Below are positions 1 through 36,407 of a stretch of DNA of 36,407 nt, piece by piece. Position numbers and translations under genes: made by a program. The stretch's first letter is position 1, and the number at the start of each line of letters is the position of its first letter. This stretch comes from a bacterium (lineage in GTDB: Bacteria > Latescibacterota > Latescibacteria > Latescibacterales > Latescibacteraceae), in the NCBI GenBank assembly GCA_021372535.1, contig JAJFUH010000203.1:1-36407 (forward strand), given 5' to 3'. The notes beneath the pieces are model-generated. The model worked only from the letters and a program-made list of their open reading frames with translations. It had not been told where the DNA came from and did no database searches.

Positions 1-25
1 ATAGAACGCGGATTTACGCGGATTT
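1..25. repeat. Tandem 10-bp repeat at window edge
   Basis: ACGCGGATTT occurs twice in immediate succession (6-15 and 16-25). The style, an ACxxGGATTT unit repeated in tandem, resembles the degenerate repeats around the GxxExxY gene near 19 kb, so this may be the right-hand remnant of a similar element whose body lies outside the window. Only one edge is visible, so the assignment is tentative. Confidence 0.45.
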
Positions 26-132
26 GTTTTTGTATATATTTCTCGTTGTAAACGATTAATCCGATTAATACACATATGCAGGTTGAGTCAATAAATGATA
101 TGTAAAGAAATGATTTTCGAAAAGGCAACTCC

Positions 133-1587
133 ATGAAAACACTTACAATAACCGCTTTTATTTCTATACTCTCCGTTCATATTCTGTATGGCGCTGACGC
201 ACCAAAAAACACGACCATGTGGTCTCAGCGCATACAGACCGTTCTTGATTCGACACAACCGCTTCGATACGAGCGCGGGAAACGGCTGCCGCTCTATCTT
301 TGGCCAGCCATGGACCCCGGGAAAATCGATGAAAAAACAGCGGAACAACTCGTCCGGGAGCTCGACCGGAGAGGCATAGGTCTCATCTGCTCGTGGTCGC
401 CAGAAAACCGTGAGGAGTCTCTCTCCCGTGGTCTCGTTGTCGCCCGCGCCCAGAAAAAACTCGGCGTGCCGGTCAATATCAACGCCAATCAGTGCCTGTA
501 CCGTTTTTTCAACGGGGACGAATGCACCGCGCATATCGATGACAAAGGCAAACCGTTCTGGGACGATTCCTTCGGCAATTATAAGATGGGCTGCCCGTTT
601 ACCCTCGATAACCGTAAGGATGCAATCCGTGAGCAGGTGGAGTTTTTCGTAAAGGCTTACAAGGATTCCGGGCTCACTGTCGACTTTATTTTCGCGGACT
701 GGGAGATTGACGGCCCGCTTGAATTCAACCGTGCGTACGAGGCATCGAAACGCTGTGCACGATGCCGTGAGAATATAAAGAACATCGACAGTTTCCCTGA
801 ATTTCAAAAAGCCCTCCGCGTCATCCGCTCGGACCTCCAGCGGTATGCCTTCACGGAGCCGGTGCTGTCACGGTTCCCCGATGCGCTTGTCGGAAATTAT
901 GCCGTGTATCCCCATGACGGGTACCGGTACTGGTACGATTACTACGAGTATTATGTGGACGGGCAACCATACAAGGAGGACCGGCGGGCGAAATACCGTG
1001 CATGGTACGATGATTTTCCCGGTACCGGTTATACTTTCGCCATGCCGGTGGTTTATTCCTGGGCCCGTTTGTTCGGATGGTATGACTTCGACAATCCCGA
1101 TTACCGGTGGTTCTATAACATGCTTCTGGTGGCAGGCAACGCCGGGAAACATACCCCGTCTCGTATTCCCGTTATCAGTTTCGTTCACTGGAACATGATC
1201 AATCCGGAACAGTATCCTGCTCCGGGACTGACACAATTCAGCGCAGAAAAATATCAGGAACTCCTGTGGCACATGCTGCTCAGGGGTACCGATACGTTTT
1301 TCATGTGGTGCGGAGCACAGGAAGAAGCCGAGGAGATCAGGCTCGTCCACGAGGTTTACGCAGCGGCGCAAGAGTACGGCGAATTCCTTGAGCACGGGAC
1401 ACCCATAACCTTTGATGTTCCTCCGCAGCCGGGCACGGTTGTTTCGGGCCTTGTGCTCGGTAACCGTGTCCTTGTCCGCCGCACTGATTTTGCGGGATCG
1501 GATAAGCCCGTGGAAATACGTGCGGGGAATCGTACATTTACGGTGAAACCGGCTCCGGGAAAATGTCAGGTTTTCGAACTGCGGTGA
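133..1587 (+). CDS. Exported TIM-barrel-like (putative glycoside hydrolase) protein
   Basis: A 484-residue protein of unassigned activity. Residues 1-20 form a signal peptide (hydrophobic stretch ending HILYGA), so it is probably periplasmic or surface-exposed. The body looks like a glycoside-hydrolase TIM barrel: an early strand with YLWP (55-58), a Cys-rich middle, and a strand ending FADWEIDGP with the acidic D189-W-E191 trio, the kind of position that carries the acid/base in hyaluronidase-like and GH18-like barrels. A CARC pair sits at 208-211. The C-terminal 80 residues look like a small beta domain, as often follows such barrels. The start is supported by AAAAGG about 8 nt upstream. 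It is monocistronic, with about 200 bp to the next gene. I do not recognise a named family; a carbohydrate-active role is inferred from fold style and neighbours. Confidence 0.7.
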   Translation: MKTLTITAFISILSVHILYGADAPKNTTMWSQRIQTVLDSTQPLRYERGKRLPLYLWPAMDPGKIDEKTAEQLVRELDRRGIGLICSWSPENREESLSRGLVVARAQKKLGVPVNINANQCLYRFFNGDECTAHIDDKGKPFWDDSFGNYKMGCPFTLDNRKDAIREQVEFFVKAYKDSGLTVDFIFADWEIDGPLEFNRAYEASKRCARCRENIKNIDSFPEFQKALRVIRSDLQRYAFTEPVLSRFPDALVGNYAVYPHDGYRYWYDYYEYYVDGQPYKEDRRAKYRAWYDDFPGTGYTFAMPVVYSWARLFGWYDFDNPDYRWFYNMLLVAGNAGKHTPSRIPVISFVHWNMINPEQYPAPGLTQFSAEKYQELLWHMLLRGTDTFFMWCGAQEEAEEIRLVHEVYAAAQEYGEFLEHGTPITFDVPPQPGTVVSGLVLGNRVLVRRTDFAGSDKPVEIRAGNRTFTVKPAPGKCQVFELR

Positions 1588-1786
1588 ACAGTGACGGGTA
1601 ATATGAATACGATAGGGAAATATTACTTTCCCCGAAAAATGTTGAATTGGGGATACTGATTCTTACTGACGATGTAAAATATAAATAGAAACGGTGTGAT
1701 TATTTATGTTATACACATAATCAGCGAGTTATATTATAAGGGAAACAGGTGCGGTTAATTTTTCATACAGTGCGGGGTGTCTGACG

Positions 1787-2140
1787 ATGGATGAACGCAG
1801 AAACAATAAACGGAAATGTCTGATCTATTTTTTAAAGGTATATGACAGATCGAATAATCATTTTCTGGGTAATCTCGTGGATATTACCACCGGTGGTTTA
1901 ATGCTGATGAGCGAGAGTCCCATTGCAACTGATATCGTCTATCAGATGAAAATGACCCTCCCTGAAAAAAAATCCGGAATAAGTGAAATTTCTTTCGATG
2001 CGAGAAGTATTCGCTGCAAAAAGGAACGGTTCCCCGCTTTTTACTATACCGGTTTTCAATTCGAGAAAGTCGAGACCGATGACATCGGAATCATTCAGAA
2101 TCTGATCGAAAAATACGGAATTTCAGAAATCGCCGAATAA
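1787..2140 (+). CDS. PilZ domain protein
   Basis: A 117-residue single-domain protein. It begins with an ERRNNKR stretch (residues 3-9), matching the RxxxR c-di-GMP clamp of PilZ domains, followed by DITTGGLML (33-41), matching the D/NxSxxG motif with Thr in place of Ser. Both binding elements are therefore present. It has no signal peptide and no partner domain, so it is probably a cytosolic c-di-GMP receptor or adaptor. The neighbouring convergent gene encodes an HD-GYP-type protein, which fits a shared c-di-GMP theme. The ribosome binding site is weak (GGGGTG about 8 nt upstream). The output target cannot be seen. Confidence 0.82.
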   Translation: MDERRNNKRKCLIYFLKVYDRSNNHFLGNLVDITTGGLMLMSESPIATDIVYQMKMTLPEKKSGISEISFDARSIRCKKERFPAFYYTGFQFEKVETDDIGIIQNLIEKYGISEIAE

Positions 2141-2201
2141 CACGATCGCTTTGAATCCGTTCCAGACTACTATACGTTAAACACGATGAAAAATCCCCGG
2201 T

Positions 2202-3509
2202 TTATACCTGATTCAGATAGAAGCTTGGATTAAAGCGAAATTTCCTGTGGTCGACACCGCGCACAATTTTACCGTAATTCTCATCCTTATCTACCGCAAG
2301 ATCGACGAGTTCCCAGTTACTCGGATCGAGTATCACTCCCTCCTCAGGACGAATCTTTTCTGAGGTATTGAGAATTTTTTTATAATTGAAGACAATCACG
2401 AGCGGCTTGAGAGGATCCTCTTTATTCATCCCTGCAACAAGGGCCGGCCTTCCGCCCGAGAGATCAACCATGCTCCCCATGGGGAACACACCGAGATGCT
2501 TTATGAAATAGGTGGCCATCTTGGGATCGAAGAGCGTATCCGCCATGCCGTGAATCTCCCTCAGGGCAAGGAACGGCGGAATAGCGGTTCTGTACGGCCG
2601 TGGGGATGTCATGGCATCGTAAACATCGGCAATGGTAAAAAGTTTTGACAGGGGATGCATTTCATCGCCGGCGAGTTCGTTAGGATATCCCGAGCCGTTG
2701 TAGCGCTCATGATGTTCGAGTATCAGGGTATTGATAAGCTGGTCGTCCAGACCGTTGTTCACAAGGAATTCGACGGTGAATTCAGGGTGTCTGTTTATTT
2801 CATAAATCTCTTTTTTCGATAATCCGGAAGGTCTGAGCGTTAATTTGGTGTGGTAGTTCGCCATACCAAGATCGCCAAGTATCACCGCCAGTCCGAGACG
2901 TTTGATGTCCTCGTCCCTGTATGCAAGCGACCGTGCCAGCGACAGGCACAATACCATTGTATTCACGGAATGGGGAAATGTGTATTCATTGAGTGTATCG
3001 AGCCGTATAACAGCGCGGAGGATATCGATATGATTGGCGACGAAATGAATAATATCCTTGATAATGGCTAAAATATTCTCATCCCTCATGAGGGCACGGG
3101 ACGTAATATTTTTCGAAAAGACATTGGTAACGGAGCTGATGAATGAATTGGTGTGTTTGGTGATGATTGCCGCCGCTGCACCTTTATCCTTCGACTCACT
3201 GATAATATCTTCCCATTTTCTCTGATCGAGTAACGTATTGGAAATTACCGACTCACTGGCGCTTATCTCGAGAGCTTGCTTTACGAGAATCTTCTTCTTT
3301 TTCACCTCAAGCTGATTGAAACCCTTTTCCTGGTCGACTTTAACCGTGTCAATCCCATATGCGGCAAGCCTGTGTATTATCTGCTCGCTGGTTATCAGGG
3401 TATTCGCTGCAAGAAGAAGCGCTCCTTTCTTGTCGTTTCCCTTGTATACAGGATCCGCTAAAAGCATCCCGACTTTTAACTCTTTAACAGGTATGATTTG
3501 AACTGACAA
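2202..3509 (-). CDS. HD-GYP-like protein with altered HD pair
   Basis: A 435-residue protein. The N-terminal 60 residues (VKELKVGMLL...) resemble the DUF3391-like segment in front of many HD-GYP domains. The HD-GYP core runs from about 178 to 345: H180, H241, HHE at 266-268, NGSGYP at 271-276 (normally DGxGYP), IADVYDAM at 293-300 and RPYR at 304-307. HD-GYP proteins hydrolyse c-di-GMP at a di- or tri-iron site. Here the HD-x-GK motif reads GDLGM (212-216): the metal-binding His and the Lys are both missing. The protein may be a weak enzyme or a c-di-GMP sensor rather than a full phosphodiesterase. A C-terminal extension (about 345-435) has a small beta domain of unknown role. It is convergent with the PilZ gene. 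Confidence 0.85.
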   Translation of the reverse strand: MSVQIIPVKELKVGMLLADPVYKGNDKKGALLLAANTLITSEQIIHRLAAYGIDTVKVDQEKGFNQLEVKKKKILVKQALEISASESVISNTLLDQRKWEDIISESKDKGAAAAIITKHTNSFISSVTNVFSKNITSRALMRDENILAIIKDIIHFVANHIDILRAVIRLDTLNEYTFPHSVNTMVLCLSLARSLAYRDEDIKRLGLAVILGDLGMANYHTKLTLRPSGLSKKEIYEINRHPEFTVEFLVNNGLDDQLINTLILEHHERYNGSGYPNELAGDEMHPLSKLFTIADVYDAMTSPRPYRTAIPPFLALREIHGMADTLFDPKMATYFIKHLGVFPMGSMVDLSGGRPALVAGMNKEDPLKPLVIVFNYKKILNTSEKIRPEEGVILDPSNWELVDLAVDKDENYGKIVRGVDHRKFRFNPSFYLNQV

Positions 3510-3706
3510 CTGATTCGCCTTCCAATATATTATTATTAAATGTATTAGAATTAACCAGAATACAAGATGTTAATAAAAAATATAAGATAAGATTTGATTT
3601 TGGCAAATATTTTTTTCATTTGCTCAATTGAATGATTTTTTGCATGATAAGAGAATATTGTCGGTATGAACTGGTTTTTTGAAGTGTACAGAAAGAAGGA
3701 TCGGTC

Positions 3707-4672
3707 ATGAAGCATGTTCTGGTAATGGTTGCGGTTTTCCTGATGTGGTGTTGCTCCGGAGTCAGTACGGGAAACGCGCAAGGTAAGGAAAAAATGAAAA
3801 TCATTTTCGATACGGACCTGGCCGGCGATATCGATGACGCGTTTGCCCATGCTCTCGTGCAGGTCAGCCCCGAATTCGAGATTCTCGGCATCACCACGGC
3901 GGACGGCCCGACAGACCTCAGAGCCCGCGTCAGCTGCAGGATGCTGTACGAATGCGGGCAGGAACATATTCCGGTCGCGGTGGGCAGGCGCACCCGTGAA
4001 AACAGCGCGCTTCCTCCCCAGATGACATGGGGGGAAGGTTTTGACAAATTCAAACCGGTCAAAGAATCGGCTGCCGATTTCATCATACGAAACCTGCGGA
4101 AATATCCCGGGCAGGTTACCATCATCAGCGTCGGCCCGGTGACCAATTTAGCCGATGTGATCGACAAGGACCCCGAAGCATGGAAGATGGTGAAAGAGGT
4201 TTATTCGATGTTCGGGTCGTTCTATATGGGATATAACGGCGGCCCGGCGCCCGATGCGGAATGGAATGTGCGTGCCGATATCAAAAGCGCTCAAAAATTC
4301 ATTTCGTCCGGCGTCCCGATCACCCTTGCAGGCCTCGATGTCACCACGATTGTAAAATACAACAAGGACAGGAGGCTCCACCTGTTCATGCGATCCTCGC
4401 CCCTGACCGATGCAGTCTGCGGGCTCTATACCCTATGGGCGGGAACCGACATGAACCGCGATCCCACCCTGTTCGATCCCGTGGCGGTGACCATGACGAT
4501 TACCGACAGGTTTGTCACGACACGCAATGCCCATGTAACAGTGGACGATGAGGGCTATACTCTGATCGATGAGAGCCGTCCCCCCAACTGCCGTGTCGGG
4601 ATGCACATCAATACGGAAGCATTTCTCGACTGGCTTACCCTGAGACTGCTCAACCAAAACCTGTCGCGCTGA
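3707..4672 (+). CDS. Exported inosine/uridine-type nucleoside hydrolase
   Basis: A 321-residue member of the IU nucleoside hydrolase superfamily, which splits the N-glycosidic bond of ribonucleosides into base and ribose. The calcium-binding N-terminal signature is DTDLAGDIDDAFA (35-47), the longer D-I-D-D form. GPVTNLADV (the usual GPxTNLA) and LFDPVAV, the C-terminal metal-ligand segment, are also present. In the classic enzymes a His precedes the latter Asp; here it is Phe, so base specificity may differ. Residues 1-25 form a signal peptide, unusual because the textbook enzymes are cytosolic. The ribosome binding site is AAAGGA about 6 nt before the ATG. It is first gene of a probable operon with a sugar permease and ribokinase, suggesting extracytoplasmic release of ribose from nucleosides. 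Confidence 0.87.
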   Translation: MKHVLVMVAVFLMWCCSGVSTGNAQGKEKMKIIFDTDLAGDIDDAFAHALVQVSPEFEILGITTADGPTDLRARVSCRMLYECGQEHIPVAVGRRTRENSALPPQMTWGEGFDKFKPVKESAADFIIRNLRKYPGQVTIISVGPVTNLADVIDKDPEAWKMVKEVYSMFGSFYMGYNGGPAPDAEWNVRADIKSAQKFISSGVPITLAGLDVTTIVKYNKDRRLHLFMRSSPLTDAVCGLYTLWAGTDMNRDPTLFDPVAVTMTITDRFVTTRNAHVTVDDEGYTLIDESRPPNCRVGMHINTEAFLDWLTLRLLNQNLSR

Positions 4673-4752
4673 AACACCTGTGTGCTCATTTATTTCACCG
4701 GAACCGATCCGGTTACGTATCGAATGTCTCTGCAGATAAACGGGAGGTTGAC

Positions 4753-5757
4753 ATGGTCGTCGTGGAATCGTACATCACCGCAGTTATCATGTGTTTCATC
4801 ACCATGCTGTGCTGGGGATCATGGGCAAATACCCAGAAACTGGCTTCCAAGGAATGGCGTTTTCAGCTCTTTTACTGGGATTATGCGCTCGGCGTTGTAT
4901 TGCTCGCGCTCGTTCTCGCGCTTACCATGGGCAGCAGGGGATCGGCAGGCAGAAGTTTTATCGCTGACATGGCGCAAGCAAACGGAAACATGCTCTGGTC
5001 GGCTTTTATGGGAGGCGTTGTCTTTAACCTGGCCAACCTCCTGCTCGTCGCCGCGATCGATATCGCCGGAATGGCGGTCGCATTCCCCATTGCGATTGGC
5101 CTTGCGCTCGCGCTCGGAGTGATTACCAACTACATCGCCACACCGCTCGGGAATCCCGCGGTGCTTTTCCTCGGCGTCGCCCTTGTCGTGGTCGCCATAA
5201 TCCTCGATGCGTTTGCCTATAAACGGCTGCCGGCAACAGGACAGAAAACGACCGCCAAGGGATTTGTCATTTCCATCGTAGCCGGTATTCTCATGGGATT
5301 CTTCTACCGTTTCGTGGCGGCTTCGATGTCTTCCGACTTTATATCACCCGAAGCGGGGAAACTGACTCCCTACTCGGCGGTGGTCGTTTTCTCCGTCGGT
5401 CTTCTTCTTTCAAGTTTTATCTGGAACAGCATCCTTATGGCGAAACCGTTCGTGGGCGATCCCGTTCCGTTCGGCGACTACTTCAGGAAAGGCAATCTCC
5501 AGCTCCACATGACCGGTATTCTCGGTGGCATGATCTGGAGCCTCGGTATGTCGTTCAGCATCATCGCATCCGGACAGGCGGGATTTGCCATATCGTACGG
5601 CCTCGGACAGGGCGCGACCATGATTGCGGCTTTATGGGGAGTTTTCATCTGGAAGGAATTCAGGGAGGCGCCGCAGGGCACCGGAACGCTCCTTGCATTC
5701 ATGTTTATTTCGTTTTTTATCGGTCTCAGCCTGATAATAATCGCCAGAATTGTATAA
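4753..5757 (+). CDS. GRP-family sugar permease (RbsU/GlcU/RhaT-like)
   Basis: A 334-residue integral membrane protein with about ten hydrophobic segments spread over its full length, the layout of the drug/metabolite transporter superfamily. The N-terminal CWGSWANTQK and the early FYWDYALG block are typical of the glucose/ribose porter (GRP) family and its RhaT relatives, which are secondary carriers for sugars. The start is set by GGGAGG 5-6 nt before the ATG. The gap to the nucleoside hydrolase is 80 bp, and a ribokinase lies downstream in the same run. Ribose, or another pentose freed by the hydrolase, is the natural substrate guess. The substrate is inferred from context only. Confidence 0.8.
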   Translation: MVVVESYITAVIMCFITMLCWGSWANTQKLASKEWRFQLFYWDYALGVVLLALVLALTMGSRGSAGRSFIADMAQANGNMLWSAFMGGVVFNLANLLLVAAIDIAGMAVAFPIAIGLALALGVITNYIATPLGNPAVLFLGVALVVVAIILDAFAYKRLPATGQKTTAKGFVISIVAGILMGFFYRFVAASMSSDFISPEAGKLTPYSAVVVFSVGLLLSSFIWNSILMAKPFVGDPVPFGDYFRKGNLQLHMTGILGGMIWSLGMSFSIIASGQAGFAISYGLGQGATMIAALWGVFIWKEFREAPQGTGTLLAFMFISFFIGLSLIIIARIV

Positions 5758-5896
5758 ATCCGGCTGTTTTAACGATTTCAAACTTCCGGACAGAACTGCC
5801 CGGCAGGACACAGGGATTTTAAGCATTCCGTTTCTCTGTGGCTTTTTATCCCTGAAGAAATATTGATGATGCTGAAACGAACAAAAGGAGTACGCA

Positions 5897-7423
5897 ATGA
5901 AATCCCTGACACGGCGTGATTTTATCAGAATCGGGAGTTCCGCCGCCGCAGCAGCCGGAGCGGGTATATCGTTTGGCACTCGTTCCGCATCCGCTCAGAC
6001 ACAGCCGAATATCCTGTTTCTCATGGCCGATCAGCATCGCGGCGACTGCCTCGGCTGTGACGGTAACCGTGCAATCAGAACTCCGAATATCGACAGGATC
6101 GCCGGAGAAGGTGCGCATTTCCGTCATGCATACAGCTCCACACCGACATGCACACCGGCGCGGTCTGGCATCCTGACCGGGCTCTCTCCCTGGCATCATG
6201 GTATGCTCGGATACGGGCGTGTCGCCGATCATTACCCCGTGGAACTCCCGCAGACCATGCGCGATGCAGGCTACAGGACACTCGGAATCGGGAAAATGCA
6301 CTGGTATCCCCAGCGCAACCTTCATGGATTCCATAAGACCATTCTCGATGAATCGAGCCGTGTCGAAACAGAAGGATTCGAAAGCGATTACCGCGCCTTC
6401 TTCCGCGAGCACGCCCCAAAAGGAATGGCATACGATGTAACCGGAATCGGCTGGAACGATTACCGTACCGCGGTGTATGTCCCTCCCGAAGAGCTCCACC
6501 CGACCTTCTGGACTGCACAGACGGCGGTCGATTTCATCCGTGATTACAGGAACCCGGAGCCGTTTTTTCTCAAGGTATCGTTCGCGCGCCCTCACAGTCC
6601 CTACGACCCGCCGAAACGGTTCATGGAAGCATACCGTGAGGATGACATGCCTGCGCCGGTTATCGGAGACTGGGCCGCGAAATACGCTCCCGCCGACCCT
6701 GCCGATTTCAGCCTCTGGCACGGCGATCTCGGTATCGGACAGGCACGGAAGTCACGGCGGGGATATTACGGCTCGGTGTCGTTCATCGATGAGCAGATAG
6801 GCCGGATTCTCGGCGCCCTCGAACAGCGCGGATTTCTCGACAATACGTTCATTCTTTTCACCGCCGACCACGGCGACATGACCGGCGACCACAACCTCTG
6901 GCGCAAATCCTACGCGTACGAAAGCTCGGCGCACATACCGTTTATCGTCCGTCCGCCGAAAGGCATGTTCGATAAGGCCGGGGTGACATTCGATCAGCCT
7001 GTCGAACTCCGCGACGTACTCCCGACATTTCTCGATGCCGCCGGACAGCCTGTACCCGGGCATCTGGACGGGAGAAGCGTTCTCGACATCTTCCGGGGCA
7101 AAAGCGATTCCTGGCGGGAAGTCATCGACATGGAGCACGATGTATGTTACGATCCCTCGAATCACTGGAACGCTCTGACCGATGGCCGGTATAAGTACAT
7201 TTACCATGCCATGAACGGCGGGGAGCAGTTGTTCGATCTGTATAACGATCCCGGAGAACTGCACGATCTTTCCATGGAGCCGGGAAACCGCGGAAAAGTA
7301 CGGGAATGGCATGCCCGCATGGTACAACATCTTGCCGAACGGGGGGAGCCGTTCGTTGTGAACGGTGATCTTGCACCGAGGCCGGAACGGATGCTGTACT
7401 CGCCCCATTATCCGAAAAGCTGA
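5897..7423 (+). CDS. Tat-exported type I sulfatase
   Basis: A 508-residue arylsulfatase-superfamily hydrolase. TRRDFIR at 5-11 followed by an Ala-rich hydrophobic stretch is a Tat signal, ending near ASAQ. The sulfatase signature C85-T-P-A-R89, followed by SGILTG, carries the Cys that a formylglycine-generating enzyme must convert. No such enzyme is encoded in this window. The first metal pair is D45-Q46 (MADQHRGD), the form common in choline-sulfatase-like and phosphonate-monoester-hydrolase-like members. The second half has FTADHGD with GDHNLWRKS. It removes sulfate esters (or possibly phosphonate/phosphate esters) in the periplasm. The ribosome binding site is AAAAGGAG. It sits between the permease and ribokinase, an odd position suggesting the released sugar is sulfated or that two substrates are handled. 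Confidence 0.9.
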   Translation: MKSLTRRDFIRIGSSAAAAAGAGISFGTRSASAQTQPNILFLMADQHRGDCLGCDGNRAIRTPNIDRIAGEGAHFRHAYSSTPTCTPARSGILTGLSPWHHGMLGYGRVADHYPVELPQTMRDAGYRTLGIGKMHWYPQRNLHGFHKTILDESSRVETEGFESDYRAFFREHAPKGMAYDVTGIGWNDYRTAVYVPPEELHPTFWTAQTAVDFIRDYRNPEPFFLKVSFARPHSPYDPPKRFMEAYREDDMPAPVIGDWAAKYAPADPADFSLWHGDLGIGQARKSRRGYYGSVSFIDEQIGRILGALEQRGFLDNTFILFTADHGDMTGDHNLWRKSYAYESSAHIPFIVRPPKGMFDKAGVTFDQPVELRDVLPTFLDAAGQPVPGHLDGRSVLDIFRGKSDSWREVIDMEHDVCYDPSNHWNALTDGRYKYIYHAMNGGEQLFDLYNDPGELHDLSMEPGNRGKVREWHARMVQHLAERGEPFVVNGDLAPRPERMLYSPHYPKS

Positions 7424-7482
7424 AAGGAAAAAACGGAAATTGTTCAAAATCGGCATAATGCCACGAATAAGGAAAAATAACC

Positions 7483-8409
7483 ATGACAAAATCTATTGTC
7501 GTTATCGGCAGTTCGAACACGGATATGATCATCAAGGTTGCGCGGATTCCGAAACCCGGCGAAACGGTCATCGGCGGCGTGTTTTCCACCGCACCGGGAG
7601 GAAAGGGGGCGAATCAGGCGGTCAGCGCCGCCCGCGCGGGCGGGAAGGTTGTTTTTATCGCGCGGGTCGGGGAGGATATGTTCGGCGAACAGGCGCTGAA
7701 CGGCTTCATAAACGACGGGATAGACGTGAGCCATATCGCAAAAGACCCGTCAGCGCCTTCGGGTGTCGCCCTCATCTTTGTGGACGAGAAGGGAGAGAAC
7801 AGCATCGCGGTCGCATCCGGCGCCAACGCCCGTGTGTCGCCATCCGATATGGATGCAGCGCGCGAAGCTCTCGTATCTGCCGGTAATGTCCTCATGCAGC
7901 TCGAAATTCCCCTCGAAACCGTCGAGATTGCGGCTAAAACCGCATGTGTGAACGGAGTCAGGGTAATCCTCAATCCCGCGCCTGCTCAGCCGCTCGGGGA
8001 CGATCTCCTCAAAAACGTCTCAATCCTCACCCCGAACGAAACGGAAGCCGAGCTCCTGACCGGAATCAGGGTTGAAAACGAGCGTGACGCAGCGAAAGCT
8101 GCGGATAAGCTGCTCGATAAAGGTGTCGGGACTGTCCTGATAACTCTCGGCGCACGGGGAGTATTTGCAGCGGCTCCCGATTTCCGGGGTATCATACCGG
8201 CTTTCAGGGTTCAGCAGGCTGTGGATACAACCGCCGCAGGGGATGTGTTCAACGGTGTCCTTGCGGTGTCGCTTGCTGAGGGGAAATGCCTCGTGGATGC
8301 CGTCCGTTTTTCGAATGCGGCGGCGGCGCTGTCGGTCACAAGGCTCGGAGCCCAGACATCGGCGCCCTACCGCAGCGAGATCGAGGAATTTCTGAAAAAT
8401 AATTCATGA
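7483..8409 (+). CDS. rbsK: Ribokinase
   Basis: A 308-residue PfkB-family kinase, the same length as characterised ribokinases. It phosphorylates D-ribose at O5 with ATP in the cytosol. The N-terminal signature is GGKGANQAVSAARAG (39-53), with the substrate-contact NTD at 12-14. The C-terminal ATP/anion-hole signature is DTTAAGDVFNG (248-258), where D254 is the catalytic base. NPAP at 164-167 and TPNETEAELLTG are typical of ribokinase within PfkB. AAGGAAAAA precedes the ATG. It is last gene of the nucleoside hydrolase-permease-sulfatase run, and ends only 9 bp from the convergent FAD oxidoreductase gene. A related pentose or deoxyribose kinase is possible but less likely. Confidence 0.92.
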   Translation: MTKSIVVIGSSNTDMIIKVARIPKPGETVIGGVFSTAPGGKGANQAVSAARAGGKVVFIARVGEDMFGEQALNGFINDGIDVSHIAKDPSAPSGVALIFVDEKGENSIAVASGANARVSPSDMDAAREALVSAGNVLMQLEIPLETVEIAAKTACVNGVRVILNPAPAQPLGDDLLKNVSILTPNETEAELLTGIRVENERDAAKAADKLLDKGVGTVLITLGARGVFAAAPDFRGIIPAFRVQQAVDTTAAGDVFNGVLAVSLAEGKCLVDAVRFSNAAAALSVTRLGAQTSAPYRSEIEEFLKNNS

Positions 8410-8418
8410 CGGCGGATA

Positions 8419-9771
8419 TCAGAGATATGCCCCCTGGTCGGTGAGCAGTTTTCTGAGCCCGGCGGCATCAACCTGCCCGGGAGTGATTTTCTTCCGTATG
8501 CAGAGAGCGGCTGCGGTTCCGCCGGCCTGACCGAGCGACCAGACGATGGGCATGACGCGGAGCGATGAATGCGCCTCGTGAGTCGAGGAAATGCACCTGC
8601 TCGCGACTAAGAGATTCCCGACACCTTCGGGGACGAGACAGCGGTATGGTATCTGATAGTACGTTCCCTCTTTCAGGCGTTTGATGACCGTACCGGTACC
8701 AGACGGATTGTGAATGTCAATATCATATGAGGCGCAGGCGATCCCGTCATCGAAGTGATGAGCTTCGAGCACATCATCCGCTGTCAGTACATATTTCCCC
8801 ATAACGCGGCGCGATTCGCGCACTCCTATCTCCGGGCCGATCTTCATGAGATAGCTGTTCTCGAAACCCGCGACATATTTCCTGAGAAACCGCACCATGT
8901 CGTCCACCTGACGGCGGCCTTCGATTTCCGCTTCGGTCATCGACCAGCCGTCGAGCGAGGTTTTACCCACCACGCGGGTCGTGTTGAAATGGATGACATC
9001 AGGATGGACCGATTTGAATTTCAGGACGTTTTCACGGGGATTCTTCACCTCGCCACGGGCTTTCGCTTCATCGTAGAGACGGTTGATTTCATCGGCGGCG
9101 GGAATCCGTCCGGTATCCACATGCGCCATGCGGAACGAAGTGGTCATCGGCTGGCACGCGTGATCCTGGTCGCGTCCGATTTCGATTTTCGCTCCGGCCC
9201 AGGCGGATATGTCGCCGTCCCCCGTCGAGTCGATAAAAATATCGGCGCTCAGGTCCTCGACACCGCCCTTGTGAAATACCCGTACGGCGCGGATGGAGTC
9301 ATCCTTTTTCAACACGCCGATGGCCTGTGAATGGAGCAGCATATCGGCCCCGGAATCGAGAACGAACCTTTCGAGAAGCCACTTCATTGGTTCGGCGTCA
9401 AAATGCTTTCGATCATCGAGGATAGCGCCGTTTTTCAGGAGAATATCGAGAAACTCCTCGAACAGCCCCCGTGTGATGATCGTATCTCCCGCATTGTATT
9501 TCATGTAGGGATGTACGAGCGCTGTCGTAGCCATGCCGCCGAGAAAACCGTACCGCTCGACAAGGAGCACCCGCGCGCCGTTACGCGCCGCCGCTACGGC
9601 AGCAGGAACGCCTCCTGGCCCTCCGCCGACTACAATCACATCCCAGTGTTTAACCTTCGATTTTTCAGTGGATTCGCCATAGGAGAACCCGTTTACACCC
9701 GAGAATATCAGCCCGGACAGTGACAGGGTCTTGAAAAACAGGCGCCGATTCGGATATATGTTCGTGTTCAT
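8419..9771 (-). CDS. Tat-exported FAD-dependent oxidoreductase (paralogue B)
   Basis: A 450-residue protein of the FAD_oxidored type (PF12831-like). After the Tat-like start (NRRLFFK at 8-14 plus a hydrophobic stretch) comes a Rossmann fold: VVGGGPGGVPAA then VLLVERYGFLGG, the dinucleotide-binding GxGxxG and ribose-binding Glu. DSTGDGD mid-protein is the second FAD contact. C-terminal VASRCISSTHEAHSSLR and GQAGGTAAAL blocks complete the FAD site. Such proteins oxidise sugars, polyols or other small substrates; the substrate here is unknown. GGGAG precedes the ATG. It is the downstream member of a tandem pair with the 9870-11279 gene, and lacks about 19 residues found there around residue 117. 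Export of a folded flavoprotein fits the Tat motif. Confidence 0.87.
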   Translation of the reverse strand: MNTNIYPNRRLFFKTLSLSGLIFSGVNGFSYGESTEKSKVKHWDVIVVGGGPGGVPAAVAAARNGARVLLVERYGFLGGMATTALVHPYMKYNAGDTIITRGLFEEFLDILLKNGAILDDRKHFDAEPMKWLLERFVLDSGADMLLHSQAIGVLKKDDSIRAVRVFHKGGVEDLSADIFIDSTGDGDISAWAGAKIEIGRDQDHACQPMTTSFRMAHVDTGRIPAADEINRLYDEAKARGEVKNPRENVLKFKSVHPDVIHFNTTRVVGKTSLDGWSMTEAEIEGRRQVDDMVRFLRKYVAGFENSYLMKIGPEIGVRESRRVMGKYVLTADDVLEAHHFDDGIACASYDIDIHNPSGTGTVIKRLKEGTYYQIPYRCLVPEGVGNLLVASRCISSTHEAHSSLRVMPIVWSLGQAGGTAAALCIRKKITPGQVDAAGLRKLLTDQGAYL

Positions 9772-9869
9772 TGTTCACTCCCGATGGTTAATGGCATAGT
9801 CTCAAAAAAGTCTGTCAGATCAGAATTAATAAGCCGGAATGAAAGCAAAACACGCTGATTTTTTGCCGC

Positions 9870-11279
9870 TCATATAAACGCTTTCTGAGCGATGAGCGTT
9901 TTCCGCAGATCAGCCGTATCGATATCTCCCGGCGCTTTTTTATGTCTGATACAGAGCGCGGCGGCAGTGCCCCCAGCCTGGCCGATCCCCCAGACAGTCG
10001 GCATCACGCGGAGCGACGAATGCGCTTCATGAGTGGATGAAACACAGCGGCTCGCAACAATGAGATTGTCGATCCCGTTCGGCACGAGACACCGGTAAGG
10101 GATGTGATAGTAAATGCCCTCGTCGAGGTAGACCATCTTCGTGCCCGTGCCGGAGGGATTGTGTATGTCGATGGCATATGAACCGCAGGCGACGCCATCG
10201 TCGAATTTCCGACCCTTTACCACATCGTCGGCGTTGAGCACGTATCTGCCCATAACACGCCGTGACTCGCGCACACCGATCTGTGTACCCGTTTTCATGA
10301 GATAGGCGTTCTCGAAACCCGACACATACTTTTTCAGGAACCGGACGAGTTCTTCCACCTGACGGCGGCCTTCTATTTCGGCTTCGGTCATCGACCAGCC
10401 ATCGAGGGAACTTCTGCCGACCACCCGGGTGGCGTTAAAATGCATGACATCGTCATGAACGGTGAAGAATTTGAGAACATTCTCGCGGGGATTGTTGATC
10501 TCGCCCCGTTTTTTAGCCTCGTCATAGAGACGATTGATCTCTCTGCCCTCCGGGAGCCGTTTGAAATCCACACGGGCCATGCGGAACGAAGCGGTCATCG
10601 GCTGGCAGGCATTATCCTGCTCACGGCCGATTTCTATGGTTCCACCCGCCCACGTCGCAATGTCGCCGTCACCGGTGGAGTCGATAAAAATATCGGCGCT
10701 CAGGTCCTCGATGCCCCCTTTGTGAAAAATCCGCACGGCCTTTATGGCATTACCATCCTTCAACACGCCGACAGCCTGTGTCTGGAGCAGGATACTTGCG
10801 CCGGAATCGAGGACAAACCGGTCGAGCACCCATTTCATCGGCTCATCGTCGAAATGAGCGCGGGTTTCGAGGTCGGTCGTGAAAGTATTGAGCCGTATAA
10901 GTTCCTCGTCGGTCAGTTTCATAACCCGCACAGCGCCGTTTTTTTCGAGTATATCGAGAAATTCCTCGAACAATCCCCGGACAATGATTTTTCCGCCCGC
11001 AGAATACTTCATGTACGGCAGCACAAGCGCGGCAGTGGCCATTCCGCCGAGAAATCCATACCGCTCGACGAGCAGGACACGGGCGCCGTTACGAGCGGCG
11101 GCAACAGCGGCGGGGACTCCCCCGGGTCCGCCTCCGATTACGATCACATCCCAGTGCTTCACCCTGGCGTTTTCATTTGCCTCGCCGGAAGAAAATCCGC
11201 GTATTCCCGAAAACACAAGCCCGGACATTGCGAGAGTTTTGATAAACAATCTCCGGTCTGAATGCCTGTTCTCATGCAT
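9870..11279 (-). CDS. Tat-exported FAD-dependent oxidoreductase (paralogue A)
   Basis: A 469-residue close paralogue of the 8419-9771 product, clearly well over half identical by eye along the whole length. Tat-like DRRLFIK at 8-14, GGGPGGVPAA, VLLVERYGFLGG, DSTGDGD and the C-terminal SSTHEAHSSLR and GQAGGTAAAL blocks are all present. It differs by an extra segment near residues 118-137 (RVMKLTDEEL onward) just before HFDDEPMKW, a region that in such flavoproteins lies near the substrate pocket. AGGAG lies 7 nt before the ATG. The two genes are separated by 98 bp and read in the same direction, so they probably form one transcript starting in the AT-rich region 11280-11629. Two enzymes with different substrate preference are a plausible reason for the pair. 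Confidence 0.87.
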   Translation of the reverse strand: MHENRHSDRRLFIKTLAMSGLVFSGIRGFSSGEANENARVKHWDVIVIGGGPGGVPAAVAAARNGARVLLVERYGFLGGMATAALVLPYMKYSAGGKIIVRGLFEEFLDILEKNGAVRVMKLTDEELIRLNTFTTDLETRAHFDDEPMKWVLDRFVLDSGASILLQTQAVGVLKDGNAIKAVRIFHKGGIEDLSADIFIDSTGDGDIATWAGGTIEIGREQDNACQPMTASFRMARVDFKRLPEGREINRLYDEAKKRGEINNPRENVLKFFTVHDDVMHFNATRVVGRSSLDGWSMTEAEIEGRRQVEELVRFLKKYVSGFENAYLMKTGTQIGVRESRRVMGRYVLNADDVVKGRKFDDGVACGSYAIDIHNPSGTGTKMVYLDEGIYYHIPYRCLVPNGIDNLIVASRCVSSTHEAHSSLRVMPTVWGIGQAGGTAAALCIRHKKAPGDIDTADLRKTLIAQKAFI

Positions 11280-11629
11280 GACTTGCTCCTGTTATAGATA
11301 TTCAAAATACAAAAAATACTATTCTGAGGTAATACAGAGTATGGTGAATAACATCTTATATGTGGATACAAACTGTTAAAGGCTGTTATAATTCTTTGAT
11401 TTAGTTAAAGACGGAATTATATTGTCAGGTGTGTGAAAGACACCTCCTCAGGAGTTCTCTGTTAAAATACAAAATATTCACTGTTTTTCATTAATATTTT
11501 AAATGGGAAAAGCACATTTGTGCCATTAATTTTTGATTATTCAAAAAAACATTTTGAAATTATTATAAAAAGATTTATAATAACAAACAATTCATACGGC
11601 ACATATAAACAGTCGTTGGATACACTACT
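11280..11629. other. AT-rich divergent intergenic region
   Basis: This 350-bp gap lies between the start of the FAD oxidoreductase pair (minus strand) and the cNMP-domain gene (plus strand), so promoters for both directions should lie here. It is strongly AT-rich with long A and T runs. The one clear structure is a 6-bp stem, AGGTGT/ACACCT with a 7-nt loop, at 11427-11445, overlapping a second short palindrome CTCC-TCA-GGAG (11444-11454). The two could be alternative hairpins or an operator. No gene-like reading frame is convincing. Confidence 0.5.
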
Positions 11630-12217
11630 ATGACAGAAATCAGGCGAAACGGTATTGACAGAAGAACACAGAATACAGCCGTTACAGTCGAGCAGCGGTC
11701 AGGTCTTGACCGACGAGATGCTCTAGTCCGTACAAGGCAGTATATCGCAATTCTTCAAAAAATACCCATTTTCAAAGGGCTCTCGGTAGATCAATATAAA
11801 AAAATTCTTTCCATCGCCACTCATGTAATCTATCATGACGGCGAACAGCTCTGCCGTACCGGTGATGAATCACATGAATTGTACATCATAATCAAGGGCC
11901 AGCTCCTTGTAACATCACCGGACGGGAAAGAAATTTCCCGTATCGATCCCATCGGAATCGTTGGTGAAATGGGAATTTTCACCAATGATCTTCATACCGT
12001 GACTGTCTCCTCCGCAGCCGAGAGTATCATCATCCTCATCAGAAAAGCCGAGCTTATGGTGCTCTTACGGCGTGACAACGACCTCGCGATCCATACACTC
12101 CTCAATGTTATCAGGAGTCTCGCCGATAAACTCCGGGATGACAATGAGATTATCGAGGATCTCAGACAGATTCAACACGAAGAGCCTCCGCCTGAACAAC
12201 ATGATGAAGAATCGTAA
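11630..12217 (+). CDS. Cyclic-nucleotide-binding domain protein, no HTH
   Basis: A 195-residue protein. Residues about 45-145 form a Crp-type cyclic nucleotide-binding fold: IPIFKGLS at the start, then DGEQLCRTGDES, LYIIIKGQLLV, and the phosphate-binding cassette G112-E113-M-G-I-F. In cAMP binders an Arg ten residues after that Gly contacts the phosphate; here it is H122, so the ligand may be altered or absent. There is no helix-turn-helix, so it is not a Crp/Fnr transcription factor. The tail (145-195) is helical and highly charged, ending in a Glu/Pro-rich stretch. The first 30 residues carry two copies of RxGhDRR (RRNGIDRR and RSGLDRR). It is probably a cytosolic regulatory subunit. The gap to the next gene is 34 bp. 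Confidence 0.85.
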   Translation: MTEIRRNGIDRRTQNTAVTVEQRSGLDRRDALVRTRQYIAILQKIPIFKGLSVDQYKKILSIATHVIYHDGEQLCRTGDESHELYIIIKGQLLVTSPDGKEISRIDPIGIVGEMGIFTNDLHTVTVSSAAESIIILIRKAELMVLLRRDNDLAIHTLLNVIRSLADKLRDDNEIIEDLRQIQHEEPPPEQHDEES

Positions 12218-12251
12218 GAGAGTGCATATCCTGCCACAGTGAAATCATACG

Positions 12252-13268
12252 ATGAAAACCACCGGAACCAAAGTTATTACGTTTATTCTTGCTGCCTTTT
12301 CTCTGTTTATGATGAATAGCAATATAACGGTCTGCAACGATTCAAGATCGGGCTGCCCTGTCATCAGAAAACTCGGCACCATAGACTGCGACATGGTCGA
12401 AACCACACCGGTCGTATTCAGAGATAAACTCTATCGATTCGAATATGTCCGCTCGAACTACAAGCCGAACATAACCGGAAATACTTACTCCCGCTTTATC
12501 GATACCGCATCGGGAAAACCGACTCCGGCATTCGCTCAGGGATTCGATCTCGGAAATGCTTATGTTGAAAACGATACTGTCTATGTCTCCTGCGTCAACG
12601 ACTGGGGAGGATCGGAGATATGGCTGTTCCGTTCCGGCAATCTCGAGGGGTGGGATTCATGGAAGGCGCTTGAACTCGAAGGGTGGAAAATATATAATAC
12701 ATCGCTCTGCAAAGGCGCGGGAGCATACATCATGGCAATCGAAGTCGGCCAACCTCCCGATGTTGTCGGGAGAGCATTCACCATGCGTTTTCTCACATCG
12801 CCTGACCTCGTGCACTGGAAACTCACACCCGATGAGTGCGTATATACGAAAGACCGTTATTCGGCGTGTCCAGCGCTTCATTATCTCGATGGCATGTATT
12901 ACATGATTTATCTCGAAGAAAAACCCGTTCCTCCCGGAACCGGGAAAGACTGGCCGGCCTACGCTCCCCATATCGTCCGCTCGAATGACCTTGCCCACTG
13001 GGAAAGCAGCCCCTGCAATCCCATCATGTCCCATTCCCCGGAAGACAAGCGCATCGCCAATCCGAAACTCACCAAAGAGGAACGATCCCGTATCGTGACG
13101 GCTCTCGACCTCAACAATTCGGATGTGGAGTGCTGCGAGTTCAGGGGAAAAACCATCATCACCTACTCATGGGGTGATCAGCACGGCACCGAGTTTCTTG
13201 CCGAAGCGGTGTACGAGGGAACGCTCGCTTCATTCCTGAAGGGATTTTTCCCGCAAAAATCACGGTAA
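12252..13268 (+). CDS. Exported GH43/GH32-like beta-propeller protein
   Basis: A 338-residue protein with an N-terminal signal peptide (hydrophobic 9-22). The body repeats the look of a five-bladed glycoside-hydrolase propeller: short blades with SPDLVHWKL and SNDLAHWES, the D-L-x-x-W motif common in GH32/43/62/117-type proteins, and blade strands such as YYMIYLEE and IITYSWGD. A clear catalytic Asp/Glu set cannot be assigned by eye, so an inactive binding protein is also possible. The nearest ribosome binding site is weak. It lies 34 bp after the cNMP-domain gene, so the two may be co-transcribed, which would be an unusual pairing. About 640 bp of non-coding DNA follow. Confidence 0.68.
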   Translation: MKTTGTKVITFILAAFSLFMMNSNITVCNDSRSGCPVIRKLGTIDCDMVETTPVVFRDKLYRFEYVRSNYKPNITGNTYSRFIDTASGKPTPAFAQGFDLGNAYVENDTVYVSCVNDWGGSEIWLFRSGNLEGWDSWKALELEGWKIYNTSLCKGAGAYIMAIEVGQPPDVVGRAFTMRFLTSPDLVHWKLTPDECVYTKDRYSACPALHYLDGMYYMIYLEEKPVPPGTGKDWPAYAPHIVRSNDLAHWESSPCNPIMSHSPEDKRIANPKLTKEERSRIVTALDLNNSDVECCEFRGKTIITYSWGDQHGTEFLAEAVYEGTLASFLKGFFPQKSR

Positions 13269-13386
13269 TATTTCAATACAGTCACTCCCCGGCGTCCTTC
13301 CGGAAATCCGGATAAACATGTCAGACCCGCGCTGTTCCCGTTTTATTGCTGCAGTAAGAAAATATCGATTCTATCATGTGCAATAG

Positions 13387-13423
13387 ATGCCGAATCGAGT
13401 TCGGCATGACATCATATGATGTC
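13387..13423. repeat. Abutting double palindrome (REP-like)
   Basis: ATGCCGAA (13387-13394) pairs with TTCGGCAT (13400-13407) across the loop TCGAG, giving a perfect 8-bp stem. Immediately after it, GACATCATATGATGTC (13408-13423) is a perfect 16-bp palindrome. GATGCCGAA..TTCGGCATGAC has the style of dispersed extragenic palindromes found between genes in many environmental bacteria. No U-run follows, so it is not a standard terminator, although it could end transcription of the 12252 gene or protect its mRNA. Confidence 0.6.
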
Positions 13424-13576
13424 GCCGTTTGATCGCCGGAGCAATAATACTCTATCCGGAGCATGGATGGACGGAATGAAGCTTCATGTGTATAAAATCG
13501 GGTAAGAAATCATCATGAAATCACTCACGGCATGATAATTCACACGATTAATCGACTTCCAGTTTACTTTACTGCA

Positions 13577-13621
13577 AAAAAAATGTACTTTAACGCCGTA
13601 AAACTCAAAAAAATGTACTTT
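13577..13621. repeat. Two 15-bp direct repeats, 30 bp apart
   Basis: AAAAAAATGTACTTT occurs at 13577-13591 and again at 13607-13621, with starts separated by exactly 30 bp (about three helical turns). A shorter relative, TTTACTTTACTG, sits just upstream (13563-13574). Regularly spaced copies could be a protein-binding array, or the multi-repeat terminus of a lost insertion sequence, as in the IS21 family, which has such end repeats. No transposase remains nearby. Confidence 0.45.
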
Positions 13622-13905
13622 CATTACCTCAGAATTTATGGTATAATAAATAGTTAAGTATGAAAATATATTGAGCAATAGTACACATACACATGCATTA
13701 TCACATATTATTTTACATATCATACAACTGATATATCTGATTTACAGGGATATTTCAAACCTTGTCCCTGCTCATCCCTATTAACAGCGAACAACCGTCC
13801 GATCTTTGAAAATGTGTTTTCTATTTCCATGCCTGCAAGCATTTACGAATTACTCGGATTATACATTTAACATCTTGATTAACAACCATATGTGAGGATT
13901 ACTAC

Positions 13906-16149
13906 ATGCCCAGATTCACTGCCTGCATGCTTTTTCTCGTAACAAGTTCGATTATCCTTTCCGTAACATCACGTACAGCCCGTTCTCAGGAAACCAGTAC
14001 CATCGGAACCGATCTCATTAAGGGCCCCGATATTCATATTGTTGTCAGAGAAAGTAAGGAGCCCATCGTTATTGACGGCAAGCTCGATGATCCCGGATGG
14101 AAGTATGCGGAACCCTATATAGGGTATTTTTTCCAGCAGGAGCCTCTTGACAGGGCGCCATCCAGTGAAAAAACGAAAGTTATGGTCGTTCAGGACAAGG
14201 ATACGATCTATTTCGGAATTCAGTCATATGATTCCGAGCCCGACAAGATTTTTGCCTCGGCGATGCGTCAGGACAAGGATATTTTCAGGGACGATGTCAT
14301 CGAGCTCCTCATCGATACGTTTCAGGATTACCGCAACTGTTATGCATTCGCCACCAACCCGCTCGGAGTCAAGGGGGACGCGATTATCAGCGATGAGGGA
14401 AGCGACATCAATAAAAGCTGGGACTGCATCTGGCAGGTCAAATCCTCGATAAACGCGGAAGGATGGGTAACGGAGATGGCGTTCCCGTTCAAATCGCTCA
14501 AGTATAAAAAAGGCGATATCGTTGAATGGGGGCTCAATATCACCCGCAACATCAAGCACACCAACGAAACAACCTACCTTGTTCCGATTCCCCGCGGACT
14601 TGGGCATGACGGCAAATTCAAGGGAGAACTCTTCGCCATCCTCGAAAACATCAAAACGCCTTCGTATACGATCAACATGGAAGTACAGCCGTACATCCGG
14701 GGGGGTTATACTTCCATTTACGAACCGGAGAAAAAACATGATTCCGAACTTGACGCCGGTTTCGATGTCCGTTACCATATCACTCCGCAGTTGACTGCCG
14801 ATGCGACATACAATACCGATTTCGCACAGGTCGAGTCAGAGGAGGAAGTGGTCAACGTCACACGTTTCAATATCTACCTCCCCGAAAAACGCGACTTCTT
14901 TCTTGAAAATGCGGGGCTTTTCAATTTCAGCATGACATCCTCGGCGGGAGAATACTACGATGCGGACGCTGATTTCATTCTGTTCAATTCGCGGACAATC
15001 GGTATCAAGGACGGCAAGAGAACCCCGCTCTACGGCGGTGCAAAAGTCGCAGGCCGGGTCGGTAAATTTTCGCTGGGAGTGATGAACATAGAGAGCGAAA
15101 GAACCTCGATTGATTCCAGCCGGGTCGAACCCTCGACGAATTACACCGCGTTCCGGCTGAAACGCGACCTGTTTTCCAAGTCATATGTAGGTATGATGGT
15201 TCTTAACAAAGAATCTGCCGGGGATGAATATTCGCGGACGTTCGGCGCGGACGGATTTCTCAGTTTCTCCCAGGAGTTCAACATGAAAGGGTCGCTTGCA
15301 AAAACCATGGAGAACGACACTGAAGACAACGGGAAAAACTGGGCCGGCGATGTGAAGGTAACACTCAACAAGGAATGGATTGACGGCTCGATCAGCTACA
15401 CGTTCATTGACTCGCTTTTCAATCCCCAGATGGGGTATGTCCGCAGGGGTGACATCCGTAAAACCGACGGAAATCTCAGTTTTACAAAATGGCTGAATAA
15501 CAGATATCTGAAAAGCATTTCCTGGGAAAACGGCATTGTGTATACGACAAACCATAACAATACACTCGAAACCCGTGAAAATCAGTCTGAACTGTCTTTC
15601 AGCGCCCCGAGCGGAGACAATCTGTCGTTCAGCATCAATCGTGATTATGATTTTCTGCCCGATGAGGATTACATCCGTGATATCCGGATCGACGCGGGAA
15701 GGTACACCGTTACATACAAGCAAATCTCCCTCAATTCATATCAGGCCCGTACTGTTTCGGGGAACATAAGTTATCAGTGGGGTGAACAGCTTGATGGTGA
15801 GAGCAAGCGTATATCGGTCACGAACAGAACAAAGCTGTCCAATCATTTCAACATGGATCTCAACTATACATATAACGACCTTGACTTGAAAAACGGCTCA
15901 CTCACGGCGAATGTTCTTGCCGGAAGGTGGACGTATTCATTCACAACGGAAATGTTTGCGAAATGCTATATCCAATGGAATGACGCAGACGAGAGAATCT
16001 CGACCAACCTGCTCTTCGACTACGTATACCGGCCCAAGAGCCATTTATATATCGTTTATAACGAAAACCGCAACACCCTTCTCGATTCATCGGACAATAT
16101 CACGGACAGAATCATGCAGGTCAAGGTGACATACATGTGGGGTCTGTAA
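13906..16149 (+). CDS. DUF5916-type outer-membrane protein with CBM9-like domain
   Basis: A 747-residue protein with an N-terminal signal peptide (1-27). Residues about 45-225 form a CBM9-like/DOMON-like beta sandwich: PIVIDGKLDDPGW is its hallmark, followed by VMVVQDKDTIYFGI and DDVIELLIDTF. The rest (about 240-747) is a run of alternating beta strands with aromatic belts and ends in KVTYMWGL, the pattern of an outer-membrane beta barrel. The block LPEKRDFFLENAGLFNF is characteristic of the DUF5916 family. It is thought to act at the cell surface in carbohydrate or polymer handling, but its precise role is not established. The ribosome binding site is TGAGGA 7 nt before the ATG. It is convergent with a second CBM9-like gene. 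Confidence 0.88.
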   Translation: MPRFTACMLFLVTSSIILSVTSRTARSQETSTIGTDLIKGPDIHIVVRESKEPIVIDGKLDDPGWKYAEPYIGYFFQQEPLDRAPSSEKTKVMVVQDKDTIYFGIQSYDSEPDKIFASAMRQDKDIFRDDVIELLIDTFQDYRNCYAFATNPLGVKGDAIISDEGSDINKSWDCIWQVKSSINAEGWVTEMAFPFKSLKYKKGDIVEWGLNITRNIKHTNETTYLVPIPRGLGHDGKFKGELFAILENIKTPSYTINMEVQPYIRGGYTSIYEPEKKHDSELDAGFDVRYHITPQLTADATYNTDFAQVESEEEVVNVTRFNIYLPEKRDFFLENAGLFNFSMTSSAGEYYDADADFILFNSRTIGIKDGKRTPLYGGAKVAGRVGKFSLGVMNIESERTSIDSSRVEPSTNYTAFRLKRDLFSKSYVGMMVLNKESAGDEYSRTFGADGFLSFSQEFNMKGSLAKTMENDTEDNGKNWAGDVKVTLNKEWIDGSISYTFIDSLFNPQMGYVRRGDIRKTDGNLSFTKWLNNRYLKSISWENGIVYTTNHNNTLETRENQSELSFSAPSGDNLSFSINRDYDFLPDEDYIRDIRIDAGRYTVTYKQISLNSYQARTVSGNISYQWGEQLDGESKRISVTNRTKLSNHFNMDLNYTYNDLDLKNGSLTANVLAGRWTYSFTTEMFAKCYIQWNDADERISTNLLFDYVYRPKSHLYIVYNENRNTLLDSSDNITDRIMQVKVTYMWGL

Positions 16150-16396
16150 TGTCAGATGTTTGAGGGAAAAAAACGTACTGTCTCATCCTGAATGACAGCA
16201 CTGTGCATTCAATGAGTTATATCCTGACTGTAAAAATGTACGATTTACGAAGTACGAATCATCCTTTGTACAGGCATGTCAGGCAGACATCTTCCATCAG
16301 CAGTGTCAGGTTTTATTTGTAACCCGGAGATACTCTTTTTAAATACACCGTAGAATACCTGTCTATCGCCTACAAGTAAAACAATACCCGATTTCC

Positions 16397-17479
16397 CTAT
16401 TTCACCATGACATCCCAGTATTTCGCGGTCCGTGACTTCCCTTTCGGACCCTCGACATCGAGATAGACGACATAGTAAATGCCGGGCTTGGCATACTCGT
16501 GGATCGGATTGCGTTCTGTCGATGTTGTGCCGTCACCGAAATTCCAGAGCCACTGTGTGATTTCGCCGTACGATTCATCCTTGAATGAAACGAGACGGCG
16601 GTCCATGTCGATGACCTTGAACGACCACTGCGCCTTGATGGGATCCTTGAATTTGTCTTCGAGGGGCATGAGACGGAACGCACAGAGATAACTGGCATCG
16701 CTCACCATCTTGACATTGTGCGCCAGATTGTAATGGCCGTCGCGTTTACCACCGTCGAAATCAAGAATCGACCATGAAAGCCCGATGAGGGTATTCTCGA
16801 CGAGCTTCGATTCGACTGCGCGCTCGGGACCGTCATACGGCGCATAATCGAACGGCGTTATCCAGCATTCGAGCACGAGTTTTCCGCTCTCGCCATGCTT
16901 GAAATTATAGGAATAAGCGTAATTCGACCAGGGAAGCTCGCTGATCCAGGGCTGGCATCCCCAGACAAGCACCCATGCGTTGTTCTGCGGTGGTGTGTAG
17001 ATGTGGTAGTTCTGGGCATGTACCCCGCTGAAGGCAAAATGGTTTTCGATCTTGTCGCTGAACTGGGCATTGGTGATAAACGGCCCGCCCGACAGATCGC
17101 CATCGACCGCGATCTCGAAGATATCGTTACTGTAGCCATTGGGATTGAACCGCTCGAAATCCCAGAAATCATCGTACGCCTCGTAGAGAAAGTAGAGACG
17201 GTTCATACCCTTGACCCAGCCGACGGTTACCCTGACATCGAGGTCCTTGCGATCGATATCTGTTCCATGGCCATCCTCGGTATCATTAAGCATCCCGGTA
17301 CCGTAAGTATATTCCGGAGGAACGATAGCCCAGTCATCGGTTTTCCCGTCGATACGGGGAATCTGGTCATGAGGAAACTGGAATATCCTGAATTCAATTT
17401 CGGGTCTCGACAACCCGTACGCACTTGTCAATGACACAAGAACAAGCGCAAACATCACAATCACCATTTTTTTTACCAC
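16397..17479 (-). CDS. Exported CBM9-like plus PKD domain protein
   Basis: A 360-residue protein. I place the start at a GTG preceded by AAAGGGGCGG, which puts a clean signal peptide (VVKKMVIVMFALVLV) at the N-terminus; an upstream ATG (17512) in the same frame would add eleven residues in front of it. Residues about 35-270 resemble a CBM9-like sandwich: PRIDGKTDDWAIVPP, then RLYFLYEAYDDFW and NDIFEIAVDGDLSGG. A PKD domain closes the protein (about 290-360): WLWNFGDGTTSTERNPIHEY, with the WxFGDG core. It is probably a secreted carbohydrate-binding or adhesive protein. It is convergent with the DUF5916 gene, whose N-terminal domain has the same fold type. Confidence 0.83.
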   Translation of the reverse strand: MVKKMVIVMFALVLVSLTSAYGLSRPEIEFRIFQFPHDQIPRIDGKTDDWAIVPPEYTYGTGMLNDTEDGHGTDIDRKDLDVRVTVGWVKGMNRLYFLYEAYDDFWDFERFNPNGYSNDIFEIAVDGDLSGGPFITNAQFSDKIENHFAFSGVHAQNYHIYTPPQNNAWVLVWGCQPWISELPWSNYAYSYNFKHGESGKLVLECWITPFDYAPYDGPERAVESKLVENTLIGLSWSILDFDGGKRDGHYNLAHNVKMVSDASYLCAFRLMPLEDKFKDPIKAQWSFKVIDMDRRLVSFKDESYGEITQWLWNFGDGTTSTERNPIHEYAKPGIYYVVYLDVEGPKGKSRTAKYWDVMVK

Positions 17480-17890
17480 GTTACCGCCCCTTTCCTTATG
17501 GTATGACTGCATGTATTGAGTACCATCAATTTTTCAGCCAGCCTGATACATGGATCACATGAAACGATACGGGGCGTGAAAAATCAAGATGAAAATTGAT
17601 AATCTGCAAACAAATCAGTGCCGTTATATCGTTTTATCTGCCATTACAGACACGAAACACGCCTCAAGAAACCTTTATTCAGCCGAAACGTCGAACATAT
17701 TATTCCGGAAATTAACGGGAAATTCGCACGATGATTTCAACAATGCCGGACAAAAACCAGAGAAACTACTTGAAAAGGAGCATATAAAACTCTATTTTCA
17801 TAGGACTATTTATATACCTTCCATGCTTTTTCAGTAGAACACCGTCATTAAAGATGAATTGTTTACCATACGAGAAAAGGGAGAATATAA
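17480..17890. other. 411-bp intergenic region upstream of AKR gene
   Basis: This region separates the CBM9/PKD gene (minus) from the first aldo/keto reductase-like gene (plus). An 82-codon frame at 17589-17837 has no clear ribosome binding site or recognisable product, and I do not call it a gene. The promoter candidate at 17770-17798 overlaps its 3' part. Nothing else was recognised. Confidence 0.5.
17770..17798 (+). promoter_or_regulatory. Candidate sigma-70-like promoter
   Basis: TTGAAA (17770-17775), a 17-nt spacer and TATTTT (17793-17798) fit a housekeeping promoter, about 90 bp upstream of the ATG of the first aldo/keto reductase-like gene. This is pattern-based only, in an AT-rich region. 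Confidence 0.35.
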
Positions 17891-18934
17891 ATGAAACGTC
17901 GCGATTTCATCACACGGAGTGTGATGGGGGCATGTGCACTCGGAGCAACAGGTTGCGGCGCCCGTAAACCGAAAAATATTCCACTCTGGAAAGAACTTGC
18001 TCCTTTCTACCCGCGTCCGGGAGGCGGTTCAATGCCGATGTCGGAACTCGGCAAAACGGGCATCAGGATTTCCAACTTCGGATTCGGGTCACACATCAGG
18101 GCGGAAATGAGAACCTATGACAAGCAGCGTGAATACATGATTCACGAAGCGCACGATCTCGGCGTTAACGTATTTGACGTCTACGATCAGGAAGAAGGGG
18201 TATCAACGGGCGGCAGCTACCAGTACGAGCCGTTCGGCAAACAGATCGCCCCATTCAAGAACGATATTCTCATATCCATATCCTTCCGGCCATTCGACGG
18301 GCGGACTCCCGAACAGGAGCTTGAACGCGACCTGCGGCTTTTCGGCCGTGAGCACATCGACCTCGTACGAATTCTCCGTAAACCCGAGGATCCGATCTGG
18401 GAAACCCTTTTCCGCTTCAAGGAGAAAGGGTATATCCGCGCTGTCGGAGCGCCCATTCATGATATGGAGCATGTCGACTGGCTCGTCGGGAAGGTTCCCA
18501 TCGACTATATTCTCTTCCCGTACAACTTTTATCACAACATCTGCTGGTTCGAGGAAAAAGAGGATGATTTCGATCCCCTGCCGACCCGTCTCCGCGAGAA
18601 CGGCATCGGCGTAATGACCATGAAACCATTTGCCGGCGATTATCTTGTCAGGCCGTTCATCGAAGTCGCCCGGCAGGTTGCCCGTGAAAAGGAAATCAGT
18701 TTCACCAAGGCGGCGCTCCGTTATGTCATCAATTCGGGAGTGAAACCCGCAACGACACTGACCGGGATGTACAACCTCTATAACCTTTACGAAAATGTTG
18801 AAGCCTATTACAACCCGACCATGAGCGACGAGGAGCGGGAACTCCTGAACAATATCAGGCAGTACGCGAGCCGGACCTCACATGCGCTGCTTCCCGGACA
18901 TTACAAATGGCTCGATAACTGGGCCGGCGTATGA
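17891..18934 (+). CDS. Tat lipoprotein, aldo/keto reductase-like (paralogue 1)
   Basis: A 347-residue protein. KRRDFIT at 2-8 is a Tat motif, and ATGC22 is a plausible lipobox, so the mature protein is probably a lipid-anchored periplasmic enzyme. The rest is an aldo/keto reductase barrel: ELGKTGIRISNFGFGS, D96 in VNVFDVYD, and an SLxxLxxDxIDL-like block (DLRLFGREHIDLVRI). Two catalytic residues of the usual Asp-Tyr-Lys-His set are absent: the strand that should end in Lys reads ILISISF, and the His position is L162. An iron-sulfur C-terminal domain is not present. Activity as a normal NAD(P)H reductase is doubtful, also because the periplasm lacks NADPH. AAAGGGAG precedes the ATG. Its stop codon lies in the first bases of the repeat element that follows. 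Confidence 0.82.
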   Translation: MKRRDFITRSVMGACALGATGCGARKPKNIPLWKELAPFYPRPGGGSMPMSELGKTGIRISNFGFGSHIRAEMRTYDKQREYMIHEAHDLGVNVFDVYDQEEGVSTGGSYQYEPFGKQIAPFKNDILISISFRPFDGRTPEQELERDLRLFGREHIDLVRILRKPEDPIWETLFRFKEKGYIRAVGAPIHDMEHVDWLVGKVPIDYILFPYNFYHNICWFEEKEDDFDPLPTRLRENGIGVMTMKPFAGDYLVRPFIEVARQVAREKEISFTKAALRYVINSGVKPATTLTGMYNLYNLYENVEAYYNPTMSDEERELLNNIRQYASRTSHALLPGHYKWLDNWAGV

Positions 18935-18960
18935 ACAGGATTGACAGGATTAGAATTTTT

Positions 18961-19035
18961 TTGACAGGATTTACAAGATTAACAAGATAAAACATTTAAT
19001 AAGAAAAAATCCTGTAAATCATGTTAATCATGTCT
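18961..19035. repeat. GxxExxY-element repeat, copy 1
   Basis: The left arm GACAGGATTTACAAGATT.. and right arm ..AATCATGTTAATCATGTC form an imperfect inverted repeat of about 26 nt per arm with roughly 5 mismatches, around an AT-rich centre (AACATTTAATAAGAAAA). Each arm is itself built from a 9-nt period (ACAGGATTT, ACAAGATTA, ACAAGAT). Confidence 0.75.
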
Positions 19036-19125
19036 AAACAAATAATTTTGTTAATCATGCAAGTTCTTTGAATAGAAAAATCCAGATCATTCAAATGGAT
19101 GGAATTTAAAAAAGCAATTTTATTA

Positions 19126-19202
19126 TTGACAGGATTTACAAGATTAACAAGATGTAAAATATTTAATAAGAAAAAATCCTGTAAATCATGTTAATCATAT
19201 CT
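19126..19202. repeat. GxxExxY-element repeat, copy 2
   Basis: Nearly identical to copy 1 over its full 77 nt; the centre differs by a few bases (GATGTAAAATATTTAATAAG). It ends 17 bp before the start codon of the GxxExxY gene, so in RNA the hairpin would sit directly upstream of the ribosome binding site AAAAGG. Confidence 0.75.
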
Positions 19203-19219
19203 GATAAAAAAGGTTGTAA

Positions 19220-19591
19220 ATGGAAATCAATGAATTAACGGAGCTTATAATCGGTTGTGCGTATAAGGTTCATAAAGAGCTCGGGATGGGATTTCTTGAG
19301 AAAGTGTATGAAAACGCTTTAAAGATCGAACTTGAGAATAGCGGACTGGATGTCAATCAACAGTACCCCATCACCGTGAATTATCACGGACAGGTAATTG
19401 GTGACTTCTTTGCGGACCTTTTTGTGGAAAAACAGGTGATCATTGAGTTGAAAGCAGTCCAGAATCTGGCCAGAGAGCATGAAGTACAACTCGTAAACTA
19501 TCTCGCGGCCACCGGAATAGATAATGGTCTCCTTATAAACTTCGGTTCGTCTGTCAAAGTAAAGCGAAAGTTCAGAAAATATAACGGATAG
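19220..19591 (+). CDS. GxxExxY protein (PD-(D/E)XK nuclease-like)
   Basis: A 123-residue protein of the GxxExxY family, a usual length for it. The name motif is G24-F-L-E27-K-V-Y30. A PD-(D/E)XK-like core follows: D66 in DFFADLF, then E76-L-K78 on the next strand (VIIELKAV), and a helix-strand end NYLAATGIDNGLLINFG. Members are small, widespread, often multicopy and of unproven biochemical function; the residues suggest a metal-dependent DNA- or RNA-acting nuclease. The start is supported by AAAAGG. It is enclosed by repeat copies on both sides and interrupts a run of sugar-metabolism genes, so it is probably an accessory passenger unrelated to them. Confidence 0.9.
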   Translation: MEINELTELIIGCAYKVHKELGMGFLEKVYENALKIELENSGLDVNQQYPITVNYHGQVIGDFFADLFVEKQVIIELKAVQNLAREHEVQLVNYLAATGIDNGLLINFGSSVKVKRKFRKYNG

Positions 19592-19611
19592 GATTAACAG
19601 AATGTTTTTTT

Positions 19612-19689
19612 TTGACAGGATTTACAAGATTAACAAGATGTAAAATATATATTTAAATAAAAATCATGTAAATCATGTTAATCATGTCT
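19612..19689. repeat. GxxExxY-element repeat, copy 3
   Basis: The left arm TTGACAGGATTTACAAGATT is identical to copies 1 and 2, and the right arm is AATCATGTAAATCATGTTAATCATGTCT. The centre is shorter and more AT-rich, and the right arm has lost the ATCCTGT unit. It has the same orientation as the upstream copies, so the gene lies between direct copies of a unit that is internally inverted. Confidence 0.75.
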
Positions 19690-19787
19690 ATTAAAATATT
19701 TTTGTCAATCATATCTAATTATATAACTTTATTAATCATGTCTATTAAAAGAAATTCATTATCACTGTCAGATGAAAGGTACAATTC

Positions 19788-20687
19788 ATGAGACTCTGCT
19801 GGAACGATGGTTTGGGCGGTCCTCTGGGAAAATTGGACCCGAAAGAAGCAAAGCTCATATATGATATAGGATTCCGTGTTGCCGGAGTCAATGCCGGTTA
19901 TCAGGAACCCTCGGAAGCGGATATCGATCATGCACGGAACGTGCTTGCGGACGCAGGGCTTACGCCGGGTCCTTACGGTATCGGAGCTTCCGCTGTCCGG
20001 CCCGACAAAACCGAGGAAAAAGAACATATGCGTCAGATCGCTCAGGCGCTTAAAATCGCCGGGAAACTCAAGTGTACGGCGCTCAGGTATTCGGTCGGAA
20101 GCCTGCATCCCAAAGATATCTGGATGCATCATCCCGACAATCATACACAGAAAGCTCTCGACAGACTTATCGATAACACACGGGAGCTCGTTCCTGTCGC
20201 CGAGGATTCGGGTGTCATGCTCTGCCCCGAAACTACCCTGTGGACCATTGTCAACAGCATCGAGCGAATGAAGGAATTCGTCGACCGGCTCGACTCACCC
20301 TATGCCAGAATCACTTTCGATTTTGTCAATCACATGTCCTACGACCGTGTTTACGAATCGGGGCGGTTCATGAGGTGCGCTGTTGCCACGCTTGGCGACC
20401 GTATCGGCGAGTTTCATGTCAAGGATGTCATGGTGCAGGATAAGCTTCTCGTCTGCCATATCGATGAGGCTCCGATGGGAACCGGCCTTCTTGATCACGA
20501 AACACTCATCCGTGTTTCGACACAGCTCGAGCCATGGAAAACTTTCTCGCTCGAACACATTTCGGAATATGGTCAAGTCAAAAAGGCACACGACCATATA
20601 CAGGGTATCGCAGACCGTATCGGACATACATGGACAGATCCGCGCCTGACACGGCCTCTTTGGGAACGCGATAAACAAAAAAAATAG
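19788..20687 (+). CDS. Xylose isomerase-like TIM barrel (sugar isomerase/epimerase family)
   Basis: A 299-residue cytosolic protein (no signal) of the AP-endonuclease-2/xylose-isomerase-like TIM-barrel family, members of which isomerise or epimerise sugars and sugar acids or open inositol rings. The four metal ligands are visible in order: E in CPETTLWT, D in TFDFVNH, H in EFHVKD and E in SLEHI. The ATG is preceded by AAAGG 8 nt upstream, just after the repeat element ends. Its stop codon overlaps the AGGAG ribosome binding site of the next gene, so it is tightly coupled with the second aldo/keto reductase-like gene. The substrate is unknown; a keto or oxidised sugar from the neighbouring oxidoreductases is a reasonable guess. 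Confidence 0.85.
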   Translation: MRLCWNDGLGGPLGKLDPKEAKLIYDIGFRVAGVNAGYQEPSEADIDHARNVLADAGLTPGPYGIGASAVRPDKTEEKEHMRQIAQALKIAGKLKCTALRYSVGSLHPKDIWMHHPDNHTQKALDRLIDNTRELVPVAEDSGVMLCPETTLWTIVNSIERMKEFVDRLDSPYARITFDFVNHMSYDRVYESGRFMRCAVATLGDRIGEFHVKDVMVQDKLLVCHIDEAPMGTGLLDHETLIRVSTQLEPWKTFSLEHISEYGQVKKAHDHIQGIADRIGHTWTDPRLTRPLWERDKQKK

Positions 20688-20699
20688 GAGTACTGCTCT

Positions 20700-21803
20700 A
20701 TGAAACGCCGTGATTTTATCCTGAAAACCGCCGCCGGAACGCTCGGCGCAGGTCTTGCCGGCTGCGGCTCAGGCGCACCGCGGACGATGCTGATCAAAAA
20801 GGATGACATACGATATTCGGACTATTCGTTCAAGGCCACCGTTCCCAGGCCATCAGGCGGGAGTATTCCCGCGGGGGAGCTTGGTACGACCGGTATCAGG
20901 GTATCGAAATTCGGCTTCGGCTCGCACATGCGCAGCGACATTGTCAAGTTCTTCGATGAACGTCAGCAGATCATTCGCGAAGCGTACGACTGCGGTATCA
21001 ACCTATTCGATGTCTATGACAAGGAACATGAGTGTTACCAGTACGAGCCGATGGGTAAACACCTCGCGCCGATGATCAAAAACGTTGTCATATCCATAGC
21101 GGTGCTGCCGTATGAAAACCGCACATTGGAGCAGGAATTCGAGCGCGATCTCAAGCTCTTCGGCCGCGACCACATCGATCTCGTCCGCATCCACGCCTAT
21201 GACCCGTCCCAACCGGGCTGGGAATACTGGGAAAAGTGCTTCCGGCTCAAGGAAAAGGGCGCAATCCGTGCTGTCGGCGTTCCGGTGCATTACCTGAGCG
21301 ATCTCGACAGTGTACTCAGCTCATTCCCGTTGGATTTTGTCCTCTTCCCGTACAATTACTACCATAACACGGCATGGCTCGGCCACTCTGTCGAGGGGAA
21401 GTCGGCCGATTTCGAGCCTCTGCCGGAAAAACTCCGGAAAAAAGGCATCGGTGTCATGACCATGAAGGCGTTTGCCGGGGATCCGCTCCAGCCGCCGCTG
21501 AGACATGTTGCCGATTCGATAAAAAAACACCCTGAGCTCAATTACAACCAGGCGGCGCTGCGGTATGTGATCAATTCTCCGGTCAGGCCCGATGCGACCG
21601 TAACCGGCATGTACAACCTCGACCACCTCTACCTTAATGTCGATGCTTATCTCCGCCCGCAGATGAGCGCCGAGGAACGCGAGCTTCTTGAGAAGGTGAG
21701 AAACGTCGCCCGGCTCAGCGCAAAGGCATGGCTGCCCGACCATTACAGATTTCTCGAGGAATGGGCTTCGGAGACAACCGATCTCGGTGAAATTTCGGTA
21801 TAA
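20700..21803 (+). CDS. Tat lipoprotein, aldo/keto reductase-like (paralogue 2)
   Basis: A 367-residue paralogue of the 17891-18934 product, similar along its full length. KRRDFIL at 2-8 is the Tat motif and GLAGC22 a canonical lipobox, so it should be an exported, lipid-anchored enzyme. Barrel landmarks are ELGTTGIRVSKFGFGS, D104 in NLFDVYD and DLVRIH with H165. Unlike paralogue 1 it keeps the His, but the catalytic-Lys strand again lacks Lys (VVISIAVLPY). The ribosome binding site TAGGAG overlaps the stop codon of the preceding TIM-barrel gene. It is last in its run; the convergent URO-D gene follows after 132 bp. The pair may act on related substrates, or one may be regulatory or inactive. 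Confidence 0.83.
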   Translation: MKRRDFILKTAAGTLGAGLAGCGSGAPRTMLIKKDDIRYSDYSFKATVPRPSGGSIPAGELGTTGIRVSKFGFGSHMRSDIVKFFDERQQIIREAYDCGINLFDVYDKEHECYQYEPMGKHLAPMIKNVVISIAVLPYENRTLEQEFERDLKLFGRDHIDLVRIHAYDPSQPGWEYWEKCFRLKEKGAIRAVGVPVHYLSDLDSVLSSFPLDFVLFPYNYYHNTAWLGHSVEGKSADFEPLPEKLRKKGIGVMTMKAFAGDPLQPPLRHVADSIKKHPELNYNQAALRYVINSPVRPDATVTGMYNLDHLYLNVDAYLRPQMSAEERELLEKVRNVARLSAKAWLPDHYRFLEEWASETTDLGEISV

Positions 21804-21890
21804 ATGAAGAGTAAACGGTTTGTGGTAGTCACGCAAACAACCGTTCCGGAACAGTACGGGGGAATGCCGGAGACGCTTCTCGATAATTGA

Positions 21891-21927
21891 CCGGGTATTC
21901 ATTCCCGGGCATGTATTATTATAATAC
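21891..21927. terminator. Pair of small hairpins between convergent genes
   Basis: CCGGG (21891-21895) pairs with CCCGG (21904-21908) across an 8-nt loop, and GTATTA (21913-21918) pairs with TAATAC (21922-21927) across a 3-nt loop. They lie between the ends of two converging genes. The U-run is poor, so termination is only a guess. Confidence 0.35.
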
Positions 21928-21935
21928 GTCATATC

Positions 21936-23096
21936 TCACTCATACATACACTTCCTTGCCTCGTCGGCGAATGCTTCGATGAGCTCGATATCGGCGTCAA
22001 AAAAGTGGTCGGAGGACGAGAGAATGTAGCCTCCGCCCCCGCCTGCGGCCTCGAAGCACCGCCGCACCTCGCTTCTCGTCTCTCCGGGAGTGCATCCGGT
22101 AAAGAAATGGAACTGGTCGAACCCGCCGATCATGCAGACACGGCTACCGATACGGCGTTTTGCCTCCCGGAGGTCGACATCGCCACCCATACCCGGCGGT
22201 GTGAACGTCTCCATGGCATCGGGGTTCATATCGGCGATCTGTTCGAGAATCGGCATCATCCCGCCGCAGGTATGGTAGACGATACGCTGATCTGCCTCAT
22301 GCGCGCAGGCGATGAGCTCCGAATCGTAGGGCGCGACGAACCGCTCGAACAGGTTCGGGGAAATCACCGTCGTCGAGGCATCTCCGCCGCCTAATTCGAG
22401 GATATCGTACCGCGCGCCCTTCAGGGACTGGACGAATATCTTCTTACGGTCCCTGAGAATTCCGAGCAGGGCATGTACCCAGCCGGGATCGTCGAAAGTG
22501 GCCATAATAAGGTTCTCGATGCCATAGAGACAGGCGGCATCCTGCCAGGTTCCCGGCTGGCCGAATACATCGAAGCAGCATATATGACCTCGAACAATGC
22601 CCCGTTCACCACGGTTTTCGGCTTGACTGTTCACCGCTTCCACATCACAGAGAGGGGAGGTCATGTATTCACCGAGAAAATCGATATCGCTTTTTTCCTT
22701 GATGAGGCGCTCGGTAACCCATGAGGTGTATTTGTTGCTCTGAAGCACCATGCTCAGGGTCTTCTTCGGGGTGATGAAATTGTACCGGAGAGTCGGGTAT
22801 TCGCAGCCATGAATCTCCTCGACCTCGACATGCCATGTATCCGATGCGACCCGCCCGGCCTCGAGGAATCCGATCGCTCCCTGACGGGGGTCTCGGAAAT
22901 CCCCTCTCGCCGTATCCGGCTTGTGCGCAACCACCCATTGGATGGGATCGAGACCGAAACGGTCGAAAAATTCCTCGTTCGACGCCCCGTCCATATACGT
23001 ATCGAGAAAATACGGCATCACATGGTGGGTGGTCACCGGAAGCCTGTCGGGTATACGGCCGTCGAGCACAGCAAGAAAACGCTCCCTGGAGGTCAT
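21936..23096 (-). CDS. URO-D-superfamily protein (methyltransferase-like), divergent member
   Basis: A 386-residue member of the uroporphyrinogen decarboxylase/MtaA superfamily. I choose the ATG giving MTSRERFLAVLDG, because GAAAGG lies 6 nt upstream and both paralogues at 24.6-27.1 kb begin the same way; a GTG eight codons earlier is less likely. The superfamily includes haem-pathway decarboxylases and zinc-dependent corrinoid methyltransferases. H275-T-C277 (HTCGG) supplies the first two zinc ligands of the latter, but the later Cys found in the paralogues is Phe here (IGGFDQ). It is divergent from the CE1 esterase gene and convergent with the second aldo/keto reductase-like gene. The substrate is unknown; haem synthesis is unlikely in this context. 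Confidence 0.8.
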   Translation of the reverse strand: MTSRERFLAVLDGRIPDRLPVTTHHVMPYFLDTYMDGASNEEFFDRFGLDPIQWVVAHKPDTARGDFRDPRQGAIGFLEAGRVASDTWHVEVEEIHGCEYPTLRYNFITPKKTLSMVLQSNKYTSWVTERLIKEKSDIDFLGEYMTSPLCDVEAVNSQAENRGERGIVRGHICCFDVFGQPGTWQDAACLYGIENLIMATFDDPGWVHALLGILRDRKKIFVQSLKGARYDILELGGGDASTTVISPNLFERFVAPYDSELIACAHEADQRIVYHTCGGMMPILEQIADMNPDAMETFTPPGMGGDVDLREAKRRIGSRVCMIGGFDQFHFFTGCTPGETRSEVRRCFEAAGGGGGYILSSSDHFFDADIELIEAFADEARKCMYE

Positions 23097-23270
23097 GGAG
23101 TACCTTTCTTCAAAAATCACCGGATCGATCTTTATCGATTCCTCTACAAAATAATATAAAAACGTTTATGGTGCATGGAATATCATTTTTTGCCTGAAGG
23201 TTGTATAAAACCAATGGATGGAACCGGACTTTTTTAAATATTCCTTGTTTTTATACCGGTAAAAAGATAA

Positions 23271-24512
<1,242 letters not shown>

Positions 24513-24588
24513 AAAGCAGTCATGTGTTTCATCATGTTTTGACTGTCAAGAGAGCAGGCAATACTGTTTTATATTGAGGAGAACCATT

Positions 24589-25818
24589 ATGACATCGAGA
24601 GAACGTGTTCTCGCCGCGCTGAACCACCATGAACCTGACCGGGTGCCGATCGACTGTTCCGGGCACAGGTCGTCCGGCATATCCGGTATCGCGTACCACA
24701 GGCTCAGGAAATATCTCGGGCTCGAACAACGGCCGGTTCGTATCTATGATCCCGTTCAGCAGCTCGCGATTGTCGATGATGATGTTCTCGACCGCTTCAG
24801 GGTGGATACCATCGAGCTGGGACGGGGATTCGCCCTCGATGACAAGGCATGGGCTGACTGGGTTCTTCCGGACGGGACCCCGTGCCGGATGCCGGTATGG
24901 GCACTTCCCGAGCGTGACGGGAACAGATGGGTCATCCGGTCTCGGAAGACCGGAAGGATTATCGCCCAGATGCCTGATGGCGCACTCTATTTCGAACAGA
25001 CATACTGGCCGTTCGCGGAGGGTGAAGCCGATCTCGATGCCATGCCCGGTCTGTGGTCGGAGAGCATGTGGGCGGCGATAGCTTCTCCTCCGGGTCCCGA
25101 AGCGGAGGGGCCGGAAGGGCTTAAGATGCTGGCAGAAGGCGCTCGGCGTCTCCGTGAGAAAACCGACAAGGCCATCCTCGGGCTGTTCGGCGGCAACCTC
25201 CTCGAGTTCGGTCAGTTCATGTACCGGAACGATAACTTTTTCATGCTGCTCGCCGGTGAACCGAAAAAAGCCCATGATTTCCTCGACCGTATGGTGGAAA
25301 TCCATCTCGCGAATCTTGAAAACTTCCTCGGCACGGTCGGAAAATACATCGACATCATCGTGTTCGGGGACGATCTCGGGATGCAGACCGGGCCGCAGAT
25401 TTCACCGCAGATGTACCGCGAATTTTTCAAACCCCGGCATAAAATTCTGTGGAACCGGGCGAAGGAGCTTGCCGATGTCAAAGTCAACCTTCACAGCTGC
25501 GGCGGCATTCGCGAGCTTATTCCCGACCTCATCGAGGCGGGTCTCGATGCAGTTAATCCCGTCCAGATCAACTGCCGGGGGATGAACCTTGACGAGCTGA
25601 AAAAAGAATTCGGGAGAGACCTCGTGCTCTGGGGCGGCGGATGCGATACCGGGCACGTGCTTCCCGATGATACACCCGAAGCGGTTGCCGGACATGTCCG
25701 CGGTCAGATTGCAGTCGGGAGAAAAGGCGGCGGGTTCGTCTTCCAGCAGGTCCACAACATCATGGCAAATGTACCCCCTGAAAATATCGCTGCCATGTTC
25801 GACGCGGTGAGTGAGTGA
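24589..25818 (+). CDS. URO-D-superfamily protein (MtaA-like), paralogue 1
   Basis: A 409-residue cytosolic protein. The ATG, with GAGGAG 7 nt upstream, gives MTSRERVLAALN; a longer frame overlapping the esterase gene is rejected. It is a URO-D-superfamily barrel with the zinc pattern of corrinoid-dependent methyltransferases: H302-S-C304 in NLHSCGG and C352 in GGGCDT. This favours methyl transfer from a methylated substrate over haem synthesis. No corrinoid protein is encoded in the window, so the partner is missing or elsewhere. About two thirds or more of the residues match the next gene by eye. The following gene starts 25 bp downstream. Confidence 0.83.
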   Translation: MTSRERVLAALNHHEPDRVPIDCSGHRSSGISGIAYHRLRKYLGLEQRPVRIYDPVQQLAIVDDDVLDRFRVDTIELGRGFALDDKAWADWVLPDGTPCRMPVWALPERDGNRWVIRSRKTGRIIAQMPDGALYFEQTYWPFAEGEADLDAMPGLWSESMWAAIASPPGPEAEGPEGLKMLAEGARRLREKTDKAILGLFGGNLLEFGQFMYRNDNFFMLLAGEPKKAHDFLDRMVEIHLANLENFLGTVGKYIDIIVFGDDLGMQTGPQISPQMYREFFKPRHKILWNRAKELADVKVNLHSCGGIRELIPDLIEAGLDAVNPVQINCRGMNLDELKKEFGRDLVLWGGGCDTGHVLPDDTPEAVAGHVRGQIAVGRKGGGFVFQQVHNIMANVPPENIAAMFDAVSE

Positions 25819-25843
25819 TTATTCGCAGGTAGAGGAGTCTCCG

Positions 25844-27064
25844 GTGACATCGAGAGAACGGATTATGGCGGCGCTGAACCATAGAGAAACCGACCGCATT
25901 CCAGTGGACTTCGCGGGCCATCTCTCATCGGGTATCAGCGCCATAGCTTACGCCAGGCTGAGGAAGTATCTCGGTCTTCCGGATAAACCCATCCGCGTTC
26001 ACGATCCCGGGCAGCAGCTTGCCATAGTCGATGAGGATATGCTCGACCGTTTCGGAGTTGACACCATCGAACTCGGACGGGGATTTGCGCATGATGAATA
26101 CTGCTGGGCCGACTGGGTGCTCCCTGATGGTACACCATGCAGGATGCCGGAGTGGTCTCTGCCCGAACGCGCTGATGGGGAATGGGTCATGCGTGACCGT
26201 AACCGCCGGGTTATTTCACGAATGCCGGATGGCGCACTCTATTTCGAACAAACGTACTACCCTTTTGCCGAAAATGGCGATCCCGAAACACTTTCCGATG
26301 TATTGTCACTGAGAGGACCGGCAGGATCGGGTATTCCCGGCCCGCTTGCCGAGGGTCCCAACGGCGCACGCACGCTTGCATCGGGAGCGAAACGGCTTCG
26401 TGAAAGGACGGCCAGGGCCATTCTCGGAATTTTTGGCGGCAATCTCTTCGAATTCGGCCAGTCCATGTACCGCAACGACAATTTTTTCATGCTGCTTGCC
26501 TCGGAACCGCTGAAGGCACATCGTTTTCTCGACAAACTCATGGAAATTCACCTCGCCGCGCTCGAACGGTTTCTCGGTGCGGTCGGGGAATATATCGACA
26601 TCATCGTGTTTGGCGATGACCTGGGCATGCAGACAGGCCCCCTGATTTCACCCCGGATGTACCGCGAGTTTTTCAAACCCCGCCACGCTTTCCTGTGGAA
26701 CCGTGCAAAGGAGCTTGCGGATGTCAAGGTAAACCTTCACAGCTGCGGGGGCATTCGCGAGCTTATACCCGACCTCATCGAAGCCGGTCTCGATGCGGTG
26801 AATCCCGTCCAGATAACCTGCACCGGTATGGAGCTCGACGGGCTCAGGCGAGATTTCGGTAAAGACCTCGTCTTCTGGGGCGGCGGGTGCGATACCCGGA
26901 GTATTTTACCGGACGGAACGCCGGATTCGATCAGTAAACATGTGCGGGAACAGTGTGCCCTCTTCGGGAATAATGGCGGTTTTGTTTTTCAGCAGGTTCA
27001 TAACATTCAAGCAAATGTTCCACCCGAAAATATTGTCGCGATGTTTGAGGCGGTAAATTCCTGA
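25844..27064 (+). CDS. URO-D-superfamily protein (MtaA-like), paralogue 2
   Basis: A 406-residue tandem paralogue of the preceding gene. I choose the GTG (Val-Thr-Ser-Arg-Glu-Arg), because GAGGAG lies 6 nt before it and it lines up with the paralogue; the frame extends upstream across the end of the previous gene but without a better start. Zinc-site candidates are H299-S-C301 and C349, with the same 48-residue spacing as in paralogue 1. The region 155-185 (after PFAENGD) is the most different part and is probably the substrate-lid zone. Function is as for paralogue 1: a putative methyl-group handling enzyme, substrate unknown. Confidence 0.82.
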   Translation: MTSRERIMAALNHRETDRIPVDFAGHLSSGISAIAYARLRKYLGLPDKPIRVHDPGQQLAIVDEDMLDRFGVDTIELGRGFAHDEYCWADWVLPDGTPCRMPEWSLPERADGEWVMRDRNRRVISRMPDGALYFEQTYYPFAENGDPETLSDVLSLRGPAGSGIPGPLAEGPNGARTLASGAKRLRERTARAILGIFGGNLFEFGQSMYRNDNFFMLLASEPLKAHRFLDKLMEIHLAALERFLGAVGEYIDIIVFGDDLGMQTGPLISPRMYREFFKPRHAFLWNRAKELADVKVNLHSCGGIRELIPDLIEAGLDAVNPVQITCTGMELDGLRRDFGKDLVFWGGGCDTRSILPDGTPDSISKHVREQCALFGNNGGFVFQQVHNIQANVPPENIVAMFEAVNS

Positions 27065-27184
27065 GTACATGCGCACGATGATGAAAACTGTGATTTCGCC
27101 GAAACTGTTAACAGGTTAATAAAAGAATAGATGGATTTTGATCACCACACACGTACTATTTTTCATACACCGGAGGGAAAGAAA

Positions 27185-28243
27185 ATGTCACACCGTATCT
27201 CGCGACGTCAGGCAATCATTACCGGAGCCGCATCCGCCGGAATGGTCCTGGGATCATCCTGCGGTAAAGGAAAACAGGAACAGGTAGTAACTCCGCCAGC
27301 ACAGCAGGCTGTCGAAAAAGGACCCGGACGGGAACCGTTCTGGAATCCCGGCCCAGATAAAAACCTCGTTCGCAATCTCACTCCCGGCTCTACTCCGATC
27401 CGTCTCGGCGGCTACCTGTACCCGAATAAAAAAGAGAGCCTGACCGAAATGGTGAAAAAACTGAGAGATTCCGGTTACGCCGGGGCTGTAACCAATCCGG
27501 AACCATGGAATACGATGAAAGATTCCGAATTGCAGGAACTCCGTGATGCGCTGAAAAAATACGATGTTGCTATATTCGAGGTCGGCGGCTATACGAATAT
27601 GCTTCATCCCGATGAAGCGACCCGCCAGAAGAATCTTCAGCATCTTGCCATGTGCATCGAAGCCGCCGATAAAGTGGGCTGTCCCATGGTCGGAACCATC
27701 TCGGGAAGCCTCGACCCCAAGGATTTCTTCAATGTCAATCCCGGCAACTGGACAATTGAAACATGGAAGGTGCTTGTCGACAGCATGAAGCAGGTGCTCA
27801 GGGATACCGCGGGAATGAAAGCCGGTATCGGCATGGAAGCTCAGGTCACTACCAACATCGACGGCCCTCTGGCACACAAACGTCTCATCGATGATGTAGG
27901 CGATCCGCGGTGTACGGTGAACCTCGACCCGGTCAACATGGTATCGCTCGCCACATATTACCATACCACGGAACTCCTGAACCAGTGCTTCGATCTCTTA
28001 GGCGAAAGCATCCTGGGCTGCCACGCCAAGGATACCCTCATCTGGCCGGACAAACAGACAGTTCATGTTCAGGAAGTCTGTTCGGGAAGAGGCGTCATGG
28101 ATTACGAGACCTACCTTGTAAGACTGAGCAGGATGCAGTGGCCCCGCACCCTCCTGCCGGAACATGTGCCGGCTGAAGAACTGATCGAGGCTGCCGCATA
28201 TATCAGAAAAGTTGCCGCGAAGGTTGGTGTGACGATTCTCTGA
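27185..28243 (+). CDS. Tat-exported TIM-barrel (isomerase/epimerase-like), paralogue 1
   Basis: A 352-residue protein. The ATG with GGAGGG 8 nt upstream gives MSHRISRRQAII, a Tat-type start, then a hydrophobic stretch and LGSSC, a possible lipobox. The mature part is a xylose-isomerase-like TIM barrel with metal ligands in order: E in GMEAQ, D in NLDPVN, H in GCHAKDT and E in LPEHV. Such enzymes are normally cytosolic, so export is notable. It is 120 bp after the URO-D pair and 66 bp before its paralogue; all read in the same direction. The reaction is unknown; a sugar or sugar-acid isomerase or epimerase working in the periplasm is likely. Confidence 0.83.
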   Translation: MSHRISRRQAIITGAASAGMVLGSSCGKGKQEQVVTPPAQQAVEKGPGREPFWNPGPDKNLVRNLTPGSTPIRLGGYLYPNKKESLTEMVKKLRDSGYAGAVTNPEPWNTMKDSELQELRDALKKYDVAIFEVGGYTNMLHPDEATRQKNLQHLAMCIEAADKVGCPMVGTISGSLDPKDFFNVNPGNWTIETWKVLVDSMKQVLRDTAGMKAGIGMEAQVTTNIDGPLAHKRLIDDVGDPRCTVNLDPVNMVSLATYYHTTELLNQCFDLLGESILGCHAKDTLIWPDKQTVHVQEVCSGRGVMDYETYLVRLSRMQWPRTLLPEHVPAEELIEAAAYIRKVAAKVGVTIL

Positions 28244-28309
28244 TGATCAAACCATAATCGAAGCGTTCCCGGAATCAGCACGGAATATGCACCTAAAGGG
28301 AGATAATTC

Positions 28310-29332
28310 ATGTCACGAACTGTTACACGAAGAACGCTGCTCGGGTCCGGATTGACAGCGGCAGGGACACTGGTACGGTCATCAGGTCCACAATCCGCTT
28401 TTGCATGGGCGCCCGGGCCGGATGAATCGGTCAAGCGCGACCTCACGCCGGGACCTACCCCGGTACGTCAGGCGATAAACATCAGGCGGCAGAACGGCGA
28501 AAGCCCCGAAGAAATGATTAAACGACGGCGCACGGAAGGCTTCACCGCAGTCAAAGGCGCCCGTCACACCGGAGGCAATGTGGGAGAGCCGTGGAACTCG
28601 ATGACCACCGCCGAGCGGGCCGAGGTTGTTGCCGCTTGCAAAAAATACGATGTAATAATCTACGAGGTCGGCGGGTACACGAATCTGGTCACTCCGGACT
28701 CGAATCAGCTCAGGGAAAATCTCACGCGTCTCGCCCACTGCATCGAGGTGGCGGAGAGCGTCAACTGCCCCATGGTCGGCACCGTCGCCGGAAGCCGTGA
28801 CTCCGCCAATTTCATCAACGTTCACCCGGACAACTGGACGATTGAAACATGGAAGCTCCTGGTCAACAGCGTCAAACAGGTACTGAGCGATACCGCGGGA
28901 ATGAAAGCGGCCATCGGCATGGAGGCGCAGGTAACCAGTATCATCGACTGCCCTCTGGCGCATAAACGTCTCATGGAGGATGTCGGCAGCGACCGTCTCA
29001 AGGTGAACCTCGATCCGGTCAATATGATGAGTCTGGAGCGGTATTACCATACGACGGAGCTTATCCACGAGTGTTTCGATCTTCTCGGCGAGGATATCAT
29101 GGGATGTCATGCCAAGGATACCTTTATCTGGCCGGACAAACAGACAGTTCATGTACAGGAGGTCTGCCCCGGAAAAGGGGTACTCGATTACGAAACATAC
29201 CTTGTCTGCATGAGCCGCCTCAAATGGCCCCGTGCGCTCGAACCCGAACATATCGAGGATAACGAGTATCCCGAGGCGCGGGCATATATCGAGAAAATCG
29301 CGGGCAAGGTCGGCGTAAAATTATACGGGTGA
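28310..29332 (+). CDS. Tat-exported TIM-barrel (isomerase/epimerase-like), paralogue 2
   Basis: A 340-residue tandem paralogue of the 27185-28243 product. TRRTLLG at 6-12 plus a hydrophobic stretch ending QSAFAWA is a Tat signal cleaved by signal peptidase I rather than a lipobox, so this copy is probably soluble while its partner may be lipid-anchored. The metal ligands are conserved: GMEAQ, NLDPVN, GCHAKDT and EPEHI. The signature stretch DKQTVHVQEVC is identical in both copies, implying a shared substrate feature. GGGAG lies 9 nt before the ATG. It is the last gene of the operon and is followed by a strong terminator. Confidence 0.85.
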   Translation: MSRTVTRRTLLGSGLTAAGTLVRSSGPQSAFAWAPGPDESVKRDLTPGPTPVRQAINIRRQNGESPEEMIKRRRTEGFTAVKGARHTGGNVGEPWNSMTTAERAEVVAACKKYDVIIYEVGGYTNLVTPDSNQLRENLTRLAHCIEVAESVNCPMVGTVAGSRDSANFINVHPDNWTIETWKLLVNSVKQVLSDTAGMKAAIGMEAQVTSIIDCPLAHKRLMEDVGSDRLKVNLDPVNMMSLERYYHTTELIHECFDLLGEDIMGCHAKDTFIWPDKQTVHVQEVCPGKGVLDYETYLVCMSRLKWPRALEPEHIEDNEYPEARAYIEKIAGKVGVKLYG

Positions 29333-29417
29333 TTTTTGACGCCTCACTATATCGTGAATTGCTGGCGTTAAACGCCCATTCATAGATGTGTTCAGCCCGT
29401 TTTCATATTACTCGCGC

Positions 29418-29467
29418 AAAAAAAGAGCCCTGCCGCATGAAAACACAACACCGGCAGGGCTTTTTTA
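29418..29467. terminator. Bidirectional rho-independent terminator
   Basis: AGCCCTGCCG (29426-29435) pairs perfectly with CGGCAGGGCT (29452-29461), a 10-bp GC-rich stem with a 16-nt loop. It is preceded by an A-run and followed by a T-run, so it can act on both strands. It ends the esterase-URO-D-TIM operon from the left and the LPP20-like operon from the right. Confidence 0.9.
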
Positions 29468-29499
29468 TATCATAAAAACTCAGGGATCAAAACCACCCG

Positions 29500-30048
29500 T
29501 TATTTGGTAATATTTCCGCTTTTAATCTCATTATTCAAATCGTCGAACGCTTTCTGTGCCTTGAGTTCGGTATACTCAGCCGCGGCATCCCGTACGGCGT
29601 TGAGGAGCGCCTGGTTGATCGAGTCCTTGGAAATCTCAGCAAGCGAGAAGCACCGTTTGTTGATGATCTCGCTCTTCGATATTACCGCGCCGCTCAGCGA
29701 TACATTCGACACAACCTTGGTCACCGACTCGGTAAACTGGAGCGCGCGGGCCGCTTCCATGGTGCCGCTCTGCTGGAGGTAGTTTCTCATCATGGTTGCG
29801 ATATCGGACTGGACCACATTGCCGATTGCCGCCCGTGCAAGGTTATCCGCAGCCTGTTTGGCAAGCTGAATTGAGGCCATCTGCTCGGATGCACCCACAC
29901 CGTAAATCCTGTCGGCGGACTTGGGAGGATTAAGGTACCAGTCGGGAACATCACCTTTGCTTACACCTTTTGAACCGCAGGCCCCGATCATAAGAGCAAC
30001 GAGAACGATTAACGCCAGAAAACCGCAATACTTCCTGATACCGTACAT
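29500..30048 (-). CDS. LPP20-like lipoprotein
   Basis: A 182-residue lipoprotein. I choose the ATG at 30048, because AAGGAG lies 6 nt upstream and it gives MYGIRKYCGFLALIVLVALMIGAC, a lipoprotein signal with lipobox IGAC; the longer frame adds 19 residues in front and is rejected. The mature part begins DVPDWYLNPPKS, then IYGVGASE, the pattern of the LPP20 family of outer-membrane lipoproteins, whose biochemical role is not settled. A long helical middle (80-125) and a Lys/Asn-rich tail follow. It is the last gene of a minus-strand run with the CsgG-like gene, with which LPP20-type genes are often found. Confidence 0.83.
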   Translation of the reverse strand: MYGIRKYCGFLALIVLVALMIGACGSKGVSKGDVPDWYLNPPKSADRIYGVGASEQMASIQLAKQAADNLARAAIGNVVQSDIATMMRNYLQQSGTMEAARALQFTESVTKVVSNVSLSGAVISKSEIINKRCFSLAEISKDSINQALLNAVRDAAAEYTELKAQKAFDDLNNEIKSGNITK

Positions 30049-30126
30049 GGCACACTCCTTGTGATAACGGTTAAGAAACATGAACTGCACCTTATTGCCT
30101 GTCATTCACTCTGAATACAATCATTG

Positions 30127-30789
30127 TCACGGCCTGCTCGGGGGTCCGGGCAGATATTCGACTTTCGTCTCGCCGCCGCCTCCGCCTCCGCCTCCCATCA
30201 TGGCAGCTCCGGCTCCGGCTCCCAGAACGACGACACCGGCCAGAATGTAAAGCTTTGTTCTCGATTTCTTCTGGGGGATGAGGAACAGATTATTCCCGAC
30301 CTCGGGTATAACCATGGTCAAAACATCGTCTATGGAGCCTCTGAGCGACCGTTCCGTAGAGCCGATCGTCTTCCCCGTCTCGATATCGATGATCCGTGCC
30401 GTAACGGAATAGGTCTGACCGATAAGATTTACAGAACCTATCACAATCCGGTCTACCTGCAGCATTTTACCGAATTCGACAGCGCACGAATCGGATACGC
30501 AGCCGACGTTCTGAATGGCAAACTGGTCGAGAATCTTATCCATCTGCGTCCGCTCGATGAGATCATATTTTGCCTTCAGGTTTACACCCTGCTGCATGAT
30601 CCCGGAAATATGGGAGCGCAGTTTATCCGACAGACCCTTCGCTTCACTCTGGGAGACACCGTTCCCTTCAAGATCGAGCGCGGCGATTGTATAGGTTTTC
30701 TGCGCCTGAGCCCCCGCGTTTTTTACCGAAATGACACCTCCTATTATCAGGTAGCATGACAGATAGAGCGTCAATACCCGTTTAATCAT
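30127..30789 (-). CDS. CsgG-like protein with Gly-rich membrane tail
   Basis: A 220-residue protein with an N-terminal signal peptide (1-28). Residues about 30-155 look like a CsgG/LpoB-type domain: TYTIAALDLEGNGVS, a helix, YDLIERTQMDKIL, and VDRIVIGSVNLIGQTYSVTARIID, the characteristic late strands. Two Cys lie in VGCVSDSCAVEF. CsgG-like proteins form or assist outer-membrane assemblies. After this comes a transmembrane segment (LYILAGVVVLGAGAGAAMM) followed by a run of eight Gly and a short Pro-rich end. GGAGGG lies about 10 nt before the ATG, a long spacing. The gap to the LPP20-like gene is 78 bp. Confidence 0.8.
   Translation of the reverse strand: MIKRVLTLYLSCYLIIGGVISVKNAGAQAQKTYTIAALDLEGNGVSQSEAKGLSDKLRSHISGIMQQGVNLKAKYDLIERTQMDKILDQFAIQNVGCVSDSCAVEFGKMLQVDRIVIGSVNLIGQTYSVTARIIDIETGKTIGSTERSLRGSIDDVLTMVIPEVGNNLFLIPQKKSRTKLYILAGVVVLGAGAGAAMMGGGGGGGGETKVEYLPGPPSRP
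30170..30196. repeat. Gly-codon microsatellite
   Basis: GCC/TCC triplets repeat here on the plus strand and encode the Gly8 run near the C-terminus of the CsgG-like protein. Length changes would stay in frame, altering the linker and not switching the gene off. Confidence 0.6.
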
Positions 30790-30807
30790 AATCAGGTCAC
30801 CCTCCTC

Positions 30808-31725
30808 TCACTGGAGCGTTTGTTTGACGACAGGCCGCATATCATCCGGAATGGTATACGTTTCGTCAAGTTCTATCAATCTATAATTGAATTCCATCAC
30901 TTTACCGCTTTTATCGAATCGTATGACTACTTCGCCGATCCGTCCACCGCCTTTCCCGGCCTGAACTATGCGGCACCCTGAAACCGTTATCGCCTCGGTC
31001 AGAAGCGTCTGGGAATGCCCCCCGATGATAAGATCGATATCAGGCCATTTTTCAGCGAGCGCGACATCTCCGTTTTTCCCCATCTGCGAAAGCACGACGA
31101 TATAATCGCATGAATCCCTGAGCGCAGGCAGGAGGCGACCCAGAATCACATCGGGACTCTCAATGGTAAAATCACGGCTCGTATCGGGGAAAAACCTGAA
31201 AGTATCGGCGGAAAAAAGCCCGGTAACCCCGATCCGCACATCCCCGACCGTAAAAATCCGGTATTCCCGGAAAACCGGTTTACCTTCCCCGTCCACAAGC
31301 GATGCATTGATAATGCGGTCGGTGTATTCCCCGAAAAGCGACATGAACTGTTTAAAACCGCCGTACAGCTCCTGGTCTCCGATACCCCATCCATCGTAGT
31401 TCATGATGTTCATGAGCTTGAAAACAATTGGCCCTTTTTTTTCAACGGCGGAAAGCCCGAGGTAACCACCCGAATCCAGAAGCAGGATGTCCGGGTGCTC
31501 CTTGCGGTATGTCCGGAGATATCCGACACGTTCCGCAAGCCCTCCCGTATAGTCGTTACGGCAGTGACAGTTCTCGAGCTTGCCGTTCGAATTATTCGTG
31601 AACAGTATCCTGACAACCGACTCCTGCCGTTCGGCTGGCAACGCTGATTCATTTTGGAGTAGAAGTACCGGTGCCAGAACCGGTAAGAACCACAATTTCC
31701 TGCTCCAGTTTGGTAATAATCTCAT
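30808..31725 (-). CDS. Metallophosphatase-like protein lacking most metal ligands
   Basis: A 305-residue protein shaped like the N-terminal metallophosphatase domain of 5'-nucleotidases (UshA type). Landmarks line up but the ligands do not: TNDxHG is T43-N-N-S-N-G, LDxGD is LDSGG (83-87), GNHE is GDQE (116-119), and LxHxG is LSQMG with Q214. Only GGHSQ (235-239) is intact. A CHC motif (C53, C55) sits right after the first altered site. An N-terminal hydrophobic stretch (about 11-25) indicates export. I choose the ATG at 31725; a TTG six codons earlier is possible. The gene overlaps the end of the thioredoxin gene by 77 nt. It is likely a binding or structural pseudoenzyme. Confidence 0.8.
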   Translation of the reverse strand: MRLLPNWSRKLWFLPVLAPVLLLQNESALPAERQESVVRILFTNNSNGKLENCHCRNDYTGGLAERVGYLRTYRKEHPDILLLDSGGYLGLSAVEKKGPIVFKLMNIMNYDGWGIGDQELYGGFKQFMSLFGEYTDRIINASLVDGEGKPVFREYRIFTVGDVRIGVTGLFSADTFRFFPDTSRDFTIESPDVILGRLLPALRDSCDYIVVLSQMGKNGDVALAEKWPDIDLIIGGHSQTLLTEAITVSGCRIVQAGKGGGRIGEVVIRFDKSGKVMEFNYRLIELDETYTIPDDMRPVVKQTLQ

Positions 31726-32218
31726 CGGCTGTTTTCTCGGCAAAACCAGTATTGACGAATTTAACTTTTCCCATGTTATCGATCAGAAGAGTATGCGGCA
31801 GACCGGGCCTTCCGACAATTTCATGGGTCTTCTGATAGCGGTCAAGAAGCATCGGTATGCTGCCACCGATCTCGGCGGCAAACGCTCCGGCCTTTTCTCT
31901 GCTGTCGCCTACATTCACAAGAAAAACCATGATTCCCTTGTCCTTATATTTCTTATGAATTTTTTCCAGCTCGGGGATTTCCTTCCTGCATGGTTTGCAC
32001 CATGAAGCGCAGAAACTGATCAGAATCCCATTGCATTTCACTTTTGCACCCTCACCGAGGTGATCGTTAAGGAAAAACGACTCGCCGTTGAGGTCTCTCA
32101 GGAAAAAACCGGGTATGGTATCTCCCACATTGAGCCGTCCCTCATCCTGTCCCGAGGCAGAAACCGCGTTCAATAATACAAGGGAGAACACCATACTGAG
32201 AAGCACCAGGTGTTTCAT
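31649..32218 (-). CDS. TlpA-like periplasmic thioredoxin
   Basis: A 189-residue protein with a signal peptide (1-21). It is an AhpC/TSA-TlpA type redoxin: VGDTIPGFFLRDLNG at the start, then ASWC74-K-P-C77 as the redox pair and GLPHTLLID as the cis-Pro loop. An extra Cys (C70) lies four residues before the active site. Such proteins reduce disulfides in exported proteins or serve cytochrome maturation. It is upstream of, and overlaps, the metallophosphatase-like gene with its CHC motif, which could be its client. The ribosome binding site is AGGTGA 6 nt before the ATG. The C-terminus is Gly/Ser/Thr-rich. Confidence 0.88.
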   Translation of the reverse strand: MKHLVLLSMVFSLVLLNAVSASGQDEGRLNVGDTIPGFFLRDLNGESFFLNDHLGEGAKVKCNGILISFCASWCKPCRKEIPELEKIHKKYKDKGIMVFLVNVGDSREKAGAFAAEIGGSIPMLLDRYQKTHEIVGRPGLPHTLLIDNMGKVKFVNTGFAEKTADEIITKLEQEIVVLTGSGTGTSTPK

Positions 32219-32325
32219 TCGTCTTCACCTCTTGTGTCGTACATATGAAAACCCTTTTAATTTGCATTTCTCCATGACCGCTGCCTGCCTGTTTTTTTCA
32301 GGATAAAGGCCTGCAACGGTATCGT

Positions 32326-35300
32326 CTACTTCATGAACAGCATCTTTTCCGTAACCGATGCATAGCCTGAATCGACACGGTACAGGTATATCCCCGATGT
32401 GAGACCGGCGGTATCAAAAACGAGCTCGTGAACGCCCGGCCCCATAAAGCCCATATCATAATCACGCACCCGCTGTCCCACGGAATTGAATATGGTGATA
32501 TGCACGCGACCGGCAGTCGAAAGCGTATACCTGATTGTCGTCTGCGGATTGAACGGGTTGGGATAACAGGTCGCGGTCACATACCGTTCGGGCTGAATAG
32601 CCGTATCCTGACGTTCCTGCCGGACACCGGATGCAACCGTAAGGGTATAATGATGTGCCGTGATACCCTTCTCCGACAAGAACTCGAACGAATCGCCGTT
32701 CAGGGCAACCGGCTTACCGCTGTCACGGTCGGTGATGGCTATCGTACAGCCTTCGGGAAGCGTATCGACACCCTCAAGCCTGACCGACACACGCTCGCGG
32801 GAGATATTGGTTTTCACATCAAAATCCCACATGACCGTCTCGCCCGGGGGCCGGAAATCGACAGTATAGTCGCTCGGATACTGGAGCCAGTCCCTGTGCG
32901 GGAACAGAACGGAGACATATTCACCGACCGCCGGCGGCTCGACATGGTCGTAACGATCCCATCCGGCCGAAGCGTCCTGCCTGACTCCGAGGTGATTGGC
33001 GGAATCGACAGCCTGCCCTGCCGCTGCAGCGATTGAGAGCACCCAGTCGGACGGATTTGCATCGACCACGGCTTTTCCGGCAGACTGGCGCGTGGGCTGG
33101 AGCCTGATAATGACCGTACGGTTGGAAAGGTTCTTGACCGAGTATCCTTTCCACGGTTCCATGACCGTGGGAGGCTTGGTCGGATCAGTCCAATGGCCTT
33201 CATATGTATAAAGAACGCTGAGCTCCGCTCCGGAGGGATTCTCGATATTGCTCCACGATATATCGAACATCCAGGGATTGGCAATATCGTTCCAGCCGGA
33301 TTTCAGCTCGATTTTGAACGGTTCTGCCGTGGTAACCGTTTTCCCCGCGGGCGATTCGAGTTCGTATTTTTCTTTTGCTATTACCCAGAACGCCCTTCCC
33401 GGAGCAAATCCCTCGGTATTGGGATATTCCTGTGGCGTTTCGCTGCCCGGCTGATACCGGTAAATGCGCCAGTCAACCCCTGTTTCTCCCTTCGGCAGTT
33501 TTCCGGAAAGCTGGTCGACAATAGATGTTTTCACGAGCTCGAGCGGGATGGAAACCATGCGATAGGCAGTCTGGACACTTCCGCCCGTGACCGGATTCTC
33601 GGTCTTAATGTCTTTCACCACTGCCGTTATCGAATAGAATCCCTCGCCGGCCGGCGTTCTTGTTTCCTTGTCTTCGGCGTCCCTGGCGGTGATGTAATAC
33701 TCCATTCCGAGTGCTGTGAAAATTCCCTCGGTCATGGTTACCGAAAACGCATTATTGTTACCCGATGAAGTCATTGCAAGATGACTGCTGAACACACGGT
33801 CTCCCGTCTCGTCATAATAGAGCATTACCTCTTTGATTTCCGTATTGCTCGTCACCTGAGCCGTAAAGGTAAGCTCCCTGTTCTCTTCCGCTTCAGCAAT
33901 CGGACTGTGCGTTATCTGAATCACCGGTTTGACTATGGTGAAAAGGTCGCTCTGGGCGGAGAGAGCCGAATTTGATGTGTCGGATAGCCTGATCAAACAG
34001 TCAGCCGACTCCGCTTCAGGAACCTTCCACACGTAATACCCGTCCGATGCCGAAACACTCGCCGCAATTTCCTGCCATGTATTACCGCCATCGGTCGAGA
34101 GCTCGATCTTTATTTTCGATATTCCCTCGAATTTCCAGTTGATCTCGTACTGGGCGCCCGAAGACCATGTCTGACCCGCCGAGGGTGAAGTGACACTAAT
34201 AAAATTACCCGCAACGATGGAGAATACCCCGGAAACGGCGGTGATATCCCTGGCGGAGGTGTCGCTGATTCTCACTTTACATGTACCGGATACATCGCTC
34301 GGGATTGTCCAGCGGTATACTTTCAGGGTTGCATCGATATCGGTCACGATCTCTTTCCAGGTGGTTCCGCCATCGGTTGAATAGTCGATCGCGACATTCT
34401 TGATTCCCTTTAAAGTCCACCGTATGGGCTGTTCTGACCTGACAGTCCATTTATCACCGGCCGCCGGGGCTTCAACCGTTATCGATGACACGAATGTCAG
34501 TGTAAAGAAGCCGTCGCTTTTATCCGTAATCGTGTCGTCGGTCATACTGGAAACCTTAATAAGACATTCATTCGATCTGTTAAAAGGAAAATTAATGGTA
34601 TGTCTGCCCGTATCGGCGGCGATATCATTGGCGAGCATTGTCCATGTCTGGCCGTTGTTCGGTGAAAAGTCGATCCGAACCCTGGAAACATTCACCGCAT
34701 TCCACCGTACTTCATACGGCTGATCGGCCGAGACAGTCTCGCCGCCGTTGGGCGCGAGAACCTGAACCACTGGCGCCTGACCGCCCTTGAATATCGTGAA
34801 GGGCTGTTGATTCATCGCGCCGATCTCGGTGCTGTCGGAATCCGCCACAAAGATAAGGCATTTATCGGATTCGACAGTGTCGGGAATCAGCCATTTGAAT
34901 GAGCCGGTATTGGCATCAGCCCTGAGCTTGACAATATCCCATGTTTCACCCAGATTTATCGAATAGACAATACTGACCTCAGTTACGTTGACCGCATTCC
35001 ATACGATAGGATATATTTTTCCGGCTTCCCAGAGCTCACCGCCGACCGGTGAAACAAGCTCGATGCTCTTCTCTCCCGTCACCCTGAAAATGGTAAATGG
35101 CGCATTGCTCGCATCATTCTGATCCGCATTCTCCGCATCGCTCACTCTCACAAGGCATTGTGCCGAGGGCGTGTCGGGCACCGTCCACGCATAAGTCCCT
35201 GCGCTTGCCGGTAAGCTGGCAATAATTACAGTCCAGTTTGTTCCGTTATCGGTTGTGTATTCGAGCTTGACATTCGAGACTCCGGATGAATTCCACCTGA

Positions 35301-36407
35301 TAACATGACTGGAGCCGGCAGCCCAGTTTTCCCCTCCCTGGGGTGAGCTGAGCGAGATCATGGCTTCCTGGCCAGAAGGAACGATTGCGATTGCCTGATC
35401 GCTGTTGTCGTAGAGCTGATCATTACCGGAGTCGCCAACCGAAATATAGCACTGGGGAACATCGAGATTGGCCGGAATCGACCATGTGAAGTATCCGAGG
35501 CTCGCATCGACATTCTCGGCAATGACGTTCCAATGTATGCCGCTGTCGGGAGTGAACCATATATCGACGCTCTTCACGCCGCCTGATTCCCACCATATGT
35601 CGTACTCGCCTCCCGCCTGCCATTCTTCGAATTCGTTTGGATACCAGACAGTGATAAACGGCTCGTAAAACTCCACTGAGGGACGCGTCGTAAGCTCGAT
35701 GCCCCTGACTGTCACCACAATCTCTTTTATACCGGGAACCGTGCTCGAAAAGGTAACCCCGATGATACCGGTCGCGTCGGATTGGGCTTTGTCAAAGCTC
35801 AGGTCTACCTTTTCCGCAGTGCCGTTGCTTCCCAACACTTTTACCACGATATCGGTAACAGGTATGCCCAGTACCGGATTACCGTCCTTATCGTTCAGGG
35901 TAATTACCACGGTGGTTTTTTCACCGGCGTATAAATCCGGGGGGTCCGTGTATGCGGACGAAGCATCCGGATCGATGCCAGCGGTGGGCAGCAGTATCTC
36001 AAAAACGGCGGAACTCCGTGCAATCATCGAGGTATCGGCCTCGTTGATGAGCCGGACGAGGCAGTTGTCGGAAAGCGTCTCGGGCACCATCCAGTCGTAT
36101 TTACCCGCCTCCGCATTGACCTGTGTAGCAACCCCCATCCAGTTCTGCCCGTTATTCACCGAGTACTCGATGGTAATCAGTTTGACGTTCGAGGCTTCCC
36201 AGATGATGGCAAAGGTTTTGTTCGCTGCGAGTTTTTCGCCGCCGTTGGGGGATATGATGGTTAAAATCCTGGTTCCGGAGGTTTCCAGAGCGAAAGCATA
36301 GAGACATAGATCTTTAGTCGACCCCACATAAATTGTGCCGTCGGAGCCTATCACGGGCGAGGACTGGATAGAACCCTCAAACTGGTATTTCCATTTCAAT
36401 GTCCCGT
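32326..36407 (-). CDS. Giant Ig-repeat surface protein with T9SS-type sorting domain (5' partial)
   Basis: At least 1359 residues; the frame runs off the window's right end, and the TTG at 36399 is not a real start, because a PQQ-type propeller blade (GTLKWKYQF...SSPVIGSDGTIYVGS) continues past it. Numbered from that TTG: propeller end (1-36), seven modules of about 90 residues with the pattern SPxGGExW..W...V..V.IxYSxxxGxxW...xPxxxxxxCLxRxSD (45-136 and 248-823), a Big_1-like domain (about 140-246), an FN3/Ig-like domain (about 826-925), a mixed beta region, and a C-terminal FlgD/type A sorting domain with YPNPFNP, then GxHxLxFD and SGIYLYRV. It is probably secreted by a type IX system and fixed to the surface, with an adhesive or polymer-binding role. 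Confidence 0.87.
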   Translation of the reverse strand, partial: GTLKWKYQFEGSIQSSPVIGSDGTIYVGSTKDLCLYAFALETSGTRILTIISPNGGEKLAANKTFAIIWEASNVKLITIEYSVNNGQNWMGVATQVNAEAGKYDWMVPETLSDNCLVRLINEADTSMIARSSAVFEILLPTAGIDPDASSAYTDPPDLYAGEKTTVVITLNDKDGNPVLGIPVTDIVVKVLGSNGTAEKVDLSFDKAQSDATGIIGVTFSSTVPGIKEIVVTVRGIELTTRPSVEFYEPFITVWYPNEFEEWQAGGEYDIWWESGGVKSVDIWFTPDSGIHWNVIAENVDASLGYFTWSIPANLDVPQCYISVGDSGNDQLYDNSDQAIAIVPSGQEAMISLSSPQGGENWAAGSSHVIRWNSSGVSNVKLEYTTDNGTNWTVIIASLPASAGTYAWTVPDTPSAQCLVRVSDAENADQNDASNAPFTIFRVTGEKSIELVSPVGGELWEAGKIYPIVWNAVNVTEVSIVYSINLGETWDIVKLRADANTGSFKWLIPDTVESDKCLIFVADSDSTEIGAMNQQPFTIFKGGQAPVVQVLAPNGGETVSADQPYEVRWNAVNVSRVRIDFSPNNGQTWTMLANDIAADTGRHTINFPFNRSNECLIKVSSMTDDTITDKSDGFFTLTFVSSITVEAPAAGDKWTVRSEQPIRWTLKGIKNVAIDYSTDGGTTWKEIVTDIDATLKVYRWTIPSDVSGTCKVRISDTSARDITAVSGVFSIVAGNFISVTSPSAGQTWSSGAQYEINWKFEGISKIKIELSTDGGNTWQEIAASVSASDGYYVWKVPEAESADCLIRLSDTSNSALSAQSDLFTIVKPVIQITHSPIAEAEENRELTFTAQVTSNTEIKEVMLYYDETGDRVFSSHLAMTSSGNNNAFSVTMTEGIFTALGMEYYITARDAEDKETRTPAGEGFYSITAVVKDIKTENPVTGGSVQTAYRMVSIPLELVKTSIVDQLSGKLPKGETGVDWRIYRYQPGSETPQEYPNTEGFAPGRAFWVIAKEKYELESPAGKTVTTAEPFKIELKSGWNDIANPWMFDISWSNIENPSGAELSVLYTYEGHWTDPTKPPTVMEPWKGYSVKNLSNRTVIIRLQPTRQSAGKAVVDANPSDWVLSIAAAAGQAVDSANHLGVRQDASAGWDRYDHVEPPAVGEYVSVLFPHRDWLQYPSDYTVDFRPPGETVMWDFDVKTNISRERVSVRLEGVDTLPEGCTIAITDRDSGKPVALNGDSFEFLSEKGITAHHYTLTVASGVRQERQDTAIQPERYVTATCYPNPFNPQTTIRYTLSTAGRVHITIFNSVGQRVRDYDMGFMGPGVHELVFDTAGLTSGIYLYRVDSGYASVTEKMLFMK
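33931..36267 (-). repeat. Seven Ig-like coding modules
   Basis: Seven copies of a 90-residue beta-sandwich module (Kre9/KNH-like style, with a conserved Trp-rich strand and one Cys near the end of each). Copies 2-7 are nearly contiguous (33931-35658) and copy 1 (35992-36267) is split off by a different domain. Protein-level similarity is clear; DNA has diverged, so this is an old expansion. Confidence 0.8.

What the first reader, a model, noticed from the sequence alone, without database searches (positions are those of the whole stretch)
18932..19743. A GxxExxY nuclease-like gene packed between three copies of an internally palindromic repeat, lodged in a sugar operon
A small PD-(D/E)XK-like gene (G24xxExxY30, D66, E76xK78) is flanked upstream by two and downstream by one 75-78-bp repeat, all in the same orientation, plus partial arms at both ends. 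It sits between two genes that otherwise look like one operon. The unit looks like a self-contained element without a transposase. If the encoded nuclease recognises the repeats, this would be a minimal two-part mobile or domesticated system.
Basis: partly seen in the sequence, partly recalled or inferred. Interest (0 to 1): 0.72.

Follow-up and report, generated by a model that had tools for sequence, protein, structure and literature searches.

The report
Nuclease gene inside its own hairpin repeats
A small, uncharacterised nuclease gene found across bacteria and archaea sits between hairpins built from short repeated DNA words, each branch of the nuclease family tends to have its own word, and gene and hairpins come and go between related genomes, so this looks like a widespread and apparently undescribed kind of miniature mobile element.

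Summary
Confirmed and much larger than reported. The window's GxxExxY gene (TIGR04256/PF13366) lies between three ~75-bp stem-loops built of 9-nt words (ACANGAT plus 2 nt) in an AKR-TIM-AKR gene run. A same-genus genome has that run without the gene. In 125 GxxExxY loci from many phyla and one archaeon, flanks carry tandem words with 8-10-nt period (lag 9: 14.0 vs 2.8 per kb away from the gene) arranged as inverted arms or hairpins. The word follows the protein clade, not the host phylum: 22 changes on the protein tree against 54.9 for shuffled labels (0 of 200); class-free test, cross-phylum, 0 of 500. All 8 genomes with a window-type gene hold 11-125 window-word arrays; 43 of 45 others hold at most 5, and the other two carry a related word type. 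Gene-bearing, gene-less and empty versions of the same sites occur in congeners. The protein models as a minimal Cas4/lambda-exonuclease-like nuclease with conserved catalytic residues. Best reading: a mobile hairpin system whose cognate recognition factor is the GxxExxY nuclease, analogous to REP/RAYT with an unrelated enzyme. Recognition is inferred from covariation; cleavage and transposition are untested. No description was found in the open-access papers searched.

The parts
17891..18934 (+). aldo/keto reductase gene upstream of the insertion
   Evidence: PF00248; ortholog next to the site without the gene in G001
18935..18953 (+). partial word arm (ACAGGATTGACAGGATTAG) directly after the stop codon of the reductase
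18961..19034 (+). stem-loop copy 1 of 9-nt words
   Evidence: 95% identical to copy 2; fold
19045..19059 (+). partial reverse arm
19126..19201 (+). stem-loop copy 2 of 9-nt words
   Evidence: reference copy; fold
19220..19591 (+). GxxExxY PD-(D/E)XK nuclease-like gene, 123 aa
   Evidence: TIGR04256 144.7 bits, PF13366 145.5 bits; model pLDDT 96.1
19612..19688 (+). stem-loop copy 3 of 9-nt words
   Evidence: 91% identical to copy 2; fold
19701..19745 (+). two partial reverse arms (GTCAATCATATC, ATTAATCATGTC)
19788..20687 (+). TIM-barrel sugar-isomerase-like gene downstream of the insertion
   Evidence: PF01261; 83% identical ortholog in G001 without the insert
20700..21803 (+). second aldo/keto reductase gene
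   Evidence: PF00248

Best explanation
A miniature mobile element system made of (i) ~75-80-bp hairpins whose arms are tandem 8-10-nt words, scattered in tens of copies between genes, and (ii) a small PD-(D/E)XK nuclease, GxxExxY, encoded between such hairpins. Shown: the association is family-wide, the word is clade-specific across phyla, high copy number of the word goes with presence of the cognate gene, and both gene-bearing and gene-less forms are present or absent at the same sites in related genomes. Inferred: the nuclease binds its own word array (probably the extruded or single-stranded hairpin), cuts at its base or at a target, and repair or replication copies the hairpin into intergenic sites; the gene-bearing form is the autonomous member and solitary hairpins are its non-autonomous followers. 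The gene usually lies in sense orientation inside host operons and is probably expressed by read-through.
For: Inverted upstream/downstream arms in 76-89% of loci, against 5% of control genes by construction (the control-gene set of the relatives subset is small, n=6). Period 9/10/8 signal in flanks of 125 loci. Flanks labelled by a word class 97/125 against 26/225 control windows; label changes 22 vs 54.9 shuffled, 0/200; phylum needs 58 changes. Unsupervised Mantel test 0/500, also with cross-phylum pairs only. Window-word array counts: 8/8 cognate-gene genomes have 11-125; of 45 others, 13 and 7 in two genomes with the related F-type gene, 5 in one, 0-1 in the rest; reversed-pattern control 0 everywhere. 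Site polymorphism for gene-bearing and gene-less forms and for solitary hairpins in Spirosoma. Catalytic D66, E76, K78 and Q90/Y94 invariant in 69 proteins; Cas4/lambda-exonuclease/Hjc-like fold. Y1 transposase genes in the same genomes are not near the words, and two genomes with more than 50 arrays show no reverse transcriptase match.
Against: No biochemistry and no observed transposition event. Target-site duplications and exact ends could not be resolved because flanks have diverged. Four-helix-bundle (PF05635) genes, not known as nucleases, show a similar architecture with 7-nt words, so a nuclease need not be the mover in every such system. Y1 transposase matches exist in all 8 cognate-gene genomes, so help in trans is not excluded. 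Word classes were defined after looking; classes D and E are only 1.5x and 1.3x enriched over background. One genome (G002, 80% complete) has 5 window-type arrays and no cognate gene seen.
Confidence: 0.58

Rival explanations
1. The hairpins are moved by another enzyme (a Y1/HUH transposase, the replication fork or a reverse transcriptase in trans), and GxxExxY is a word-specific passenger or regulator that binds the hairpin, for example to protect or silence it.
For: Four-helix-bundle genes without known nuclease activity share the architecture; Y1 matches occur in all 8 genomes.
Against: Y1 genes are not near the words: 15 words in 24 kb, about background. RVT_1 had no match in G062 and G068, which hold more than 50 arrays each. 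The catalytic residues of GxxExxY are invariant, unlike what is expected of a pure binder.
Confidence: 0.27
2. The hairpins are ordinary regulatory elements or terminators of a normal host gene.
For: Sense orientation within operons (66 of 74 insertions between co-directional genes).
Against: Gene and hairpins are present or absent at the same site in congeners; the same word follows the protein across about nine phyla; the well-aligned Spirosoma copies have T-rich 5' and A-rich 3' edges, opposite to an intrinsic terminator.
Confidence: 0.05
3. A homing-type element: the nuclease cuts word-free intergenic sites and repair from the occupied allele copies gene and hairpins, so the words are end structures and not the recognition site.
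For: Single-ORF elements, spread of clades across phyla, empty sites in congeners of filled ones.
Against: Many solitary copies at unrelated sites do not fit site-specific homing; word-clade covariation points to recognition of the word.
Confidence: 0.1

Closest known systems
REP elements with TnpA-REP/RAYT (REPtrons; PMC8266576, PMC3116915)
   Same: Small palindromes in many intergenic copies, a cognate gene flanked by them, co-diversification of protein and repeat.
   Different: RAYT is an HUH Y1 enzyme and its REPs mostly carry a GTAG tag; here the enzyme is PD-(D/E)XK, the arms are tandem 8-10-nt words without GTAG, and the gene-bearing unit itself is often multi-copy and present or absent between species.
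GxxExxY protein family TIGR04256 / PDDEXK_3 PF13366
   Same: The window protein is a member far above the curated cut-offs.
   Different: No function or repeat association of the family was found in the papers searched.
Cas4 / lambda-exonuclease class of PD-(D/E)XK nucleases
   Same: Closest solved folds, with the QxxxY motif.
   Different: 123-aa minimal core with a single cysteine, so no Cas4-type iron-sulphur cluster; 14.8 bits against a Cas4 cut-off of 65.
23S rRNA intervening-sequence four-helix-bundle genes (PF05635; PMC4990558)
   Same: Small ORF flanked by inverted short-word arms.
   Different: Unrelated protein, 7-nt words instead of 8-10-nt words.
MITEs and eukaryotic foldback elements (comparison from memory)
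   Same: Non-autonomous hairpins or inverted repeats, some with arms made of short tandem units.
   Different: No cognate transposase; target-site duplication not shown.

Membership tests
TIGR04256 / PF13366 (GxxExxY) | profile score above curated cut-off | tested here: met
   144.7 bits vs 35; 145.5 bits vs 22
PD-(D/E)XK nuclease superfamily | core fold with D, E-x-K catalytic residues | tested here: met
   D66, E76, K78 invariant in 69 proteins; confident model matching Cas4, lambda exonuclease and Hjc
PD-(D/E)XK nuclease superfamily | nuclease activity | not testable with these tools
   needs purified protein
REP/RAYT (REPtron) | HUH Y1 enzyme encoded among the repeats | tested here: not met
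   Encoded protein is PD-(D/E)XK; Y1 genes of the same genomes lie away from the words
REP/RAYT (REPtron) | GTAG tag at the palindrome | tested here: not met
   absent by inspection in the window copies and in 20 Spirosoma copies
REP/RAYT (REPtron) | protein and repeat covary | tested here: met
Cas4 | Cas4 profile score and cysteine cluster | tested here: not met
   14.8 bits vs cut-off 65; one cysteine in the window protein
MITE / transposon | target-site duplication | tested here: inconclusive
   empty sites found, but flanks too diverged for exact ends
23S rRNA intervening sequence | location in 23S rRNA and a four-helix-bundle ORF | tested here: not met
   located between metabolic genes; ORF is PD-(D/E)XK

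The most novel reading that the evidence does not exclude
GxxExxY elements are a new class of mobile DNA spread over bacteria and archaea, in which a minimal Cas4/lambda-exonuclease-type nuclease recognises a clade-specific 8-10-nt tandem word folded as a hairpin and propagates it; four-helix-bundle (IVP-type) genes with 7-nt word hairpins are a second, convergent class, so one general hairpin-copying route serves unrelated proteins.
Probability: 0.45. Interest if true: 0.93.

Novelty: new variant of a known kind. Interest (0 to 1): 0.8.

Why it matters
It offers a function for a large uncharacterised family, explains why many environmental genomes are dotted with ACAGGATT-, CGCGGAT- or CACAGAT-type palindromes, and makes repeat-protein recognition testable with ready-made pairs: one genome holds three paralogs with three different words. 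If the nuclease drives copying, REP-like dispersal has arisen with a second, unrelated enzyme.

Tried and rejected
An alignment of 20 diverse proteins was too divergent for a contig scan, so a closer one was used; the wide sample is therefore biased to the GFLEKVYE clade. A first raw 6-mer Mantel test was noisy but significant. Rfam: only a chance miRNA hit below threshold. PADLOC: only weak Cas4/PDC hits, no defence system. Phages and plasmids: 2 phage records and 8 plasmid records, all under 60% identity, so the elements are mainly chromosomal. A sequence search of the PDB found no homolog. Solitary Spirosoma copies were compared with congeners to find target-site duplications; empty sites were found, exact ends not resolvable. 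Literature searches by family name, by word sequence and by architecture found no description; only open-access papers are held.

Full report
Observation. The window gene at 19220-19591 is a GxxExxY protein (TIGR04256, PF13366). It is enclosed by three same-orientation stem-loops (18961-19034, 19126-19201, 19612-19688) plus partial arms. The arms are tandems of a 9-nt unit, for example GACAGGATT-TACAAGATT-AACAAGAT, closing on ATCCTGTAA-ATCATGTTA-ATCATGTC. Each copy folds as a hairpin, modestly better than shuffles. The neighbours are reductase, TIM barrel, reductase.

Same genome. G000 has three GxxExxY genes, each flanked by a different word: ACANGAT here, CGCGGAT at C161, and CCGGGATT/CAGGATT-like words at C64. 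Window-type words also occur at about 20-30 other places, mostly as solitary arms or hairpins between genes.

Family-wide. Searches gave GxxExxY loci from many phyla and an ANME-1 archaeon. By eye, most have inverted arms of short words. The best alignment of the upstream flank with the reverse complement of the downstream flank exceeds the 95th percentile of control genes in 76% of 75 wide loci (86 control genes) and 89% of 28 relatives (only 6 control genes). Without any predefined word, 5-mers recur in the flanks at lag 9 (14.0 per kb against 2.8 at 700-1200 nt away), lag 10 (8.1 vs 1.0) and lag 8 (3.0 vs 1.0).

Word follows protein, not host. Classes ACANGAT, CGCNGAT, CACNGAT, CRCRRAG and YRCGAAW label 97 of 125 flanks but 26 of 225 control windows. 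On the protein tree the labels need 22 changes against 54.9 for shuffles (0 of 200), while phylum needs 58. The window clade keeps ACANGAT in all 20 labelled rows across about nine phyla; the CRCRRAG clade keeps its word in all 14 labelled rows over five groups including the archaeon. The B and C classes are interleaved, so specificity there is looser. The classes were chosen after inspection, but the unsupervised comparison of tandem words with protein identity is also beyond all 500 permutations, including for cross-phylum pairs alone (the correlations themselves are weak, rho 0.18 and 0.16).

Copy number goes with the gene. A three-word window-type array (2 mismatches allowed) was counted in 53 genomes. 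The 8 with a window-clade gene have 11, 32, 35, 38, 48, 53, 56 and 125. Of the other 45, G040 has 13 and G036 has 7, and both carry F-type genes whose words overlap the pattern; G002 has 5; all others 0-1. The reversed pattern gave 0 everywhere.

Presence and absence. In the same-genus genome G001 the reductase-TIM-reductase run (TIM 83% identical) has a ~150-bp spacer without the gene but with a hairpin of a different word, GGCACAAAG. In another genus of the phylum: at site 1, G016 and G025 carry gene plus CACAGAT arms where G019 has a 23-nt spacer; at site 2, G016 has the gene, G025 a gene-less derivative with the same arms, and at least five others neither; at site 3, gene plus words, words only, and neither all occur. 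In Spirosoma arboris 20 solitary ~80-bp hairpins share arms (TTTTCTG-ACAGGATTTACAGGATGAACAGGAT) but have largely unrelated 15-22-nt loops; arms of one copy match each other better than arms of different copies (0 of 2000 permutations). At least one such site is empty in two congeners.

Protein. G24, Y30, D66, E76, K78, Q90 and Y94 are invariant in 69 diverse members. The model (pLDDT 96) matches Cas4 SSO0001, lambda-type exonucleases and archaeal Hjc. Genes lie in sense orientation between co-directional neighbours in 66 of 74 such cases. The family is nearly absent from phage and plasmid records.

How it works. Shown: association, clade-specific words, dependence of copy number on the cognate gene, site polymorphism, intact catalytic residues. 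Inferred: the protein recognises and cuts its word hairpin and so promotes copying. A HUH enzyme in trans is not excluded, since Y1 matches occur in all 8 genomes, but Y1 genes do not sit near the words; a reverse transcriptase is unlikely, since two array-rich genomes show none. The unresolved point is that four-helix-bundle genes show a parallel architecture with a 7-nt period (21.4 vs 7.0 per kb, 21 loci), so the nuclease may be one of several proteins adopted by hairpin elements.

Known systems. It works like REP/RAYT (PMC8266576) but fails two defining features, the HUH enzyme and the GTAG tag. No paper describing it was found in the open-access library, which does not prove it is undescribed.

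Noticed in passing
L064-L091 (PF05635 loci; G000 C175, C130, C24): Four-helix-bundle (23S rRNA IVP-type) genes are flanked by hairpins of 7-nt words (e.g. GGCATAAGGCACAAGG), a parallel to the GxxExxY elements with an unrelated protein.
   Followed up: partly
L266-L285 (Spirosoma arboris): Solitary ~80-bp hairpins keep conserved arms while their loops are nearly unrelated; arms within a copy are more alike than between copies. No explanation yet.
   Followed up: partly
L219 (G025, site 2): Gene-less derivative with the same terminal arms and a replaced or deleted interior, like a non-autonomous element.
   Followed up: partly
L288, L290, L291 (Spirosoma relatives): At sites of the solitary hairpins, related species carry other, unrelated hairpin families (e.g. 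TCGGCGGGCTTCAGCCCGTC...), as if these spacers were hot spots.
   Followed up: no
L035 and L128: GxxExxY genes with different words inserted between what look like orthologous gene pairs (neighbour resembles a restriction-modification gene, judged by eye) in two phyla.
   Followed up: no
window 32326-36399: A 1357-codon open reading frame on the minus strand, not examined.
   Followed up: no
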